Below are positions 1-64,000 of a DNA stretch of 64,000 nucleotides, in pieces. A program made the position numbers and the translations under genes. Within the stretch, counting starts at the first letter, position 1; the number at the start of each line of letters is the position of its first letter. Below the pieces are notes generated by a model. The model was not told where the DNA came from and ran no database searches. It saw only the letters and a list, made by a program, of their open reading frames with translations. Source of the DNA: Spirochaetia bacterium (GTDB taxonomy: Bacteria; Spirochaetota; Spirochaetia; Treponematales; Rectinemataceae); assembly GCA_029975555.1 (NCBI GenBank), contig JARKOY010000079.1:62001-126000 (forward strand), written 5' to 3'.

Positions 1-1872
1 AACGGCTCGACCTATTACCGCCTCTACAAGAAAGACGGGGCCGTCAAGCTCGTGGCGCGGCTTCAGAAAACCCCAGGCGTCATCTACGCTCAGCACGAGC
101 TCCTCTCGAAGATTCCGGAGAACGAAACCTCTTCGGCCTCCGCTGAGGATAGGACAGCGCAGAGCAAAGATGCAGGCGCCATAGCGGCAGTCTTCAACGA
201 TCCCTACACTTGGGGACGCTTCGGTCACTTCGAGACGACCAAGGCGCTCGACGCGTACACCGCGTATGGAATAGGCACGAACACGGTCTACGTCGTCGAC
301 ATCGACACCGGTATCAACCGAACGCACGAGGACTTCAACGGCGACAGCGGTCAGATCATCGAATACGCGAAGAGCGCCTTCACCTCGACGGACGGAGGAA
401 ACACCTTCTCCTTCGTCGGCGACGGGAACCCCTTCGTCGATGTCCCTACCAACGAAAATTGGGATGAAAATGGACACGGCACGCACACGGCAGGCACCAT
501 CGCGGCCCTCGGCAACAACGGCAAGGGCGTCGCAGGAGTCGCCTGGAAAAATGTCCGCCTCATTTCCTACAAGTGTTTCTCCGACTCGGCAGCCAGCGGC
601 TCAGGCTCCGACTGGGCAGTCTACGGCGGATTCGCCGATCTCATCAACTGGAAACAGACCAACAATATACATCAGACCATTCCCGTCAACATGTCGCTCG
701 GCAGCTCCTACGCTGGCTACTTCGAGCTTGACATGATCAATCAGGCGCTGGCCAACGACATCATGGTGATAGCCTCCATGGGCAACAGCGGCTACAATGC
801 GCCCCAGTATCCTGCGGCCTATTCCGGCGTGCTGGCAGTGGGGGCCACGCGGGCCGACGGATCGAAGGTCCACTTCTCCACGAGCGGAACCTTCATCTCG
901 GTCTCGGCGCCCGGCTACAACATCTATTCCACCTACAATGAGAACGACCATAGCTACACCGACATGTCAGGGACCTCGATGGCCGCGCCCTTCGTGACGG
1001 GCACCGTCGCGTACCTTCTCACCTTCAACCCCACCCTCACGCCGGACCAAATCCGGACCATCCTTGAGTCCACGGCGACGGACATCGGCGACGATGGATG
1101 GGACGAAGACACCGGCTACGGCTTAGTCAACGTCAAAGCCGCGGCCGCAGTCGTCAATGGAGGGAAAATCCCCACTGCCGGTTCGGTCTACAGCACCAAG
1201 ACGACAAAAATCTACGTGAAGAACAACAACTCGAACTACGATTCGGGCATACCCGGCTATGCATCCGCGGTCGTAGGGCAACCTGTCTATCTCTACAACG
1301 GAAACGGTGAGTTTGTGTATCTGGGCATGACGAACGGTACCGACGGGTCGGTCGACTTCAAGCTGCTCAAACCTGGCTTCTATGTCGCCAAGACGAATTA
1401 TCTCGGCGAAGAACAGGAAAAATCCTTCACGGTGGACAACGCGAGGGACAGGACCATCACGTTCAACTTCGACATCGCCGTGTTGCTCATCCAGACCGTT
1501 CCGAATTTAGCGAAAGATCCTTCCGCATCGACGGGAGCGGACACCATCATCACCCTGTACGACAGCGCAGGCAACACTTTGGCAGGCCCTTATGACAGTG
1601 GCACACTGGATACACTCTCCGTGGCCGGTCTCCAGAGCGGCAAGACCTACAAGATCGGCATAACGCAGTACAACAACACGACAGGGGAATACGGCCTCAA
1701 CGTCGGCTTCAGCGCCGTAAGTTACGTCAATACCACCAATGGCCGCGGCGCAGGTGCCGATGATTCTTTTGAGGACAACGACACCCTCGCCACAGCCGCG
1801 CCGATCACTGTCGGCACCGACTATGGCCTCTACCTGGGCGATGCGGATTACTTCTCGTTCGTGATGCCCTAG
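1..1872 (+). CDS. Subtilisin-like (S8) serine protease, 5' end outside window
   Basis: Secreted serine endopeptidase of the subtilase family. The reading frame is open from the first base, so the signal peptide and most of the I9-type propeptide (the visible end is the PGVIYAQHE region) lie upstream. The catalytic triad is visible: Asp in DIDTG (about nt 304), His in GHGTH (nt 475) and Ser in GTSMAAP (nt 976), with the oxyanion Asn in ASMGNSG. About 200 residues of beta-rich sequence follow. The last 35 residues (EDNDTLATAAPI...DADYFSF) look like the start of a bacterial pre-peptidase C-terminal (PPC) domain, but the stop comes only four residues after the DADYFSF motif, so the domain is mostly missing. 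A strong hairpin terminator lies about 55 nt after the stop. Family call is firm; substrate unknown. Confidence 0.93.
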   Translation, partial: NGSTYYRLYKKDGAVKLVARLQKTPGVIYAQHELLSKIPENETSSASAEDRTAQSKDAGAIAAVFNDPYTWGRFGHFETTKALDAYTAYGIGTNTVYVVDIDTGINRTHEDFNGDSGQIIEYAKSAFTSTDGGNTFSFVGDGNPFVDVPTNENWDENGHGTHTAGTIAALGNNGKGVAGVAWKNVRLISYKCFSDSAASGSGSDWAVYGGFADLINWKQTNNIHQTIPVNMSLGSSYAGYFELDMINQALANDIMVIASMGNSGYNAPQYPAAYSGVLAVGATRADGSKVHFSTSGTFISVSAPGYNIYSTYNENDHSYTDMSGTSMAAPFVTGTVAYLLTFNPTLTPDQIRTILESTATDIGDDGWDEDTGYGLVNVKAAAAVVNGGKIPTAGSVYSTKTTKIYVKNNNSNYDSGIPGYASAVVGQPVYLYNGNGEFVYLGMTNGTDGSVDFKLLKPGFYVAKTNYLGEEQEKSFTVDNARDRTITFNFDIAVLLIQTVPNLAKDPSASTGADTIITLYDSAGNTLAGPYDSGTLDTLSVAGLQSGKTYKIGITQYNNTTGEYGLNVGFSAVSYVNTTNGRGAGADDSFEDNDTLATAAPITVGTDYGLYLGDADYFSFVMP

Positions 1873-1924
1873 AAGGCCTAGGGATGAAACCGTAATCTAT
1901 TGCAAAAATAAGCGTTGGCTCAGC

Positions 1925-1967
1925 AAAAAAGGCGCCTCGCGGAAGCGGGGCGCCTTGTTTGTTTTTT
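1925..1967 (+). terminator. Rho-independent terminator after the S8 protease
   Basis: A run of A, then a GC-rich stem GGCGCCTCGC / GCGGGGCGCC (one G-T wobble) closed by a GGAA tetraloop, then a T-rich tract (TTGTTTGTTTTTT). It is the classic layout of an intrinsic terminator for the protease gene. Confidence 0.85.
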
Positions 1968-2000
1968 CTAACTCGGTCTTTTTAGGCGCGCGGCGCAGAG

Positions 2001-2045
2001 TTGTGGCTTCCCTGATTGTAGCTTTCCTGGTTATGGCTTTCCCAG
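2001..2045. repeat. Three degenerate 15-bp tandem units over a stop codon
   Basis: Three exactly phased 15-bp units can be read on the plus strand: TTGTGGCTTCCCTGA, TTGTAGCTTTCCTGG and TTATGGCTTTCCCAG. The third contains the stop codon (TAA on the minus strand) of the neighbouring secreted-protein gene. The other two lie just beyond that stop. Confidence 0.6.
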
Positions 2046-2684
2046 GGGCTGCGAGCCTTCGTCGGGCGCAGAGAAACCTGGACCTGGCTCCGAAGGAGCC
2101 ATCACATAGACATAGTATTCCTGGACAGGCACGCCAGTATCGCGGGCCCTCAATATATAGACCTCAAGGCTGTACCACCTTCCTGGTTCCAGAAGAGAAA
2201 AATCATCTCCCTGAATGCCCACGACACGATAGATCGTATTTCCCGGTTTCTGATCGTCGCTTTCCAGCACAGAGCCGATGCCGTACACCGTTGTCGGGCG
2301 CACGCTTATTCGCCGTTTTAGTGGCAGGGAATAGTGCGCAGGATCTGTCGAACGGAGCTTTTCTAATATACTGTTTAAAGCAGATATTCTCTTCTCCATC
2401 GCCAGCACATCCTGTTGCCGAGCTTCACCCTTTGCCCTGTCTAGTTCTTTCTCATAAAAATCAATATCCATATTGATGGACAGCATCTCAGCAGCAAGGA
2501 GCTCAGCCTTGAGGGGACCTTCTTTTTTTAAAAAAAGACCATAATGAGCGGAATCAGTCGAGGTTGGGGTGAAATCCAGAGGCGCATCGGAGAAAGTTTC
2601 GTCTTGGGCTCCTATGGACACGAGAGCAGCAAAGCAAACCACCATGAGCCACAACCAACGCTTCCAAAATTGCGCGCCTGCCAT
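2031..2684 (-). CDS. Small secreted protein of unknown function
   Basis: I do not recognise the family. From the chosen ATG the protein has a clear signal peptide (KRWLWLMVVCFAALVSIGAQ, with cleavage expected after the AQ). An acidic linker follows, then a Leu/Glu-rich helical stretch that could be a short coiled coil (roughly residues 60-105), then a beta-rich C-terminal half with the motif EPGRWYSLEVYILRARDTG. This ATG is preferred over a TTG 99 nt upstream because the upstream start would add a second hydrophobic segment before the signal peptide. An AGGG lies 7 nt before the ATG. The gene follows the GntR regulator on the same strand. Its 3' end lies in a 15-bp tandem repeat array. It is probably periplasmic or envelope-associated. 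Confidence 0.6.
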   Translation of the reverse strand: MAGAQFWKRWLWLMVVCFAALVSIGAQDETFSDAPLDFTPTSTDSAHYGLFLKKEGPLKAELLAAEMLSINMDIDFYEKELDRAKGEARQQDVLAMEKRISALNSILEKLRSTDPAHYSLPLKRRISVRPTTVYGIGSVLESDDQKPGNTIYRVVGIQGDDFSLLEPGRWYSLEVYILRARDTGVPVQEYYVYVMAPSEPGPGFSAPDEGSQPLGKP

Positions 2685-2775
2685 CGACACCCTGTTGGAT
2701 TGCATCATATAAAAATAACAATAAAAACATACTAATGATACAAACACAGCTCCCAACAAGTCTCTGATCAAAAGC

Positions 2776-3468
2776 TTACTCAAGGACTTTATTGATGTCC
2801 GTCATGGATAACTTCAGGTGATCTACCATCGCCTGGGCGGCCGCGTCGGAGTCGCGTGCCCGTATTGCCTGCATTATTTTTCGGTGAGGCTCTAGAGCGT
2901 TTTTGATATTTTTCTTTACTGCAAAAGATCGAACTCTATATTCCCTGAAAAATTCAACGATCGTACGATTCAGCATAATAAGGAGATTATTTCCCGAAGC
3001 CTCAGCAATAGCCGTATGAAAAGCCTCATCCAGCAGAGCTAAATCGAGTGCATTACCTGACTCGGTAGCATTTTCAAACAATACTAATATTCTATCTATA
3101 TTATTTATTTGTTCGTCGCTTGCCCTTTCGATGAATAACCGGACAGCAAGCGGCTCGAGGCTCATTCTGACCTGTATGAAGTCAATTAACTCGATTTTGT
3201 TTTTGCTAAACCAGTCTCGAATTTTTTCATCACTGTCCTCGCTCGTTTTGATAATGAAAGCGCCTTTCCCCTGTTTTACTTCAATAAATCCAAGCGCTTT
3301 AAGCATGCGTAGAGCCTCTCGGACTGTCGATCTTCCAACACCCAACTGCTGGCATAAATCTTTTTCAGTCGGGATGCGGTCGCCGATCTTGTATGCGCCG
3401 GAGAGAATTTCGTTCTTTATCTGCTGTACCGCCTGATCCGTTATCGACAGCCTACTGATCGAGCGCAT
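2776..3468 (-). CDS. GntR-family transcriptional regulator, FadR/FCD subgroup
   Basis: Probable ligand-responsive repressor of the adjacent transport and catabolic operon. The N-terminal winged helix spans about residues 10-75 (PTEKDLCQQLGVGRSTVREALRML is the recognition region). An all-helical FCD domain follows, from about 90 to 220, with the expected metal-binding set Asp147, His151, His195 and His217. Length (230 aa) is normal. A clean AGGAG lies 7 nt before the ATG. The gene is on the same strand and 57 nt behind the NanA-like gene, so it is the last regulatory member of that operon. FCD regulators usually sense small carboxylates or sugar acids, which fits the neighbouring carboxylate transporter. 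The effector is unknown. Confidence 0.9.
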   Translation of the reverse strand: MRSISRLSITDQAVQQIKNEILSGAYKIGDRIPTEKDLCQQLGVGRSTVREALRMLKALGFIEVKQGKGAFIIKTSEDSDEKIRDWFSKNKIELIDFIQVRMSLEPLAVRLFIERASDEQINNIDRILVLFENATESGNALDLALLDEAFHTAIAEASGNNLLIMLNRTIVEFFREYRVRSFAVKKNIKNALEPHRKIMQAIRARDSDAAAQAMVDHLKLSMTDINKVLE

Positions 3469-3525
3469 ACCTATGCTCCTCTTTACATGTTATTGCCATG
3501 CTTCACAACACCATACTCAACAAGC

Positions 3526-4401
3526 TTACTTGCAATCAATGTTTTTTTTTATATCTGAGATAGGCAGAAATGGTTTACGACACTCGCCGCATGGAAGCCC
3601 AGAAAGGGCAAGTGCATACTTGAGCGCTGGGAAGAAAGACCCTCCAGAGAGACATTCTATGACCGAATTTGCAATATTCTGTAATTTCTGCGCTTTAGTA
3701 ATATCTCCGGAGAAAAGGGCACTCCGCATATCTAGAAATAGCTCCGGCATGAGGTTTACGGTACTTCCTATCATACCGTCGGCGCCTAAAGAAAGCGCTG
3801 CTACAAACACTTCGTCATATCCAGAAAATATGACTGTTTCTGGAAACTTTTTGCGTATTCGTTCCAACTCATAAAGATTCATCGATGTGTGCTTGAGCCC
3901 TGCGACTCCGGAGATATTTAATAGTTTCTCAAGACCCTCTACGCCGAATTTTCTCCCGGAGAAAGCAGGAATGTTATAGATAATTATGGGCAATCCCGAA
4001 GCTTCGGCGATATCTGTATAATACCCTTGTATCTCTTCAAGATCATAGTTGAAATAGAGAGGAGGTGTCGCGGAGATTGCCGTTGCCCCAATCTTAGTCG
4101 CATGTTTAGCCAGCGAGATAGCAGCACTGGTAGAAAGAGCGCCTACATGCGCAATGACAGGCGCCTTTCCATCTACAACAGCCAGCACCGTTTCCAAAAT
4201 CTCTTTTCTTTCATCATCTCTTAAGAGAAAGCATTCTCCTGTCGATCCGCCCACATAAAAGCCCTCAACGCCTCTTTTCAACAGACTCTTTACAATATGG
4301 CTAAGAGCAACAGTATCAATCGTATCATTCGCATTAAACGCGGTTGGAAGCGCAGCAAAGACCCCTGCTGGTATACGCCTTTTTTTTTCATGGATTACCA
4401 T
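3526..4401 (-). CDS. N-acetylneuraminate lyase-like aldolase (DapA/NanA superfamily)
   Basis: Class I aldolase that should cleave or form a 2-keto acid through a lysine Schiff base in the cytoplasm. The (beta/alpha)8 barrel landmarks are the GGSTGE carboxylate-binding loop (51-56), Tyr142 (IIYNIPAFSG) and Lys170 (AGLKHTS). The second half resembles E. coli NanA closely, as I remember it: the LYELERIRK region, the GYDEVF and GADGMIGSTVN motifs, and a CRKPF near the C-terminus. This makes it more NanA-like than the other two paralogues in the operon. Its ATG overlaps the stop of the upstream SDR gene (ATGGTAA), implying translational coupling. The true substrate could be sialic acid or another 2-keto-3-deoxy sugar acid. 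No epimerase or kinase for sialic acid is visible nearby. Confidence 0.8.
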   Translation of the reverse strand: MVIHEKKRRIPAGVFAALPTAFNANDTIDTVALSHIVKSLLKRGVEGFYVGGSTGECFLLRDDERKEILETVLAVVDGKAPVIAHVGALSTSAAISLAKHATKIGATAISATPPLYFNYDLEEIQGYYTDIAEASGLPIIIYNIPAFSGRKFGVEGLEKLLNISGVAGLKHTSMNLYELERIRKKFPETVIFSGYDEVFVAALSLGADGMIGSTVNLMPELFLDMRSALFSGDITKAQKLQNIANSVIECLSGGSFFPALKYALALSGLPCGECRKPFLPISDIKKNIDCK

Positions 4402-5219
4402 GCTGTCCAGCCCCCATCTATAACCAAATTGGAGCCTGTCATGTACGATGAAGCTTGTGATGCCAAAAAAATTATAGCACCGTTGAATTCATCTTCTCTC
4501 GCCATTCTTCGGATAGGAATTCTAGCACAGTAATTCGCTTGGAATTCAGGGTCTTGCGTTGATCTCCACACACCTGAGGGTGTAAGTGTATTTACCCTCA
4601 CACCTTTTGACGCCCAATAAGTCGCCAGATATCGAGTCAAATTATATATTCCAGACTTAGAAGCGCAGTATGCCACAGGCTTTACGAAAGGTATTCCGGT
4701 CTTCTCTGCCTTATAAGCATAGATGTCCTGGACAGGCGAAAGCATGCCATAAATCGATCCGATGTTTATGATTGAGCCACGACCTTCTTTCGCCATTGCG
4801 GCACCGACAACCTGGCATGCAAGAAAAGTACCCACAAGGTTTACTTCCACTACTTCTCGGAACACTTCCTCTGGAAAGTTTTCGAAGGGGCCCGAAACTT
4901 CAGGAGGAGCGGAAGGCTGGGTATCGAGACCGGCATTGTTTATCAGCACATGAGGGGTTCCCCATTTTTTCAACACAACATCAAGGCCATCCTGAATTGA
5001 TTTTTTCTTTGTGATATCAACCGAGATCGCTATGATACGTTTGCAACATTCAGGAAACACCTCACAAATCTGTGCTGGTTCTGGAATATGGCGCGCGAAA
5101 ATGGCGACCCTCGCCCCTCGTTCAGCCAAAGTTTTAACAAACTGCTTTCCGAGTTGCCCCATTCCTCCTGTTACAATGGCAATATAATCCTGTACCGAAA
5201 AAATATCTTTATTATTCAT
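4395..5219 (-). CDS. Short-chain dehydrogenase/reductase (SDR)
   Basis: NAD(P)-dependent oxidoreductase of the classical SDR type. It has the Rossmann glycine motif TGGMGQLG (17-24), NNAG (94-97), catalytic Ser155 (NIGS), Tyr184 and Lys188 (YCASK) and the usual C-terminal GSNLVIDGGW. There is a roughly 15-residue insertion between the Ser and Tyr motifs (DIYAYKAEKTGIPFVK), which shapes the substrate pocket and is known from SDRs acting on sugar-acid or sialic-acid-like substrates. It lies between the transporter permease (16 nt away) and the NanA-like aldolase (overlapping). It probably oxidises or reduces the imported acid before or after aldol cleavage. The substrate is not determinable from sequence. 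Confidence 0.88.
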   Translation of the reverse strand: MNNKDIFSVQDYIAIVTGGMGQLGKQFVKTLAERGARVAIFARHIPEPAQICEVFPECCKRIIAISVDITKKKSIQDGLDVVLKKWGTPHVLINNAGLDTQPSAPPEVSGPFENFPEEVFREVVEVNLVGTFLACQVVGAAMAKEGRGSIINIGSIYGMLSPVQDIYAYKAEKTGIPFVKPVAYCASKSGIYNLTRYLATYWASKGVRVNTLTPSGVWRSTQDPEFQANYCARIPIRRMAREDEFNGAIIFLASQASSYMTGSNLVIDGGWTAW

Positions 5220-5235
5220 GACTTTTCTCCCCCAC

Positions 5236-6732
5236 CTACCTTTTGGTTTGGTCCAATTGCCTAGATGCGCGCTTCGATTTGGTAATGTTAGAAATGACGG
5301 TATACAGGATCAGCACCCAGAATAACCAACAGAGAGGCCTCGTAAAAAATATGAAGTAGTTGCCTTCGGAAATAATGACGGTCCTACCCAGATTCGATTC
5401 GACGAGAGGCCCAAGAATGAGGCCCAGAAGAAGCGGTGGCACCGGATAATCCGCCTTGGTCAGGATATAGCCTAAAAAACCAGCAATAATGGTGACACCG
5501 ACGTCGAATGCATTATTCCGCATTGCGTACGAACCGATTATCGCGAGGACAAAAATCATCGTGGTGATGAGCTTTGTCGGAAGCTGGAGCACTTTCGCAA
5601 AGAATCTAGCCCCTAGAAGCCCTAAAACAAGAATAAGAAGATTGCTTGTAATAGTGCTGGCAAAAACCGTGTAGATGACCTGGGGATTATCCTTGAACAG
5701 CAGCGGCCCCGGTTGTAGTCCGAGCAGCATAAGCCCACCAAGCATGACCGCCGTCGCAGCTTCACCTGGGATACCGAGAGTAAACATGGGGATCATAGCC
5801 CCGTTCACACATGCATTATTCCCGGACTCAGGTGCGGCGACTCCTTCAATGACACCTGTCCCGAATTCCGCTCCGTTCTTGGAAGAACGCTTGGCCTCGC
5901 CATATGAGAGAAACGCGGCGATATCCGTGCCCGTCCCGGGCACAGCTCCTACAAAGGTGCCTATAAACGCCGACTTTATAATATGTGGCAAAATTCGCAG
6001 GAATTCCTTCCCGCTTATGCCGATTCTGTTTATTTTTGCCTGTTGGGCCTGAGGCTCATTGTATTTCTCAATGCCCTCGAATGCTTGGGCTGCAGCGAAC
6101 AGGCCGATCAGGACAGGCAGGAGAGACAGTCCGTTTAACAGATTAAGCTGCCCAAAAGTAAAACGCGGAAAACCGGAAATCGGGTCTATGCCAATCGTCG
6201 ATATCAAAATTCCAAGAAGGCCCATGAAAATCCCTTTCGCCATGGACTTCCCGGCGACATAAGAAATCATGGAGAGCCCGTATATGCCAAGCAGTACATA
6301 TTCGGGTGGTCCGAACAGCACGGCGATTTTCGCGATCTGGGGCGCGAGAAATGTGAGGATCAAAGCACCTATTAGTCCACCCAACGCGCTTGCGATTGTT
6401 GACACCGCGACAGCCTTGCCAGCCTGTCCTTTCTGTGCGAGAGGATATCCATCGAGTACCGTCGCTCCCGCCGCCGGCGTTCCTGGCGTTTTCAGAAGAA
6501 TCGCTGATATCGAACCACCGTAGATCCCTCCGGCAAAGATGCCGACCATGAGAGAAAGCGCATAGGATGGATCCATTCCATAGGTGAAAGGGATGAGAAG
6601 GGCAATGCCCATAGTGGCGGTAAGGCCAGGCAACGCACCTATTATTATCCCTAAGAAAACTCCGATGAAGAGTGCAAGGATACTTCCAGTCTGAATAAGA
6701 TGTCCAAATCCGTTCAATAAATATTGTACCAT
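5236..6732 (-). CDS. tctA: Tripartite tricarboxylate transporter, large permease TctA
   Basis: The large membrane subunit (about 498 aa) of a TTT-family secondary transporter. With TctB it imports a carboxylate delivered by the periplasmic TctC protein. Many hydrophobic segments are seen with family signatures: GALPGLTATMGIALLIPFTYGM near the start, GIYGGSISAILLKTPGTPA, and the second-half repeat GAVPGTGTDIAAFLSYGEAK. The ATG at this position is preferred to an upstream TTG because GAGGA stands 7 nt ahead of it. It follows tctB with a 10-nt gap. Substrates of the family include citrate, tartrate and other di- and tricarboxylates. Here the flanking aldolases suggest a sugar acid or keto acid. 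Confidence 0.95.
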   Translation of the reverse strand: MVQYLLNGFGHLIQTGSILALFIGVFLGIIIGALPGLTATMGIALLIPFTYGMDPSYALSLMVGIFAGGIYGGSISAILLKTPGTPAAGATVLDGYPLAQKGQAGKAVAVSTIASALGGLIGALILTFLAPQIAKIAVLFGPPEYVLLGIYGLSMISYVAGKSMAKGIFMGLLGILISTIGIDPISGFPRFTFGQLNLLNGLSLLPVLIGLFAAAQAFEGIEKYNEPQAQQAKINRIGISGKEFLRILPHIIKSAFIGTFVGAVPGTGTDIAAFLSYGEAKRSSKNGAEFGTGVIEGVAAPESGNNACVNGAMIPMFTLGIPGEAATAVMLGGLMLLGLQPGPLLFKDNPQVIYTVFASTITSNLLILVLGLLGARFFAKVLQLPTKLITTMIFVLAIIGSYAMRNNAFDVGVTIIAGFLGYILTKADYPVPPLLLGLILGPLVESNLGRTVIISEGNYFIFFTRPLCWLFWVLILYTVISNITKSKRASRQLDQTKR

Positions 6733-6742
6733 CGCTGTGTCC

Positions 6743-7204
6743 TCAGAATCCAAGAATCCCTTCAGGAAGGGGCACTGACAACAGAACTTTGAAAATGAGG
6801 TATATGCCGGCGGTCGTCAGGATCGACGTCAGAAGATTGGTTACAACATTCGAAAATCTCATCAAAAAAAGAAGTGCAGCTATAAAAACGGGCGTCAAAA
6901 TAACGAACCCGACTTTTTTCAGAAATAATCCGTACAGCAAAAGGATAAAAAAGGTTAAAAGGACTTTCTGTGCATTATTAATATCTACCGCTGCATTACT
7001 CTTTTTACCCATAGCCCGGACCAATATATAAACGCCTACAACAGCAAGGACAAGCGCAATAATCCTTGGGAAAACTGCAGCGCCGAGCTGTGCCTCATGC
7101 GGTTCCGGAAAACTCGCACTTAAAACAAATACAACAACCAGCAACACAATGCTTAGAATGCCGAGAAACAGATCCAACCATTTGACTTTGAATGAAACCA
7201 CCAT
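6743..7204 (-). CDS. tctB: Tripartite tricarboxylate transporter, small permease TctB
   Basis: Small four-helix membrane subunit of the TTT transporter (153 aa, normal length). Four hydrophobic segments are visible, at about 9-28, 45-63, 80-97 and 101-145. The stretch HEAQLGAAVFPRIIALVL is typical of TctB. A strong GGAGGGG precedes the ATG. It lies between tctC and tctA, the normal gene order. A long perfect hairpin separates it from tctC and probably lowers its expression relative to the binding protein. Confidence 0.92.
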   Translation of the reverse strand: MVVSFKVKWLDLFLGILSIVLLVVVFVLSASFPEPHEAQLGAAVFPRIIALVLAVVGVYILVRAMGKKSNAAVDINNAQKVLLTFFILLLYGLFLKKVGFVILTPVFIAALLFLMRFSNVVTNLLTSILTTAGIYLIFKVLLSVPLPEGILGF

Positions 7205-7233
7205 GCAGACCCCTCCGAAATAGCCTCTCAGAT

Positions 7234-7269
7234 AAAGAAAGCGGCCTGAGCCCTCTGGCCGCTTTCTTT
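7234..7269 (-). terminator. Hairpin between tctC and tctB (attenuating terminator)
   Basis: A perfect 13-bp inverted repeat (AAAGAAAGCGGCC / GGCCGCTTTCTTT) with a 10-nt loop. Read on the minus strand it sits about 35 nt after the tctC stop and ends in a T-rich arm (CTTTCTTTAT). It fits a leaky terminator or 3'-stabilising stem that gives more binding protein than permease. Confidence 0.75.
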
Positions 7270-7303
7270 CACTTCTGTTGTACCGCGACAGATTGTTCTC
7301 AGT

Positions 7304-8263
7304 CTATTTGTTCCGCAAAAGACCGAGTTCCGTCAGTATCGGCGCAAGGGTAGCAGCAGTATCGTCAGCGAGTTTCTTGTAATCGGCCGTTGAACGGTAG
7401 TCAATACCAAGCCCCATTTTGGCCAGCGTTTGAACAAAGTCAGGCTCTTCCATCATCTTCTTAAAAGCATCGTGCAAAATTTTCACTCTGTCTGCCGGAA
7501 GCCCCTTAGGACCGCCAATACCACGGAATGTACTGACGTTTACGTTATAGCCGAGTTCCATGAGTGTAGGTATTTCAGGGAAATTTGCCAAGCGTTTATC
7601 GCCCATGCACGCCAGCATCGTAAGTTCCCCAGCCTTTACCTGCGCCTGTACCTCCGCACCTGAAACGGTGACCGCATCGATCTGGTTTCCAATAAGTGCA
7701 GCAATGGCAGGAGCAGCACCATCAAACGGAACATATGTCAATGAGATCCCTGCTTCCTTGGCAAAGACTGCTGCTGCAAGATGCCACAGTAAGCCTGTAC
7801 CAGAGTGCCCCACTTTTAATTTTCCAGGATTAGCCTTGGCATAGGCCACAAAATCAGCGACACTTTTGAACTTTCCAGATTTCACAGTAAGAGCTGCGGG
7901 ATCGGTGTTCAGATTCATAATGGGGGTAAAGTCTTTGAAACCAAAAGGATACACGCCTGTTTTGTCCATGAATCCAAGTTCCACAGGAAGAATCGCAAGC
8001 GTATAGCCATCGGGAGCCGCCTGAACAACTTCCGCCAACCCAACCGCGCCGGATCCCCCCGGTTTGTTCTCGACGACAACAGGAACGCCCAGATACTTTT
8101 CACCAGATCGAGCAAGGGCACGGGCCACCGCATCGGTCCCCCCTCCGGCATTCCAGGGGACGATAATCTTGATCGGCTTGGTGGGGAATTTCCCCTGAGC
8201 GAAGGCGCCAAGCGTAAAAATCATCGACATCAGAACAATGATTCCGGCTATGCATTTGCGCAT
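7304..8263 (-). CDS. tctC: TTT transporter periplasmic binding protein TctC (Bug family)
   Basis: Periplasmic solute receptor of the Bug/TctC family (319 aa). It starts with a signal peptide ending in GAFAQ. The mature part has the family hallmarks PIKIIVPWNAGGGTDAVAR, VENKPGGSGAVG, and the ligand-loop region around GHSGTGLLWHLAAA. Family members bind carboxylates through water-mediated contacts. An ideal AGGAGG lies 6 nt before the ATG. It follows the second DapA-like gene by 27 nt and precedes tctB. The ligand is not predictable beyond a carboxylate. Confidence 0.94.
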   Translation of the reverse strand: MRKCIAGIIVLMSMIFTLGAFAQGKFPTKPIKIIVPWNAGGGTDAVARALARSGEKYLGVPVVVENKPGGSGAVGLAEVVQAAPDGYTLAILPVELGFMDKTGVYPFGFKDFTPIMNLNTDPAALTVKSGKFKSVADFVAYAKANPGKLKVGHSGTGLLWHLAAAVFAKEAGISLTYVPFDGAAPAIAALIGNQIDAVTVSGAEVQAQVKAGELTMLACMGDKRLANFPEIPTLMELGYNVNVSTFRGIGGPKGLPADRVKILHDAFKKMMEEPDFVQTLAKMGLGIDYRSTADYKKLADDTAATLAPILTELGLLRNK

Positions 8264-8290
8264 ATCAACCTCCTAATAAATTCTCCGGGC

Positions 8291-9181
8291 TTATTCATCC
8301 CGAATATGCTCAAGTAGTTTTTTCATGTGAAACACTTGGGCTTCCGTCACTTCGCTCATTGGAGAGCGGGAGCAACCACAGTCCCTTCCCATAAGCCTAA
8401 GAGCCGCCTTCATGCGGGCAGGGAACTGCGGTCCACGGACAGCCTTCCAGACCGGATAAATCGTATCTTGAATTTTGCGCGCCTCATCCTTCCGGCCTTC
8501 TTGCACCAAATTCCACATTTTTACGCACAGTCGAGGAAAGAGCGAAAGTATTGCGGAAATCGCGCCATCCGCCCCAAGGTCGAATGCCGAATACAGCATT
8601 TCGTCAGTGGCGGCGTAGATCATGCCTCTTTGCCCGTTCGTGATCACCATGTCGTAGAAGGCCATGATGCCACCGACACTCTGTTTGATGCCCATGACAT
8701 TCGGAATCTCTAAAAGGCGCGAAAATGCTTCGGAGGTAATCTCATTCTGCGGAACCACGTTGTAGATGATCACCGGCAATCCTGATGCTTCCGCAATTGC
8801 TTCATAAAACGAATAATTTCCTTTTTCGTCCGGCACCAATACATTGTAGAAGACGGGGGTCACCATGAGCGCATCCGCGCCCGCAGCCTTGGCGGCCAAA
8901 GCGGTCTTCACAGCGGCCTGCGTGGATGTCCTGATCACACCCGCCACGATGGGCAGCCCTTTCGTGTTTTCCTCTTTTACTATACGGATCAACTCGGAAA
9001 GCTCTTCATCGGTCAGCGCCGCGCCTTCTCCTGTGCTTCCCCCTGGAGACAGGCCGTGAACTCCACACTCGATGAGGTGCCTGACTTCCCGCCGGAATAT
9101 GGCTCTGTCGATTTTGCCGGACGCATCGAAAGGCGAAATAATCGGCGGAATGATTCCCCTCAGGGTTTCGCTCTTTTTCAT
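8291..9181 (-). CDS. DapA/NanA-superfamily aldolase, second copy
   Basis: Second lysine-dependent aldolase of the operon (296 aa). Landmarks are GGSTGE (47-52), Tyr140 (IIYNVVP) and the Schiff-base Lys166 (GIKQS). The normal first-strand motif is present (GIIPPIISPFD). The Arg that in true DHDPS binds the pyruvate carboxylate is not obvious, so a lysine-pathway role is not favoured. The ATG is chosen over a GTG one codon upstream because GGAG is then 7 nt away. The gene follows the third paralogue with a 13-nt gap. Likely roles are cleavage of a 2-keto-3-deoxy acid or a dehydratase/decarboxylase reaction of this superfamily. Near its 3' end is a 16-mer close to the parS consensus. Confidence 0.82.
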   Translation of the reverse strand: MKKSETLRGIIPPIISPFDASGKIDRAIFRREVRHLIECGVHGLSPGGSTGEGAALTDEELSELIRIVKEENTKGLPIVAGVIRTSTQAAVKTALAAKAAGADALMVTPVFYNVLVPDEKGNYSFYEAIAEASGLPVIIYNVVPQNEITSEAFSRLLEIPNVMGIKQSVGGIMAFYDMVITNGQRGMIYAATDEMLYSAFDLGADGAISAILSLFPRLCVKMWNLVQEGRKDEARKIQDTIYPVWKAVRGPQFPARMKAALRLMGRDCGCSRSPMSEVTEAQVFHMKKLLEHIRDE

Positions 9182-9194
9182 CACTGTGCTCCAA

Positions 9195-10106
9195 TCAGAT
9201 AAGATTGACTTCCTTCAAAAGCCCCATCAGGAATTTTCTTTCACCGTCGGTAATTGGGTCCAGCGGCCTCCTTGGGGGACCTATCTCAATGCCCGTCACG
9301 ACCTCGATCGCAGCCCTCAGCATTGGATTCGGATGGACGCGGCCATTCACTCCGAAACCACGGAACAGGCGGAATATATCGCGGTACACTTCCATGGCCT
9401 CGGTATTTTTCCCCGTTTCATACAGCTCGAATACTTTTCGGATCCTATCACCGACAAGATGTGCTCCGCCAGAAACAATCCCCACTGCGCCCTGCGGAAT
9501 AGTCGGCATGAGCATAAGGTCATCGCCGTTGAACAGCAGAAAATCCGGTTTTACTGACTTAGTGGCCAGATAATAATCCGTTATTTGAATTGGATTTAAG
9601 CCTGCCTCATCCTTGATACCAACAACACGAGGAAGCGCTGCCAGTCTCCCTACGAGGGCCGGCTCCATATTGATGCCCGTAAATATAGGAATATTATAAA
9701 GCAGTATCGGAATATTCGTCGCGTCGTGCACGATTCTGAAGTGCTCGTAGATCGCATCTTGTGTAGGTTTGCAGTAGAACGGGGCGACGATCATAATGCA
9801 GTCCGCACCAATTCTTTCGGCTTTCTGAGCGAGCGCTACGGTTTCCCTTGTGGAGGCGCATCCAACGCCGGCGATGACCGGCACCTTGCCTGCAGCCGCT
9901 CTCAGCGCCGTTTCGAGCAGTCTCGCTCTTTCGTCGACAGTAAGCGTATTGAACTCCCCCGTCGTTCCAGTAACGATGAGCGAATCGCAGTATTTCTTGG
10001 CAATAACATATTCTATCAACTGTATATATTTTTTATAATCGACTTCTTCATTGCAATCGAACGGTGTGACGAGCGGCAGCAGAATCCGACCATACGGGTT
10101 TCCCAT
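9195..10106 (-). CDS. DapA-superfamily aldolase, third copy, first gene of operon
   Basis: Third member of the superfamily in the same operon (303 aa). It has GTTGE (47-51), Tyr137 (LLYNIP) and Lys165 (GIKDEAG). Its TGTTGEF loop and GIKDEAG resemble hydroxy-tetrahydrodipicolinate synthase more than the other two copies do. The C-terminal part (PNPMLRAAIEVVTGIEIGPPRRP) is also DHDPS-like. However, its position at the head of a transport operon argues for a catabolic or neofunctionalised enzyme. A strong GAGGAGG precedes the ATG. The sigma-70 promoter and operator-like palindrome lie in the 200 bp upstream. A bona fide DapA elsewhere in the genome would settle this. Confidence 0.82.
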   Translation of the reverse strand: MGNPYGRILLPLVTPFDCNEEVDYKKYIQLIEYVIAKKYCDSLIVTGTTGEFNTLTVDERARLLETALRAAAGKVPVIAGVGCASTRETVALAQKAERIGADCIMIVAPFYCKPTQDAIYEHFRIVHDATNIPILLYNIPIFTGINMEPALVGRLAALPRVVGIKDEAGLNPIQITDYYLATKSVKPDFLLFNGDDLMLMPTIPQGAVGIVSGGAHLVGDRIRKVFELYETGKNTEAMEVYRDIFRLFRGFGVNGRVHPNPMLRAAIEVVTGIEIGPPRRPLDPITDGERKFLMGLLKEVNLI

Positions 10107-10135
10107 CTATTCCTCCTCGGAGTTATTGTGATGTT

Positions 10136-10163
10136 ATGATATCATGTAATCAGGTTGTCTGAT
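10136..10163. promoter_or_regulatory. Candidate operator of the TTT/aldolase operon
   Basis: Two adjacent palindromes lie just downstream of the predicted promoter: ATGATATCAT (10 bp, perfect) and ATCAG-GTTGT-CTGAT (perfect 5-bp arms). This position blocks transcription when occupied. The obvious candidate is the FCD/GntR protein encoded at the end of the operon. Assignment to that protein is inference. Confidence 0.5.
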
Positions 10164-10173
10164 ATCTTATCTT

Positions 10174-10202
10174 AGTGTAAATCTGGTTTTCAAAATTGTC
10201 AA
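10174..10202 (-). promoter_or_regulatory. Sigma-70 promoter of the TTT/aldolase operon
   Basis: On the minus strand a consensus -35 TTGACA is followed after exactly 17 bp by TACACT (4 of 6 to TATAAT). Transcription would start about 60 nt before the ATG of the first aldolase gene and run through the palindromes. Confidence 0.7.
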
Positions 10203-10267
10203 ATACATTTTTTAAAATTTTTTGAGAAAAGAGCAACCATAATAAAAACACTAAGCTCATACTTGCT

Positions 10268-10294
10268 GGAGGTGATAGAGATATGCCACACTAA
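10268..10294 (+). other. Three-codon leader ORF with ideal ribosome site
   Basis: A perfect extended Shine-Dalgarno (GGAGGTGAT) stands 6 nt before ATG CCA CAC TAA, a Met-Pro-His mini-ORF. It ends 17 nt before the start of the EtfB-EtfA fusion, which has its own weaker GGAGAG. This could be a translational coupler or leader, or the relic of an older start. Confidence 0.4.
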
Positions 10295-10311
10295 AGCCCC
10301 GGAGAGTTTAC

Positions 10312-12459
10312 ATGCACATCTTCGTTCTCATCAAACAAGTCCCTGAAACCGACAAGGTCAAAATGGACCCGGAAACCGGCACGATGGTGCGTTCGGGGCT
10401 TGAGAGCATCGTCAATCCTCTCGATCTTTACGCGATCGAAGAGGCGCTTGTGTTGAAAGAACGTCACGGGGCACACATAACCGTGCTCTCGATGGGCCCG
10501 CCGGATGCGGAGCGCGCCCTGCGGGAGTCGCTCGCGATGGGGTGCGACAGCGCAATTTTGCTGACCGACAGGGCTTTTGCGGGCTCTGACACCTGGGCGA
10601 CCTCGCGCGTGCTGGCCGCAGCGATCCGGCGCGCAGGGGACGTAGACATCATCCTCGCAGGTGAGCGGGCCACCGACGGAGATACCGGTCAGGTCGGACC
10701 TGCGGTGGCCGCGTGGCTCGATATTCCCGTTCTCACGTACGTAAGTTCTCTTGAAATCGAAGCGGAACCCTTGTCCACAACGACGGCCGCCCACGGCGCC
10801 CCTCTCTCTGAAAACACACCAACAGCCATCACCAGTGCCTCTTCTCCAGTGGCTGTGCCGAAGACCATCCGCGTCCGCCGGCTGACCGAGGAGGGCTATC
10901 AAGTGCTCCAGGCCAGGCCGCCATGCCTCGTCACGGTCGTGAAAGAGATCGCTTCGCCGCGCCTTCCGACGCTGCGCGGCAAAAAATTCGCCCGGAGTGC
11001 GGAAGTGGTGCGCTGGGGAGCTGGGGACCTCGACCTTGATCCTGCTAGTACGGGGCTCGCTGGTTCTCCGACCCGCGTGACAAAGATTTTTTATCCAAAA
11101 GTCGCACGCAATGGCCAGCGTATTGTGGCCGCGGACGAAGCGGGCATCGAAACGGCGATCGGCCACATCATGACGCTTTTTGAAAAAAAGGGCCTCCTCG
11201 ACAAGGCCTCGGCTGGGGACAGAGCTTTTGCTCCTTCGGTGCCTCTTGCCACTGCTTCCTTTTCGAGCTCAGCGCCTGAGCACTCTTCCGTTGCACAGGG
11301 CGCGGCGGGACAGGAATCCGACACCGCAGACACGCCGACAAAGCCCGAATTCTGGATTCTGGCGGAGCGCCGCGCAGGCGGCCTCGACGTGGTCTCTTTT
11401 GAGCTGCTCGCGCGGGCACGGGCGCTCGCGGACAGCCGAGGGGCGCTTTTAGCGGCAGTGGTGCCTACCTCCTCACTCTCCGAAGAGGACGCAGGCGCGC
11501 TGATTGCCCATGGCGCGGACCGCGTTCTCGCACTCGAGCATCCTTTCTTGCGCGATTTTCTGTGTGAAACATGGGCGGCAGTCCTCTACAAGCTTGTGCG
11601 CGAGCGCCAGCCCGAGGTTTTTCTCGCCGCCGCCACGACGACGGGCCGCACGCTCATGCCCTATCTCGCGGCCAAGCTCGGCACAGGCCTCACCGCCGAC
11701 TGCACTGAACTCGCCATCGAGGAGGGCACGGGCCTATTGCTCCAGACCCGTCCTGCCATCGGCGGGAACATCATGGCCACGATTAAGACGGCCCGCCACA
11801 AGCCCCAGATGGCCACAGTCCGTCCGCACTCGATGCAACCTCTCTCCCCCGACACCGGGCGCCGAGGCGCGGTGATCCGCCTTGCAGGAGGACCGTTCGC
11901 AGGCGAAGCCTCTGAGCCTCCTGTCCGGATACTCGCACTCGAGCGCAACACCGAGGATTTTGAAAACCTCGAAGGGGCGCGCATCGTCGTCTCGGGCGGA
12001 CGAGGCCTCAAGAAAGCCGACAATTTTAAGCTCATCCGCGAGCTCGCGTGCACCCTTGGCGCTGTCGTCGGCGCAAGCCGAGAAGTAGTCGACAGGGGCT
12101 GGATATCCTACCCCCATCAGGTGGGCTTAAGCGGCAAGACCATATCGCCCGAAATCTACCTCTGTGCAGGAATTTCAGGCGCCATCCAGCACCTGGCGGG
12201 CATCCGCACAGCAAAGACCGTCATTTCGATCAACACCGATCCCGATGCGCCCATCCATGCCGTGGCCGACCTCGCGATCGTGGGTGACCTCTTCGACATT
12301 CTTCCCCGGCTCACGGCGCGCCTGCGACAGGGGGCCACTCACGGCTTGCCGCACGAACATCCCTGGCCTTCATCGGACGGTCTGGCCCCAGCCTCGCCTG
12401 CTGCCGCGAGATCTGTCGACGAGGAGGTAACCGGCAGCTCGAAGGAGGCACGATCATGA
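10312..12459 (+). CDS. EtfB-EtfA fusion: single-chain electron transfer flavoprotein
   Basis: Both ETF subunits in one 715-residue chain. Residues 1 to about 295 are EtfB, with AGERATDGDTGQVGP (116-130), the nucleotide-binding loop in the form I associate with bifurcating ETFs. Residues 300-345 are a Ser/Ala/Glu-rich linker. Residues 345 to about 670 are EtfA, with the FAD-binding region GGRGLKKAD (562-570), DRGWISYPHQVGLSGKT (594-610) and NTDPDAPI. The EtfB part carries an insertion of about 30 residues rich in Ser/Thr/Pro (150-183). No ferredoxin-like cysteine motif is present, unlike LctC of Acetobacterium. The next gene, a GlcD/LctD oxidase, overlaps by 4 nt. The fusion probably passes electrons between that dehydrogenase, NAD(H) and ferredoxin or a quinone pool. 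Confidence 0.92.
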   Translation: MHIFVLIKQVPETDKVKMDPETGTMVRSGLESIVNPLDLYAIEEALVLKERHGAHITVLSMGPPDAERALRESLAMGCDSAILLTDRAFAGSDTWATSRVLAAAIRRAGDVDIILAGERATDGDTGQVGPAVAAWLDIPVLTYVSSLEIEAEPLSTTTAAHGAPLSENTPTAITSASSPVAVPKTIRVRRLTEEGYQVLQARPPCLVTVVKEIASPRLPTLRGKKFARSAEVVRWGAGDLDLDPASTGLAGSPTRVTKIFYPKVARNGQRIVAADEAGIETAIGHIMTLFEKKGLLDKASAGDRAFAPSVPLATASFSSSAPEHSSVAQGAAGQESDTADTPTKPEFWILAERRAGGLDVVSFELLARARALADSRGALLAAVVPTSSLSEEDAGALIAHGADRVLALEHPFLRDFLCETWAAVLYKLVRERQPEVFLAAATTTGRTLMPYLAAKLGTGLTADCTELAIEEGTGLLLQTRPAIGGNIMATIKTARHKPQMATVRPHSMQPLSPDTGRRGAVIRLAGGPFAGEASEPPVRILALERNTEDFENLEGARIVVSGGRGLKKADNFKLIRELACTLGAVVGASREVVDRGWISYPHQVGLSGKTISPEIYLCAGISGAIQHLAGIRTAKTVISINTDPDAPIHAVADLAIVGDLFDILPRLTARLRQGATHGLPHEHPWPSSDGLAPASPAAARSVDEEVTGSSKEARS

Positions 12460-13874
12460 CCTATAATCACCTCACCCAAGAGATCATCGATGAACTCATC
12501 CGTATCGTTGGGGAACGAAATGTGCTTTTGGATCCAGCGCGCACCGAGGCCTTTTCTCACGATGAAACCTCCAAGGAAGAATATGGCCACATGCCCGAGG
12601 TTGTCGTGACGCCGCAGTCCACCGAGGCCGTCGCCGCCGTGGTCAAACTTGCGAACCAACATCGCATCCCTATCACGCCCCGCGGCGCGGGGAGCGGGCT
12701 TTCGGGCGGCGCTATCCCAGTCTACGGCGGCATCGTGCTGTCGCTCGAAAAGATGAACCGCGTGCGCGAGATCGACTACGACAACCTCACCATGACCGTT
12801 GAGACCGGCATCGTCACCAACGAGATCAACAACCTCGTCAAAGACAAGGGCCTATTCTACGCAGGCTACCCTATGAGCCTCGAGACGTGCACGCTCGGCG
12901 GCAACATCGCGGAAAACGCTGGCGGAGGAAAGGCCATCAAGTACGGCGTGACGTCGCGCTACATCCTCGGACTCGAATTCGTCACACCCACCGGCGAGGT
13001 CGTCTGGCTTGGAGGCAAGCTCGCAAAGGACGTGACCGGATACGACCTCGTCCACCTCATCGTCGGTTCGGAAGGCACGCTCGGCATCGCCACGGCGGCC
13101 ATCATCAGGCTCATCGGACTGCCTGTTGCGAAATCCGACCTTCTCGTCCTCTTCCGCAGTCCTCAGGAAGCGATATCGACTGTCCCCATCATCCTCTCCA
13201 AAGGCCTCATTCCCACCGCCATCGAGTTCATGGACCGTCGTAGCGTGGAGACGTCCTGTGCTTATCTGAACGAGAACCTGCCGTATGCAGAGTGCGGCGC
13301 GATGCTGCTCATCGAGATGGACGGCCGAGACCCCGCCCTCGTCGAGCGCGAAGCCGAGGCTGTGGGAGACCTGTGCATGGAGCAGGGAGCCATCGAGGTC
13401 TATGTGGCGGACAACCGCACCACACAGGAGCGCCTTTGGGCGATACGCCGCAACATCGCCGAGGCCTTCAAGGTCTACTGCCCCGTTCAGAGCCTCGAAG
13501 ACATCGTCGTGCCGCCCGCGGCGATTCCCGCCGTCATTCCGGAACTCGATCGTATATCCGAACAGTTCGGTATCACCATCCCCTGCTACGGCCATGCGGG
13601 CGATGGAAACTTGCACGCGACCCTCGTCAAAGCGCCCGACATGCCCATGGAGGCGTGGCGCCGCATCGAACCGGAGGCGCTCACTGCGCTGTACGAAGCC
13701 ATCACCAGGCTCGGCGGCAAAATCTCGGGCGAACACGGCATCGGGCTCAAGCGCAAAGCGTACATGAAAAAGTTCATGAGCCCCGTCGAGCTTGCGCTTC
13801 TCAAGGCGATCAAGCGCGCGTGGGACCCCAACCTCATCATGAATCCGGGGAAAATTTTCGATATTGAAGATTGA
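12456..13874 (+). CDS. FAD-linked 2-hydroxyacid (lactate/glycolate) dehydrogenase, GlcD/LctD type
   Basis: Flavoprotein oxidase of the FAD_binding_4 / FAD-oxidase C family (472 aa). The PCMH-type FAD site shows TPRGAGSGLSGGA and GGNIAENAGGGKAIKYG. The C-terminal cap has the family motifs YGHAGDGNLH and SGEHGIGLKRKAYM. The ATG overlaps the stop of the EtfBA fusion (ATGA) with AAGGAGG upstream, so the two are made together. This matches the lctB-lctC-lctD arrangement of bifurcating lactate dehydrogenase, with LctB and LctC fused. The substrate could be lactate, glycolate or another 2-hydroxyacid. No permease or racemase is adjacent. Confidence 0.92.
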   Translation: MTYNHLTQEIIDELIRIVGERNVLLDPARTEAFSHDETSKEEYGHMPEVVVTPQSTEAVAAVVKLANQHRIPITPRGAGSGLSGGAIPVYGGIVLSLEKMNRVREIDYDNLTMTVETGIVTNEINNLVKDKGLFYAGYPMSLETCTLGGNIAENAGGGKAIKYGVTSRYILGLEFVTPTGEVVWLGGKLAKDVTGYDLVHLIVGSEGTLGIATAAIIRLIGLPVAKSDLLVLFRSPQEAISTVPIILSKGLIPTAIEFMDRRSVETSCAYLNENLPYAECGAMLLIEMDGRDPALVEREAEAVGDLCMEQGAIEVYVADNRTTQERLWAIRRNIAEAFKVYCPVQSLEDIVVPPAAIPAVIPELDRISEQFGITIPCYGHAGDGNLHATLVKAPDMPMEAWRRIEPEALTALYEAITRLGGKISGEHGIGLKRKAYMKKFMSPVELALLKAIKRAWDPNLIMNPGKIFDIED

Positions 13875-13885
13875 TGGCTGAAGGG

Positions 13886-13915
13886 CAACAAAACGAAAAG
13901 ACTAAACTTTTGTTG
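13886..13915 (+). other. Weak AT-rich hairpin after the FAD oxidase
   Basis: An 8-bp stem CAACAAAA / TTTTGTTG with a 14-nt loop, followed by a modest T-rich stretch. It may help end the etf-oxidase transcript but is too AT-rich for a confident terminator. Confidence 0.3.
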
Positions 13916-13931
13916 GGTGTCTTCTCCATTT

Positions 13932-13960
13932 TTGCTATACGCTAAGACATTGAATATGAT
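13932..13960 (+). promoter_or_regulatory. Promoter of the DNA methyltransferase gene
   Basis: TTGCTA, 17 bp, TATGAT. The -10 element ends only 12 nt before the ATG and no Shine-Dalgarno lies between, so the transcript should have a leader of only a few nucleotides. Confidence 0.6.
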
Positions 13961-13972
13961 ATATTCGATACT

Positions 13973-15028
13973 ATGGAAATCGCCAGCCACTTCGACATCA
14001 ACAACAGGATTACCCTTTATACGGGCGACTGTCTGGATTTCTTACAAGAAATACCGGACCAATCCGCAGCGCTGGTAGTAACTTCTCCACCTTACAACAT
14101 CGGCAAAGAATATGAAAAAAAGACTTCTCTCGCCACCTATCTGGCATGGCAAGAAAACGTCATCAAGGAATGTTACAGAATTTTGAGAGAAGATGGCAGC
14201 ATCTGTTGGGAAGTGGGGAACTATGTCAACAATGGAGAAATTCTACCGCTCGATATCATGCTGTTCCCCATATTCAACAGACTCGGACTTCATCTCCGCA
14301 ACAGAATAATATGGCATTTCGGTCACGGCCTGCATTGTGCCAACAGATTTTCCGGAAGATATGAGACCATCCTGTGGTTTACAAAGACCGACGACTATAT
14401 TTTCAATTTAGACAGCGTCCGTATTCCTCAAAAATATCCGAATAAGAAATATTACAAAGGGGAAAAGAAGGGTGAATTCTCGAGCAATCCTCTCGGCAAA
14501 AATCCAAGCGATGTCTGGGAAATCCCAAATGTCAAATCGAACCATGTCGAGAAAACCATCCATCCCTGTCAATTTCCGGTAGAGCTCGTCGAGCGCCTTG
14601 TTCTCGCTCTTACCAATGAGAATGATCTTGTCGTCGATCCTTTCAGCGGAGTAGGTTCTACCGCCATTGCAGCGCTGATGCACCACCGTAAGGCAGCGGG
14701 CTCGGAAATAGTCGAAGAATACGTAGCGATCGCGAAGCAGAGAATACAAGACGCCGAAAACGGAAAGCTCCGTATTCGGCCGATGGAGAGGCCTGTGTAC
14801 GACCCACAAGAAAGTAAGGCTTATGTCCCCCCAAAAACTATCAATTTACACCAAAAAATGGCCTCAGAATCCCGCCGATCTCCGATTCGAAATCCTTTTT
14901 CTGGCGCCAGCCGAGCGACTCGAGCCTCGAGGTGTCCATGCGGCAGTCGCGCGGGCGCGGGGCACCCTTCGGTGGGTTCGGGTCGGGGTGGATATGCTCG
15001 GCATGAAGGCCGAGCACTTTCGCCATGA
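13973..15028 (+). CDS. DNA methyltransferase (N4-cytosine or N6-adenine), beta-type motif order
   Basis: S-adenosylmethionine-dependent DNA amino-methyltransferase. The catalytic motif TSPPYNIG is at 37-44 and the AdoMet-binding motif DPFSGVGST at 222-230, so the motif order is that of the beta group. SPPY is compatible with N4-cytosine methylation. No restriction endonuclease is visible on either side, so it may be an orphan regulatory methylase. From residue 290 onward the frame runs antisense through the 3' end of the convergent gene. The last 60 residues are Arg/Ser/Gly-rich and probably not part of the fold. Base composition is more AT-rich than its neighbours, a hint of transfer. The recognition sequence is unknown. 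Confidence 0.88.
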   Translation: MEIASHFDINNRITLYTGDCLDFLQEIPDQSAALVVTSPPYNIGKEYEKKTSLATYLAWQENVIKECYRILREDGSICWEVGNYVNNGEILPLDIMLFPIFNRLGLHLRNRIIWHFGHGLHCANRFSGRYETILWFTKTDDYIFNLDSVRIPQKYPNKKYYKGEKKGEFSSNPLGKNPSDVWEIPNVKSNHVEKTIHPCQFPVELVERLVLALTNENDLVVDPFSGVGSTAIAALMHHRKAAGSEIVEEYVAIAKQRIQDAENGKLRIRPMERPVYDPQESKAYVPPKTINLHQKMASESRRSPIRNPFSGASRATRASRCPCGSRAGAGHPSVGSGRGGYARHEGRALSP

Positions 15029-15809
15029 CGTTGATCATTTCGAATTTTGTATAGGAAGGAAGACCCGAAAGCAAAAATCGAGGCATCGGCCCGAGCTCTT
15101 CGAACGTGCCGGAATTCCCTAGGTGCGCGTCGATTATCGCAAGAATCGCGTTTGCAACATCGTCGACATGGGCAGGATATCGGTGTGCCCAGTCGTCTAC
15201 GTTCGACGGGACGCGACTTCTGAGCGCGAGTGCAATTTCCGTCACCGAAGATTCCTCGAGCGACTCGACAGGGCCATAGAGAATGGGGATGCGCAGCACT
15301 GCTCCTGCAGGGTGCGCGTCAGTGGCTCTTTTGATGGTTGTTCCCGACTCCAGGCACCTCGCTTCTCGAAGCGCCGATTCGGCGACTCGCTCGGCTTCGA
15401 GCTTCATTCTTCCGTATTCGTTGAGGGGATTGACCGGAGAATCAGGGAAGTAAGGGGGTGAAGTCCCATCGAACACATAATCTGTCGAAATGAGGAGCAG
15501 AAAAGCTCCTCGGGTTGCACATTCGCGGGCGATGATTTTCGTGGCATCGACATTGATGGCCCGCGCACGCTCCATGTCGTTATCGACGATATCGGGGCGA
15601 CGCTCGGCGGCCATATGCACCACGATACCGGGCGAATACTGCGCAAAAAACAGCGCTACCGCGCCCTCGTTGGTCAGATTGAGTTTTTCGAGCGGCGGCC
15701 TTGCCCTCGAAAAGGCTACTCCTTTCACTTCAAAATCGGAACGCGTTGCCAAAAGTTTCATGAGCGAGCGGCCCAAGAGGCCGGACGCACCGGTGACGAG
15801 GATCTTCAT
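14841..15809 (-). CDS. RmlD/MAT2B-like NAD(P)-dependent reductase
   Basis: Extended SDR of the RmlD substrate-binding family (322 aa from the chosen ATG). It has the Rossmann motif MKILVTGASGLLGRS, STDYVFDG, and a YxxxK motif (EYGRMKLEAE). Beyond the fold, the second half (RIPILYGPVESLEESSVT, the PAHVDDVA region, and RPRDCRMDTSRLESLG) recalls the regulatory subunit MAT2B of animal methionine adenosyltransferase more than dTDP-rhamnose reductase. No other dTDP-rhamnose genes are nearby. The ATG is chosen because the Rossmann strand begins there. A -10-like TATTCT lies only 6 nt upstream and no ribosome site is seen. Its 3' end overlaps the methyltransferase by 188 bp in antisense. Confidence 0.75.
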   Translation of the reverse strand: MKILVTGASGLLGRSLMKLLATRSDFEVKGVAFSRARPPLEKLNLTNEGAVALFFAQYSPGIVVHMAAERRPDIVDNDMERARAINVDATKIIARECATRGAFLLLISTDYVFDGTSPPYFPDSPVNPLNEYGRMKLEAERVAESALREARCLESGTTIKRATDAHPAGAVLRIPILYGPVESLEESSVTEIALALRSRVPSNVDDWAHRYPAHVDDVANAILAIIDAHLGNSGTFEELGPMPRFLLSGLPSYTKFEMINVMAKVLGLHAEHIHPDPNPPKGAPRPRDCRMDTSRLESLGWRQKKDFESEIGGILRPFFGVN

Positions 15810-16013
15810 GAAATAAGAATACCATGGAGGTGCACAATACAGAAGACCACAGTCCGTCGCGCCACTCTGCGCCGCTGCATACCTCTGCGGCAACTTCCTC
15901 ACTTTTTGTGGTATACCCATCCGCCCTTGCGTAAAGTATCTTTTTTCGCTACTGTATCTTCCTACAGTCAGTCAACTTCCCTACAGGACATCGATTAGCG
16001 AGGAGATACCAAT

Positions 16014-16919
16014 ATGGAACAGAACCTTTGGTCGAGCCGCCAGAGCGAGCAGTGGCGCATAAAAGTCGGACTCGCGGAGATGCTCAAGGGCGGCGTCATC
16101 ATGGATGTCACCAATGCCGCACAAGCGAAGATCGCCGAAAAGGCGGGAGCCTGCGCCGTCATGGCCCTCGAGCGTGTCCCTGCCGACATTCGCGCCCAAG
16201 GCGGCGTCGCTCGCATGTCCGATCCTAAGATCATCAAGGAAATCCAAGACGCAGTCTCGATTCCCGTCATGGCCAAGTGTCGCATTGGGCACTTTGTGGA
16301 GGCGCAGATTCTTGAGGCGCTCGGCGTGGACTTCATCGACGAATCCGAGGTGCTCACACCGGCCGACGATCGCTACCACGTCTTCAAGCACGACTTCAAA
16401 GTGCCGTTCGTCTGCGGATGCCGTGACCTGGGCGAAGCGCTCCGCCGAATCGGCGAGGGGGCAGCCATGATCCGCACCAAGGGGGAGGCTGGCACAGGCG
16501 ACATCATTGAAGCCGTGCGGCACATGCGGGCAGTGCGCGACGGCATCGCGCGCCTGACCACCCTCCGCGATGAGGAGCTCATGACCGCGGCAAAAGAGCT
16601 TGGGGCGCCCTTCGAGCTCGTCTGGGAGGTTGCAAAGACCGGCAAACTCCCCGTCCCAAACTTCTCTGCAGGCGGCGTCGCGACTCCCGCCGATGCCGCA
16701 CTGATGATGCAGCTCGGCGCCGAGTCGGTCTTCGTCGGTTCGGGCATTTTCAAGTCCGGCAACCCCGAACGCCGCGCAGCGGCCATCGTCGCCGCGGTGG
16801 TCAACTATAAAGACCCGAAGATTCTTGCGGAGATCTCTGAAGACCTCGGGGAGCCCATGGTCGGCATTGGCCTCGACGAGCTCGCCGAGAACCAGAGGAT
16901 CGCAGGGAGAGGCTGGTGA
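16014..16919 (+). CDS. pdxS: Pyridoxal 5'-phosphate synthase, synthase subunit PdxS
   Basis: The barrel subunit of the DXP-independent vitamin B6 pathway. It makes PLP from ribose 5-phosphate, glyceraldehyde 3-phosphate and ammonia supplied by PdxT. Signatures are [49 protein letters not shown] and RTKGEAGTG, the last holding the second catalytic lysine. Length (301 aa) is normal. GAGGAG precedes the ATG. It overlaps pdxT by 4 nt (GTGA), ensuring equal synthesis of the two partners, which assemble into a 12+12 complex. Confidence 0.98.
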
Positions 16920-17515
16920 ACGATCTGCGAATCGGACTTCTGGCGTTCCAAGGAGATTACGAAGCCCACGGAAAGGCGCTTACGCGGGCAGGCGTTGCAT
17001 CCTCGGCCCTCGTCGAAGTGCGGCGCCTTTCAGATATCGAGCGCGTCGATGCCCTCATCATTCCAGGCGGCGAGAGCACGGTCATGGGCATGCTCCTAGA
17101 ACGCTTCGGCATGTTCGAAGCCCTCAAAACCCGCATCGAAGACGGCCTGCCTGTCTTTGCCACCTGCGCAGGCCTTATCCTGCTCGCAAAGAACATCGAA
17201 GGGAGCGATCAGACCAGGCTCGGCGTGCTTGACATCACGGTGCGGCGCAACGCCTATGGCCGCCAGATCGACAGCTTCCACTCGCCCGTGCGGACGACGC
17301 TCCCCCAGATAGGCATCGTCGACGGTGTGTTCATTCGTGCTCCGAAAATCACCGCTCTCGGCGAAGGTGTCGAGGTCATCGCCACCCACCGGGACGAACC
17401 CGTCATGGTGAGGCAGGGTTCAATCGTGGCCGCAACCTTCCACCCAGAGCTGCTCCCTGACGCTCCTTTACATCGTTGGTTCATTCAGTCTTTCTTGTTG
17501 AAAACGCAGGGGTAG
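16916..17515 (+). CDS. pdxT: Pyridoxal 5'-phosphate synthase, glutaminase subunit PdxT
   Basis: Class I-type glutamine amidotransferase that feeds ammonia to PdxS. It has [10 protein letters not shown] (oxyanion strand), the nucleophile Cys in [10 protein letters not shown], and the His-Glu pair in TFHPELLPD. Length 199 aa is typical. The start is GTG, inside the stop region of pdxS, so translation is coupled. The 3' end overlaps the convergent patatin gene by 35 bp. Confidence 0.97.
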
Positions 17516-18767
17516 CGAAAGGCCTTTCCGATATCCGAGACGCAATCCAGGCTGCCCCTATAGGGAGTTCAGGGGTAAATTTCCCGAGGGCATTTCTCAA
17601 AATTTTGGAAGAAGAGGGCTGGAAAAGTGCCCCGACAAGTCGATAGTAGTAATAGGGGCACTCTGTAAAGGCTCCACTAAGGATCGTCTCCTTTAATCCC
17701 TTCGTCAGCGCGATGATTCCTTCCTTCGAGGTGTCGACGACGTGAGCTATCTTCTCCTCTGTGGCGCCTACGCCGTTCAGAATCGCCGCTTCGAGTTCAT
17801 CGTAGGAGTATGCGTGGACTCTTTCGACGTTCAGAATTGTGGCGGCGCATTCCAGCGCGACGAGGAGCTTTCTCCTGTCATAGCACATATGCCGAGGCCT
17901 TTTATCGAACGGTATCGAGGAGGCCGGCGCATAGGCTTCTTCGCGCTCCTCGTCGGGTTTCAAGAAATAGGAATATCCCACCAAGCGACCAAAGGTCCGC
18001 ATCGTGTCGAGATAGCCGAGCCTCATGAATGTGGTTAAAAAATCTCTGTTCGTGTCGAGGACCCAGCCCATATCGATCGAATTTTTGATGTAGACGGTGA
18101 TACAGCCCTCGATCTGCGGCTTTCTCTTTCTTCCCATACCCGAAAGATCGGAAACGATGATCCTGCGGTAGCCTCGCTTTCTAGCCATTGCGTAGGGAAT
18201 GTTGTCGTACATTCCTCCGTCCATGAAGGCCGCACCGTCGATCTGCGGATTTTTAAAGCCTGGGAAGGCCGAACTCGCCATGAGATAGTCAACGACCTTC
18301 CCGTACTCCATATCTTCAAGAAAAATTTCACGGGGCCTCAGATTCGTCACATCGACGGTGACCACGCCGAAATCTTTTCCGCTTCTTCTGAGTGCGTCTT
18401 CGTCGAGGTTATTCTCGATGAGCTGTCTGAGGGGTCCTGTATCGAGTCCTTTATTGTTCACAATCGACGCAAAAAAATCTGGAATACTCGATATCGTGTG
18501 CAGGCCGATAGATATTTCTCCTTCTTTTGTGAAACGGGAGGGTAAATTGAGTATATTCTCAACAGTGATTTCCTTTCCCAGCTTTTCCAGCAAAGCCCCC
18601 GAACCCTGCGCGAGAAATGCCGCGATGACCGCACCGATCGAGGTACCCAGAAAGGCGCCCACGGGAATTCCCATTTCCTGAAGGGCCTGCCAGACACCGA
18701 TGTGATAGACCCCCTTCGCTCCACCACCGCCGAGGACAAGGCAATAATCTTCTGAATCATAATGCAT
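17481..18767 (-). CDS. Patatin-like phospholipase, cytoplasmic
   Basis: Ser-Asp dyad acyl hydrolase of the patatin/RssA type (428 aa). It has the glycine-rich oxyanion loop VLGGGGAKGVYHIGV (11-25), nucleophile Ser43 in GTSIG and Asp183 in DGGMYDNIP. No signal peptide is seen, so it should act in the cytoplasm on membrane lipids or acyl esters. The C-terminal 200 residues are family-unspecific. The ATG is chosen for its strong GAGGAGG; an upstream in-frame start lacks one. It is divergent from the CDP-alcohol phosphotransferase-like gene and shares with it an overlapping promoter region, which hints at a shared role in membrane lipid metabolism. Confidence 0.9.
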   Translation of the reverse strand: MHYDSEDYCLVLGGGGAKGVYHIGVWQALQEMGIPVGAFLGTSIGAVIAAFLAQGSGALLEKLGKEITVENILNLPSRFTKEGEISIGLHTISSIPDFFASIVNNKGLDTGPLRQLIENNLDEDALRRSGKDFGVVTVDVTNLRPREIFLEDMEYGKVVDYLMASSAFPGFKNPQIDGAAFMDGGMYDNIPYAMARKRGYRRIIVSDLSGMGRKRKPQIEGCITVYIKNSIDMGWVLDTNRDFLTTFMRLGYLDTMRTFGRLVGYSYFLKPDEEREEAYAPASSIPFDKRPRHMCYDRRKLLVALECAATILNVERVHAYSYDELEAAILNGVGATEEKIAHVVDTSKEGIIALTKGLKETILSGAFTECPYYYYRLVGALFQPSSSKILRNALGKFTPELPIGAAWIASRISERPFATPAFSTRKTE

Positions 18768-18819
18768 CGTCTCCTCCTCTGGGTTTCCTGAAGTGCCGTG
18801 CACAGCAATGTATTTTTAC

Positions 18820-18861
18820 TACATACCCTTTCTTGACGCATCTGTCAAATATATATATTTT
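18820..18861. promoter_or_regulatory. Overlapping divergent promoters built on a TTGAC palindrome
   Basis: The palindrome TTGAC-GCATCT-GTCAA gives a -35 on both strands. On the plus strand TTGACG, 17 bp, TATTTT; on the minus strand TTGACA, 17 bp, TATGTA. The two polymerases would compete for the same site, and a regulator bound there would control both genes. Confidence 0.5.
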
Positions 18862-18942
18862 TAATCAGTCGCTCTGAAAATTTTAACTTTGTTTTTCATC
18901 GTGCCCAGAAGGGGCTGAAATGATATCTGAAAGGAACGACAG

Positions 18943-19668
18943 ATGAACCAAAAACCAAAATCGTCATTTGACGATGTGCTGCTCGCCATCTCGCAAGGCC
19001 GAGACCGAACCAACCTGTTGAAAAAACAAGAACAGAAGACAATCGCATTCCTCGTTCAATACATCCCTTCCTGGGTAAGTTCGAACATGCTGACAGGAGT
19101 CGGCTTTTTCGGAAACGTCGTTGTATTCGTGAGTTTCATCCTCGGAAAAACAGTCGATGAGAAGTTTCTGCTCATGGGCGTCGCAGGTTTTGCCATCTCG
19201 TGGTTCGGCGATTCGCTCGACGGCCGCATCGCGTACTACCGGAATAAGCCGCGGAAGTGGTATGGTTTTTCACTCGACCTGGTAGTGGATTGGATAGGCA
19301 TCGTGCTGGTCGGCCTTGGATTCATCGTGTACGCACCCCAGGGGCTCTCAAAAATTTTGGGGTATGCATTCATCGTCCTCTACGGGCTTGAGATCATCAT
19401 TGCGCTGCTTCGGTACAAGATCAGCGGAGAATACTCCATCGATGCTGGAAAATTGAGCCCGACCGAGGCCAGAATCGGTATTTCTTTGTTTCTGGTGCTC
19501 GAGGTGATATTCCATGGAACCCTCATCTACATGGCAGGATTGGCCGACCTTATCCTCGCCCTTTCGAATTTTCTCGAGTTCAAAAAACTGGCGAGAATCG
19601 CCGATCGACGCGACGAAGAAGAAAACAAGAAGAATATATCTAAAATGCCCGACATCAAGGCAAAATAG
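18943..19668 (+). CDS. CDP-alcohol phosphatidyltransferase-like membrane protein
   Basis: Integral membrane protein (241 aa) of the CDP-alcohol phosphotransferase superfamily, which joins a CDP-linked lipid or alcohol to a second alcohol. The signature is present in slightly altered form, GDSLDGRIAYYR followed by GFSLDLVVD, so the metal-binding Asp residues of the D-DG-G-D-D pattern are kept while the usual AR pair is displaced. About six transmembrane segments follow a charged N-terminal tail. The C-terminus is rich in Lys/Glu. AAAGGAA precedes the ATG. It is followed after 12 nt by a GtrA-like protein, suggesting a lipid-linked glycan or phospholipid pathway. Product not predictable. Confidence 0.8.
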   Translation: MNQKPKSSFDDVLLAISQGRDRTNLLKKQEQKTIAFLVQYIPSWVSSNMLTGVGFFGNVVVFVSFILGKTVDEKFLLMGVAGFAISWFGDSLDGRIAYYRNKPRKWYGFSLDLVVDWIGIVLVGLGFIVYAPQGLSKILGYAFIVLYGLEIIIALLRYKISGEYSIDAGKLSPTEARIGISLFLVLEVIFHGTLIYMAGLADLILALSNFLEFKKLARIADRRDEEENKKNISKMPDIKAK

Positions 19669-19680
19669 AAAGCAGGTGCC

Positions 19681-20085
19681 ATGCTGCGTTCAATTCTGAC
19701 GTTTTCTAAGGCACAGATATCCTCTTTCGTCGGGGGCGTCGTCGACTACGGAGTCATGATTGTTCTCACCGAATTGCTGCACGTACACTACACCATATCA
19801 ATTGTCTTCGGTGGCATCGTCGGGGCTGTGGTCAATTTTAGCGTGAACAGGGTGTGGAGTTTCTATTCAAAGGAAAAACCCTACAAATATTCTGTATTTC
19901 AGCAGCTTGTCATGTTTTGTCCGGTGGTGCTCGGCAGCATCGCATTAAAATCGAGCGGAACTTTTGCGCTTACCTCTCTCACGAAAATCGACTACAAAAT
20001 TACAAGGCTTGCTGTCGACGCCCTTGTGTCGGTCTGCTTCAATTATATGCTTCAGAAGCACTGGATTTTCAAAAAGAGGTATTGA
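19681..20085 (+). CDS. GtrA-like membrane protein
   Basis: Small polytopic membrane protein (134 aa) with four hydrophobic segments and the GtrA-family pattern: FVGGVVDYGVMIVL near the start, NFSVNRVWSF in the middle and a C-terminal NYMLQKHWIFK. Members are thought to move or hold undecaprenyl-linked sugars during cell-surface glycosylation. It forms an operon with the CDP-alcohol phosphotransferase-like gene upstream. Confidence 0.85.
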   Translation: MLRSILTFSKAQISSFVGGVVDYGVMIVLTELLHVHYTISIVFGGIVGAVVNFSVNRVWSFYSKEKPYKYSVFQQLVMFCPVVLGSIALKSSGTFALTSLTKIDYKITRLAVDALVSVCFNYMLQKHWIFKKRY

Positions 20086-20146
20086 ACGAGGGCCCCCTTA
20101 GAAAAACTCATGCACAGGAGCGCTCGAATGGGGTGGCCGAAAAAAT

Positions 20147-21433
20147 TCATTCTGATTTCTTTACGAGTACCTTATCGATTCGTTTGCCGTCCATATCGAC
20201 TACTTCGATGTGGAGGGGCGGCCACTCGATAACATCGCCGGCTTTGGGGATCGAACCTGCACAGTGCAGCACAAAGCCCGCCACGGTGTCGTAATCTTCA
20301 CTCGAGACGGCCCCGACGTCGAGTTCGAGATTTTCGGCAAATTCGTCGATGGGCATCGAGCCGTCGACAAGGTAGGAACCGTCGCTTCGTCTGACAATTT
20401 GAGGCGCCTCTTCTTCCTCGATATCTGAGACGTTGACCATAGCCTCCAATAGGTCGCTGATCGCGACGAGCCCCGATACGCCGCCAAATTCATCGACAAT
20501 AAGACCTGTCGATCTCTTTGCGTCGCGGAGAATGCCGAGCGCCTGCAACCCGGAAAAGGTCTCCGGAATCAGGACGGCCGGTTCCATGTAGGCTTCAACG
20601 CCGACAAAGTGGCCCTCTGCCAAATGCGTCAGGGCCTGCTTTACCGCCAACATGCCTTTTATATGATCCAGGTCTCCATCCACGACAGGCAGATAGCCAA
20701 ATTCGGCGTTTTCGATGATGATCCGAATGTGCGATTCGCGCGAATCTGCCACATCCAGGGCCACGACATCCGTCCTCGGCGTCATGAACAGCGTGACACG
20801 CCTGTCGTCCAGGCTCAGCACTTCCTCCACCATCTCCCGCTCGGCCGCTTCAAACACCCCCGACTTCTCCCCCTGCTCTACGAGGATCTTCAGTTCTTCC
20901 GGGGTGATTGCAGATTCAGGATGATGCGAAAATCCGAAGAGCTTTATGATCCCATCGGTGATAGAGGACAGAAGCTTCACTACGGGAAAGAAAATGACGC
21001 TCAGCGCGCGCATGGGCTGAATGGTGAGACTAACGATGTGCTCTGGATTGTGGAGGGCGATGCTCTTGGGAACGAGCTCGCCGATCACCACGGAAAGGAT
21101 GGTGATCGCCAATACCACCACGGCCACGGAAATCGAAGCGGCATATCGTTCCAGGAAAGCCCACTTCGACAGCCACTGCGCAAGCCACTGGGAGAAGGTC
21201 GTACCGCTCACCGTGCCCGTCAGGATGCCGATGAGCGTGATTGCGATTTGAATGGTGGAAAGATACCTGCTCGGCGATTCCCTGGTCTTGAGCGCAAGGC
21301 TGTAGACTTTTTTCCCTTTGTCCGCCTCGGCTTTGAGCCTTACCTTGCGCGAAGACACGAGCGCCATCTCCGAGAGCGAAAAAAATCCATTGAGCAGGAT
21401 AAGGACAAGCAGGACAAGAAGCTCAGTCACCAT
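20147..21433 (-). CDS. CNNM/CorC (HlyC) family transporter with CBS pair
   Basis: Membrane protein of the CNNM/CorC family linked to Mg2+ or Na+ extrusion (428 aa). The DUF21 membrane domain covers about 1-180 (LNGFFSLSEMALVSSRK at the start and GELVPKSIALHNPE). A CBS-domain pair spans about 200-330 (MTPRTDV, DEFGGVSGLVAISDLLE). A C-terminal CorC_HlyC domain begins at about 345. GGAGGTG precedes the ATG. It stands alone, convergent with the GtrA gene. Confidence 0.93.
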   Translation of the reverse strand: MVTELLVLLVLILLNGFFSLSEMALVSSRKVRLKAEADKGKKVYSLALKTRESPSRYLSTIQIAITLIGILTGTVSGTTFSQWLAQWLSKWAFLERYAASISVAVVVLAITILSVVIGELVPKSIALHNPEHIVSLTIQPMRALSVIFFPVVKLLSSITDGIIKLFGFSHHPESAITPEELKILVEQGEKSGVFEAAEREMVEEVLSLDDRRVTLFMTPRTDVVALDVADSRESHIRIIIENAEFGYLPVVDGDLDHIKGMLAVKQALTHLAEGHFVGVEAYMEPAVLIPETFSGLQALGILRDAKRSTGLIVDEFGGVSGLVAISDLLEAMVNVSDIEEEEAPQIVRRSDGSYLVDGSMPIDEFAENLELDVGAVSSEDYDTVAGFVLHCAGSIPKAGDVIEWPPLHIEVVDMDGKRIDKVLVKKSE

Positions 21434-21641
21434 GGCGCACCTCCATGATGGTAAGGTGCTTCATTGCTCGAGGCGCTGTGCCGGTACCTAGGTGGCAACA
21501 GTCAGAATCACTTGAGGAATCGTCATCGTTCTGCATGGAAAAAGAATAACAAAGAGTGGCCCACGATGTCGAGGCGCCAGAACCGACTTTTTTGTTTTTG
21601 CTCTTTCGTGGCTCTCTTTTAGTATTATATAGTAAAAACAA

Positions 21642-23756
21642 ATGAAGAGATTCTTACGTTTGTGGATGACGCGCATAGCAGTCTTTCTGGGATTCACGTG
21701 CGCGGTGGCAATACCTTGGCCAGTGTCCGCGCAACAAAATCCCTCGCCGCCACACACGCTCCACGAAATGTTTGACCTAGAATTTCCAGAGAGCGATCCT
21801 CTCCGAAAGATAACAGAGCCGATATTCCTCGGGGAAACGAATTTCCTTCAAAGACTCAAGGAAAAAACCCGCACGCAGGAAATCCGCAGCGGAAGCGCCG
21901 CTCCGCTGCGCGCTCCTTTGGGCCTTGTCCTCTGCGGGGGTTCCGCGCGCGCCTATGCCCACATTGGGGTGCTCAAGGCGCTCGAACAGGCCGGCATATA
22001 CCCTGACTTCATCGTGGCAAGCTCCATGGGGGCCATCGTCGGCATGCTCTATGCCGCTGGCTATTCTCCCGACGATATCGAAATGCTCATCCATGCCATT
22101 CCGCTCGAATCCTACTTCGATACTGTCATTCCCACCAATGGGGGCCTCATCAATACCGCAAATTTCACCGCCACGCTTCGAAAACTCGTCGGCGCGCTCG
22201 ACATCTCGGAAACCGCGATACCCATCATCGTCACGGCCGAGGATCTCAAGTCCCGTCAGCAGATATGGTTTGCGGAGGGGCCCTTCGACCTCGTCATGGC
22301 AGGCGCATTTGCGATGCCTGCGATTTTTGAACCACAGCCTTTGGACACATTCGACCTCATCGATGCGGGAGCAACGACCATCGCACCCGTCGAACCAGCC
22401 CTCAGACTCAGCAATCGGCTCATCATTTCAACCGCGTTCTACGACCGGGCAATGAACTTCTCCAGCCCGATCACCGTGCTCAACCGCGCAGTGGACATAG
22501 GCAAGACGCGCGCCGGCATGAAGGACATCGAGAGGTCCCACGCCTTTGTGATCCGCAACGATGTGGAAAATCTCTCCTACATGCAGTTCAGCGACCCCGA
22601 CACCATCATCGCAAAAGGCGAGAAAAGTGCGGCGTCACGTCTGGAAAAACTTCCACCTGAACTGCGTGCACAGTTCGAAAATGCACCTCCTCTTGGCTTC
22701 TCTGAGCATCGTGCGCAGATGCATGAAAAGCTCACATCGAGTATCCGACAGATACAGAGCGGCGAGCTTCCCTCAACATCGCTCGTCGTGAGAGGCGCCC
22801 CGATCCTCAGCCTGATGGAACCATTCTTGCGCGCTCCAGGAGAAACCAATACCGACCCGCGCATAGGCGCTTCTCTTATGTTTTCGGTCTCAAAACTCAG
22901 GGCGAGCGTCTCCTACTTCGCTGCCCTGGCCCCAGAAGCAGGAAAAGAGTGGGCCATTGAAGCGGGGCTGCGGGCCAACCCCCTGGGGAGCATGAATGTA
23001 TTGCTCACGACGCGCCTCTGGGGAGACTACGGCACTACCTATATTGTGGACCACAGGCCTGAATACTGGGAATTTGCCGGGCTTCTAAAAAATACCGCGG
23101 TATTAAAAAATAAAAGGATCGGATTTCAGCTCGGGGGCGATCTGTTTTTGAAAACAACAGGGGGTATCGCCGTCTGGCGGACACTGGGGCTTGTGGATCT
23201 CGCGTCGACCCAAAAATTTTCGAAGCTCGGCGCCGCGCTTCAGCCTTGGTATACAGCAAATGTGGGTGGGTTTGTCGAAAACACTTCGGGAAATCAAATT
23301 GCCGCAGGCATTCAAAGCACCTTGACAGGCGGCCTCGACTCGACATGGATCAGCCCCAAGGCCCGAGCCTTTGCGAAAATTTCCCTCAACGGCCAGGAAT
23401 TCGCCGGCTCAAGCTTCGACGGGTTCCGGAGCTCGGCGCCTCGGGCTTCTTCGCTCTCCGACTTGATTACGAACGCGGAAGTCTCCGTGGTGCTTCGAGA
23501 CATGTACCTCGATATGGCCGAGGCACTCCTATTTCGGAATTTTGAGGCTGCACCGTTCTTCGATACGCGCTGGAGCAACACTCTTGGGGAACCTTTCCAT
23601 ATGAAAGACTGGGCTGCAGGCCTCACGTTTTCGTTCGAAGCCCGCGCCTTCGGGCTCGCACCCGCCACCCTAAGCCTCTACGCGAGCTACTCCGGCTCCA
23701 AGGTCTTCACGCTTCAAATCCGAAGCGGCGTGCTTCTTTCGAGCCAAAAATTTTAG
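21642..23756 (+). CDS. Exported patatin-like protein with predicted C-terminal beta-barrel
   Basis: Signal peptide (cleavage near VSA-QQ), then a patatin domain at about 92-290: oxyanion loop LCGGSARAYAHIGVL, nucleophile Ser128 (ASSMG instead of GxSxG) and Asp241 (DAGA). The remaining 400 residues (from about 360) are rich in alternating hydrophobic beta-strands with aromatic positions. This resembles an outer-membrane barrel and the layout of PlpD-type (type Vd) secreted patatins and related RssA/BamA-like proteins. A POTRA domain was not recognised. There is no ribosome site; a -10-like TATAGT ends 8 nt before the ATG. A bidirectional terminator follows. The barrel is inferred from pattern, not homology. 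Confidence 0.8.
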   Translation: MKRFLRLWMTRIAVFLGFTCAVAIPWPVSAQQNPSPPHTLHEMFDLEFPESDPLRKITEPIFLGETNFLQRLKEKTRTQEIRSGSAAPLRAPLGLVLCGGSARAYAHIGVLKALEQAGIYPDFIVASSMGAIVGMLYAAGYSPDDIEMLIHAIPLESYFDTVIPTNGGLINTANFTATLRKLVGALDISETAIPIIVTAEDLKSRQQIWFAEGPFDLVMAGAFAMPAIFEPQPLDTFDLIDAGATTIAPVEPALRLSNRLIISTAFYDRAMNFSSPITVLNRAVDIGKTRAGMKDIERSHAFVIRNDVENLSYMQFSDPDTIIAKGEKSAASRLEKLPPELRAQFENAPPLGFSEHRAQMHEKLTSSIRQIQSGELPSTSLVVRGAPILSLMEPFLRAPGETNTDPRIGASLMFSVSKLRASVSYFAALAPEAGKEWAIEAGLRANPLGSMNVLLTTRLWGDYGTTYIVDHRPEYWEFAGLLKNTAVLKNKRIGFQLGGDLFLKTTGGIAVWRTLGLVDLASTQKFSKLGAALQPWYTANVGGFVENTSGNQIAAGIQSTLTGGLDSTWISPKARAFAKISLNGQEFAGSSFDGFRSSAPRASSLSDLITNAEVSVVLRDMYLDMAEALLFRNFEAAPFFDTRWSNTLGEPFHMKDWAAGLTFSFEARAFGLAPATLSLYASYSGSKVFTLQIRSGVLLSSQKF

Positions 23757-23788
23757 ATACAAGAGCAGTTTCTGGATGCCAAAAAATG

Positions 23789-23829
23789 AGCGCGCAGTCT
23801 TCGGTAAGAACACCGCGCGCCTTTTTTCT
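23789..23829. terminator. Bidirectional terminator
   Basis: Stem GCGCGC / GCGCGC extended by GT.TTC / GAA.AC around a GGTAA loop. It is followed by a T run on the plus strand and preceded by an A run (T run on the minus strand). It serves both the patatin/barrel gene and the convergent outer-membrane protein gene. Confidence 0.85.
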
Positions 23830-23853
23830 TCAGGCCTTATAGAGGCCCTGCAC

Positions 23854-24384
23854 TCATTTCAACGAATACCGGACACCGATCGTCTGGCCGAAGCCCGATC
23901 CGCCGCCGGCAAAGTAATCGATATAGAACGAATGAAAATCGATCGCGAGCTTTTCGTTTACATAATACGAAACGCCACCGCCGGTGGAAATCCCAAAGCC
24001 GGGAGGAAGAATCCCGACGCCGAAGCCCAATCCTATATACCAGTCGAAATTCCGCAGAAATTCGGGAAAATCCTTATATGCTTTCATGCCCCAGTGCAGG
24101 CTGGCCATCCCCGCGGCAGAAACATGGACATCTGAGCCGAAATCAAGCCCTGCAAGGCCCATGACCCCCAGCGAGAGCGGAAAGCCTGGAATGCTGAATT
24201 TCTGAACAACGTACTCAACCCCTCCACCGATGCCAAAGCCTCTCCAGCCCCAGCCGACGCCCCCAAGCAGATCAAGATCACCTTTTTCGGCATGAACGTC
24301 GTCCGTCACGTTCTGGGCAAGCACAGGAGTCGCCGCAACCACGATCATCAAACACAGGACCGCAGCAATGTTCAATTTTTTCAT
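23854..24384 (-). CDS. Small outer-membrane beta-barrel-like protein
   Basis: Signal peptide (MKKLNIAAVLCLMIVVAATPVLAQ) followed by about 150 residues with repeated Gly/aromatic amphipathic strands (GGVGWGWRGFGIGGGVEY, YIGLGFGVGILPPGFGIS) and a C-terminal Tyr-Ser-Leu-Lys. It looks like a small eight-stranded outer-membrane barrel, though no named family is recognised. GGGAGGAAAA precedes the ATG. Monocistronic, with its own terminator. Confidence 0.7.
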   Translation of the reverse strand: MKKLNIAAVLCLMIVVAATPVLAQNVTDDVHAEKGDLDLLGGVGWGWRGFGIGGGVEYVVQKFSIPGFPLSLGVMGLAGLDFGSDVHVSAAGMASLHWGMKAYKDFPEFLRNFDWYIGLGFGVGILPPGFGISTGGGVSYYVNEKLAIDFHSFYIDYFAGGGSGFGQTIGVRYSLK

Positions 24385-24508
24385 ACTTTTCCTCCCGGGC
24401 TACTTACGTGTAAAAAGAAAACAGCGCCTCGCAGCCTTATGTAGAATTATAGTCGAACAACGCGCAAAATCAATACAAACCTGTTCGCAGGTATGATATC
24501 ATCGACGC

Positions 24509-25084
24509 ATGAACCTTATGACCAGATGTCCATGGTGCGGTGACGACCCTCTGTATGTGCAATACCACGATGAAGAGTGGGGCACTCCCGTCCACGATGA
24601 ACGCACACATTTCGAATTTCTGTTGCTCGAGACGCAGCAGGCGGGGCTCTCGTGGCGCACGATCCTCGGCAAACGCGAAGCCTACCGCAGAGCCTTCGCC
24701 AATTTCGAGCCGGAGCGCGTCGCCCTGTACTCCGAAAAGGATATCGAGCGCCTGCTCCAGGATCCTGGGCTCATCCGCAACAGGCGGAAACTCGAGGCGG
24801 CAGTTGCGAATGCCCGCGCCTTTCTGGCCATTCAGGCACAGTACGGTTCATTCGACAGTTGGATTTGGAGCTTCACCGACGGCCAGCCTGTGATCAATAG
24901 GTGGGAGACCATTGCAGAAATCCCTACCCGCACGGAGCTTTCAGACCTGATCAGCGCTGAGATGAAAAAGGCCGGCTTTGCTTTTGTGGGCTCGGTGACC
25001 ATCTATGCTCACTTGCAGGCAATCGGCATCGTCAATGACCATCTTGTGAGCTGTTTTCGGCACACGCAGCTCGCAGGACGATGA
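24509..25084 (+). CDS. tag: DNA-3-methyladenine glycosylase I
   Basis: Base-excision repair glycosylase that removes 3-methyladenine. It has the RCPWCG start, YHDEEWG, the QQAGLSWRTILGKREAYR helix-hairpin-helix region, and the zinc ligands: Cys after TR, His in QYHDE, and His/Cys in NDHLVSCFRH. Another ATG 9 nt downstream aligns with the E. coli start and may be the true one. No Shine-Dalgarno precedes either ATG; TATGAT ends 11 nt before the first. thrC follows after 36 nt. Confidence 0.95.
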   Translation: MNLMTRCPWCGDDPLYVQYHDEEWGTPVHDERTHFEFLLLETQQAGLSWRTILGKREAYRRAFANFEPERVALYSEKDIERLLQDPGLIRNRRKLEAAVANARAFLAIQAQYGSFDSWIWSFTDGQPVINRWETIAEIPTRTELSDLISAEMKKAGFAFVGSVTIYAHLQAIGIVNDHLVSCFRHTQLAGR

Positions 25085-25120
25085 AAGGAGCCGGGCTTTT
25101 CTCATGTCCACGAGTTCTGT

Positions 25121-26704
25121 ATGCTCATGGCTATGGCGGTCCTTTATACCAGCACACGGAATGCTCATGTTCGCGTGAGCATCGCAGAGGCCATCGTGCA
25201 GGGCATGCCTCAGGATGGCGGGCTCTTCGTTCCCACGGAAATACCGAAGTTGCCGCTTGAGCCATTGTTAGAGCCAACGCTCTCGTACGCCGAGCTGGCC
25301 TGGATTGTTTTGTCTTTATGGTTCGATTGGCCCGAGTGGGAGCTGCGCCCTCTCATCGAAGAGGCGTATTCGAGTACTGGGGAAAGCCCTATGTTCGACG
25401 TTCCGGACATCGTTCCTCTCTCTGGGGCCGGCTCGCTGGCCAGCGATGGCAGAGGGAGATGCCTAGAAGGGGCCGTCCCTCTTTTTCTGCTCGAACTCTT
25501 CCACGGCAGAACGTGTGCCTTCAAGGACCTTGCCCTCAGCCTCTTGGGAGGGCTGCTGCACAAAAGTCTTGAAAAATGTGGGATCGATGAGCCGATGCTC
25601 ATACTCACCGCCACCTCCGGCGACACCGGATCAGCGGCGCTCGTCGGGCTCGGCGGACAACCGGGCATCCGCATCGCCGTCATTTATCCGGCCACAGGCA
25701 CGAGCCAGATCCAGCGCCTTCAGATGACCTCCGTGCCCACCGAGGGCAGGCTCGTCGTCGGCCTGAAAGGCAACTTTGACGACGCGCAGCGGACAGTCAA
25801 GGCCATCTTCCAAAGTGCACACCACCCCAATTCGCCTTTCTACGGCATACGCCTCAGCTCCGCAAACTCGATCAACATCGGAAGACTTCTGCCTCAGATC
25901 GTCTATTACGTAAAAGCCTGGCGCGACGTGACCCTTTCAGGGGCATTGCGGCGAGGTGACCCCTTCGATGTCGTCGTGCCGAGCGGTAATTTCGGCGACA
26001 TTTTGGCCGCCCGCTATGCAAAAGCGATGGGTGTCCCCATCCGGCGTCTCATCTGCGCCTCAAACGCAAACCGGGTCCTGCACGATTTTTTCAGCACGGG
26101 CGTCTACGACCGACGGCGAACCCTCTCAAAGACCTTGAGCCCTTCGATGGACATCGTAGTCTCCAGTAATCTCGAACGTCTTTTGTACCTTGCGTTCGAC
26201 AACAAGCCCGAAACCCTCGCATCTACGATGAGCACATTCGAGCGTGAGGGCTTCTTTCAACTACCGGACCAAAACCGCGCCAAAATCGCCGATTTCTCTG
26301 CCGGATGGGCGGACGACGACCGCACCCTTGCAAGCATCCGGCACATGTGGGAAGTCCACGGTGTTCTCGTCGATCCGCACACCGCCGTTGCCTGCGCTGT
26401 TGCGCATGAATCGACAGAGAACAGAAAGACTGCGGCCGATGGCTCAACGCCTGTCGTCGTCGCGGCGACCGCAAGCCCCTTCAAATTCCCCACCGCATGC
26501 CTCGAGGCGCTCCGCGGCGGCAGCGCGATTTCTCCACAAGAACAGGCCAATGACCTTCATCTCGTATTCGAGCTTTCCAAGGCTACCGGCATCTCTGTTC
26601 CAAGGCCCATCGGGGCGCTTGGTGCCGCCGAAGTCCGACATCAGCATGTCGTGGAAGAAAGGGATCTTGTGCCTCTGCTCGCCGACTTCGCCCATCAACC
26701 CTAA
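25121..26704 (+). CDS. thrC: Threonine synthase
   Basis: PLP enzyme of the last step of threonine synthesis, from O-phosphohomoserine to threonine (527 aa). The N-terminal YTSTRN, the PLP-lysine motif AFKDLAL (Lys135), the phosphate loop TSGDTGSAAL and the VPSGNFGDI motif are all present. The long form with an extended N-terminal domain matches the group 1 (yeast/E. coli-like) type. Two further ATGs lie 6 and 12 nt inside, and no ribosome site decides between them. It is followed by thrB after 17 nt. A homoserine dehydrogenase is not in the window. Confidence 0.95.
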   Translation: MLMAMAVLYTSTRNAHVRVSIAEAIVQGMPQDGGLFVPTEIPKLPLEPLLEPTLSYAELAWIVLSLWFDWPEWELRPLIEEAYSSTGESPMFDVPDIVPLSGAGSLASDGRGRCLEGAVPLFLLELFHGRTCAFKDLALSLLGGLLHKSLEKCGIDEPMLILTATSGDTGSAALVGLGGQPGIRIAVIYPATGTSQIQRLQMTSVPTEGRLVVGLKGNFDDAQRTVKAIFQSAHHPNSPFYGIRLSSANSINIGRLLPQIVYYVKAWRDVTLSGALRRGDPFDVVVPSGNFGDILAARYAKAMGVPIRRLICASNANRVLHDFFSTGVYDRRRTLSKTLSPSMDIVVSSNLERLLYLAFDNKPETLASTMSTFEREGFFQLPDQNRAKIADFSAGWADDDRTLASIRHMWEVHGVLVDPHTAVACAVAHESTENRKTAADGSTPVVVAATASPFKFPTACLEALRGGSAISPQEQANDLHLVFELSKATGISVPRPIGALGAAEVRHQHVVEERDLVPLLADFAHQP

Positions 26705-26721
26705 ATTGGAGAAATGGTCCT

Positions 26722-27657
26722 ATGATAGAGATTGAAGTCCCCGCCACAAGCGCAAATCTCGGCCCCGGCTTTGACTGCCTGGGGCTCGCCCTATCGCTGT
26801 CGAACATTGTCCGCATCGAAAAAGCCGCCAGAACGACGCTGAAAGGATGCCCACCCCAATGGAGCGGAGATGAGAATCTCTTTCTGAGATCACTCCGCCA
26901 TGCATGCTCGCTGTTACAAATCGCTGTTCCAGAAATCTCCGTCGAATTCGTCACGAATATTCCGCCGGCCCGTGGCCTCGGTTCGAGCGCATCCCTCACA
27001 GTGGCGGGCGCTGCAGCGGCTATCATCCTGAACACAGAAACCGAAGCGGAGACAAGAGGTGAATACTCCGCTCTTCTGCACAGACCGGAAAATCTGGACT
27101 TTCTACTCCGGGTGGCCACCGATATCGAAGGACATCCGGACAATGCGGCTCCCGCCGTCTATGGCGGCTTTACCGCTGCGGCGGCCACAGGACAAGAACT
27201 CATCGTCAGCCACAGCAGTGCGCCGGCGGCCTGGCGTTTTGCGGCATGCATTCCCGAGTTCGATCTCGAGACCAGCGTAGCGCGCAAGGTCCTCCCCAAC
27301 ACCTTCTCTCGCTCTGATGCCGTCCATGCGCTTTCGCACGCGGTGCTCACCGCCCTTGCGATACAGAAGGCCGACCTCGCGTTGCTTGGACGAGCCTGTG
27401 AAGACAGGCTCCACGAGCCGTACCGCCGGCCCCTCGTTCCCGACTTCGAGGCTGTCGAATCGGCCTGTCGGGCGCAACACGCCGCCGCCGTGTGGCTCTC
27501 CGGATCAGGGCCGACAATTATGGCGGTATTCGAACCCTCTGCTCCCGAAGACATCGACAAAAAACTCGCCTCAATCATCGCACAGCAAGCACGGCATTCT
27601 TGGAAGATCGTCGTTTTGCACGCCGACAACCGGGGAATCCGCGCACACAAAATGTGA
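26722..27657 (+). CDS. thrB: Homoserine kinase
   Basis: GHMP-family kinase that phosphorylates homoserine for ThrC. It has an N-terminal VPATSANLGPGFDCLGLAL, the ATP loop PPARGLGSSAS, DNAAPAVYGG and the C-terminal SGSGPTIMAVF. Length 311 aa is normal. It lies between thrC and ogt in a tight same-strand cluster. Confidence 0.96.
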   Translation: MIEIEVPATSANLGPGFDCLGLALSLSNIVRIEKAARTTLKGCPPQWSGDENLFLRSLRHACSLLQIAVPEISVEFVTNIPPARGLGSSASLTVAGAAAAIILNTETEAETRGEYSALLHRPENLDFLLRVATDIEGHPDNAAPAVYGGFTAAAATGQELIVSHSSAPAAWRFAACIPEFDLETSVARKVLPNTFSRSDAVHALSHAVLTALAIQKADLALLGRACEDRLHEPYRRPLVPDFEAVESACRAQHAAAVWLSGSGPTIMAVFEPSAPEDIDKKLASIIAQQARHSWKIVVLHADNRGIRAHKM

Positions 27658-27666
27658 GGAGTAATT

Positions 27667-28275
27667 ATGAGTGACGATCTGTCGTCCTGCAATCCGACGT
27701 TCTGGACCCCTCTTTCATCTTCGTTCGGCGACATCCTCGTTCTCTGGGAAGGCCAAGAGAGCCCAAGGCTCTGCCGGATTTACCTTCCTCATGAAGGCGC
27801 CGGCCAACTCGACCGAGCCCGCGTGGATTTTCCAGACATGGAACTCTGGAGGACAAACGCCGCGCCCCCTCCCCTCATCGAGTCTGTTGCAGGGCTGCTT
27901 CAGCTCATCCTTGCGGGGCGTCCAGTCCAACTCCCTTTCCCGCTCATTGAAGAGAGCCTGAAGCATCTTGGCATTTTTCAGCGCAAAGTCCTCACGCTCG
28001 AGGCCACCATACCCTTCGGGCATATCTGTACATACCGGCAACTTGCGAGGGCGTGCGGCAAGCCCTTGGCCTTCCGTGCCGTCGCGCACGCGCTTTCGCA
28101 CAATCCGCTGCCTCTTCTTATCCCCTGCCACCGCGTGATCGCCTCCAATGGAGAGCTGGCCGGCTACCAAGGCGGCACAACCATGAAGCGCCACCTTCTT
28201 GAACGCGAAGGTGTTCCGTTTTCTGCGTCGGCTGTCGACTTACAACGCGCAAAGCTGTGGGCCTTCCCTTCATAA
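27667..28275 (+). CDS. ogt: Methylated-DNA--protein-cysteine methyltransferase
   Basis: Suicide repair protein that takes the alkyl group from O6-alkylguanine onto Cys154 in IPCHRVIAS. The flanking PFGHICTYRQLA, the Arg finger region (FRAVAHALSHNP) and GYQGGTTMKRHLLEREG are all canonical. The first 85 residues are a divergent N-terminal domain. It begins 9 nt after thrB and is probably cotranscribed with it. With tag upstream, the cluster holds two alkylation repair genes. Confidence 0.95.
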   Translation: MSDDLSSCNPTFWTPLSSSFGDILVLWEGQESPRLCRIYLPHEGAGQLDRARVDFPDMELWRTNAAPPPLIESVAGLLQLILAGRPVQLPFPLIEESLKHLGIFQRKVLTLEATIPFGHICTYRQLARACGKPLAFRAVAHALSHNPLPLLIPCHRVIASNGELAGYQGGTTMKRHLLEREGVPFSASAVDLQRAKLWAFPS

Positions 28276-28293
28276 AGGGGCGGCGCCTTCTTG

Positions 28294-28322
28294 TTGCGCC
28301 CCGGCCTGCTATGGATTATCAT
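28294..28322 (+). promoter_or_regulatory. Promoter of the LigB-type dioxygenase gene
   Basis: TTGCGC, 17 bp, TATCAT. The -10 ends 10 nt before the ATG and no ribosome site intervenes. Confidence 0.5.
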
Positions 28323-28332
28323 TTTATAAAGC

Positions 28333-29166
28333 ATGCGCGATGAGACCGATATGAGTGTTGCGGCCACTGGATCGTCTGAAATCATGCCCGTCATTTTTGT
28401 CGGACATGGACTTCCTATAAATGCAGTGCTGAACAACGACTTCACAAAATCGCTGCGCGAACTTACCATGAGCATCCCGGTACCCCAGAGCATCGCGGTA
28501 ATGGCGGCTCACTGGAGTACCCCAGAAATCCGTGTCACAAGTGCCCCTCATCTCCGACAAATATTCGACAGCATCGAGTTTCAGCAAGAATTGCATGATA
28601 TTGACTATGAACCTCCAGGAGACCCCGCGCTTGCAGAGGCGATCTGCAATCTTCTGCGTTCATCGGGCATTTCTGCAAACACCGATCCCAAGCGGGGCCT
28701 CGATGTAAGCGCGTGGGGTGTTCTCGTCCACATGTATCCCGAAGCCAATATCCCTGTAGTCGAGATTAGCCTTTCGTATCACATCGACACTTCGAACATC
28801 ATTGAAGTTGGGAAAGCCCTTGCTCCTCTCCGACGAAGAGGGGTCTTACTCATAGGAAGCGGTGGACTCGTGCACAACATCTACGAAATGAGCAAAAGCA
28901 TCAATACCACCCCGCCCGCATGGGCCATCGAAGCAGATACAAAGATCGCCGCGCTCGTTCAAGCAGGAGATGCTGCCGCGCTCAGTGAATTCGTACTACA
29001 AAATCTTGACCATTCGTCAGCAATCCCCACGCCTGAGCATATTTTGCCGGCCATCGCCATGCTCGCGCTGAAAGAACCCGAAGACCACATACGCTTTTTC
29101 TATGAAGCATTTCAAAATTCGACTATTTCAATGCGTTCGTTTATCATCGAGCGCAAGAAAGGCTAA
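28333..29166 (+). CDS. LigB/DODA-type extradiol dioxygenase family protein (YgiD-like)
   Basis: Member of the class III extradiol ring-cleavage dioxygenase family (277 aa), related to E. coli YgiD (DOPA 4,5-dioxygenase). Metal-ligand histidines are visible at His25 (VGHGLP), His60 (AAHWSTP), His181 (LVHNIYE) and His236 (PTPEHILP). The segment that in relatives reads DHGAW here reads DVSAW (124-128), so the conserved His next to Asp124 is missing. This may alter catalysis or the substrate. There is no functional context in the neighbourhood. Confidence 0.82.
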   Translation: MRDETDMSVAATGSSEIMPVIFVGHGLPINAVLNNDFTKSLRELTMSIPVPQSIAVMAAHWSTPEIRVTSAPHLRQIFDSIEFQQELHDIDYEPPGDPALAEAICNLLRSSGISANTDPKRGLDVSAWGVLVHMYPEANIPVVEISLSYHIDTSNIIEVGKALAPLRRRGVLLIGSGGLVHNIYEMSKSINTTPPAWAIEADTKIAALVQAGDAAALSEFVLQNLDHSSAIPTPEHILPAIAMLALKEPEDHIRFFYEAFQNSTISMRSFIIERKKG

Positions 29167-29220
29167 AAGCCATCATATACTGGGCTGCCCTCCACGTTTG
29201 TAGTCTTTACGATATTCTTT

Positions 29221-29910
29221 TTACGACACTTTCCTCGCGACGACAACACAGCGCTCTTCCTCCAAAAAAGGAACCCACACGGGCATGATCCGGGCGTTCG
29301 ATGCCAGGCTGCCCAACACAGGATCATCCGAAAGTTCGGCGAGCTCGAGCCGCGCATGCATTACGCGACCTTTGTAGGCACACAGGGCTCCCCCCGGCAA
29401 GATTTTTTTCCATATCGATCGAAACAATTTTCTCTCGCCAAAAGGCTTCAGTGCACGAAATACGACGCACTGCAGCGGCTCACGCTCATTTTCCACCGTA
29501 CTTTGACGGACTTCGACATTCTCCAGCCCCAGCAGCGCCACGACGCTCTCCAAAAAGCGCGCTCTTTTCTCAAGCCTCTCTATCAAGATGAAATGATGCT
29601 CCGGGAAGGCCATTGAGAGCGGAATTCCGGGGAATCCCGCGCCTGTGCCGATATCGGCGATGCGCACCTTTTCTCCTCGCGCGCTGGAACTTTCGATATC
29701 GACGAGCAATTCTGCCAGCACATGCCAAGGAGCCAGGCTGTCGAGCACATGCTTTATGACGAGCTCCTCCCCTTCAGCCTTGACGAGGTTGTAGAGAGGA
29801 TTCCACCGCTCCAGCTCATCGAGATACCGCGACAATCTTTCAAGAATTCCGGTGGCGATATCGAAATCGAGGGCCGCCAGCCCACGGGCAAGCAATTGTT
29901 CGTGATTCAT
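29221..29910 (-). CDS. rsmG: 16S rRNA (guanine-527-N7) methyltransferase
   Basis: AdoMet-dependent rRNA methylase (229 aa from the chosen ATG). It has the WNPLYNLVK motif, the DSLAPW helix, the AdoMet loop IADIGTGAGFPGIPLS and the VVFRALKPF strand. The ATG at this place matches the family start. The frame extends 54 codons further upstream without family similarity. An extended -10 (TGC TATAAT) ends 7 nt before this ATG and no Shine-Dalgarno exists, so the mRNA is probably leaderless. It is divergent from pyrG. Confidence 0.94.
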   Translation of the reverse strand: MNHEQLLARGLAALDFDIATGILERLSRYLDELERWNPLYNLVKAEGEELVIKHVLDSLAPWHVLAELLVDIESSSARGEKVRIADIGTGAGFPGIPLSMAFPEHHFILIERLEKRARFLESVVALLGLENVEVRQSTVENEREPLQCVVFRALKPFGERKLFRSIWKKILPGGALCAYKGRVMHARLELAELSDDPVLGSLASNARIMPVWVPFLEEERCVVVARKVS

Positions 29911-29917
29911 CGTCGTA

Positions 29918-29926
29918 ATTATAGCA
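29918..29926 (-). promoter_or_regulatory. Extended -10 promoter of rsmG
   Basis: Minus-strand TGC-TATAAT, a perfect -10 with the TG extension. The ATG begins 7 nt later, about where transcription should start. Confidence 0.65.
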
Positions 29927-29951
29927 TATGGCACGCGCGCTCCGCACAGGA

Positions 29952-29981
29952 TTGACAGCCCCCTCGACAATTTGGGATACT
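29952..29981 (+). promoter_or_regulatory. Promoter of pyrG
   Basis: Consensus TTGACA, 18 bp, GATACT. The ATG of pyrG begins 8 nt after the -10, leaving no room for a normal leader. Confidence 0.65.
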
Positions 29982-29989
29982 GAAGACCC

Positions 29990-31606
29990 ATGAGAAAGCT
30001 ACTATTCGTAACCGGAGGGGTGTGCTCTTCTCTTGGGAAAGGGATCACCGCATCCTCCATCGGCGCTCTCATGGAAGCGCGTGGGTTTACCGTGCAGATG
30101 GTGAAGATCGACCCTTACCTCAACGTCGATGCCGGCACGATGAGCCCTTATCAACACGGCGAGGTCTATGTCACCGACGACGGCGCGGAAACGGACCTCG
30201 ACCTCGGCAACTATGGCCGATTCACCACCGCAAAACTGAGCCGTGCCAACTCCATCACCACAGGGCAGGTCTACAAGACGGTGATCGAAAAGGAGAGAGC
30301 CGGAGAGTACCTTGGCCGCACTGTCCAGGTCGTTCCCCACATCACCAACGAAATCAAACAGCGCATCCTCGCCGTAGCCAACGACCCCGAAGTCGACATG
30401 ACGATCGTGGAGATCGGTGGCACCGTCGGCGATATCGAGTCTGTTCCTTTTTTGGAGGCGTGCCGCCAGCTCATCCACGAATTTGGAAAACAAAACGCCA
30501 TCTCGATCCACGTCACGCTCGTCCCCTCAGTGTCCGGCGGCGAAATAAAGACGAAGCCCACCCAGCACGCCGTCAAGGAACTGCAGGAAGTCGGAATCCA
30601 GCCCGATGCGCTCGTGCTTCGTTCCACAAAACCTTTAAGCGATGACCTGCGGCGAAAAATCTCGCTCTTCACCAATGTCGAAGAGGATGGCGTCATAAGC
30701 GCCTACGACGCTGCCACCATCTACGAAATTCCCCTCATTTTCTACAATCAAAAACTAGACACCTTCCTGTTGCGGAAAATGAACATCGAGAGTCGCCACG
30801 CAGAGCTCGACAGATGGGAGTCCGTCGTCCAGGCGGTGACAAAACCGAACCGCAAGATAAAAATTGCCGTAGTCGGCAAATACATGGAGCTGCACGATTC
30901 CTACAAGTCGATATGGGAAGCCCTCTGCCACGGGGGCATTGCGCACCACGCAGGCCTCGAGATCGAAAAAGTCGATTCGTCGCGGCTTGAGGATCCGAAG
31001 GCGGACCTGGACTCGGTGTTCAGGGACATCCATGGCATACTCGTGCCTGGCGGATTCGGCGAGCGCGGCATCGAAGGCATGATACGCGCGGCGCACTATG
31101 CCCGGGAGCACGACATCCCCTATCTGGGTATTTGTCTCGGTATGCAGATTATGGTCATCGAATATGCGCGCTCGGTGCTCGGCTGGCAGGATGCACACTC
31201 TACAGAATTCAATAAATCGACGCCGCACCCTGTCGTCTGTCTTTTGGAAGAGCAGACCAAGATCAAAAACTACGGAGGCACCATGCGGCTCGGGGCCTAC
31301 GATGCGATCACGAAAGTGAACTCGAATATTCGGGCAGCGTATAAAACCGAGCAAATAAGCGAACGGCACCGCCACCGCTATGAGGTGAACAACGATATGC
31401 GCGCCGAGCTCGAGGCGCATCACCTCGTCGTGAGCGCGACGACGCCGAACGGCGAGCTCGTCGAAGCCTGCGAATGGCCAAACCATCGCTGGTCGGTGGG
31501 CGTCCAGTTCCATCCGGAATTCAAATCACGCCCAACGTCGCCGCACCCCTTGTTCAGAGAGTTCATCAGAGCGGCGCTGAATCATGCCGATCATGCCGGA
31601 GCATGA
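29990..31606 (+). CDS. pyrG: CTP synthase
   Basis: Converts UTP to CTP with glutamine (538 aa). The N-terminal amidoligase domain has VTGGVCSSLGKG, KIDPYLNVDAGTMSPYQHGEV and the EIGGTVGDIES motif. The C-terminal glutaminase has the nucleophile Cys in YLGICLGMQ and the FHPEFKSRP motif. It is first in a run with lptC, lptA and lptB on the same strand; lptC follows 22 nt after its stop. Confidence 0.98.
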   Translation: MRKLLFVTGGVCSSLGKGITASSIGALMEARGFTVQMVKIDPYLNVDAGTMSPYQHGEVYVTDDGAETDLDLGNYGRFTTAKLSRANSITTGQVYKTVIEKERAGEYLGRTVQVVPHITNEIKQRILAVANDPEVDMTIVEIGGTVGDIESVPFLEACRQLIHEFGKQNAISIHVTLVPSVSGGEIKTKPTQHAVKELQEVGIQPDALVLRSTKPLSDDLRRKISLFTNVEEDGVISAYDAATIYEIPLIFYNQKLDTFLLRKMNIESRHAELDRWESVVQAVTKPNRKIKIAVVGKYMELHDSYKSIWEALCHGGIAHHAGLEIEKVDSSRLEDPKADLDSVFRDIHGILVPGGFGERGIEGMIRAAHYAREHDIPYLGICLGMQIMVIEYARSVLGWQDAHSTEFNKSTPHPVVCLLEEQTKIKNYGGTMRLGAYDAITKVNSNIRAAYKTEQISERHRHRYEVNNDMRAELEAHHLVVSATTPNGELVEACEWPNHRWSVGVQFHPEFKSRPTSPHPLFREFIRAALNHADHAGA

Positions 31607-31628
31607 TCCGGACAGGGAGCGCACATGC

Positions 31629-32207
31629 ATGGATGGCTATAAAAAAGCACCGGGAAGCCTCGTCCGATTCATCCTGGTGCTGTATCTTGTGGGCCATCTG
31701 ACGCTGTTTTTTTTCTCCTGCAGCCAGTACATCGAAGAAAATACGGACGGCGCGCAGGCCGAAACGCCCGACGCCTGTTTTGTCGATCTGACGAGAAAAG
31801 AATATCGCGGCGGGAAACTCTCCATGCAGATTTCTGCGCGCCGGGCCGCCTGGTACGCGTCGGACCAACGGTTGGAAATTGAAGGGCTCACCTTCACCAC
31901 CTACGACGCCGATGAGGGTTCGGTCTCCGCTTCTGGAGAGGCGGACAGGGCCGTTTTCTACGAGGCAAGCGGCGATGCAGAATTTTCGGGCTACGTGTGT
32001 GTCAGAAGCGCGGAAGGCGATGTCTCTTTCGAAACCCAAAAGCTTACGTACCGACGGGCGCTCGATGTATTCGAGACCCCCGCCGACGCAGACGTCGTCA
32101 TAAAGGCGAAAGACCGGTTATGGATGGCAGGCAAGGGCCTGCTCTTCGACGTCAAGCAGAAATACTACGAGATTCTGACAGATGTCTCCGGTTCCGTTTA
32201 TCGATGA
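31629..32207 (+). CDS. lptC: LPS export periplasmic protein LptC-like
   Basis: Membrane-anchored component of the lipopolysaccharide transport bridge, expected to pass LPS from LptB2FG to LptA. A hydrophobic N-terminus ends in FFFSC, which could be an anchor or a lipobox-like site. The LptC-type beta-jellyroll follows, with repeated KLSMQISARRAAWY, FETQKLTYRR and WMAGKGLLFD strands. The ATG with AGGGAG 9 nt upstream is chosen over two ATGs inside pyrG. Assignment rests on fold-like pattern and on its place directly before lptA and lptB. Confidence 0.78.
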   Translation: MDGYKKAPGSLVRFILVLYLVGHLTLFFFSCSQYIEENTDGAQAETPDACFVDLTRKEYRGGKLSMQISARRAAWYASDQRLEIEGLTFTTYDADEGSVSASGEADRAVFYEASGDAEFSGYVCVRSAEGDVSFETQKLTYRRALDVFETPADADVVIKAKDRLWMAGKGLLFDVKQKYYEILTDVSGSVYR

Positions 32208-32226
32208 TATGAGGTACAATATTTTT

Positions 32227-32955
32227 ATGAAAATAAGAGCGCCTCTGTGGCTGTTCGTGATTGTGATTGTGGGTGGAATAGTCCAATCCGGCTTTGCCCA
32301 GACACCAACATCCCAGACGCCGCCTCCCACGGCGTCCGGCCAGCCCCCCCTTGCCTCCGAAACTCAGCAGACCAACGGCAAAAAGCCCATATCCTTCAGC
32401 GCACGCAGCGTTCAAGGGGTTCTCGCAAAAGAGAAACAGAATACTATCCTCACAGGATCGGTCAAAATCACCACAGGCAGCCTGACCATCACCGCAGACC
32501 GCGTCGAGCTCAGCGGAGAGGATTACGTAAACGTCGCGTGCAGCGGGAACGTCACGGTAAACGACGCCGAAAAAGGCTTCTCTCTTGTCGCCGAGAAACT
32601 CTACTATCGGAGGGACACGGAAATCGGCGTGGCTCAAGGTAAGGTCGCCGTCAACGACACCAAGAACAACACCACCATCGATGCCGAATGGCTCCGATTC
32701 GATCAACAGCAGTCCATTTTCGAAGCGGCCGTCTCTGTTCTTGTCCTGAAAGAGGACATGTCGATTCGCGCCGAATACGCGCACTACAACCGCGACACTG
32801 AAGAAATCAAACTCCATGGCGGCGCAGTCGCCATCACCGAAGACGGAACCCTCAAAGGCGACGTCATTTCCGCAACGTCAGACTGGTCGAACATCCAGGT
32901 GTCCGGTGAAGTCTCCGGGACCATCACGACAAAGGAAAAATCAGCATCGCAATGA
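32227..32955 (+). CDS. lptA: LPS transport periplasmic protein LptA-like (OstA domain)
   Basis: Secreted protein with signal peptide (cleavage after GFAQ), a Pro/Thr/Gln-rich linker (about 25-50), then repeated OstA/LptA beta-strands (NTILTGSVKITTGSLTITADRVEL, GNVTVNDAEKGF, KGDVISATSDW). These form the periplasmic LPS conduit. The start at ATG is chosen for the signal peptide; GAGG lies about 12 nt upstream, rather far. Its stop overlaps lptB (ATGA). Together with lptB it supports an LPS- or lipid A-bearing outer membrane. Some spirochaetes lack LPS, so the cargo could be another lipoglycan. Confidence 0.85.
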   Translation: MKIRAPLWLFVIVIVGGIVQSGFAQTPTSQTPPPTASGQPPLASETQQTNGKKPISFSARSVQGVLAKEKQNTILTGSVKITTGSLTITADRVELSGEDYVNVACSGNVTVNDAEKGFSLVAEKLYYRRDTEIGVAQGKVAVNDTKNNTTIDAEWLRFDQQQSIFEAAVSVLVLKEDMSIRAEYAHYNRDTEEIKLHGGAVAITEDGTLKGDVISATSDWSNIQVSGEVSGTITTKEKSASQ

Positions 32956-33683
32956 GCATTGCAACGCTTGAAGCTTTCCACCTGCGAAAATCGTTTGGAC
33001 GAACACTCGCCGTGGCAGACGTCAGTTTCTCAATGGAGACAGGGGAAGTGATTGGCCTTCTGGGCCCGAACGGCGCAGGAAAAACGACTATCTTCTATAT
33101 GATTGCAGGATTTCTCAAACCGAATGCAGGCAGCGTCCACTTCAACGGCCGCCAGATCGATCGGCTTCCCATGTTCAAACGGGCCATGCTCGGCATCTCC
33201 TACCTTCCCCAGGAACCCTCGATATTTCGCCGTCTGACCGTCGAAGAAAACATTCTCGCGGTCCTTGAAGTGCGCAGCGCCTTGTCCCTGTCGGGCCGCA
33301 GGGAAAAAGCGCGCGCCCTCATGGAGGAATTCGGTATTGCCCACCTCGCCCATCAGCCGGCGTATACGCTCTCGGGGGGCGAGCGCCGGAGAGCCGAAAT
33401 CGCGCGGGCCCTGGCCATCGAGCCAAAATTCCTTCTCCTCGATGAGCCATTTACGGGCATCGACCCCATCGCAATCCGCGAGATAAAATCTCTTATTCGA
33501 TCCCTGTCCGCGAGAGGCATCGGTATTCTTCTCACCGACCACAACGTCCGGGACACGCTCGCCATCACCACGCGCGCATACATCATCAGCAAAGGGGTCA
33601 TCGTGGCACAAGGGGAACCGCAGCGCATCATCGACAACCCCCTTGCGCGCGAAACATATCTGGGGCAAGATTTCGAAATGTAG
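32952..33683 (+). CDS. lptB: LPS export ABC transporter ATP-binding protein LptB
   Basis: ATPase of the LptB2FGC exporter (243 aa). It has Walker A GPNGAGKTT, Q-loop PQEPSIF, signature LSGGERRR and Walker B FLLLDEPFTGIDP. The C-terminal family ending LARETYLGQDFEM is typical of LptB. It overlaps lptA by 4 nt. The permeases LptF and LptG are not in the window. Confidence 0.95.
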   Translation: MSIATLEAFHLRKSFGRTLAVADVSFSMETGEVIGLLGPNGAGKTTIFYMIAGFLKPNAGSVHFNGRQIDRLPMFKRAMLGISYLPQEPSIFRRLTVEENILAVLEVRSALSLSGRREKARALMEEFGIAHLAHQPAYTLSGGERRRAEIARALAIEPKFLLLDEPFTGIDPIAIREIKSLIRSLSARGIGILLTDHNVRDTLAITTRAYIISKGVIVAQGEPQRIIDNPLARETYLGQDFEM

Positions 33684-33747
33684 CTCCGAGCATGGGGATG
33701 CACATGAAACAACTATTCGCACAACTCGTAATGAAATAAAATCACTG

Positions 33748-33776
33748 TTGACGCCAGTGCGTGCGCATGGTACATT
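33748..33776 (+). promoter_or_regulatory. Promoter of the TatD-family gene
   Basis: TTGACG, 17 bp (with TGG before the -10), TACATT; start codon about 50 nt downstream. Confidence 0.5.
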
Positions 33777-33825
33777 TAACGACAGTCCGTATGGGCTGCC
33801 CACCATTTTTTGTAACGGAAAAGCC

Positions 33826-34605
33826 ATGAGGTATTTTGATACTCACGCCCACATCGGGCTTATTTACGATGACCCGATCGAACAACTCCTCGTTTGCCAA
33901 CAGGCAAAACTTGCCGGAGTCAGCCGCATTGTCAGCATCTGCAACAGCCTCGTGGACTTCAAACAGGTGTACGAAAACCTGAAACCTGCGGAGCAGGTGT
34001 ACCATGCTGTCGGTGTTTCTCCGTCGGAAGTGAGCAACCCCGGCAAGGATTGGCAGCGCTTCATCGAAGAGGCCACAAAACTGCCCCGTGTCATCGCCAT
34101 AGGAGAAATCGGCCTCGATTACTACCATAAATTTGGCGACAAGCGCAGCCAGATCGAACTCTTCATCGATCAGCTCGAAATCGCCGCACGCCTCAATCTT
34201 CCCGTCATCATTCACAACCGCGAGGCCGGCAAAGACGTCCTCGATATTCTGAAAGACCGGATGCCTCCCGCTGGGGCCGTCCTGCACTGCTACTCGGAAA
34301 ACGCCGCATATGCGGCGGAAATCCTCGACCTTGGACTCGACATTTATTTCTCGTTCGCAGGCAACCTGACGTACCGGAATGCGCGCAATCTGCACGAGAC
34401 CGTGGCGTTCCTTCCGCTCGACCGCATACTCCTCGAGAGCGAGGCGCCTTTCATGGTGCCCGCAGAATACAGGAACAAGCGCAACATGCCCGAATATCTT
34501 CCTTCCACGGCGCAATTTCTGGCGGATTTCCTGAACATCGATGTGGAAGAAGTCGCCGAGACGACCTACCAAAACGCATGCCGGTTCTTCAGGCTCAGCC
34601 CCTGA
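33826..34605 (+). CDS. TatD-family metal-dependent hydrolase
   Basis: Amidohydrolase-fold DNase/phosphodiesterase of the TatD family (259 aa). Metal ligands are in FDTHAHIG, GEIGLDYYHKFGD, IIHNREA and LHCYS. The YLPSTAQFLADFL and NACRFFRL regions at the end are typical. The ATG is taken where the first metal motif begins five residues later; the longer frame upstream has no family similarity. Roles in quality control or DNA repair are reported for relatives. Confidence 0.92.
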   Translation: MRYFDTHAHIGLIYDDPIEQLLVCQQAKLAGVSRIVSICNSLVDFKQVYENLKPAEQVYHAVGVSPSEVSNPGKDWQRFIEEATKLPRVIAIGEIGLDYYHKFGDKRSQIELFIDQLEIAARLNLPVIIHNREAGKDVLDILKDRMPPAGAVLHCYSENAAYAAEILDLGLDIYFSFAGNLTYRNARNLHETVAFLPLDRILLESEAPFMVPAEYRNKRNMPEYLPSTAQFLADFLNIDVEEVAETTYQNACRFFRLSP

Positions 34606-34725
34606 GGCCGAGGAAGCATTGACGAGTTGGGCTGGGAGCGCGTAGGACGGCCACGAGGACGATAAACCCCTCTTGTGGTGTACGTGGGCCGAGCCCAGCG
34701 ATGTTCTCTGCTTTGGAATGTTATC

Positions 34726-35733
34726 ATGAACGGTACCAAGGCTACCCCCTTCGCGCTCGAAGAAGAAAAATGGCGCGCTCCTTATTTCCTCGCACCTGTG
34801 GCCGGCTATTCGGATATTGCGTTCCGCGCCATATGCACCGAATTCGGCGCAGCGCTCTGTTACACGGAGATGATAAGCGCGGAGGCCCTCGTCCGCGGCC
34901 ATCCCAGGACAAAAGAACTCCTTGCGCGCGATCCGATCGAAGTCCGCTATGCGGTCCAGCTCTTCGGATCCGACCCCAAGACATTGGCAAAAGCCGCTCA
35001 AATCGTGTCGGCATATAATCCTGTGGTGATAGATCTCAACTGCGGCTGCCCTGTCCCCAAAATCATAAAGGCGGGGGCGGGCTCCGCGTTGCTGAGGACA
35101 CCAGCGCGGATCGGCGAGATTGTCCGCGCCATGCGCGATGCGACGGCCCTCCCCATTTCCGTCAAACTGCGCACAGGCTGGGATCAAAACTCCATCAACT
35201 ATTTCGAGACGTCGTCGGCCGCCATAGAGGCAGGGGCCTGCGCCATAACGCTGCACGGAAGGACCCGGGCCCAGGGGTATTCGGGCAGCGCAGACTGGGC
35301 CGCCATCAAGGCGCTCGCAGCACAGACATCCGTTCCCGTATTCGGCTCAGGCGACGTCTTCAGCGCAAAAGATGCGATCGCCATGCGCCGCATGACCGGC
35401 TGCGACGGCGTCATGATCGCGCGCGGCGCAATCGGAAATCCTTTCATTTTTACAAGGCTGAAAACCCTTGCAATTCAGCCAGAAGCAGGGCCGTCAGATA
35501 GCCCTCTGTCCCCCTGTCTCATCGCGCAGACAGCCAGACATCACCTCGCGCTGGCCATACAGTATCTAGGTGAAAAAAACGCATGTATAGAATTTCGCAA
35601 GCATTTCTGCGCATATACAAAAGGGCTGCCCGGTGGGGCGGCGCTCCGCGCCAAAGCTGTGCGCTGTACAAGCTTCAATGAATATGAAGCGCTTCTTACA
35701 GAACTCGAGAATAGCGCGGATTCACAACCTTAA
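34726..35733 (+). CDS. dus: tRNA-dihydrouridine synthase
   Basis: FMN-dependent enzyme reducing uridines in tRNA D-loops (335 aa from the chosen ATG). It has APVAGYSDIAFR, the catalytic Cys in DLNCGCPVPKI, HGRTRAQGYSG and the phosphate-binding GSGDVFSAKDA. The subfamily (DusB-like versus other) is uncertain. The gene ends in a 10-bp tandem duplication containing the stop codon. Confidence 0.94.
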   Translation: MNGTKATPFALEEEKWRAPYFLAPVAGYSDIAFRAICTEFGAALCYTEMISAEALVRGHPRTKELLARDPIEVRYAVQLFGSDPKTLAKAAQIVSAYNPVVIDLNCGCPVPKIIKAGAGSALLRTPARIGEIVRAMRDATALPISVKLRTGWDQNSINYFETSSAAIEAGACAITLHGRTRAQGYSGSADWAAIKALAAQTSVPVFGSGDVFSAKDAIAMRRMTGCDGVMIARGAIGNPFIFTRLKTLAIQPEAGPSDSPLSPCLIAQTARHHLALAIQYLGEKNACIEFRKHFCAYTKGLPGGAALRAKAVRCTSFNEYEALLTELENSADSQP

Positions 35734-35743
35734 ACAACCTTAA
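35724..35743 (+). repeat. 10-bp tandem duplication at the dus stop codon
   Basis: ACAACCTTAA occurs twice without gap. The first copy carries the TAA stop; the second puts another TAA in a different frame. Confidence 0.8.
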
Positions 35744-35755
35744 GGTCGGTAATTT

Positions 35756-37078
35756 TTAACGACTTGTAATGAGCCAATCGGGCATAGTGCCCACATACTG
35801 TTCAAGCGAGGCGCGAAAACTGTCATCGACCGAGCCCTTCGCTCCAGCACCGGACAACACATCTTCCAGCCAGTGGCGCAAAAAATTGCGAGCAAAACTA
35901 TCCCAATAATCGGGAAGAGGCACAGCGCCCGGCAAGGACGAAGGGACGAGAGGGTTCTGCGTATACTCTGGAAAGTATTTCGAAAAAACACGCTCATTCA
36001 TCTGCATAATGCTGCTGAATCCTCCAAAGGGGATGTAGTCGGGCAACAATTGCTGCGCCTCCATTTCCTTCCAAATCTTCTCTTGGTTTTCTGCAATCAA
36101 GAGCCATCGAACAAAGGCCAGCGCCGCCTTTTTATTTTTTGCTCCCTTGGGTATCCCCATATAGCGAGCATCCGCAGTCAATAACATTTTCTGATTCATC
36201 ATGGGGAAACGATATTGCAACTGCGTCTTGGCCGAATAAGGAAGCCTGAAAAATTCACTCGCCCTCATCGGCCAATAGAGGATACGATTCTCAAGCACAA
36301 GCTGGTAGCCTGGTTTATTGAAATAGGTAAAGGTAAAAGCATCTTCCTGCTCTTTTTTGACGTTTGAACAGAGAGAGACAAGCTCGTCGACAGCTCTTTC
36401 GAGGTTTTCCTTGTTCCACAGAATGGGCCATGTATGTATATCGTTCGGCAGGGAAACAGAAGTCGACTTCCAGTTTTGATTCAAAGAGAACCCCGCGCCC
36501 CCTGCCAAAAGCCAGTCTTCGGCAAACTCCAAATTCCACCTGGGCGAGAATCCCATCGCGCTCACTTTCCCATCGTCGATTTTCGTAAAGGCTTTCGATG
36601 AACTCAGAATCCGATCAAAACTGAGCGCAGCGACCCCCACATTCGAGCTTTCGGCCTTCCGCTCCACCAACACCATGCAGTCGAACGACAAGGGCATCAA
36701 AAGATGCTCCGCACCCTGCTTCCCGGCATTCAGCAATGCAGGATACATATCGTTCGGATCAAGGTAATACTTTGAAAAAAGGTCATTCAGTGAATCGAAT
36801 TTTTTCACCAGAGGTGGGGAAAGCAAATATTTTGCAATGACGAGGGACGGAGGTTTATTCGTCTTCTTCAGTTCCGACGCTGCATTCGCCTTATACTCGA
36901 TATCCACCGCCACCTGGTCGTTTTCTTTGTTGAAGAGCTGGGCGGCGACGACGAGTTCAGGGACATCGGTCCACACCAAAGCGCGCTCAGGCGTACCACA
37001 CCCCGACATGATGGCAAGCACAAGGGCAAAAAGGCCTCCGAAAAGACCTGGACTATATCTGTACATCTTTTTCTTCAT
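35756..37078 (-). CDS. Extracellular solute-binding lipoprotein, family 1 (sugar-type)
   Basis: ABC-transporter substrate-binding protein of the MalE/UgpB type (440 aa). The signal peptide ends in a lipobox (AIMSGC), so the protein is lipid-anchored. The mature part has the family features of a bilobed periplasmic receptor, for example the WPILWNKENLERAVDEL stretch, TADARYMGIPKGAKNKKAA and the FVRWLL helix. No permease or ATPase genes adjoin it, so it may serve a transporter encoded elsewhere or act as a sensor. It is convergent with dus and divergent from the radical SAM gene, with starts only about 80 nt apart. Confidence 0.85.
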   Translation of the reverse strand: MKKKMYRYSPGLFGGLFALVLAIMSGCGTPERALVWTDVPELVVAAQLFNKENDQVAVDIEYKANAASELKKTNKPPSLVIAKYLLSPPLVKKFDSLNDLFSKYYLDPNDMYPALLNAGKQGAEHLLMPLSFDCMVLVERKAESSNVGVAALSFDRILSSSKAFTKIDDGKVSAMGFSPRWNLEFAEDWLLAGGAGFSLNQNWKSTSVSLPNDIHTWPILWNKENLERAVDELVSLCSNVKKEQEDAFTFTYFNKPGYQLVLENRILYWPMRASEFFRLPYSAKTQLQYRFPMMNQKMLLTADARYMGIPKGAKNKKAALAFVRWLLIAENQEKIWKEMEAQQLLPDYIPFGGFSSIMQMNERVFSKYFPEYTQNPLVPSSLPGAVPLPDYWDSFARNFLRHWLEDVLSGAGAKGSVDDSFRASLEQYVGTMPDWLITSR

Positions 37079-37160
37079 CGCTCGCAATATCCTTATTCAT
37101 CATGGTATCATAGTGAACAACCACAAGGTAGCAAAGGAGAGGGGCAGAGCCGCCGTGCAC

Positions 37161-38186
37161 ATGCCGTGTGACCAGAAAAAAACATCGCGCATCAACTGGC
37201 AGTCCCAATGCCTCAAGGCCCGCTATGGCGAGCATGTCTGGCGACTCGGCATCGATGCTGGCTTTACCTGCCCTCACAGAAGCCCCGATCGGCAGGAGGG
37301 CGGCTGTCGTTTTTGCGCCCCCGACGGGAATATTTCGGCATATCAAAAAACCAAGACTTCCGTCCCCACCATCGCACAACAGATCGAACGCGCGCTCATC
37401 TTCACGCAAAGGCGCTACCATGCAAACGCCTTTTTTCTCTATTTTCAGGCATACACCTGCACCAACGCCTCCACGGAAAAGCTGGCCCAAATCTACGGAA
37501 ATGCCATCGATGTTTTCTGGCAAACATACGAAAAGCTCAACCCGACACACCACATCCCCCCAGAGCTCCACACCTCCTCGAAAGGGCCGCTGAAAGGTAT
37601 CATCGTTTCCACGCGCCCCGACTGCTTCGATCAGGAAAAGGCCAAGCTTCTTGCCGCCTATATGGAACAGGGTATGGAAGTATGGGTTGAACTCGGCCTC
37701 CAGTCGGCGCATGACCAGACCCTTTCGTTCATACGGCGAAACCACGGCGTCAACGTCTTCGTCGACGCGATGGACATCGCGCAGCGAAACCACCTGAAGC
37801 GTACGGTGCACCTCATGCTGGGCCTTCCTGGAGAATCGCGTGCGATGATGATCGAGACCGCGCGGTTAGTGGCAAACACAGGTGCGGAAGGGGTAAAATT
37901 TCACGATTTTAGGATCGTGAAAGGCTCTGCGTTCGCCCGGGGCTTTCTCGCAGGCGAGATCACGGCGATGCATCCGTCACGGCTTCCAAGCCTCCTCGCC
38001 GATTGCCTCGAAGTGTTGCCCCCCTCGACTGAAATCGTCCGCCTCTCGGCAGACTTTCGCCCCGAAGAGTCGATAAACATTCACCAGCCGATGGATAAAC
38101 ATATCTTGGCGCGCCTCGTCGAGGCCGAGCTTGCCAGGCGAGACTCCTTTCAGGGGCGAATGTTTACAGGTCGACGACCGACATAG
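37161..38186 (+). CDS. Radical SAM protein, TIGR01212 (YhcC-like) family
   Basis: Radical SAM enzyme of the YhcC/TIGR01212 group (341 aa). Near the start, FTCPHRSPDRQEGGCRFC supplies the three cysteines that bind the 4Fe-4S cluster, with the widely spaced pattern of this family. Other hallmarks are YFQAYTCTNAS, STRPDCF and WVELGLQSAHDQTL. Reaction unknown; tRNA or protein modification has been suggested for relatives. The start is uncertain: a GTG two codons upstream has equal merit, and the nearest GGAGAGG is 20 nt away. The tRNA-Ser promoter lies just after its stop. Confidence 0.9.
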   Translation: MPCDQKKTSRINWQSQCLKARYGEHVWRLGIDAGFTCPHRSPDRQEGGCRFCAPDGNISAYQKTKTSVPTIAQQIERALIFTQRRYHANAFFLYFQAYTCTNASTEKLAQIYGNAIDVFWQTYEKLNPTHHIPPELHTSSKGPLKGIIVSTRPDCFDQEKAKLLAAYMEQGMEVWVELGLQSAHDQTLSFIRRNHGVNVFVDAMDIAQRNHLKRTVHLMLGLPGESRAMMIETARLVANTGAEGVKFHDFRIVKGSAFARGFLAGEITAMHPSRLPSLLADCLEVLPPSTEIVRLSADFRPEESINIHQPMDKHILARLVEAELARRDSFQGRMFTGRRPT

Positions 38187-38189
38187 CCC

Positions 38190-38218
38190 TTGACAATTGC
38201 CCCGCTTTCTCGTATTGT
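38190..38218 (+). promoter_or_regulatory. Promoter of the tRNA cluster
   Basis: Consensus TTGACA, 17 bp, TATTGT, placed about 30 nt before the first tRNA. It overlaps the last bases after the radical SAM gene. Confidence 0.7.
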
Positions 38219-38247
38219 CGATTCTCGCCGAATGGTTTGCTTAGATT

Positions 38248-38332
38248 GGAGCGGTGTCCGAGGGGTTTAAGGAGACGGTCTTGAAAACCGCTGTACCGCA
38301 AGGTACCGGGGGTTCGAATCCCCCCTGCTCCG
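38248..38332 (+). tRNA. tRNA-Ser (anticodon TGA)
   Basis: Acceptor stem GGAGCGG / CTGCTCC with discriminator G, anticodon loop CTTGAAA, long variable arm GTACC-GCAA-GGTAC typical of serine tRNAs, and T-arm GGGGG TTCGAAT CCCCC. CCA is not encoded. One A-C mismatch at the base of the anticodon stem. Confidence 0.95.
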
Positions 38333-38352
38333 TCGTGAGCCACCTGATGTGA

Positions 38353-38440
38353 GGAGAGGTGCGAGAGAGGCCGAATCGGGCTCCCTGCTAAGGAGTTGTA
38401 CCCCTAAAGGGTACCGAGGGTTCGAATCCCTCCCTCTCCG
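38353..38440 (+). tRNA. tRNA-Ser (anticodon GCT)
   Basis: Acceptor stem GGAGAGG / CCTCTCC with discriminator G. The anticodon loop has GCT flanked by the CTCC..GGAG stem. A long variable arm is built on TACCC/GGGTA. T-arm GAGGG TTCGAAT CCCTC. CCA is not encoded. Confidence 0.95.
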
Positions 38441-38447
38441 GTTTCGT

Positions 38448-38521
38448 GAGGCTATAGCTCAGCTGGATAGAGCTTCAGATTGCGGATCTGAAGGTCGGAG
38501 GTTCGAATCCTCTTAGCCTCA
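38448..38521 (+). tRNA. tRNA-Arg (anticodon GCG)
   Basis: Acceptor stem GAGGCTA / TAGCCTC with discriminator A, D-arm AGCTCAGCTGGATAGAGC, anticodon stem TCAGA / TCTGA with loop TTGCGGA, short variable loop, T-arm GGAGG TTCGAAT CCTCT. The anticodon is GCG rather than the usual ACG. A T run follows directly. Confidence 0.9.
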
Positions 38522-38532
38522 CTTTTTTTATT

Positions 38533-38618
38533 GGAGAGATGCGAGAGCGGTTGAATCGGGCGGTCTCGAAAACCGTTGAACCCTCTGGGTTCCGGGGGTT
38601 CGAATCCCCCTCTCTCCG
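38533..38618 (+). tRNA. tRNA-Ser (anticodon CGA)
   Basis: Acceptor stem GGAGAGA / TCTCTCC with discriminator G, anticodon loop CTCGAAA, long variable arm (AACCC-TCTG-GGTT), T-arm GGGGG TTCGAAT CCCCC. CCA is not encoded. Confidence 0.95.
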
Positions 38619-38691
38619 CGAGAGGAAACCGCGGGCTGGGGGCCCTGGTTTCCCGACGAAAGGCCTCTTTGCTGAGCGCGATTCTACCCCT

Positions 38692-38778
38692 GGAGAGATG
38701 ACCGAGCGGTCGAAGGTGCGCGATTGGAAGTCGCGTGTACCCGTAAGGGTACCGAGGGTTCAAATCCCTCTCTCTCCG
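38692..38778 (+). tRNA. tRNA-Ser (anticodon GGA)
   Basis: Acceptor stem GGAGAGA / TCTCTCC with discriminator G, anticodon stem CGCGA / TCGCG with loop TTGGAAG, long variable arm TACCC-GTAA-GGGTA, T-arm GAGGG TTCAAAT CCCTC. It ends 10 nt before the SRP RNA. Confidence 0.95.
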
Positions 38779-38788
38779 CTTGCAGGTT

Positions 38789-38903
38789 GAGCGCATAAGG
38801 CCAGGCACTGTGCTCGTAACCACTGCCTAACCCCGCCAGGTCCGGAAGGAAGCAACGGTACGCAGCAGGTGCGGTGCCGCAGAGCGCCTGGCTTTATGCG
38901 CTC
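38789..38903 (+). ncRNA. ffs: Small signal recognition particle RNA (4.5S type)
   Basis: A hairpin of about 115 nt with closing stem GAGCGCATAA / TTATGCGCTC and the conserved apical domain CCAGGTCCGGAAGGAAGCA that binds Ffh. It is the short type without an Alu domain. Its place just before dnaX, after a serine tRNA, matches the arrangement known from other bacteria (scr-dnaX-yaaK-recR in Bacillus). Confidence 0.93.
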
Positions 38904-38910
38904 CCACTGC

Positions 38911-38939
38911 TTTACCCTTCCATCCCATCATGCTATTTT
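38911..38939 (+). promoter_or_regulatory. Promoter of dnaX
   Basis: TTTACC, 17 bp ending TGC (extended -10), TATTTT. The -10 ends 6 nt before the dnaX ATG, which has no Shine-Dalgarno. Confidence 0.55.
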
Positions 38940-38945
38940 TCTATT

Positions 38946-40988
38946 ATGCCCTTTGAAGTCACCGCAACACGCAAGCGTCCTCAGACCTTCGAACAGCTGG
39001 CCGGCCAGCATTTTGTCGCCGCGACACTCATTTCTTCGCTGGAACAAGGACGCATTGCGCATGCCTACCTCTTTTCCGGACCTCGCGGATGCGGAAAAAC
39101 CAGCACGGCGCGAATACTCGCCAAAGCGCTCAACTGCGAACATGGGCCCACGCCGCACCCCTGCGGAACTTGTCCTGCATGCCTGGCCATCTCAAGCGGT
39201 TCTTCCCTCGACGTCATCGAAATCGACGGTGCCTCAAACACGTCGGTGGACAATATCCGCCAGATAAAAGACGAGGTGCTCTTCGCGCCCCACTCGGGGC
39301 GATACAAAATCTACATTATCGACGAAGTCCACATGCTCTCGATGAGCGCCTTCAACGCACTTCTCAAGACCATCGAAGAACCTCCCCCCTACATTGTCTT
39401 CATTTTTGCCACAACTGAGCCTCAGAAGGTCCCCGCGACCATAAAAAGTCGCTGCCAACAGTTCAATTTCAGACTCGTCCCCACCGAAACCATCTTTAGA
39501 TTGTTGGCACAGACAGCGGCCGAAACCGGCGTCGAGGCCGAAGAGGAGGCCCTCCTCTGGATAGCCCGTGAGGCAGCAGGTTCGGTCAGAGACGCCTACA
39601 CCCTTTTCGATCAGATCGCATCATTCTCCGGCACCAAGATTACCGCACAGAATATTCGCGACACCCTGGGCTTGGTCGGCATCGATCGACTCAACGAGCT
39701 CTTCAGCGCCATTGTCAGCAACAAGACAAAGGAGGCCTTCGGCGTCCTCGACGAAATCCTCGAACGAGGCGTATCCCCCGAACAATTCTTAACCGACGCC
39801 GTCGATTATTGCCGATCCATCCTGCTCATGCTCCACGGCGTGGAAAAAGAGGGGCTGTTGAGCGCCCCCAGGGCTGTTTTTGAGCCTGTCGTCGTTGAAT
39901 CCCTTTCGAAGGCCCAGATCGAATATGCGATCGCGCTGCTCCTCGACACCTACCGCCACCTCAAAGAGACAATCGAACCTCGGTATGAGCTCGAATTAAC
40001 AGTAGCAAAACTGTGCAAGATCCAATCGTACCTCAGCCCGCAGGAATTGTTCGAGGCAATTCATTCCGTAAAAAAAGTCCTCAATGCGAAAGAAGTTCCA
40101 CCTCGCATGCAAACAGGAAAGGACGCCCAGCTCCCTTTTCAGAGCCGTTCCGCCAATAGCGCAGAGGCCCCAAATGCGCCACTTCTCCGCGACCTGCATC
40201 CTCGCTCTGCGGAGTCTCGGCGCAGTGCGGAACAGCCCACTACAGCCGGCAGCTCGTTGGAGCCAGAAGCGACGGATGTTCATACTTCGCCAGCCGGGCC
40301 TGTCTCTCCCTCGGAGCTTAGGAAAAAAATCATCGCCAAACTGCGGAACCAGAATCTTTTCCTGGCTTCGGCGCTCGAAAAATCTGCCGAATGGATGCCA
40401 AAACATAATGGTTTCATCATTCCGGCGACGAACCGGGTGGAGATGGATCTCATCGCGCGATTCGCCCCCCTTATCGCAGAGGTCGGCGCTCAGATGCTCG
40501 GCACCCCCTGCGCCATAGAAGCGCGCCTCACCAAAGATCAAGAGCCCTCCACCTTCCGGCCGTCGCAAAGAGAGACGACAAGCCCTCCTCCTAGCTCGAA
40601 CGAAAGAAACGACGAAGGGCAGATCTCTTCCGGCCAAAGCGCAGGACAAGAATCCAAAAGCGCCCCTCTGGCCGCAGCTTCTTTTGAAGGGGCAGCCTCG
40701 GACGGGGCGACTGAAAACGCCGACGAATCGGAAAATCCAGTGTACGGCGAGCATCCCCGACATGCCGTCTCCTCGGGACTACAAAAACTTACAGAGACAG
40801 AGGTGCACGCCATTGAGCTCATTCGAAAAATGTTCAAGGGAAAAGTCATCGCGACGTATACTTCTCCCGGCGCCTCGCCTTCCGAGTCTTTGGCACCCCA
40901 GTACCCTTCCAGCAGCACCGCCGATACACCCGAATACCCCGAAGACACCGAAGCGTTCGAAGGTGGCGATGAAGATGATTTTGATTGA
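38946..40988 (+). CDS. dnaX: DNA polymerase III subunit gamma/tau
   Basis: Clamp-loader ATPase (680 aa). It has Walker A GPRGCGKT (45-52), a zinc module (Cys64, 73, 76, 79), IEIDGASNTSVDNIRQI, and the DEVHMLS Walker B region. The N-terminal AAA+ and collar domains reach about residue 365. A Pro/Ser/Ala-rich linker and a tau-like C-terminal domain follow. The ATG is the one giving the family start (PFEVTATRKRPQTF). An upstream in-frame extension would lie inside the SRP RNA. It heads the dnaX-ybaB-recR group. Confidence 0.96.
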   Translation: MPFEVTATRKRPQTFEQLAGQHFVAATLISSLEQGRIAHAYLFSGPRGCGKTSTARILAKALNCEHGPTPHPCGTCPACLAISSGSSLDVIEIDGASNTSVDNIRQIKDEVLFAPHSGRYKIYIIDEVHMLSMSAFNALLKTIEEPPPYIVFIFATTEPQKVPATIKSRCQQFNFRLVPTETIFRLLAQTAAETGVEAEEEALLWIAREAAGSVRDAYTLFDQIASFSGTKITAQNIRDTLGLVGIDRLNELFSAIVSNKTKEAFGVLDEILERGVSPEQFLTDAVDYCRSILLMLHGVEKEGLLSAPRAVFEPVVVESLSKAQIEYAIALLLDTYRHLKETIEPRYELELTVAKLCKIQSYLSPQELFEAIHSVKKVLNAKEVPPRMQTGKDAQLPFQSRSANSAEAPNAPLLRDLHPRSAESRRSAEQPTTAGSSLEPEATDVHTSPAGPVSPSELRKKIIAKLRNQNLFLASALEKSAEWMPKHNGFIIPATNRVEMDLIARFAPLIAEVGAQMLGTPCAIEARLTKDQEPSTFRPSQRETTSPPPSSNERNDEGQISSGQSAGQESKSAPLAAASFEGAASDGATENADESENPVYGEHPRHAVSSGLQKLTETEVHAIELIRKMFKGKVIATYTSPGASPSESLAPQYPSSSTADTPEYPEDTEAFEGGDEDDFD

Positions 40989-41018
40989 TATTCAATTTTG
41001 ATACCACCGGAGGCAATG

Positions 41019-41360
41019 ATGGATCTATCGAATATTTTCGACATGTTGAAAAATCCTCAGGCATTACGGGCACAGGCTGAGGAGATGCAGAAGAAAATGA
41101 GCGCAATCCACGCCACAGGACAGGCCGGCGGAGGCATGGTCAAAATCACCCTCTCCGGGACCATGGAACTGCTCGAATGCTACATCTCTCCAGAGCTTTC
41201 CGAATTCAAAGACATACCCCTCCTCCAAGACCTTATCCGCGCAGCCCACCACAACGCTGCAGAAAAAGTCAAAGAGGCGATCCAAAACGAATTTGCTGGT
41301 TCCCTGAGCGGATTCGGGCCAGGCATGCCGTTTGGAAATCTTCCGGGAATGGCGGTTTGA
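41019..41360 (+). CDS. YbaB/EbfC-family nucleoid-associated protein
   Basis: Small DNA-binding dimer (113 aa). It has the helical N-terminus (MLKNPQALRAQAEEMQKKM), the central beta-sheet (GGMVKITLSGTMELLECYI) and a C-terminal helix. Two ATGs are adjacent; the second has GGAGG 5 nt ahead and is preferred. It lies between dnaX and recR as in many bacteria. Confidence 0.92.
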   Translation: MDLSNIFDMLKNPQALRAQAEEMQKKMSAIHATGQAGGGMVKITLSGTMELLECYISPELSEFKDIPLLQDLIRAAHHNAAEKVKEAIQNEFAGSLSGFGPGMPFGNLPGMAV

Positions 41361-41457
41361 CGCTCATGCTGATCTGCACAAGGCATTCTGCACGAGGCAT
41401 ACGTGGCAGCAGAACAACGCCAGCGACAAAGGGCAGGAGCACAAGAAGGACAGCGCC

Positions 41458-42060
41458 ATGAAAGCAATCGAAGATCTTGTGTCGCTGCTCACTCGTTTAC
41501 CAGGAGTGGGGCGAAAAAGCGCCCTTCGCATCGCGTATTCGCTTCTCAGATCAGACCTGGCATTCAGCGAGGCCCTTGCCGAACGTATCCGGACCTTGCG
41601 CGCGACAATCCATTTCTGTGCTGAATGCGGCGCGTATGCCGAATCAGAACTGTGCCAGGTCTGCTCCGACCTCTCTCGCGATCGAAGCATCGTATGCGTT
41701 GTCGAACAACCCCAAGATGTCATCACGATAGAAGCATCGAAAGAATACAGGGGCCTCTACCATGTCCTGGGGGGAGTACTTTCTCCTTTGGAGGGTGTCG
41801 GCCCAGACCGTCTCAATATTGGAAAACTCATTCAAAGAATTCAGAGTTCCCGCGCAACATCCGTTCCCATCCTGGAAGTCGTCATTGCGACGAATCCGAC
41901 CATCGAAGGTGACACCACGGCCCTCTATTTGAAAAAACTGCTTGAAAAAGAACCCGTCAGAGTCACCCGGCTGGCGACAGGCATTCCCGTGGGCGGCGAC
42001 CTCGAATACGCGGACCGACTGACCCTTGCCCGATCTTTTCGCGGCAGATCCTCTTTCTAG
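41458..42060 (+). CDS. recR: Recombination mediator RecR
   Basis: DNA-binding mediator of RecA loading in the RecFOR pathway (200 aa). It has an N-terminal helix-hairpin-helix (LTRLPGVGRKSALRIAY), a C4 zinc finger (Cys54, 57, 66, 69) and a Toprim domain (IVCVVEQPQDVITIE, HVLGG). AAGGA precedes the ATG. The next gene starts 10 nt after it. Confidence 0.97.
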   Translation: MKAIEDLVSLLTRLPGVGRKSALRIAYSLLRSDLAFSEALAERIRTLRATIHFCAECGAYAESELCQVCSDLSRDRSIVCVVEQPQDVITIEASKEYRGLYHVLGGVLSPLEGVGPDRLNIGKLIQRIQSSRATSVPILEVVIATNPTIEGDTTALYLKKLLEKEPVRVTRLATGIPVGGDLEYADRLTLARSFRGRSSF

Positions 42061-42070
42061 GAGCTCAAGG

Positions 42071-42424
42071 ATGCGCGCTACCGAAATTGCCCACATTATC
42101 AATGCAGAAATCATTACAGGAAAAGACCTGGCTGACAATCTCGATATCGGGACCGCCTGTGGCTCAGACCTTATGAGCGACGTCATCGCCTTCGTCAAAG
42201 AGCGTGTGGCGTTACTCACCGGCCTCACCAACCCTCAGGTTCTGCGTACCGCCGACTTGATGGATATACGCCTGATTATTTTTGTCAGGGGCAAAAAGCC
42301 TTCTGAAGAAATGATCCAAATGGCTCGGGAACAAGGGATCGTGCTCATGAGGACTCGCGACAGCATGTTCGTAGCCTGCGGCAAGCTCTACCAAGCCGGA
42401 ATAAAAGGAGACTCTTCATATTAA
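42071..42424 (+). CDS. DRTGG-domain protein
   Basis: A 117-residue protein resembling a stand-alone DRTGG domain, the segment also found in phosphotransacetylases and in regulatory proteins beside Fe-S hydrogenase homologues. The visible core is EIAHIINAEIITGKDL, then VALLTGLTNPQVLRTADLMD, a DIRLIIFVRGKKP strand and RTRDSMFVACGKLY. AGGAG precedes the ATG. It is first of a three-gene module with an anti-sigma-like HATPase and a hydrogenase-like protein, so a signalling or allosteric role is likely. Confidence 0.72.
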   Translation: MRATEIAHIINAEIITGKDLADNLDIGTACGSDLMSDVIAFVKERVALLTGLTNPQVLRTADLMDIRLIIFVRGKKPSEEMIQMAREQGIVLMRTRDSMFVACGKLYQAGIKGDSSY

Positions 42425-42459
42425 AGATACATCAATGCATACAAGAAGGAATCGTCGCC

Positions 42460-42885
42460 GTGATCATTGAATACACCATTCCCCGGTTGGACTTCTCCGC
42501 CGCAGGAAAGGCCTCCACCGACATGAAACGCCGCTTGACCCAGCTTGGCCTACCGCCGGCCCTCATCAAAAGAGTCGCCATCGCGATGTATGAGGCCGAG
42601 ATGAACATCGCCATTCACGGGGGCGGAGGACGAGCAGAGGTCGAAATCTCTCACGATGGGATAATGACTCGTTTCATCGATCATGGCCCAGGTATCGCCG
42701 ACATCGAGCTCGCGATGCAAGAAGGATATTCGACTGCTCCGGAAGAAATCCGCGACATGGGATTCGGGGCAGGCATGGGCTTGCCCAACATGAAAAAAAA
42801 CGCCGATGAGCTTATTATTCAAAGCGAACTCAACAAAGGAACAACGGTGCAGATGTACTTTAAACTTCCTGTAGGAGAACAGTAA
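42460..42885 (+). CDS. Anti-sigma regulatory factor-like HATPase (serine kinase type)
   Basis: GHKL-fold ATP-binding protein (141 aa) of the RsbW/SpoIIAB type. The N-box YEAEMNIAIHGGG and the G1/G2 boxes IDHGPGIADIELAMQEG and MGFGAGMGLPNMKKNADEL are visible. Such proteins bind and phosphorylate partner proteins in partner-switching systems. It has no histidine kinase dimerisation domain. The start is GTG with AAGGA about 10 nt ahead. It abuts the hydrogenase-like gene directly (stop then GTG), so output may be controlled by Fe-S redox state. Confidence 0.85.
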   Translation: MIIEYTIPRLDFSAAGKASTDMKRRLTQLGLPPALIKRVAIAMYEAEMNIAIHGGGGRAEVEISHDGIMTRFIDHGPGIADIELAMQEGYSTAPEEIRDMGFGAGMGLPNMKKNADELIIQSELNKGTTVQMYFKLPVGEQ

Positions 42886-44241
42886 GTGAACTTTGAACCT
42901 ACAAATCAGACCCCGCACATACTCCATCCATTTCATTCGGTGTTGCTCGATGCCGACTTGTGCGTGGGCTGCACTACCTGCATTAAGTTTTGTCCGACCA
43001 AAGCCATTCGCGTCAGAAACGGAAAAGCAAAAATTTTCGAAGACCGCTGTATCGATTGCGGCGAATGTATCCGCAGATGCCCCAAGGGGGCAAAAAAAGC
43101 GGTCTCGGACCCCCTCTTCGTGATGGATGCATACGATATCAAAGTCGCGCTCCCTGCTCCTTCTCTCTATGCCCAATTCGGCACTGCCTACGCTCAAGAA
43201 AATATTTTCAATGCACTACTCTCCGCAGGATTCGACGAAGTGTTCGACGTGGCATGGGGGGCCCTCGTCGTTACGGAGATGACGCGCGACATCCTTGCTC
43301 ACGAAGCACTGCGGCCCCGCATTTCAAGCGCCTGTCCCGTCGTCGTTCGCCTCATTCAACAGCGATTTCCAAGCCTGATTCCCAATCTTATGCCTATACT
43401 TCCCCCTTCGGAAATCGCCGCCCGAGAGGCTCGAAGAAGGCTTGGCGCTTCATCACAGAAGATTGGAATCTTCTTTCTCAGCCCTTGTACTGCAAAGGTG
43501 ACCTCTGTGCGGGCTCCGCTGGGATATGAAGAATCTGCGATCGATGCGGTATTTTCGTTTGGGGATATATACGCCACGCTCAAGCGTGCGCTCGAATCTC
43601 CCCCAATCCCCGGAAGACCGAACGACGAGGACACCGCATCCGCGTTCGATCATTGCGCACAGAAGGGATGGCGCGAGAAACAACACCCCCGTCGCTTGCC
43701 GATCATGAAACACCTCGAACCCGGCATGGGATGGGCTCGATCGGATGGCGAGCTCGATGCGCTTCAGATCGAAAATGCGGTGTCGGTCGACGGCATTTCC
43801 AACGTCATCGACCTTTTCGAAGCCATCGAAAACGGCAACATCGACTCAATCCAGTACATTGAAGCCCTCGCATGTCCAGGAGGCTGTGTGGGAGGTCCCA
43901 TGGCCGTGGAAAACCCCCACATTGCACGAGCCACCATGCGCCAGCGATATCAACATCCTTTCGAACAAGGCACCCCCCCTTCTCCCGAGCTCCCCACGAG
44001 AGAACAAGCGCACAAGACCTTCCTGTGGACAAAACCATTAGTTCCCAATCCGGTGCTGGTGCTGGATACCGATCTATCGAAGGCTTTACAGATGGCCGAA
44101 CACATCGAACACATAAGGAAACAGCTGCCCGGAATCGATTGCGGAGCCTGCGGGGCCCCCGATTGCGATGCCTTTGCAGAGGACATCGTGCGCAATTTGA
44201 GTTCTGTCGAAGAATGCCGACTTTTAACGCGTTCGACATAG
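42886..44241 (+). CDS. [FeFe]-hydrogenase-like Fe-S protein, putative sensor
   Basis: Protein of 451 aa with two N-terminal 4Fe-4S ferredoxin motifs (Cys26, 29, 32, 36 and 55, 58, 61, 65), a hydrogenase H-cluster-type domain, and a C-terminal 4Fe-4S domain (Cys419, 422, 427, 444; GIDCGACGAPDC). The H-cluster motifs are altered but keep the four ligand cysteines: SSACP (Cys150) for TSCCP, SPCTAK (Cys201), and ALACPGGCVGG (Cys330, 334). The cysteine used for proton transfer in catalytic hydrogenases is Ala149 here. Such proteins are thought to sense H2 or redox state. GTG start with AGGAG. No maturation genes (hydE/F/G) are in the window. Confidence 0.85.
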   Translation: MNFEPTNQTPHILHPFHSVLLDADLCVGCTTCIKFCPTKAIRVRNGKAKIFEDRCIDCGECIRRCPKGAKKAVSDPLFVMDAYDIKVALPAPSLYAQFGTAYAQENIFNALLSAGFDEVFDVAWGALVVTEMTRDILAHEALRPRISSACPVVVRLIQQRFPSLIPNLMPILPPSEIAAREARRRLGASSQKIGIFFLSPCTAKVTSVRAPLGYEESAIDAVFSFGDIYATLKRALESPPIPGRPNDEDTASAFDHCAQKGWREKQHPRRLPIMKHLEPGMGWARSDGELDALQIENAVSVDGISNVIDLFEAIENGNIDSIQYIEALACPGGCVGGPMAVENPHIARATMRQRYQHPFEQGTPPSPELPTREQAHKTFLWTKPLVPNPVLVLDTDLSKALQMAEHIEHIRKQLPGIDCGACGAPDCDAFAEDIVRNLSSVEECRLLTRST

Positions 44242-44275
44242 GGACGGATATGCCATACGTCATCGTCGAATAAAT

Positions 44276-44304
44276 TTGACAAACAGATATGGAATGAGTA
44301 TAGT
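44276..44304 (+). promoter_or_regulatory. Strong promoter of the glycosidase gene
   Basis: Consensus TTGACA, 17 bp, TATAGT. The start codon is about 100 nt downstream, leaving a long 5' leader. Confidence 0.7.
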
Positions 44305-44403
44305 AAATTACTGTATGCTTGCATTTTGTGTAATTTCATGTAAGATTCTCCGGTTATCCGTGAATCCGGTCAATAGTCAATATTCATCAAGAGGGTAAGC
44401 TGT

Positions 44404-45846
44404 TTGAATAAGAAGGATTTTCCTCACATCCACTTCTATGACCAGGATTTTGTCGACGTCTATGACAGAACCTGGGCCTGGATTGCTGATTGCTGGACAA
44501 CCGGAGGTAGCCAGACAAAAATCAGCAAAATCAAATTTTTCTACTATCCTGAGCGGAAAAGACTCGATTTCCTCGAACAGGTTTTTTCCAGTTTTTTTCT
44601 CGTCTACAGCAATCGAATCTACTCTGCATCGAATGGACTCGATGCGCTGTATGCACTTCAGGAGCCCGATGGGGCAATCCACACCGCCTACGACATCGAG
44701 ACAGGCGCACCCATTCTGCCGCCAGACAACCCCCTGGGAGTAACGCTTCCTCTCCTCGCGTGGGCCGAGTTCAATCTCTACCACAAGACGGCCAATAAAA
44801 AACGCGTTAAGGAAGTCATGCCTGTGCTCAGCAAACACTACAAATGGCTCGAGGCGCATTTCAAAATGCCGAACGGCCTCTTCGCGACGCCACTGTCCTC
44901 GACAGGCATGGAAAACAGCCCGCGCACCGATGTGCGATACTTCATCGATTTCAATGCCACCATGGCAATGAACGCACTCTATCTTTCTGCGCTGGGAGAC
45001 ATCTTGAACGACAAAGACGCCTCATTTCAGTACAAAAGAGACTATTTCTCGATAAAAACAAGAATAAATTCAAAAATGTGGAATGCCGAAGACGGTTTCT
45101 ACTACGACCTCGATGAGCACGAAAATCAGATTCCCATAAAAACCCTTGGGACATATTGGCTTCTGCTCGCCGAAATACCAAACGAAGAGCGCGCCGAGAA
45201 ACTTGTGGCAAAACTTAAGGATCCTCAGTGCTTCGGCACCGAGAACCCCTTCCCTTCTCTCTCGGTCGACCACCCCGCCTTTGATAAAAAGGGGCAGGGC
45301 TTTTGCGGCAGCGTGTTCCCCTGGCTCACCTTCATGGTCATTAAAGGCTTGGAAAAATATTACTTCTACGAACTTGCCCGAGATTCGGCGATACGCCACC
45401 TCTATTACATTCTCGATTCGATGCACAGCAACGATCACGAAGGAGGTCGGCACAACAGCCGACCCACCGTGTGGAGCGCATACCAACCGATGAACGAGGG
45501 AAAAGCAGTCTGGGACGGGCACCCCGATTGGCCGCTGCCAAACCACTTCCCTTCAAACGGACTTTGCACGGTAACCCTCATTATCGAAAACATTATAGGG
45601 CTCTATATCTCCTTGCCCCGAAAGACCGTCGATTGGATTATCCCCAACCTCGAAGTCATGGGCATCGAAAATCTTTCCCTGAAGCGCAACATGATTACCA
45701 TTCTTTCGAGCAAATCCGGCCGCGGATGGGAGATCCATATGGAGAGCGAAAAATTGTATTACTTTACTATCAATGTGCTGGGCAAAAAGAAAAAAACGCT
45801 CCCCATTCCTTCGGGCAAGTGCTCAATGCTCATCGACAAGATTTAA
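44404..45846 (+). CDS. Alpha/alpha-barrel glycoside hydrolase (trehalase/GH63-like)
   Basis: Cytoplasmic protein of 480 aa without signal peptide, with the sequence habit of the (alpha/alpha)6 glycosidases: LPLLAWAEFNLYHKT, the KTLGTYWLLLAEIPNEERAEKL segment, GFCGSVFPWLTFMVIKGLEK, and SAYQPMNEGKAVWDGHPD. These recall the mannosylglycerate hydrolase / GH63 / trehalase group. The start is TTG with GAGGG about 9 nt before it. Substrate unresolved: an alpha-glucoside or mannosyl compound. It stands alone after its promoter. Confidence 0.75.
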   Translation: MNKKDFPHIHFYDQDFVDVYDRTWAWIADCWTTGGSQTKISKIKFFYYPERKRLDFLEQVFSSFFLVYSNRIYSASNGLDALYALQEPDGAIHTAYDIETGAPILPPDNPLGVTLPLLAWAEFNLYHKTANKKRVKEVMPVLSKHYKWLEAHFKMPNGLFATPLSSTGMENSPRTDVRYFIDFNATMAMNALYLSALGDILNDKDASFQYKRDYFSIKTRINSKMWNAEDGFYYDLDEHENQIPIKTLGTYWLLLAEIPNEERAEKLVAKLKDPQCFGTENPFPSLSVDHPAFDKKGQGFCGSVFPWLTFMVIKGLEKYYFYELARDSAIRHLYYILDSMHSNDHEGGRHNSRPTVWSAYQPMNEGKAVWDGHPDWPLPNHFPSNGLCTVTLIIENIIGLYISLPRKTVDWIIPNLEVMGIENLSLKRNMITILSSKSGRGWEIHMESEKLYYFTINVLGKKKKTLPIPSGKCSMLIDKI

Positions 45847-45863
45847 AATCGGATCGAGCTCGC

Positions 45864-46520
45864 TCAAGGGACGACGCGCACCGATACCGAGCCCATAAGC
45901 GCAATGCCGCTGACCTGCAACACGCCTTCGCGTGAAGCGCCGAAGGGGACATCTGCCCTGCTCACGGCCTCTCCCATTATCGGCACGACGGAAAAATGCA
46001 CTCGCGTGCCCGGAGAAACAAGAATTCTCGTCTCTCCCATAATCGCGACGAGCTCAAGCCGCAAGCCTGCGGCCGGCACTTGAATACCGCGAAGATCGAT
46101 CGTCGTCGAGCCCATCAGAGTAACACTGGTGGCGGCCTTTCCTTCGAGCATGCGCCCATTGACCCTGCGATCCCCCATGACGCACAGAAAAAAGTCGCCG
46201 GACATCCCCCACTGCCCCAAGGACAGGGGGCGGCTATATGCGCTTGAAGAAGTCCCGCCCTGATCATTCTGGACGTCGCGCCTCTCCACCCTTCCATCCA
46301 TATCGGACGCCCGATGCGCAGTGAGGGCTGCATGGAGGACGGCCTGTGGATCATCGGCTTTTTGTATCTCTGCGGCGAGGTTCTCATATTGCTCAAGAGA
46401 AATCTTATCTTGAACATAGAGGTCCGTGAGCTCATCGAGCGCCTTTTCCCGAATATCGCTGGACGGTGAATTCTCATAGCTCCAGCCCCGCTCTCGCCCC
46501 TTCGTTCTCTCCCTGCTCAT
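45864..46520 (-). CDS. LiaF-like / DUF1707-type envelope stress protein
   Basis: A 218-residue soluble protein. The N-terminal part (SSDIREKALDELTDLYVQDKIS) matches the short helical DUF1707/SHOCT-like module. The C-terminal part has repeated beta-strands with IMGE/LMGS turns (FLCVMGDRRV, VTLMGSTTIDLR, AIMGETRI, VPIMGEAV), the pattern of the LiaF C-terminal domain. Such proteins modulate envelope stress signalling. AGGAGG precedes the ATG. No LiaRS pair is nearby. Confidence 0.78.
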   Translation of the reverse strand: MSRERTKGRERGWSYENSPSSDIREKALDELTDLYVQDKISLEQYENLAAEIQKADDPQAVLHAALTAHRASDMDGRVERRDVQNDQGGTSSSAYSRPLSLGQWGMSGDFFLCVMGDRRVNGRMLEGKAATSVTLMGSTTIDLRGIQVPAAGLRLELVAIMGETRILVSPGTRVHFSVVPIMGEAVSRADVPFGASREGVLQVSGIALMGSVSVRVVP

Positions 46521-46593
46521 TGAGCCTCCTGGGACCTGATCTTCGTACGACGAGGATCAGACTACCTTAATTACTATACACATTTCCTAAAAT

Positions 46594-47304
46594 CTAATCT
46601 ATTATTGTGCCAAGAAATGAATCCCCTATGAGTATCCTGCTAAAATTCTCTAAATCGGTCCCAGATGCAAAAATTATTCTGAGCCCAAGTTCTTTTGCCT
46701 TTGCTGCGGCGATTGGATCAAAAGGAAGGTTTGCGCCCGGATTCCAGACTGCTCCTGTCATCCTTAAAAGGCCATCGAAGGTTATATGGGTAAGGGGCTT
46801 TGCCTCAGGCTCTTTCTTGGGATCGGCGCTATAGATCTGAGAAATATTCGATAAATTCACTATTTTGTCTGCATGAAAGTGTTCAGCAAGCAGCACCGCA
46901 TCATAGTCAGTCGAGAAGCCCGGCTTCCAGCCTGCTGCGACCAAAATTTTGCCGTGCATTGAAATATCTGCGCTTGGGTCTGTGATTACCTGGTCTGGGC
47001 AATAATCGGAAAAAACCTCCCTTACCAGTTGTGCATTGAGCCTGGTCGCCGCAATCCCAATTCGGTCGAGCGATTCATCAAGCTGGGACGCCCTTGCCTG
47101 CTTCTGTCCGGCATCTTCGACGAACTCTTTATAGGCCTTCTGCCATTGTCGGGCTGCAGAGCCCCCTCCCACCACAAGAATCGCTTTTCGATCGTCCGCA
47201 TCCAACCATGACGTCAACACTTTTCGAAAGCGTGAGAGGAACAAACCGTCCGGTCCCCCTTGGGGAGCGACGATCGAACCGCCTAACGAGATTACAACAG
47301 TCAT
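46594..47304 (-). CDS. pyrH: UMP kinase, archaeal type
   Basis: Amino acid kinase-fold enzyme, UMP to UDP (236 aa). The start VVISLGGSIVAP, VVGGGSAARQW, LDRIGIAATRLNAQLV, KPGFSTDYDAV and the IYSADPKKEPEAK loop agree with archaeal UMP kinases, not with the classical bacterial PyrH. The ATG with GAGGGG is preferred over an upstream in-frame codon. It begins two bases after the stop of the M20 peptidase gene. Confidence 0.85.
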   Translation of the reverse strand: MTVVISLGGSIVAPQGGPDGLFLSRFRKVLTSWLDADDRKAILVVGGGSAARQWQKAYKEFVEDAGQKQARASQLDESLDRIGIAATRLNAQLVREVFSDYCPDQVITDPSADISMHGKILVAAGWKPGFSTDYDAVLLAEHFHADKIVNLSNISQIYSADPKKEPEAKPLTHITFDGLLRMTGAVWNPGANLPFDPIAAAKAKELGLRIIFASGTDLENFSRILIGDSFLGTIID

Positions 47305-47306
47305 CA

Positions 47307-48968
47307 CTATCCCCTCTCTTTCAGCAGTCTTTGGCATATTGCGAAGAGCAATTCAGGCAGCACATTGAACGCATAGTGGCGATTCACACGCTCGCCTGGC
47401 TGATGATATTCCCTCCCCCAAGGGCCAATATTTATTACGGGAACATTGAGTGGATTTTCCAGATACTCCTTTAAATCGGGCTGAGGTACCGCCGACCTCT
47501 GCTCTATATATTCGATGGACTGCTCATCGATAGAAGGCGCCAAGAAACTCATATCAGAAATCCCTGGAAAGTAGGGACGGAGCTTTATGGTCTCCTCGTG
47601 CATCCTGTTGAATTGTACGAGCTCATCTTTGATGCATGCCAAAAAGGTCTGATCGCGATCCGAGTCCAATTCTGCCTTTGCATAATAAGGCGGCGCCAAG
47701 CCTACCACCGCGCATGGGCCCTCAAGGTGAGCATAACTCAGTAATTCATGCACAATTGTCGCCGTCTGCAAGACCTTATCTTCAGGATGGCTCTTCTCTG
47801 CAATCCTCCTGATACGCTCTAAAACACCAGGCGCCACATATTCGGCACGACGGACGAGTTCAGGAAAATCGATGACTTCAGAAGAGAACTTCGGCATGGC
47901 CACATGCTCATTCTGTTTTCTGGAAAATGCAGACATTCTCTCATAAAATAAAGAAATAGATGTATCAAGCGCTTTCTGGACAAGAAGTTTGATGTTTTCA
48001 AAGATTTTTGCAGGATTTTTCTCAAATGTCAAAACATTGAGTGCACAAAAGACATCTCCAGGCATCGTCACATCGTAGTGATTTCGCATTTCACGATAAT
48101 ACAACATGGTCGGGGGAGGAGGCTCTTCGCCTGAAAACGTCGTCCGAATATTGAAGCACTCACTGTTGCACTCGATATCTCGCGCAAATACCGAAGCTGC
48201 CATGACCGGATTGAACCCATCAAAGGGAGCCCCCGCGTGGGCCGGTTTTCCCACGAACAACACAAAAGGAAGAAGCTTACTGACCGATCCTACAAATACG
48301 GCCTTTCCCTCTGCGCCATCCCCCTGATCCACGGCTGCATCGAGATTGATGACGGCCTTCAGCGTCAGTCCACGCTCAGTCGCAAACGTCGAAAGGATCT
48401 TTTTCGCCGCTTTCATTCCAACGGACGAGCCCTCTTCATCCGGGACCGCCATATAGATGATATTGCCCACTCTTTCATTGTCGTCGAGGAACGCAGCGAG
48501 CGCAGTTATTCCAGCAGCGAGACCGCTCTTCATGTCGAGCATACCCCTGCCGGGAATGAACGATCCACTTTCTAAATCTTTCTTGAGCAATGCCTCTGCC
48601 GGAGACAATTCTTGTTTTGCACAGAGCGATTGCACCATTCTTTTCGTAAGATTCTCAGGATCGAAGGCAAAAGGTTCCCAGACACCGTAATTGTTCGTAT
48701 CAACGACATCATAGTGCCCTGTAAGGACAACACAAGAGCTTCCGATCCCAGGGGCCAGCGCTATGACAATCCTCCGCCCTTTCGGATCTTTCTCGATATA
48801 AAACTCATACACGTGGTCAGGATGCGCTTTGAAAAAAGCGAGCTCTCGCAGCACCGACATAAGAACGTCTGGGAAAGAGACTTCCCCCGACGTATTTGTT
48901 ATACTCGCCGATCGTACCAGACGCAGCGCTATCGATCGCGCATCTATGCCACCGTCGTTTTTCCCCAT
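47307..48968 (-). CDS. M20-family metallopeptidase, RocB-like
   Basis: Zinc peptidase/deacylase related to RocB (553 aa). Metal-ligand motifs are LTGHYDVVD, GMLDMKSGLAAG and AVPDEEGSSVG, with a later PAHAGAPFDGFNP. RocB is linked to arginine use in Bacillus, but its activity is not well established. An ATG is taken as start; a GTG six codons upstream is the alternative and neither has a ribosome site. A -10-like TAGACT ends 8 nt before the ATG. It is tightly linked to pyrH behind it. Confidence 0.85.
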   Translation of the reverse strand: MGKNDGGIDARSIALRLVRSASITNTSGEVSFPDVLMSVLRELAFFKAHPDHVYEFYIEKDPKGRRIVIALAPGIGSSCVVLTGHYDVVDTNNYGVWEPFAFDPENLTKRMVQSLCAKQELSPAEALLKKDLESGSFIPGRGMLDMKSGLAAGITALAAFLDDNERVGNIIYMAVPDEEGSSVGMKAAKKILSTFATERGLTLKAVINLDAAVDQGDGAEGKAVFVGSVSKLLPFVLFVGKPAHAGAPFDGFNPVMAASVFARDIECNSECFNIRTTFSGEEPPPPTMLYYREMRNHYDVTMPGDVFCALNVLTFEKNPAKIFENIKLLVQKALDTSISLFYERMSAFSRKQNEHVAMPKFSSEVIDFPELVRRAEYVAPGVLERIRRIAEKSHPEDKVLQTATIVHELLSYAHLEGPCAVVGLAPPYYAKAELDSDRDQTFLACIKDELVQFNRMHEETIKLRPYFPGISDMSFLAPSIDEQSIEYIEQRSAVPQPDLKEYLENPLNVPVINIGPWGREYHQPGERVNRHYAFNVLPELLFAICQRLLKERG

Positions 48969-49011
48969 GATGGTCGAGTCTACCACACATGCACATGGTT
49001 CGTTGAGTATC

Positions 49012-50958
49012 TCAATCCAGCGAAAATTTTCGGGCGAGGAGCGACAGATTCTTCTTGTTCATCGTGGTAGAACCTTCCGGAAGGTACGAATATTCGATGT
49101 ATTCTTTATAAACTTCAGAAACCTTGTGCCGCACGAGCTTCATCGTGGAATTGATCGTTCCGTTCTGTTCGCTAAAGGGTTCTTCCACAATCTGGAATAC
49201 AGAAGGAATCCATGTCGATTGGACCTTCTTCGCCTTCGGATCGTTCTTGAATCTATAAAACTCATCGACGAGGACCTCCAAGAGCGCCTCGGGAGAATGA
49301 AGGGACCTTTTCGCGATCAAATTCTTTACTTTTACTTCATCCAGCGTCACAAGCGCTATCGTATATTTTCTATGATCGCACCACACCATAATTTGATCGA
49401 AAACATCTGTCGACATCGTAATCGCTTCTTCGATTTCTTCGGGGCTGTACTTCTCGCCATCGTCCCGAATCAGGAGCGCCTTCGCCCTGCCGATCACGGA
49501 AAGAAAGCCCTCCTCATCCATAAAGCCCAGATCCCCGGTCCACAGGCGGCCGTCGCGGAGCACTTCGGCGGTAGCCTCAGGATTTTTGTAGTAACCGAGC
49601 ATCACATTCTCTCCGGTAATGGTGATCTGCCCCACAGTTCCCAGCGGCACCTCGTCTCCGCGTTCGTCCATAATCTTACATTGGACGGACGGGGCTATTA
49701 TGCCGGATGTGCCGAATTTGTGGATCCTTGGAGTATTCGAAGAAATGATAGGAGCGGCCTCGGTGAGGCCATACCCCTGATAGACCGGCACGCCAAGGGC
49801 TGCAAAGAATTGTTGCTGCTTGATATCCAAAAATGCCCCTCCCCCTACGCAAAACCGAATAGCATCGCCGAACAGCGTCTTTTTAACTGTATTGAACACA
49901 AGCAGCTTTGCCGTGAAGTATGGAAAGAACGCCTTGAATCGATCTTTAAACGGCGGCTTGTGATAGCCATCACCGTTCCAGAGGATCCCCGCCTCAATCC
50001 CTTTTTTAAATATTCTTTCAATGAGGCCGCCCTTCTCTTCAATCGCCGCGATAATCTTCTTCATGAAATTGCCTGAAAGAGACGGAACAGTGAACAGAAA
50101 AATCGGATTGCTCTCTTTCAAATTGATCGGGATATTCCTCAGCGTCGCAATTCCTCCTCCTCTGGAATCCACAAAATAAAGAGAAATCCCACAAATCATC
50201 GCCGTATATAATCCTACAGTATGGGCGAAGGAATGATCGACGGGAAGTATCAATAGGGTCCTGAAATACATGGGATTGTCGAACAGATCTATTGCGTCGT
50301 GACAATTCGACCAATAATTGAGATGCGACAACATGATGCCTTTTGGATTGCCCGTTGTGCCAGACGTATAGGAAATGGTCACTATATCATCTTCTTCTGC
50401 CGCTTCCTCAATTGAATCCAGTTTTTTGCCATACTCGTCATTCTGTTTGAGGAGCGAATCTCCGATCGAAAGGGCTTCCTTCAGAGAGATCAGGCAATCT
50501 TCCGAGATGCTCGATGTATTCAGAATGCTCCGTGCCCATTCGACATCATCGTCAAAATATACAATGCGCATATCGGCACTACGGATGTTCCTCATGGCAT
50601 TCGCGACTTTTTCCAACTGATTGTGCGTCGTGCAGATAATTTTCGATTCGGAATGCTCTATCCTGAACGGAATTTCATCCGAGAGAAGCTTAATCGAAAG
50701 GGGCACGGAGATCATGCCCGCGCACAACAGCCCAAGCTCCGAAATCAGCCATTCCGGAGAGCCTTCGGCGATTATGGCGGCCCTGTCGCCTTTTGTAACA
50801 TTCTGTGCCACCAGCCACGCGGCAAACATGCGCGCTTGTTCTCTTACTTGGGAAAACGTCGTCCCTACGTACCCGGAATCGGTTTTCTTCAATGCGTAAG
50901 GAATGTCGGAATATTTTGCCGCAGCCTCTTTCAGCATCCGAAGCACAGTTCTTTTCAT
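49012..50958 (-). CDS. Long-chain acyl-CoA synthetase (AMP-binding)
   Basis: Adenylate-forming enzyme of 648 aa that activates fatty acids. It has the P-loop-like SYTSGTTGNPKG, the GYGLTEAAP motif, TGDLGFMDEEG and a late KxxRxxG-like region (GRAKALLIRDDGEKYSPEEIEE). The length and the N-terminal segment fit the FadD/long-chain type. AGGAAAGG precedes the ATG. The IS1595 element lies about 80 nt upstream and may have separated the gene from earlier control sequences. Confidence 0.93.
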   Translation of the reverse strand: MKRTVLRMLKEAAAKYSDIPYALKKTDSGYVGTTFSQVREQARMFAAWLVAQNVTKGDRAAIIAEGSPEWLISELGLLCAGMISVPLSIKLLSDEIPFRIEHSESKIICTTHNQLEKVANAMRNIRSADMRIVYFDDDVEWARSILNTSSISEDCLISLKEALSIGDSLLKQNDEYGKKLDSIEEAAEEDDIVTISYTSGTTGNPKGIMLSHLNYWSNCHDAIDLFDNPMYFRTLLILPVDHSFAHTVGLYTAMICGISLYFVDSRGGGIATLRNIPINLKESNPIFLFTVPSLSGNFMKKIIAAIEEKGGLIERIFKKGIEAGILWNGDGYHKPPFKDRFKAFFPYFTAKLLVFNTVKKTLFGDAIRFCVGGGAFLDIKQQQFFAALGVPVYQGYGLTEAAPIISSNTPRIHKFGTSGIIAPSVQCKIMDERGDEVPLGTVGQITITGENVMLGYYKNPEATAEVLRDGRLWTGDLGFMDEEGFLSVIGRAKALLIRDDGEKYSPEEIEEAITMSTDVFDQIMVWCDHRKYTIALVTLDEVKVKNLIAKRSLHSPEALLEVLVDEFYRFKNDPKAKKVQSTWIPSVFQIVEEPFSEQNGTINSTMKLVRHKVSEVYKEYIEYSYLPEGSTTMNKKNLSLLARKFSLD

Positions 50959-51030
50959 GTTCTACCTTTCCTCTTCAAAACAGTATCCACCGTCATTATG
51001 CATTCCGAGCAGAGACTAGTAAATATGTCA

Positions 51031-51038
51031 TTAAATTT
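51031..51038. repeat. Target-site duplication, left copy
   Basis: TTAAATTT directly before the left inverted repeat, identical to the copy after the right end. Confidence 0.9.
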
Positions 51039-51752
51039 GGGGCTGTACTAGATAAAGCGCGATGATATACTTAGAAAGTGGGTTTAAGTCATTGTAGATT
51101 AACGAAAAATACTCAGACAAGACTTTTAGAATTCTTTGTCCTGGAAGTAACGGCAAGATCTGCAGCAAATATACTGGGAATACACCCTAATTCAGCAGCT
51201 CTTTTCTATCGAAAAATTCGTCAAGTTATTGCTTCTAATCTAGCAAAAGAAGCACATGAAATATTTCAAGGTGATATCGAAATTGACGAGAGCTATTTCG
51301 GTGGAGTCCGCAAAGGTAAACGCGGTCGAGGCGCAGCCGGGAAAGTGGTCGTCTTTGGCATGCTGAAGCGTCATGACAAGGTGTATACTGTAATTGTGGA
51401 GAATACCAGGACAAAGACCCTAATGAATGAAATTACCCATAAAATCAAGCCAGATAGCGTTGTTTATACAGACGCCTATCATAGTTACGATGCATTAGAT
51501 GTAAGTGAATTCCATCATCATCGAATCAATCATTCAGATGTTTTTGTCGATGAAAAGAATCACATTAATGGCATAGAAAACTTCTGGAATCAGGCTAAAA
51601 GAGTCTTGCGAAAGTACAACGGGATCAATAAGAAGTATTTCCATTTATTCTTGAAAGAATGCGAGTTCCGTTTTAACTATGGAACACCCAAGAATCAGCT
51701 TAAGATTCTAAGAAAATGGTGCTCAATCTAGATTTTTATCTAGTACAGCCCC
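51039..51752 (+). mobile_element. IS1595-family insertion sequence, complete
   Basis: A 714-bp element bounded by perfect 18-bp terminal inverted repeats (GGGGCTGTACTAGATAAA at the left and its complement at the right). It is flanked on both sides by the direct repeat TTAAATTT, the 8-bp target duplication expected of the family. One transposase gene fills it. It is more AT-rich than its surroundings. Intact ends and exact duplication indicate a recent insertion between the acyl-CoA synthetase and xdhC genes. Confidence 0.93.
51078..51731 (+). CDS. IS1595-family transposase (ISXO2-like)
   Basis: DDE-type transposase of 217 aa. After a short helix-turn-helix-like N-terminus (TARSAANILGIHPNSAALFYR) comes the ISXO2-like core with the catalytic positions in IDESYFGG, YTDAYHSYD and the HINGIENFWNQAKR segment, where Asn/Glu serve the third position in this family. 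The start is a GTG with no good ribosome site. The frame appears intact to the right end, so the element may be active. Confidence 0.92.
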   Translation: MGLSHCRLTKNTQTRLLEFFVLEVTARSAANILGIHPNSAALFYRKIRQVIASNLAKEAHEIFQGDIEIDESYFGGVRKGKRGRGAAGKVVVFGMLKRHDKVYTVIVENTRTKTLMNEITHKIKPDSVVYTDAYHSYDALDVSEFHHHRINHSDVFVDEKNHINGIENFWNQAKRVLRKYNGINKKYFHLFLKECEFRFNYGTPKNQLKILRKWCSI

Positions 51753-51760
51753 TTAAATTT
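51753..51760. repeat. Target-site duplication, right copy
   Basis: TTAAATTT directly after the right inverted repeat. Confidence 0.9.
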
Positions 51761-51786
51761 TGAAGTAAGGAGGGCCAAAGGATGCG

Positions 51787-52584
51787 TCATTGTGGTGGAG
51801 GTGAGCACATTGAAAATGATTTTTTGTTCCTCACAGCCAGTATTTCCGCCAGTATTGCTATGGCTATTTCTTGTGGCGTTTGTGCACCGATATCGAATCC
51901 TATGGGGGCGTGAACGGCCCCGAGCCGCTGCTCCGGGGCTCCTTCGCCTCTCAATGTTTCCCATAGAGCCCTGATCCTGTTTCTTGAACCAAGCACACCG
52001 CAATACGCCCAAGGCTGCGTCAGACAATACCGTATCGCACGATCATCGTTCGCCTGAAACGCTATGACGACATAGCAGGATTCATCGAAAGGAATGAGAG
52101 AAAGCGCCTTCAGCAGGTCTGGTTCGCAGAGAATCGAATCTGCCATAGGAAACCTTTGCGGATTTGCAAGATCCGCTCGTTCATCGACGACGAGGATGCG
52201 GAAATCAAGGTCGGCCGCAAGCCTGGCGACAGCAAGCCCGACGTCTCCAGCGCCGATGATCACCAAGAGTGGGGTTGGTTCGAACCGTTCCATGAAAATT
52301 TTTAACAACTGAACGTGCTTGCCATGGATTTCTTTTCGAATTTCGGAAAGGCACTGGATGACAACAGCATTACTCCCTTTTTCATGGACGAACTCGCGCA
52401 GACGCGTCGTTATTTCTTCATCCATGTCGGCACTGCCGGTGCTGCCGAATACTTGGCCATCATCGGTCAGAATGATTTTGCCGTCGGCCGGAGGAACCAA
52501 AAGAGGGGCCTCGATGGTCGCGACGGCAAACGTTCGCCCCTCGGCGATCAGCCTCTGTTTTATCTTAAAAAAGTCGACACTCAC
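51787..52584 (-). CDS. XdhC/CoxI-family protein
   Basis: Accessory protein of molybdenum hydroxylases (265 aa). The N-terminal XdhC/CoxI part is followed by a Rossmann domain (LLVIIGAGDVGLAVARLAADL) and the C-terminal signature GVLGSRNRIRALWE and HAPIGFDIGAQTPQEIAIAILAEI. Such proteins load or protect the sulfurated Mo cofactor of xanthine dehydrogenase-type enzymes. No such enzyme lies nearby. The start is GTG. The IS element sits just beyond its 3' end. Confidence 0.88.
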   Translation of the reverse strand: MSVDFFKIKQRLIAEGRTFAVATIEAPLLVPPADGKIILTDDGQVFGSTGSADMDEEITTRLREFVHEKGSNAVVIQCLSEIRKEIHGKHVQLLKIFMERFEPTPLLVIIGAGDVGLAVARLAADLDFRILVVDERADLANPQRFPMADSILCEPDLLKALSLIPFDESCYVVIAFQANDDRAIRYCLTQPWAYCGVLGSRNRIRALWETLRGEGAPEQRLGAVHAPIGFDIGAQTPQEIAIAILAEILAVRNKKSFSMCSPPPQ

Positions 52585-52643
52585 AATTCACTGAGCCCCC
52601 TTCCCATCACTCGGAGATTCTATTCATTTACGCGCGTTTGGGC

Positions 52644-52690
52644 TATAATAAACTATAGTAGTTGTATCTCTCTTTCAATTATAGTTAACT
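52644..52690 (+). promoter_or_regulatory. -10 element and inverted repeat upstream of the PRPP synthetase gene
   Basis: A perfect TATAAT followed by the inverted repeat AACTATA ... TATAGTT, about 35 nt apart overall, in the 5' leader. The -35 is weak. The repeat could be an operator or fold in the mRNA. Confidence 0.4.
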
Positions 52691-52723
52691 CCATTTACCT
52701 ATTTTAATGAGGGAAGGCCTGTC

Positions 52724-54067
52724 ATGAGCTATTCAGATCCAACCCACTTGGGCATTATCGCGTGTCCTGGCGCCGAAATATTCGCAAACCAAGTCATTCG
52801 GAAACTCGCCGGAATCTACAAACACCGCTTTGCCAGGAAGGCGCAGGCTATTGCCGGACGTTATCATATCACCCCTGAGCTTGTTATAAGAAAAATAAAT
52901 TTCGCCAACGATTGCAACACAGGCATGCTTTTCTTGCCGGGGGATACGGACCATTATCGTCCGCCCCAATTCAAAATAAATGTACGACATACCTTTTTTG
53001 CAAACGGTGAAATAAAAACCGAAATTCTTGAATCCATCAGGGGCAGGAACATCTATATTTTCCAAGACATAGAGAACCATCAGCCCGTCGCGTTCAACGA
53101 TGGAACGCTGTACAAAGTCCTGTCGGTAAATGATCATATCTTCAACCTTTTTGTCGCCGTCGACGCTGCGATGCAGGCTGGTGCGGGAGAAATCAACCTG
53201 GTGCTGCCTATTTATCCCTATTCCAGACAACACAAGAAAAAAGGAAGGGAAGGCCTCACTGCCGCCCGCATAGGGAAAATGCTGGAAAGTCTCGGCGTCA
53301 ATCGAATCATCACGCTCGACGTTCACTCAAAAGAAATTGAGAATGCCTTCGACCGGCTTCGGATGGAAAACCTCCATGCTTCTTTTCAGATTATTGATAA
53401 ACTCATGTCCATCGTGGATATTGCAAAAGAAGATATGGTCGTCCTGGCCCCCGACACCGGAGCCGTCGATCGCAACAAATTCTATGCAAACGCTCTCCAA
53501 AAGCCTTTGGCATTGCTCTACAAAGAAAGGGATTACTCGAAGATCAGCCGAAACGCCGCAGAAACAAATATCAGCGAAATGCGCCTGCTCGGCAATGTGG
53601 CCAATAAAATCGTATTCATGGCGGACGATATGATCGGCACAGGCGGAACACTCATCAAAGCAATGAAATATCTCAAAGATCTCGGCGCGACAAAAGTAAT
53701 CTGCGCCGTCAGCCTGCCGCTCTTTTCAGGAAATGCAATCGAGGAATTCGATGCCGCCTATAAAGAGGGATTATTCTACAGAATAATAGGGACAAATGCC
53801 ATTTATCACAATGAGTTGCTTAAAAAGGAATGGTATATCCAGAGCGACGTGACGGGCCTTTTTGCACAAGTCATCAGCCTGCTGCACCACAACAGGTCTG
53901 TGAGCTCTCTGCTCGATAATCGAGACGTTGTGGCGCGGCTCATTAAAAGAAAGCTTGAAACGACAACACCCTCAAAACAGGTGAACACATTCCAGGCACC
54001 ACAGGCGGACACATCTTCGCACGCCGATGACGATGTCGTTCCCTACGGTGCAGCCGACAAGCCATGA
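52724..54067 (+). CDS. prs: Ribose-phosphate pyrophosphokinase, long form
   Basis: PRPP synthetase, making PRPP from ribose 5-phosphate and ATP. The motifs are recognisable: YPYSRQHKKKGREGLTAARI, TLDVHSKEIENAF, the flexible-loop ERDYSKISR and the PRPP loop FMADDMIGTGGTLIKA. The chain is 447 residues, against about 315 for the common bacterial enzyme. The extra length lies mostly in an expanded N-terminal region and a polar C-terminal tail (from about 410). It overlaps the HAD phosphatase gene by 4 nt. Confidence 0.9.
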   Translation: MSYSDPTHLGIIACPGAEIFANQVIRKLAGIYKHRFARKAQAIAGRYHITPELVIRKINFANDCNTGMLFLPGDTDHYRPPQFKINVRHTFFANGEIKTEILESIRGRNIYIFQDIENHQPVAFNDGTLYKVLSVNDHIFNLFVAVDAAMQAGAGEINLVLPIYPYSRQHKKKGREGLTAARIGKMLESLGVNRIITLDVHSKEIENAFDRLRMENLHASFQIIDKLMSIVDIAKEDMVVLAPDTGAVDRNKFYANALQKPLALLYKERDYSKISRNAAETNISEMRLLGNVANKIVFMADDMIGTGGTLIKAMKYLKDLGATKVICAVSLPLFSGNAIEEFDAAYKEGLFYRIIGTNAIYHNELLKKEWYIQSDVTGLFAQVISLLHHNRSVSSLLDNRDVVARLIKRKLETTTPSKQVNTFQAPQADTSSHADDDVVPYGAADKP

Positions 54068-54714
54068 GACTGTTCCTCCGTCCCCCGCTGCGTCGACATG
54101 GAATCCTCGCCTTCGATCTCGACGGGACGCTGTACGATAATGCTGCATATATCAGATTTCAGGAGGAAAGCCAGGTCAGGAGGCTCGCCGATTTCTTGTG
54201 TCTTTCATATGACGAGGCAGGTGCTCGCATAAGGCGGATCAGGCAGCATCGAAAAGAGGGCGGTCTGCCGCCGACGAGCCTTGCCAATATCTTCCGAGAA
54301 TTAGGCGTTCCGTTCGATCTGATCGTCCGCTGGAGGCAGGAGGAGTTTCATCCCTCAAACTGGCTCTCACAGGACGGCGCATTGTTTGAGTCGCTCTCTT
54401 CGCTGAAAAATTTCTACATTTTAGGGATAATCACGAACAATCCCCATGCTGTCGCCGAACAGAGTCTCAAGGCTTTGGGAATATTCGATCTGTTTAATAT
54501 TATTATTGCCCTCGATGACACCTATAGATCAAAGCCCGACCCGGCGCCTTTTAAAATGCTCCTAAAAGAAACACAGGCACAGCCGCGAGACTGTTTTGTG
54601 ATCGGAGACAGATACGACATCGACATCGAACCCGCGTTGGCCGAGGGAATGAACGGTATCCTGGTAGACAGCGTAAAAGACCTGTACATCCTGCCGCAAA
54701 TCCTGCTGCCTTAA
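54064..54714 (+). CDS. HAD-superfamily hydrolase
   Basis: Phosphatase of the haloacid dehalogenase fold (216 aa). It has motif I FDLDGTLYD, motif II IITNN, Lys in SKPDPAPFK and motif IV VIGDRYDIDIEPA. A helical cap follows motif I. It is coupled to the PRPP synthetase gene (ATGA overlap), which suggests a sugar-phosphate or nucleotide substrate. The gene ends in a 10-bp tandem duplication with the stop codon. Confidence 0.9.
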   Translation: MRLFLRPPLRRHGILAFDLDGTLYDNAAYIRFQEESQVRRLADFLCLSYDEAGARIRRIRQHRKEGGLPPTSLANIFRELGVPFDLIVRWRQEEFHPSNWLSQDGALFESLSSLKNFYILGIITNNPHAVAEQSLKALGIFDLFNIIIALDDTYRSKPDPAPFKMLLKETQAQPRDCFVIGDRYDIDIEPALAEGMNGILVDSVKDLYILPQILLP

Positions 54715-54724
54715 GCTGCCTTAA
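54705..54724 (+). repeat. 10-bp tandem duplication at the HAD gene stop codon
   Basis: GCTGCCTTAA twice without gap. The first copy contains the stop TAA. Confidence 0.8.
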
Positions 54725-54805
54725 GCCCTCGGCTCAAACGGGTCCGCAGGTCTCGCACAGGGGCCCGGCCAGTACCACGGGTGCCTGTCAGACTTCTGCG
54801 AACCC

Positions 54806-55828
54806 TCATCGCTGCACTCGCCCCGAAGCGTCTCCTCCCAGGAGTTTTTCAACCTCCCCTTTTTCGACGAGCGCGAAGTCCCCTGAAATGGAATGCTTAA
54901 GACAAGAAAGCGCAACCGCATACTCTAGAGCCGCGCCGACGTCTTTCTGCGTAGAGAGGCCGTATATCAAGCCGGCGGAGAAGCTGTCTCCCGCGCCGAC
55001 TCTGTCGACGATATCCGCGATGTGGTACTTGCGCGACACAAAGCGCTGCCCTCGAACGACCACCATGGCAGACCAATCGTTACAGTCGGCCGAAAAACTC
55101 TCGCGCAGCGTGACGGCGGCCATTTTTGCCTTCGGGTAACGCTGGAGAGCCCTTTCGCACATCGCCTGATATGCGTCGGTGTCGATGTTCCCACCGACGG
55201 CCGAAGGCCCCTCTATCCCCAGAGATTTTTGATAATCTTCTTCATTCCCTATAAGAACGTCCGCGTATTGGGCTATTTCGGACATCACAATTCTTGCCTC
55301 TACGCCGTAATTCCAGAGCTTGGCTCTGTAATTCAAGTCGAACGAAACCGTAAGCCCCATCTCGGTTGCCGTACGGGCTGCTTTGATGGTTTCGTCGGCG
55401 CAATTTTTTGACAAGGCTGGCGTAATGCCGGAGACGTGGAACCACGTTTGTCCTTTCAAGACCTCCTGCCAATCAATGTCGCCCGGGGAAATGTTCCACA
55501 GCGCAGAATGTTCCCTGTCGTAGATTACATTGCTCGGGCGTTGATTGGCCCCATTTTCAAAGAAATATATCCCCATTCTGCCTTTCTTGAACCTGATCGC
55601 AGAGACATCGACGCCATGAAAGCGAAGTTCTCTAAGGCACTCTCTTCCTATCTGATTGTCCGGCAGAATGGTGATAAAGCGCGCAGGGAGCCCCAATCTC
55701 GCAAGCGCGACGGCGACATTTCCCTCGCTTCCTCCGAACGTCGCCTCAAAGAATGGCGTCTGAAACAGCCTTTCCTGACCGGGAGATTTCAGCCTCAGCA
55801 TTATTTCACCAAAGGTTGCGACACTCAT
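54806..55828 (-). CDS. kdgK: 2-dehydro-3-deoxygluconokinase (PfkB family)
   Basis: Phosphorylates 2-keto-3-deoxygluconate to KDPG in uronate catabolism (340 aa). Signatures are FGEIMLRL near the start, GGSEGNVAVALARLG, SFDLNYRAKLW, and the catalytic-loop DRVGAGDSFSAGLIYG with Asp as base. AAGGAAGG precedes the ATG. It is the last gene of the kduI-kduD-yhcH-eda-kdgK operon, 13 nt behind eda. Confidence 0.94.
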   Translation of the reverse strand: MSVATFGEIMLRLKSPGQERLFQTPFFEATFGGSEGNVAVALARLGLPARFITILPDNQIGRECLRELRFHGVDVSAIRFKKGRMGIYFFENGANQRPSNVIYDREHSALWNISPGDIDWQEVLKGQTWFHVSGITPALSKNCADETIKAARTATEMGLTVSFDLNYRAKLWNYGVEARIVMSEIAQYADVLIGNEEDYQKSLGIEGPSAVGGNIDTDAYQAMCERALQRYPKAKMAAVTLRESFSADCNDWSAMVVVRGQRFVSRKYHIADIVDRVGAGDSFSAGLIYGLSTQKDVGAALEYAVALSCLKHSISGDFALVEKGEVEKLLGGDASGRVQR

Positions 55829-55841
55829 GGATACCTTCCTT

Positions 55842-56708
55842 TCACTCGACAAGATGGATGATGCTTTTCACGCCAGGGATAACGACGCTGGCGCCGACCA
55901 TGGTTTTTCCCTTCACGGTTTCTGAACCTGGAATTATCGAAGCGCCCAGAGGAGCAAGCATCGCGATGGTTCGCTTCAATGAGGGAGTTTGGACCTCAAT
56001 GGAGCCCCCTTCTGAACCCCAACCGCTGGAGTTCGTCGGTGCGGGCCCCGAAAATTTATTCCCATCCACCACGGGCAAGAAACCCATCATCGTCCGCCGG
56101 GCCGATTTCACAAGGCGCTCGATCTCATCAAATTTGCCGGCCTCTATGAGCTCGGGAGCGACGATCCACGATCCACCACACGCCAGCACATTGTTTAACG
56201 ACATATATTCACGAATGTTGTTCTCCTGAATTCCACCCGTCGGTATGAATGAAACCTGCTGGTACACCGACTTCAGCGCGTTCAGCGCTTTTACGCCTCC
56301 TGATACTTCGGCGGGGAAAAACTTCAAGACATTGAGCCCCATGGACAGAGCCTGCTCTACGAGAGAAGGGTTGTTCACCCCCGGGAAGACCGGAATATCC
56401 TTCCCAATGCAATACTCGCATATCGACGGATTGAAGCCTGGAGAAACGATGAATTGTGCCCCCGAAGCGAGCGCCGCATTCACCTCTTCTTTGGTGGTCA
56501 CCGTCCCGGCCCCGACGACGATATTCTTGTGCGAGGAAGCGATTTTTTCGATGACCTGGGGAGCCGCCTTCGTTCTAAACGTAATCTCAGCCACGGAGAG
56601 CCCCCCGGCCAACAACGCATCCGCCAAGCCGTCGGCCATATTCACCGATTCAATTTTTATTACGGGAATAAGGCCCGTCTCAAAAAAAAGTTCTTTAAAA
56701 TCCTTCAT
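55842..56708 (-). CDS. eda: KDPG/KHG aldolase with C-terminal extension
   Basis: Class I aldolase that splits KDPG into pyruvate and glyceraldehyde 3-phosphate. It has GLIPVIKIESV, EITFRTKAAPQVI, the PGFNP loop, Schiff-base Lys in VLKFFPAE and the PTGGI phosphate site. The catalytic part ends at about residue 212. About 75 residues follow that resemble the second half of a glyoxalase/VOC-type domain fused to some aldolases (GSIEVQTPSLKRTIAMLAPLG, then VIPGVKSIIHLVE). A full VOC domain is not seen. GGGAGG precedes the ATG. Confidence 0.92.
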   Translation of the reverse strand: MKDFKELFFETGLIPVIKIESVNMADGLADALLAGGLSVAEITFRTKAAPQVIEKIASSHKNIVVGAGTVTTKEEVNAALASGAQFIVSPGFNPSICEYCIGKDIPVFPGVNNPSLVEQALSMGLNVLKFFPAEVSGGVKALNALKSVYQQVSFIPTGGIQENNIREYMSLNNVLACGGSWIVAPELIEAGKFDEIERLVKSARRTMMGFLPVVDGNKFSGPAPTNSSGWGSEGGSIEVQTPSLKRTIAMLAPLGASIIPGSETVKGKTMVGASVVIPGVKSIIHLVE

Positions 56709-56771
56709 TTGAATGACCTCCCTTTGTCGCCCCTCTCTTTCCACCACAGGGTATCGGTTTCTTGCCTTCCG

Positions 56772-56791
56772 GTAAGGCGCCTTAAAGCGCC
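56772..56791 (-). repeat. Imperfect 10-bp tandem duplication at the yhcH-like stop codon
   Basis: On the minus strand GGCGCTTTAA (with the TAA stop) is followed by GGCGCCTTAC, matching 8 of 10. It parallels the exact duplications after dus and the HAD gene. Confidence 0.5.
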
Positions 56792-57240
56792 ACTTTTACG
56801 ACCAGCTTCCTCACCGGCTCTGCGACACCTCCGACATTCATGCAGGGACGATGTGCGTCCTCAGGGAAGAGGATGGCACACTGTCCGGCCGTCATTGCCA
56901 GCGCGTGTGCCCCCCAGGCTTCCGGGCACGCAAAGAATTCGATGTCGGGCTTATAAGGTTCGATGACACTGAGAGAATCCACAGGGACAACCTCAATCGT
57001 CTCTTTTCCCGAAATGAGCATTTGGATATCTATATACCTTCGATGCGCTTCAAATCTGCAGGCCGAATGTTCCTTCGTGACATATTCCTGCACGAGGGCA
57101 AAAACCTCATCGCCAAGAATCTGGTATTTCCCTGCGGAAAGTTGACGCCAGGCCCCCTCTTCGAGCCAGTCAAATGCGATATCTAGGTTCTTGGAAATTC
57201 CCCTGTATCTCGATATATTGGAAAGAGATGCAACAATCAT
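56782..57240 (-). CDS. YhcH/YjgK/YiaL-family protein
   Basis: Small cupin-like protein (152 aa), with the family residues in EAHRRYIDIQMLISGKE, FFACPEAWGAHALAM and LFPEDAHRPCM. Relatives in sialic acid, uronate and plant sugar operons are thought to act as sugar isomerases, anomerases or sensors; the activity is not settled. AAGGAG precedes the ATG. It sits between kduD and eda, so a role with an intermediate of the Kdu pathway is likely. Confidence 0.9.
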   Translation of the reverse strand: MIVASLSNISRYRGISKNLDIAFDWLEEGAWRQLSAGKYQILGDEVFALVQEYVTKEHSACRFEAHRRYIDIQMLISGKETIEVVPVDSLSVIEPYKPDIEFFACPEAWGAHALAMTAGQCAILFPEDAHRPCMNVGGVAEPVRKLVVKVAL

Positions 57241-57302
57241 GTTCTAGCTCCTTCGAAGTTCTTCATTACGATATTCAATATTCCATGCTGTGCAAAACCC
57301 GA

Positions 57303-58067
57303 TCATCTTGCGAGCCAGCCGCCGTCGACGGCGATGGTGAACCCGTTGACATACTCGCTGGCATCAGAGGCAAGAAAGACCGCTGCACCTTGCAGATCTT
57401 CCGGCATCCCCCAGCGCCCGGCAGGAATCCTTGCAAGAAGCTCTTTGGACCTGACGGGATCTGCGCGGAGTGGCGCTGTGTTGTCTGTTACCATATACCC
57501 CGGAGCGATCGCATTGACATTGATATTGAACTTCGCCCATTCGTTGGCCATCAGCTTTGTCAGCCCCATTACCGCGCTCTTCGAGGCCGTATATGAAGGA
57601 ATTCGGATCCCCCCTTGGTACGACAGCAGTGACGCAATATTGATGATTTTCCCTCCAGTCCCCTGGGCAATAAACCGTCGCGCCACAGCCTGGCTCAAGA
57701 AAAAAAGTGCCTTTGCGTTGATATTCATCACGTCATCCCAATCTTTTTCAGTGAAATTGATTGAATCTTCTCTTCTGATGATACCTGCATTGTTTACGAG
57801 GATATCAATATGTCCGAACGCTTCCACAGCCTCATCGACGATTGGTTGAATCGACTCAAGGTTGCCCAAATCGGCGGTGATCGAAAGAAAGCGCCGCCCT
57901 CGCTTCTCGATCTCCGCCTGCGTCGCCTCGTTCGATCGCGAATGGCCTATCCCCACTATGTCGGCACCAGCCTCTGCGAGCGCGATGCACATGGCCTGCC
58001 CTAGACCTGCCGAACTCCCTGTCACGATTGCCACTTTTCCATCAAGCCTAAACTTGTCAAGTATCAT
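57303..58067 (-). CDS. kduD: 2-dehydro-3-deoxy-D-gluconate 5-dehydrogenase
   Basis: Classical SDR (254 aa) that reduces 2,5-diketo-3-deoxygluconate to KDG. It has TGSSAGLGQAM, NNAGIIRR, the Ser in NIASLLSYQGG, YTASK and the C-terminal NGFTIAVDGGW. NAGIIRR and LLSYQGGIR are characteristic of KduD. The ATG with AGGAAGGA is preferred over an upstream in-frame codon. It follows kduI by 44 nt. Confidence 0.95.
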   Translation of the reverse strand: MILDKFRLDGKVAIVTGSSAGLGQAMCIALAEAGADIVGIGHSRSNEATQAEIEKRGRRFLSITADLGNLESIQPIVDEAVEAFGHIDILVNNAGIIRREDSINFTEKDWDDVMNINAKALFFLSQAVARRFIAQGTGGKIINIASLLSYQGGIRIPSYTASKSAVMGLTKLMANEWAKFNINVNAIAPGYMVTDNTAPLRADPVRSKELLARIPAGRWGMPEDLQGAAVFLASDASEYVNGFTIAVDGGWLAR

Positions 58068-58111
58068 ACGCTGTTCCTTCCTCTGCGCTCTCGTCGTACG
58101 CCATGGTTCTC

Positions 58112-58942
58112 TCACCGAAGCGCCGCCATGGCCACATTGTCCATATCCCCAAACGTCTGGTTCTCCCCCGCCATCCCCCAGATGAACGTATACTTCCCCG
58201 TCCCTACCCCCGCATGAATCGACCAGCTCGGACTGATCACTGCCTGCTCGTTCCGCACCACGATGTGCCGCGTCTCCTCAGGCTTCCCCATAAAATGAAA
58301 CACGACCCTCTCTTCAGGCATATCGAAATAGAAATACACTTCCATCCGCCGCTCGTGCGTGTGCACCGGCATCGTGTTCCACACGCTCCCTTCCGAAAAC
58401 ACCGTCATCCCCATCACCAGCTGACAGCTCTCCAGCACCGCAGGATGAATGTACTGGTGGATCACCCGCTTGTTGCACTCCGCCTCGCTCCCCAGCGCCA
58501 CGTGCTGCGCCTCTTCGAACCTCACCACTCTCGTCCGACATGCCCGGTGCGCCGGCGCACTGTTGAAATAGAACTTCGCAGGATTCCCCGAATCCTTGCT
58601 CCTAAACTGCACATCCTTCGAGCCCATCGAAAGGTACATCGCCTCCCGAGCCCCAACCTCGTACGCCACCCCATCCACCTCGATGACCCCCGCACCACCG
58701 ATATTGATCAGCCCCATCTCCCGCCGCGCAAGAAAATACTCGGTCCCCAGGGCCTTGCTTACCGGCAGCGCAATGGCATCGGTTGTCGGCATGATGCCCC
58801 CTACGATCATCCGGTCCACGTGCGAATACACCGCCGTCATCTTCCCCGCTTCAAACACTTTCTCCACCAGAAAAGCCTTCCGCAGTCCTTGCGTGTCCAG
58901 CGTCTTCGCATATTCAGAATTCACATATTCTCGCGCTTCCAT
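58112..58942 (-). CDS. kduI: 5-keto-4-deoxyuronate isomerase
   Basis: Cupin-type zinc isomerase (276 aa) converting 5-keto-4-deoxyuronate to 2,5-diketo-3-deoxygluconate, the product of pectin and glycosaminoglycan lyases. It has the zinc site [16 protein letters not shown], then [22 protein letters not shown] and [12 protein letters not shown]-like C-terminus. GGGAGAG precedes the ATG. It is first in the operon, next to the IclR regulator on the other strand. No polysaccharide lyase is in the window. Confidence 0.97.
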
Positions 58943-58971
58943 AGCTCTCCCTTTCTGTATTCAATTCAAAT

Positions 58972-59038
58972 TTTTACATTGTAGAGAAAAATCTTACGGC
59001 AAGGCTGTAGATTCCACGAAGCGTTCCACAATGTAGAA
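58972..59038. promoter_or_regulatory. Candidate IclR operators in front of kduI
   Basis: TTCCACAATGTAGAA (59024-59038) has the dyad TTCnACAnTGTnGAA. A second, weaker copy TTTTACATTGTAGAG lies at 58972-58986 and overlaps a -10-like TACAAT of the minus-strand promoter. Both suit a dimeric repressor such as the adjacent IclR protein. Confidence 0.55.
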
Positions 59039-59040
59039 TT

Positions 59041-59074
59041 ACATTCCATATGATAGCTTGCGTTTGTGGAATGT
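59041..59074. promoter_or_regulatory. Inverted repeat overlapping the iclR promoter
   Basis: ACATTCCA and TGGAATGT, perfect 8-bp arms 18 bp apart. The right arm lies in the spacer of the regulator's promoter, consistent with autoregulation. Confidence 0.45.
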
Positions 59075-59086
59075 CAATAGTAAACT
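59058..59086 (+). promoter_or_regulatory. Promoter of the IclR regulator gene
   Basis: TTGCGT, 17 bp, TAAACT; start codon about 50 nt downstream with AGGAG before it. Confidence 0.55.
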
Positions 59087-59135
59087 TGCATTTCTGAATG
59101 CTGTGTATGTATGTTTATTATGGTAGGAGTTATCC

Positions 59136-59906
59136 GTGCCCGACACCAAAGTCCAGTCGCTCGATCGAACCTTCAACATTCTCGAAGTTCTCGCCCATGA
59201 ACCTAACGGGCTGACGCTTGCCGAGATTTCCGACAAAGTGAGGTTGCCCCGAAGCACGGCGTTTCGCCTGCTTGCCGTGCTTCTTCAGCGCGAGTATGTG
59301 CGCAAGGCCTCGGAAACGAATCGCTATCGTCTTGGACCTGGTTTTATTGAACTTTCGAGTAATTATCTCAACAGCCTCGAGCTTAAAACGGAATCGGCGC
59401 CCTTCATGCGCGAGCTTGCATCGGCGTTAGGGACCGTCGTGTTCCTCGCTCGGCGCCAAGGCGACATGATGGTATACATCGATAAGCAAGAACAATTTAC
59501 GAGTCTTCGGAAATACGCAATTATCGGCGAACAGCGGCCCATCTACTGTACAGCACTGGGCAAGGCCCTCATATTGGATATGGACGATGAAGAAATCCGC
59601 AGTCTTCTTTCAAATACGACGCTCCGGAAATTTGGCCCCCACACACATGCTGATGTCGGCTCGCTCATCGAGGATATCCATCAATCCAAGGCGAGAGGCT
59701 GGACCTACGACAATGAAGAGGCAGAGCCCGGCATAAACTGTGTAGCAGCCCCAATTCGTGACTATCGAGGGCACATCATCTCTTCGATCAGCACTTCGTG
59801 GGCCCTCGAATCCCGGCCAGACCTCGAACCCGAAAAAGTCGCCGTACACGTGATGAAGGCTGCGGGAGCAATCTCAGCCGCTATGGGGTTCCCTGGGAAA
59901 AAATAA
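59136..59906 (+). CDS. IclR-family regulator, probable KdgR-like repressor of the kdu operon
   Basis: Regulator of 256 aa. The N-terminal winged helix spans about 8-68 (LTLAEISDKVRLPRSTAFRLLAVL). The C-terminal effector domain has the family stretch RPIYCTALGKALI, RGWTYDNEEAEPGINCVAAPI and the SISTSWAL strand. It is divergent from kduI and separated by dyads suited to a dimer. IclR proteins of uronate pathways (KdgR) respond to KDG or related keto acids; that role is inferred from position. GTG start with AGGAG. Confidence 0.92.
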   Translation: MPDTKVQSLDRTFNILEVLAHEPNGLTLAEISDKVRLPRSTAFRLLAVLLQREYVRKASETNRYRLGPGFIELSSNYLNSLELKTESAPFMRELASALGTVVFLARRQGDMMVYIDKQEQFTSLRKYAIIGEQRPIYCTALGKALILDMDDEEIRSLLSNTTLRKFGPHTHADVGSLIEDIHQSKARGWTYDNEEAEPGINCVAAPIRDYRGHIISSISTSWALESRPDLEPEKVAVHVMKAAGAISAAMGFPGKK

Positions 59907-60063
59907 AAACCGCCCCACATGTTTCTTGCATGGCGCGAGCTTGTGATCTTGTATTTTACCTCGGCTAGATCGACATCGCCTCTCACGAGGAACAGATCCC
60001 CACCAATGTGCTAGGGCAGTGCGGAGGGATGAGCGGCCCTCTCCGGAGGGCACGCCACGGAGC

Positions 60064-60288
60064 TCAGGCCTGCTGCACTTCCTTTATCTGAGGCACTACT
60101 TTCTTAAGATACGATTCAACGCCCTGCTTGAGGGTCATGAGAGAATAGGGGCACGAACCGCAGGCTCCGGTCAGTCTGACCTTGACCACACCATCCTGGC
60201 TCACGGACACAAGCTCTATATCTCCACCATCGGCCTTCAGGGATGGGCGCACATTCTCTATCGCAGATTTCACTTCTTCGAACAGCAT
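60064..60288 (-). CDS. NifU-like C-terminal domain protein (Fe-S scaffold)
   Basis: A 74-residue protein consisting only of the NifU C-terminal (Nfu) domain: NVRPSLKADGGDIELV, then VRLTGACGSCPYSLMTLKQGVE with the CxxC that holds a 4Fe-4S cluster between two subunits. It delivers clusters to Fe-S proteins such as those in this window. AGGAG is 6 nt before the ATG; the upstream extension has no similarity. Confidence 0.93.
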   Translation of the reverse strand: MLFEEVKSAIENVRPSLKADGGDIELVSVSQDGVVKVRLTGACGSCPYSLMTLKQGVESYLKKVVPQIKEVQQA

Positions 60289-60506
60289 TGTTCTCTCCTC
60301 TATGCGACTTAAGGTACCGATCCTCGGCGCAAGGGTCAAGAAGGTTGCCTCTTTCCTCAATATTGAAATCAACGCTGCGCACAGAATCCACCACGGTGTG
60401 GGGCAGACGGCAGTCACGGTTCCCCCTGACCAAATTCCCGCAACACCTGTATAGATGAACCTTTATTGATATGATAGTATGAATTGAGTACGTCGGGAAA
60501 GGCAGC

Positions 60507-61262
60507 ATGGCTCGAATTATCGTATTTGTCAACCAAAAGGGTGGGGTGGGGAAGACCACGAGCGCCATCAATATCGGCACGTCCCTGGCCCTCCTGCACA
60601 AAAAGACTCTCCTCATCGACTTCGATCCGCAAGGAAATCTTACCTCAGGGATCGGAGGTAAACTCACTCATGCCAACATCTACCATGTCATTTCAGGGTT
60701 GACGGACATCAAGAATATCATCCAGCCGCTCGCCATTCCTCGACTTTTTCTTGCTCCCTCATCGGTGGACCTCAGCGGGGCAACCATTGAACTGGTCGAT
60801 CGTCCCGACAGAAATGACTACCTTCGGCGCGCAATAGCTCCTATTGTGGACGATTACGATTTCATCCTCATCGATTGTCCTCCGTCTCTCGGGGTGCTTA
60901 CGTTGAATGGTCTCGCGGCGGCCACCGAGGTCGTCATTCCCCTGCAGTGTGAATATTTCGCCCTCGAAGGGCTCTCTCTCATCATCCAGACCATCGGCCT
61001 CGTGCAGAAGAGCATCAACCCAAACCTGAAAATCGGCGGGATCTTGCTCACCATGTTCGATGCACGAACGAGGCTTTCTCAGGAAGTCGTTCGCCAAGTG
61101 ACCGAATACTTTAAGGAAAAAGTCTTCAAAACCATTATCCCGCGCAATGTCAGGCTCTCCGAAGCTCCTTCGCATGGCCTTCCGGCCATCATGTACGATC
61201 CCACGTGCATCGGCGCGAAGAGTTACGAGGCTGTGACAAAGGAGATTGTGAGCCGTGGCTAA
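60507..61262 (+). CDS. parA: Chromosome partitioning ATPase ParA (Soj)
   Basis: Deviant Walker A ATPase (251 aa). It has VNQKGGVGKTTSAINIG, DFDPQGNLTSG, LIDCPPSLGVLTLNGL and the IPRNVRLSEAPSHG motif. It segregates the chromosome with ParB. AAAGG is 5 nt before the ATG. Overlaps parB by 8 nt. Confidence 0.96.
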   Translation: MARIIVFVNQKGGVGKTTSAINIGTSLALLHKKTLLIDFDPQGNLTSGIGGKLTHANIYHVISGLTDIKNIIQPLAIPRLFLAPSSVDLSGATIELVDRPDRNDYLRRAIAPIVDDYDFILIDCPPSLGVLTLNGLAAATEVVIPLQCEYFALEGLSLIIQTIGLVQKSINPNLKIGGILLTMFDARTRLSQEVVRQVTEYFKEKVFKTIIPRNVRLSEAPSHGLPAIMYDPTCIGAKSYEAVTKEIVSRG

Positions 61263-62166
61263 ATTCGGTCTTGGGAAAGGGCTCGGCGCTCTTATCCCCG
61301 AACATCAGCAGTTTTTTGAACAATCGGCACAGGAAAGTGCGGAATCGATGGTGCGACTCGTCTCCATTGAATCGTTGAGTCCAAATCCTGATCAACCCAG
61401 AAAAACCTTCTCTCAAGCATCATTGGAGGAGCTCGCCGAATCCATCCGCCGCCATGGACTTCTGCAGCCGCTCCTCGTGCATGAGCAAGAAGCGGGCAAC
61501 TACATCATCATCGCCGGCGAACGGAGATATCGTGCGGCGCAGATCGCGGGCCTGACGCAGGTGCCCGTCATCGTGCGGGCCCCAAACGACAGCAATCGGC
61601 ACCTGGAACTTTCGCTTGTCGAAAACATCCAGCGCGAAGACCTGGATCCTATTGAAGAGGCGCAGGCCTACCTTAAGCTTATGGAAATCTCGGGGGCAAC
61701 CCAGGAGCGCGTTGCCGAAATTGTGGGGAAGAACCGTGTCACCGTCGCAAACGCTATTCGCCTTCTTAAGCTTCCCGAAAACATTCAGGCTGCTATCAAG
61801 CAGGGGATCATCAGTTCCGGCCACGCGCGGGCCCTGCTCTCTATTGAGGACGATGAAGAGCGTCAGAAGCTTTTTGACCGCATCTGCAAGGACAACCTCT
61901 CCGTGCGCCAAACCGAGCAGGAAGCGCAGAATCTGCAGGGCGATCTTCAAACAAAAAAGCCAAAAGCGCGCAAATCATCCCACATCACAGAAGCCGGCGA
62001 AGAAACGGCTCTCGACCCCCTTCTTCGGGAACTCAAAGAAAAACTTATCGAACGGCTTGGCACAAAAGTCGAGATTCAGGGCAGCCTCAACGGCGGCACA
62101 ATAAAAATCCAGTACTTCTCACAGGAAGACCTGCAGCGCATCTACGATGTGCTCAAGATCGAATAG
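61255..62166 (+). CDS. parB: Chromosome partitioning protein ParB (Spo0J)
   Basis: CTPase and parS-binding protein (303 aa). It has GLGKGLGALIP at the start, PNPDQPRKTF, GERRYRAAQIAG (CTP-binding motif), SLVENIQREDLDPIEEAQAY, then the HTH (TQERVAEIVGKNRVTVANAIRLL) and a C-terminal dimer domain. GTG start inside parA. The neighbourhood of parAB is often near the replication origin, but no dnaA, dnaN, gidA or oriC is seen here. Confidence 0.96.
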   Translation: MAKFGLGKGLGALIPEHQQFFEQSAQESAESMVRLVSIESLSPNPDQPRKTFSQASLEELAESIRRHGLLQPLLVHEQEAGNYIIIAGERRYRAAQIAGLTQVPVIVRAPNDSNRHLELSLVENIQREDLDPIEEAQAYLKLMEISGATQERVAEIVGKNRVTVANAIRLLKLPENIQAAIKQGIISSGHARALLSIEDDEERQKLFDRICKDNLSVRQTEQEAQNLQGDLQTKKPKARKSSHITEAGEETALDPLLRELKEKLIERLGTKVEIQGSLNGGTIKIQYFSQEDLQRIYDVLKIE

Positions 62167-62220
62167 GTTCCCCCGCAAGCGCTAACAGCCTGCGAAAAAC
62201 ATGCACATTGAGGAGAAACG

Positions 62221-63183
62221 ATGCAACTTGAAGGACAGAGATTGAAACTATGCATTTTAGTCGCGTGTATGTCCGCCGCGCTCATCGGAAGCCTTTTTGC
62301 CCAGCAGGTGTCGCCCTCGTCACCTCCACCCGGTCCAACGCCTCCATCGAAAATCAATGTGCCACTGCCCCCTGATTTACAAAGGGCGCTTCCCCAAGGT
62401 GTGGAATTCCAACCAGGTTCTCCGATCCTATGCACCGCCCAGCACATCGGCGGAAGTCTTCTTTTAGCTCCATCCCTCGAGGGTGCAACGACGGTGGTCA
62501 GCCACATCGATGCCACAACCAAGGCAAGCAATCTGATCATCGAAGCGCTCGCTTTTCTGCCCGGCCCTCCGGCAAAGACCCCTTATAACGTCAAAGCACA
62601 GCTCGAGGCTCTCGGATTGATCTTCAATCAATTCGGTTCACTGCAGGGAATCCAATATTGGTCTGCAAGTCGAAAAATAATGCGCACGCTTTATACGGAG
62701 GCCTATCGAGTCGACAACCCCAAAACCAGAAACAAACTCAAAGACCCCGAAACGGTGGCCGAACTCCATGTCCTTCTCCCCCAGCGGACATATGTATACC
62801 AAAAAGATCAGACATTCGACGGCGTAGTGACCGAAGTCCAATGTTCCATGTCGCAGACGACCTTCCTCATGACGAACACCAACGCTACTCCGATTCGGCT
62901 GATCGGAATTCCCGTCCTTCCTGTCGATGGGCTCAGAACTGGTTTTCTCGCGGCTCCATCTTCCGAGGGGATACTTCTCTATTTCGTCACTTCGATACAG
63001 TCGCCCTCGATCGGGCGCAGTCGGGTGTTTGAATCGGCATCGAACAAGGCATTGGCGCTCCTGCATTGGTTCACAGAAACTGCAGTTGCCAAGCGCCTCA
63101 TCGAGCCAGTGAGCTTGCCTTGGAACTTCGACGATCTTCCGCCGGAGGCCAAACTCAAAATCACCCAAGTCTTGACGAATTAA
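62221..63183 (+). CDS. Secreted protein of unknown function
   Basis: I do not recognise the family. It has a signal peptide (hydrophobic CILVACMSAALIGSLFAQ) and a Pro-rich linker (residues 29-50). About 270 residues of mixed structure follow, including FNQFGSLQGIQYWSASR, LHVLLPQRTYVYQKDQTF and FVTSIQSPSIGRSRVFESASNKALALLHWF. Exported or periplasmic. GAGGAG precedes the ATG. It lies between parB and eno, perhaps cotranscribed with either. Confidence 0.65.
   Translation: MQLEGQRLKLCILVACMSAALIGSLFAQQVSPSSPPPGPTPPSKINVPLPPDLQRALPQGVEFQPGSPILCTAQHIGGSLLLAPSLEGATTVVSHIDATTKASNLIIEALAFLPGPPAKTPYNVKAQLEALGLIFNQFGSLQGIQYWSASRKIMRTLYTEAYRVDNPKTRNKLKDPETVAELHVLLPQRTYVYQKDQTFDGVVTEVQCSMSQTTFLMTNTNATPIRLIGIPVLPVDGLRTGFLAAPSSEGILLYFVTSIQSPSIGRSRVFESASNKALALLHWFTETAVAKRLIEPVSLPWNFDDLPPEAKLKITQVLTN

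Positions 63184-64000
<817 letters not shown>

Follow-up and report, generated by a model that had tools for sequence, protein, structure and literature searches.

Why a single operon should carry one TTT transporter together with three different lyases of the DHDPS/NAL superfamily, and what acid such a gene set might serve, is the question raised by the locus described here. The window, a stretch of 64,000 nucleotides, belongs to contig C151 of a Rectinema (Spirochaetia) draft genome that measures 3.27 Mb and is 99% complete. On its minus strand, from 10106 to 2776, three superfamily genes, TctC-TctB-TctA, an SDR gene, and an FCD-GntR gene follow one another, with the following features:

10174 to 10202, minus strand: promoter-like TTGACA-17-TACACT upstream of DapA1 (10 of 12 consensus positions)
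10138 to 10166, minus strand: 29-bp inverted-repeat site in the promoter-DapA1 interval, presumed GntR operator (shuffles, conservation)
9195 to 10106, minus strand: DapA1, DHDPS/NAL-superfamily lyase, 303 aa, YNIPIFTG type (PF00701, 242 bits)
8291 to 9184, minus strand: DapA2, DHDPS/NAL-superfamily lyase, 297 aa, YNVVPQN type (PF00701; no NCBIfam cut-off reached)
7304 to 8263, minus strand: TctC, solute-binding protein of the TTT transporter (PF03401, 197 bits)
7234 to 7269, minus strand: GC-rich RNA hairpin in the TctC-TctB gap (three Rectinema genomes)
6743 to 7204, minus strand: TctB, small membrane subunit (PF07331, 72.6 bits)
5236 to 6753, minus strand: TctA, large membrane subunit, with a possible alternative start ATG at 6732 (PF01970, 514 bits)
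4395 to 5219, minus strand: SDR dehydrogenase (PF13561, 153 bits; also PF00106)
3526 to 4401, minus strand: DapA3, putative NAL-like 2-keto-3-deoxy-sugar-acid aldolase, 291 aa, short C-terminus (NF003164, NanA clade)
2776 to 3468, minus strand: FCD-type GntR regulator, NanR-like (FCD 100 bits, GntR 78 bits)

This gene content had been proposed for one operon in a preliminary description of the locus, and every member was recovered with Pfam scores far above cut-off. The three lyases score 198-249 bits against PF00701 (cut-off 22), and the three-subunit set of the TTT transporter is complete, with PF01970, PF07331, and PF03401 each above cut-off. Distances between genes of the operon range from -11 to +99 bp; the FCD-GntR gene starts 57 bp past DapA3, just beyond positions 3526-10163. 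A 250-aa ORF without Pfam or NCBIfam match (window 2031-2783, minus strand), which shares 8 bp with the GntR gene end, probably lies outside the operon. Divergent to the operon, on the plus strand at 10312-13874, lie two genes, one encoding an EtfB-EtfA fusion of 715 aa and the other an FAD-linked oxidase of the GlcD type (472 aa); together the products probably form a hydroxy-acid dehydrogenase/ETF pair. These genes were dropped as operon partners, since they are not adjacent to the operon in Rectinema subterraneum or in the spirochaete genome G007. Further along the window (38247-38896, plus strand), four tRNA-Ser genes and one tRNA-Arg gene are directly followed by the bacterial small SRP RNA.

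Pairwise identity among DapA1, DapA2, and DapA3 is 26-28%. In a maximum-likelihood tree that included E. coli DapA, NanA, YagE, and YjhH, DapA3 was placed inside the NanA clade (support 100/99), DapA1 belonged to a separate clade of seven members (100/100) that is weakly tied to true DHDPS, and DapA2 grouped with alphaproteobacterial and other catabolic homologs (100/96). Recent duplication is ruled out by these values, and the earlier view that the lyases are clearly diverged, one of them NanA-like, was borne out. Because the Schiff-base lysine, the YN tyrosine, the second tyrosine, and the G(S/T)TGE loop are intact in the alignment of all three, each of them is probably active. Their substrate loops differ: that of DapA2 carries a two-residue deletion, and that of DapA3 reads YNIPAFSG. 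YagE and YjhH, which fall into separate clades, have G(S/T)GGE instead of G(S/T)TGE. The AlphaFold2 model of DapA1 reached a pLDDT of 90.8. The DapA2 model (pLDDT 76) matched DHDPS structures with Z about 30 (275-286 residues aligned at 2.2-2.8 Å), and with 50 DHDPS structures tied at Z 29-30 this comparison does not discriminate functions; KdgD and L-KDA dehydratase were absent among the matches listed, which excludes nothing.

One of the lyases had been regarded as DHDPS-like, a view that very probably does not hold. The DHDPS-defining residue, Arg138 of YNVPxR, binds aspartate semialdehyde. This position is occupied by Phe in DapA1 and DapA3 and by Gln in DapA2, and by Arg in E. coli DapA and in one of the seven DHDPS-family genes of this genome, a copy on contig C65 (L047) that adjoins aspartokinase-like and DapB-like ORFs (neighbors recognized by eye). 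Judged by its sequence, the C65 copy is the genuine DapA of the genome, outside the operon, and lysine biosynthesis was discarded as a role for the operon lyases, which have no Arg138. DapA1 scores above the NCBIfam dapA cut-off (TIGR00674, 206.15) with 214.7, as opposed to 163.1 for DapA2 and 161.9 for DapA3, yet it lacks the arginine and the real DapA is encoded elsewhere; the dapA name is very probably wrong for DapA1, which would not be a DHDPS.

The preliminary statement that each of these families normally occurs singly in a catabolic operon was too strong, since G563 as well as plasmids of Shinella and Burkholderia have two-lyase clusters and the genus possesses another multi-lyase locus. 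At least 3 of 119 related genomes (G000, G002, and G004) have a minimum of three DHDPS genes inside 10 kb, those listed all belonging to this genus, and the G004 cluster is made of other lyase types than those of G000 and G002. It comprises three superfamily genes in 7 kb (L081:1887-8696) and represents the second multi-lyase locus together with contig C36 of the present genome, where two such genes accompany a TRAP transporter and an IclR regulator (L048:8754-10652). A further TTT cluster, on contig C111 (L049:9590-16729), includes a DHDPS-family gene, a LacI-like regulator, an RraA-like protein, and a DhaK-type kinase, resembling alphaproteobacterial DapA-DhaKL-TTT clusters.

Comparison of gene neighborhoods across spirochaetes recovered the full operon in R. 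subterraneum SURF-ANA1 (G002), a member of the same genus; elsewhere its two modules were found apart. In R. subterraneum (L017), the whole block is kept in the same order along with a fourth, divergent DapA1-like lyase, which the divergently oriented GntR gene adjoins. The DapA3 gene of this strain (L017:8992-9864) has a frame shift near the C-terminus that reflects either a sequencing error or gene decay. In G003 (L044), the operon order is kept over the portion contained on a short contig. By these sequence comparisons, the operon is a union of two separately conserved gene modules, a make-up that fits steps recruited from two pathways better than a single ancestral pathway with three lyases.

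The first module, GntR-DapA1-DapA2, was found in further spirochaetes with unrelated uptake systems: a sugar-type ABC transporter plus FAD oxidoreductase in G007, TctCBA in G019, a Liv-type ABC transporter in G022, and, in G563, a polar-amino-acid-type ABC transporter with a class V aminotransferase, a ribokinase-like kinase, and a SIS protein. The regulator is 70% identical in G007 and 78% in G003.

The second module consists of SDR and DapA3. The SDR motifs are intact in the alignment (glycine-rich TGGMGQLG; Y-x-x-x-K as YCASK), and the protein is 64-84% identical across spirochaetes and Klebsiella. The pair, with an SDR identity of 64-71%, occurs in Treponema lecithinolyticum, Treponema socranskii, Sphaerochaeta-type MAGs, Klebsiella plasmids, and 82 of 5,426 E. 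coli genomes. Its neighbor is often a protein of the enolase superfamily that matches L-talarate/galactarate dehydratase best among the models, though below cut-off. In Treponema, HGW-Spirochaetae, Klebsiella, and E. coli, the pair sits together with an acid-sugar dehydratase of the enolase superfamily and a TRAP, ABC, or MFS transporter. The operon of Klebsiella plasmids and E. coli likewise has the SDR (65%) directly before a NAL-like aldolase that belongs to the DapA3 clade (about 42%), but it possesses an MFS transporter, a LacI regulator, an FGGY kinase, a GlcG/HbpS protein, and the enolase-superfamily dehydratase, without DapA1 or DapA2. In E. coli Ecol_743 (L074:4066-13334), the order FGGY kinase-MFS-MR dehydratase-SDR-DapA-GlcG/HbpS-LacI lies amid IS remnants, and the MR-SDR-DapA-HbpS part is present in the 82 complete E. 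coli genomes. In Alphaproteobacteria, an SDR of this type (50-53%) comes after TctA or an ABC transporter and is paired with an aldolase of the RraA or HpcH type, not with DapA3. Thalassospira and Qingshengfaniella share with the Rectinema operon the order TctC-TctB-TctA-SDR and an adjacent GntR regulator (FadR/GntR), but have an RraA-type aldolase and no DHDPS-superfamily lyases. With NAL-like, RraA, and HpcH neighbors across these clusters, the SDR thus has partners from three unrelated families of pyruvate-type aldolases, and transporters are freely exchanged.

Directly downstream of the promoter lies GATATCAGACAACCTGATTACATGATATC (GATATCA-N15-TGATATC), a 7-bp inverted repeat with a 15-bp spacer for which no match is expected in 100 shuffles. 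In R. subterraneum, which has TTGACA-17-TAATAT at the equivalent place, both 7-bp arms are retained within an otherwise poorly conserved region, and in G007 the 29-bp site is letter-for-letter the same, despite the ABC transporter in place of TTT. Three Rectinema genomes thus have this site at the promoter of the GntR-DapA1-DapA2 module. Since the GntR gene is the regulator common to these loci, the site is a natural candidate for the GntR operator. Within the genus it was found only upstream of DapA1, besides two one-mismatch core matches, and the window holds no further full site; a regulon beyond the DapA1 promoter was therefore discarded. A weaker similar stretch was noticed by eye ahead of the ABC binding-protein gene of G007. 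The TctC-TctB-gap hairpin is present in the three Rectinema genomes with a changed stem sequence (z -2.2, -3.6, and -4.4) and may adjust how much binding protein is made relative to permease.

What, then, might the operon degrade? DapA3 scores above the N-acetylneuraminate lyase model NF003164 (291, cut-off 281) and below the stricter nanA model TIGR00683 (257.5, cut-off 382). The alignment shows that it retains T167, G189, D191, E192, and S208 of NanA, which we take to be the contacts of the E. coli enzyme to Neu5Ac or the sugar-acid chain. Because these residues are kept, a 2-keto-3-deoxy-sugar acid would be the likeliest DapA3 substrate. Taken together, the operon probably, though by no means securely, serves the inducible uptake and catabolism of a hydroxy-carboxylic acid, most likely a sugar acid or a uronate-derived one, via 2-oxo-acids and their Schiff-base cleavage to pyruvate and an aldehyde. 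An acid-catabolism operon had been suggested before, and the present analysis supports it. TctC would capture the acid outside and TctAB import it; inside the cell, the SDR would oxidize or reduce one hydroxyl or keto group, and the acid would be converted to one or more 2-oxo-acids forming Schiff bases with DapA1, DapA2, and DapA3. DapA3 would act last, splitting a 2-keto-3-deoxy-sugar acid by retro-aldol cleavage into pyruvate and a hydroxy-aldehyde, and DapA1 and DapA2 would perform the remaining lyase or dehydratase reactions or cleave sister isomers. The NanR-like GntR protein would repress at the 29-bp site until an intermediate is present. Substrate class, step order, SDR direction, and regulator mode are those that we infer.

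A weakness of this reading is the source of the DapA3 substrate. In a genome search directed at the enolase superfamily, no (MR-type) dehydratase scored above cut-off. Thus, DapA1 or DapA2 could fill the missing-dehydratase step, or an unlinked enzyme, perhaps a dehydratase of another family such as the IlvD/EDD or altronate type, could supply the substrate. The former is conceivable because members of the DHDPS/NAL superfamily also dehydrate 2-oxo-acids, among them KdgD, the 5-dehydro-4-deoxyglucarate dehydratase (PMC6353982), and L-KDA dehydratase (PMC9795676). KdgD, L-KDA dehydratase, and YagE/YjhH share with the operon lyases the superfamily fold and Schiff-base chemistry on 2-oxo-acids. 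In direct comparisons with KdgD and YagE/YjhH, however, no operon lyase reached a KdgD cut-off, the best scores being those of DapA2 (117 against 374 for TIGR03249 and 134.5 against 278 for NF002958), and none grouped with YagE/YjhH.

For the transporter, the nearest solved structure to TctC, 4x9t, was determined without ligand (PMC5812351) and thus gave no clue to the substrate. Between the operon TctC and the TctC that neighbors the alphaproteobacterial SDR, as in the Thalassospira and Qingshengfaniella clusters, identity is only 34%, and their substrates therefore need not coincide. In Vibrio sp. C42, a TTT system imports alginate oligosaccharides, which are degraded via KDG (PMC13390454), providing a precedent for TTT uptake of uronate-type acids. 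That system also has GntR regulators and an oxidoreductase step before an aldolase, but it employs alginate lyases, KdgF, and a KdgK-Eda route with a phosphorylated intermediate, and no DHDPS-superfamily lyases are named in the locus (PMC13390454). Searches of the open-access literature (TTT with DHDPS; DHDPS with DhaK; NAL with MR and Treponema), with most subscription journals outside their scope, found no matching characterized pathway or operon, in agreement with the preliminary description.

The two options of the preliminary description, a family of related acids or successive steps on one acid, are both compatible with the sequence. Instead of acting in sequence, the three lyases might serve three stereoisomeric or homologous acids entering through one broad-specificity TTT transporter. 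That each has a complete but different active site fits this idea, as does the occurrence of the modules apart from each other, neither requiring the other. However, DapA1 and DapA2 stay clustered across 42-45% identity and differing transporters, which suggests joint action on one substrate, and we regard parallel use as a possible but secondary explanation. It is tempting to speculate that GntR-DapA1-DapA2 is central to an undescribed pathway: two enzymes of the DHDPS superfamily, acting successively or as a mixed oligomer, would replace the usual metal-dependent dehydratase plus aldolase in the breakdown of an acid for which no bacterial degradation is known, and SDR-DapA3 would be a plug-in module that completes the route; this proposal is doubtful. 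The aminotransferase and amino-acid-type ABC transporter beside DapA1-DapA2 in G563 would also fit an amino-acid-derived 2-oxo-acid and thus weigh against the sugar-acid reading. DapA1-DapA2 might then constitute an amino-acid or other non-sugar keto-acid route, with SDR-DapA3 a later addition clearing an aldehyde or keto by-product. Shinella, too, has a pair of DapA2-like genes next to genes for an amino-acid ABC system, an aminotransferase, and a DhaKL kinase. This route is nonetheless unlikely, as Rectinema has no linked aminotransferase and G007 has a carbohydrate-type ABC transporter and an FAD oxidoreductase.

With E. coli nanATEK-nanR (L071), the operon shares an FCD-GntR regulator and an NAL-clade aldolase with the same contact residues, but it differs in having TTT rather than NanT, an SDR, and two further lyases. 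A Neu5Ac catabolic operon with TTT as replacement transporter, NanA-like DapA3, and a NanR-like regulator is very improbable: DapA3 passes NF003164 and NanR is the best NCBIfam match of the regulator, but the latter (26% identical to E. coli NanR) stays below its model (NF003011; 131.5, cut-off 260), DapA3 stays short of TIGR00683, DapA3 orthologs accompany acid-sugar dehydratases instead, NanK, NagA, and NagB are missing from the operon, and NanE (PF04131) had no match in the whole 99%-complete genome, with an E. coli control giving one.

The operon is real, conserved, and uncharacterized, its two modules being made of known kinds of protein; it offers a good target for pathway discovery and does not constitute a novel type of system. 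Its substrate is directly testable by means of the three diverged lyases, the binding protein, and the defined 29-bp site. DapA1 further reveals that the NCBIfam dapA model labels as DHDPS a clade without the DHDPS-defining arginine. Named oral Treponema species possess the module of MR dehydratase, SDR, and NAL-like aldolase, as do Klebsiella plasmids and 82 complete E. coli genomes, and a function found there would annotate many genomes.

Follow-up and report, generated by a model that had tools for sequence, protein, structure and literature searches.

What does a hydrogenase-like iron-sulfur protein do when its gene directly follows those of a SpoIIAB-like ATPase and a DRTGG-domain protein? 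The question is raised by positions 42071-44241 of a 64,000-nucleotide stretch of Spirochaetia bacterium DNA (hereafter the window), whose source assembly comprises 3.27 Mb in 179 contigs at an estimated completeness of 99.17%. Its open reading frames place three genes in the same direction (+ strand, as for all coordinates below) in a tight operon: a DRTGG-domain protein (42071..42424; ATG at 42071, stop ending at 42424, 117 aa; PF07085, 27 bits against a Pfam cut-off of 25.2), a SpoIIAB/RsbW-like single-domain HATPase (42460..42885; GTG at 42460, stop ending at 42885, 141 aa; HATPase_c 38.1 bits and HATPase_c_2 35.5 bits, both above cut-off) and an [FeFe]-hydrogenase-type protein, HydS (42886..44241; GTG at 42886, stop ending at 44241, 451 aa). 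An AGAAGGA element lies upstream of the HATPase start, and the GTG of HydS directly follows the HATPase stop with zero gap. A preliminary description of the locus had reported this arrangement, an RsbW-type fold for the middle gene and, in HydS, two Fer4 motifs, four ligand cysteines, an alanine in SSACP and an extra C-terminal 4Fe-4S domain; every tested detail proved accurate. From these sequences we consider it probable that HydS is a sensor of the group D [FeFe]-hydrogenase type and that the two genes before it code for the proteins through which it signals.

Group D proteins are described in the available text of PMC8163306 as having two N-terminal cluster motifs, a C-terminal Cx2Cx4Cx16C motif, no PAS domain and a lost Cys299, with Met353 replaced by serine or threonine and, in TamHydS, Met497 replaced by leucine. 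Window HydS contains two 4Fe-4S ferredoxin motifs in residues 19-66 (42940..43083; Fer4_10, 42.4 bits), an H-cluster domain in residues 87-338 (43144..43899; Fe_hyd_lg_C, PF02906, 117 bits) with ligands C150, C201, C330 and C334, and a C-terminal 4Fe-4S domain of the form Cx2Cx4Cx16C running from C419 to C444 (44125..44220; PF04060, 44.4 bits), all above the Pfam cut-offs. In alignment, SSACP (residues 147-151; 43324..43338) places Ala149 at the position of the proton-relay Cys299, SPCTAK (residues 199-204; 43480..43497) places Ser199 at the M353 position and also holds ligand C201 and Lys204, the K358 equivalent, and ACPGGC (residues 329-334; 43870..43887) holds C330 and C334 and is preceded by Leu328 at the M497 position. 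No PAS domain was matched by Pfam, and only a few residues follow the Cys4 motif. The four H-cluster ligands and the four C-terminal cysteines are invariant in a 36-row alignment (A4), all rows of which, including T. wiegelii (L069), are 43-51% identical to window HydS. Furthermore, S286, E289, D302 and E326 match, with identical spacing, S249, E252, D265 and E289 of TamHydS, which form a proton path proposed for group D alone (PMC10407848, as available). With every published sequence feature present, the window protein is, as judged from its sequence, a group D (M2e) [FeFe]-hydrogenase of the TamHydS kind. Group D genes frequently, though not necessarily, share an operon with a group A hydrogenase; the gene of window HydS does not.

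Phylogeny and structure prediction agree with this assignment. In a 26-row tree, which the tool flagged for long branches that meet, window HydS falls within a 15-row clade (support 100/100) that includes proteins of Thermoanaerobacter, Acetivibrio, Anaerosolibacter, Papillibacter and Sumerlaeota, and the genome's own group A, group-B-like and group C paralogues fall apart from it. The AlphaFold model of HydS (pLDDT 87.5) finds [FeFe]-hydrogenases as its best PDB matches.

Other hydrogenases were observed in this genome and its order. A group A HydA in which TSCSP replaces TSCCP is present at L001 (G000:C167) and in T. wiegelii (L069:13748-15490); the idea that TSCSP at L001 marks a lost ligand was dropped, as T. 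wiegelii HydA has it too, and no conclusion was drawn. Four genomes in 1-2 contigs and 99% complete (L140-L143; G002, G006, G059, G063) encode a group-B-like [FeFe]-hydrogenase of 496-508 aa with TTSCCP, PCLAK and CEGGC, and all four are missing from the match lists of HydE, HydF and HydG. In three further genomes absent from the maturase lists (L145-L147; G055, G047, G032), a related protein keeps PCLAK and the TSCCP-type motif was not found, so its active site has possibly decayed. The group-B-like motifs were read by pattern in 8 of 15 regions, and 11 of those 15 were re-examined.

The order of the three genes was compared across relatives. Within the same order, the HATPase gene lies directly upstream of HydS in 30 of 30 loci and DRTGG lies upstream in 28 of them. 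Among the best 80 of 557 relatives, a sample biased towards close relatives, manual counts place a HATPase upstream in 76 of 79 assessable loci (L131 left out) and DRTGG upstream in 71 of 77 (L109, L116 and L131 left out); the two samples overlap, L056 being apparently G096 and L084 apparently G049. Three loci among these best 80 (L072, L074 and L126) have DRTGG and HydS with no HATPase within the fetched flank, indicating that the HATPase is not strictly required. The ten-gene operon of T. wiegelii reads DRTGG, HATPase, HydS, a second DRTGG, a PHP protein, a 2Fe-2S thioredoxin-like protein, a second HATPase, a 121-aa protein without family match, HydB and HydA. In most loci from Firmicutes (for example L069:9306-9638), the gene of group D HydS is followed by those of another, diverged DRTGG protein and a PHP-domain protein.

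In Firmicutes the module is often a neighbour of hydABC, whereas in the window it stands alone. A hydA-like gene (>38% identity over >100 residues) occurs within the fetched flank in 38 of the best 80 of 557 relatives and in none of the 14 loci among them with a spirochaete title; HydA entries ~560-1260 bases "downstream" at 22-30% identity represent self-matches of HydS and were disregarded. Contig C36 carries the hydBA operon of the window genome, which includes a second HATPase of its own. In many spirochaete loci (the comparison covers loci through L155) the module has recR upstream and a glycosidase-like gene downstream, as it does in the window, where the latter gene starts at 44404; this constant position argues that the spirochaete module is an inherited fixture. 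Against three congeners without maturases, dN/dS of HydS is 0.061-0.088, with similar values for the HATPase and DRTGG genes, and HydS is thus under purifying selection. Recurrence of the gene order in Spirochaetota, Bacillota and one Sumerlaeota locus, together with the low dN/dS of HydS, indicates that the module reflects more than chance. The conserved position of HATPase and DRTGG upstream of HydS makes both strong candidates, on genomic grounds, for the partner sought for TamHydS-type proteins.

The closest solved structure to the HATPase is SpoIIAB (1til; E=7e-9 in the PDB search, 1e-12 with a profile), and RsbW is matched more weakly. Residues E45, N49, D74, G76, G78, G101-G105, G107 and N110 are invariant in 29 rows; since these form the nucleotide site, ATP binding is expected. 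The NCBIfam model for SpoIIAB equivalogs gives 51.7 bits (cut-off 135), and the HATPase is therefore not a SpoIIAB equivalog. The DRTGG protein is modelled with a pLDDT of 91.9, and its nearest fold is the DRTGG structure 2ioj (TM 0.82). Asp33 and Ser36, within SDLMSDV, are identical in 73 of 73 DRTGG sequences, and this invariance marks Ser36 as a possible site of phosphorylation or binding.

The preliminary description had pointed to hydEFG as a check, and none of the three could be detected in the window genome, though the active-site residues examined are intact: at 99.17% completeness HydG and HydE gave zero matches, and HydF gave matches to the GTPase domain alone, all below cut-off. These absences favour a reading in which HydS here holds 4Fe-4S clusters alone, without the di-iron subsite, and senses the redox state of ferredoxin instead of H2, which we regard as unlikely overall. 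Across 116 genomes of the order, HydG scores above cut-off in 36, HydE in 34 and HydF in 40. A group-D-like protein (E below 1e-50) is present in 42 of the 116; 13 of these also have HydE or HydG, partial HydG matches being counted as present, and 29 have neither, none of the 29 appearing in the HydF match list as read by eye. Among genomes at least 95% complete, 8 of the 18 with group D lack both HydE and HydG; against the 4Fe-4S-only reading, maturases are nevertheless somewhat commoner with group D (10/18) than without it (14/47; Fisher p=0.08), and maturase islands may be missed in metagenome bins. Within the best 80 of 557 relatives, HydG is above cut-off in 31 of 50 genomes checked, comprising 4 of 14 with a spirochaete title versus 27 of 36 others. 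Absence of maturases is thus common in spirochaetes, and part of it may reflect such missed islands.

The active site itself would fit continued use of the di-iron subsite. In a 27-row alignment (A1, covering 27 of the 30 order loci; L031, L039 and L040, missed by pattern, are absent), the ligands, the Lys358 equivalent and both path glutamates are identical in 7 maturase-plus and 20 maturase-minus rows, as if the di-iron site were still used, and true loss is disfavoured by this identity. Decay of the H-cluster ligands in maturase-minus genomes was rejected, as all ligands are kept in 27 of 27 rows, and motifs missing from a first pattern scan were artefacts of PCTSK and CPAGC variants. The window genome also encodes a HydA of group A in which every ligand motif is present, a further point against HydS holding only 4Fe-4S clusters. 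Purifying selection on HydS in maturase-minus genomes fits a sensor of ferredoxin redox state, and the dN/dS values against maturase-minus congeners speak against HydS being a mere relic. In two congeners (L170 and L171), hydG, hydE and hydF are clustered with a small TM1266-like gene, with an aspartase-like gene also present in L170; the differing surroundings suggest that the hydEFG cluster is mobile.

A second alternative concerns the output. In classical RsbW-type switching, HydS would control an anti-sigma kinase, the kinase would phosphorylate a STAS protein and a sigma factor would be released. The resemblance of the HATPase to SpoIIAB and, more weakly, RsbW is compatible with such a scheme, as is the presence of one SpoIIE-type PP2C in the genome. 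The preliminary description had suggested looking for an anti-anti-sigma or PP2C partner; a genome-wide search detected one STAS protein and one SpoIIE-type PP2C, neither of them at the module. The single STAS protein detected (divergent ones may be missed) is far off on another contig and reads VDFSTIEDIGPAGIG around the usual phospho-site, without a DSSG-type serine, which we take to be the usual phosphorylatable serine of STAS partner proteins. As the only STAS protein detected lacks this serine, classical partner switching is not supported. None of the ten T. wiegelii operon genes, one of which matched no family, has a STAS, PP2C or sigma family match, and the missed equivalog cut-off (51.7 bits versus 135) also counts against the scheme, leaving it distinctly improbable. 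Of the earlier inference, then, the genetic tie between a hydrogenase-type Fe-S sensor and a SpoIIAB-like ATPase is supported, and the STAS/sigma cascade is not.

The SpoIIE-type PP2C instead adjoins a group C HydS. At 258-263 kb of G000:C151 (L156), a group C HydS extended by a long C-terminal tail, the PP2C and a group-B-like hydrogenase form an hfsBCD-like group; ~180 residues behind the Cys4 motif of this HydS look PAS-like by eye, with no Pfam PAS match at 0.001. Available text on group C systems reports that the HfsC phosphatase adjoins a group C sensory hydrogenase (PMC11837493), that deletion of hfsB, from sister group C, alters fermentation and adhE expression (PMC5707799), and that a HATPase_C domain occurs inside group C1 proteins of Hydrogenedentota (PMC11406978).

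We know of no assembly role for SpoIIAB-like ATPases, and the operon has no partner electron-transfer subunit, both of which weigh against a catalytic role for HydS in which HATPase and DRTGG would serve as chaperones or assembly helpers. Reversible interconversion of H+ and H2 by TamHydS, albeit at rates reported as low (PMC8163306, as available), and conservation of the group D proton path in window HydS speak for that reading, which we nonetheless hold to be very unlikely.

Taken together, these results are consistent with a model in which a group D sensor signals through the proteins encoded beside it. HydS would equilibrate with H2 and/or the ferredoxin pool via its N-terminal clusters, with the H-cluster contributing where maturases exist. 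A conformational change would then reach the C-terminal Cys4 domain and affect how the SpoIIAB-like HATPase binds ATP or acts as a kinase; the HATPase in turn would bind or phosphorylate a co-encoded partner, most likely DRTGG, rather than a STAS anti-anti-sigma factor. The pathway might end at transcription, or act directly on hydrogenase or on enzymes of fermentation. By EPR, H2 is reported not to reduce the C-terminal cluster of TamHydS (PMC13104023, as available), which disfavours signalling through the redox state of that cluster. On the basis of its conservation, Ser36 of DRTGG is a candidate for phosphorylation. A more specific version, in which HydS without the di-iron subsite and HydEFG is a ferredoxin-redox sensor and the HATPase phosphorylates DRTGG Ser36, DRTGG replacing STAS in a three-part switch, is speculative and would, in our estimate, probably prove wrong.

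That proteins of this known family sense H2 or redox state has been proposed before: both the sensory role of group D and a flanking HATPase were already described in 2020 (PMC8163306, as available). The genetic tie between HydS and a SpoIIAB-like ATPase is supported here and extends this proposal by the TamHydS authors. A 2026 TamHydS paper, in its available text, describes the partner as unidentified and finding the interaction partner or partners as critical (PMC13104023). Within open-licence papers, our search found none joining an FeFe hydrogenase with DRTGG and, by title and start of abstract among the 15 of 57 matches listed, none on a group D hydrogenase with an anti-sigma-type ATPase. 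Conservation of the order across Spirochaetota and Bacillota thus provides two testable partner candidates, HATPase and DRTGG. Moreover, in the stand-alone spirochaete form the sensor occurs apart from hydABC and, in many assemblies, with no maturases detected, which gives a natural setting in which to tell H2 sensing from sensing of the ferredoxin redox state.

The closest known system is TamHydS of Thermoanaerobacter mathranii, known here from its papers, with its relative in T. wiegelii (L069) compared directly. TamHydS and window HydS share the domain order Fer4-Fer4-H-domain-Cys4, the absence of PAS, Ala/Ser/Leu at C299/M353/M497, the group D proton path and an adjoining HATPase. While the TamHydS type lies upstream of hydABC, the window module stands alone, hydEFG is undetected in its genome and DRTGG2-PHP genes are not directly downstream. 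Group C HydS/HfsB of Thermotoga, Ruminococcus and Thermoanaerobacterium have in common with window HydS the loss of C299, a C-terminal Cys4 and a proposed sensing role, but they differ in their PAS domain and adjoining PP2C, both lacking for window HydS. The HATPase shares with SpoIIAB and RsbW the single-domain Bergerat fold, the N-box Glu and Asn and an ATP-lid region; it differs from them in having no STAS or sigma gene nearby and in its equivalog score. Finally, the DRTGG protein adopts the fold of AF1212 and of the DRTGG part of the CBS-pyrophosphatase (TM 0.71-0.82), while, in contrast to those domains, it is free-standing and carries its own invariant SDLMSDV motif.
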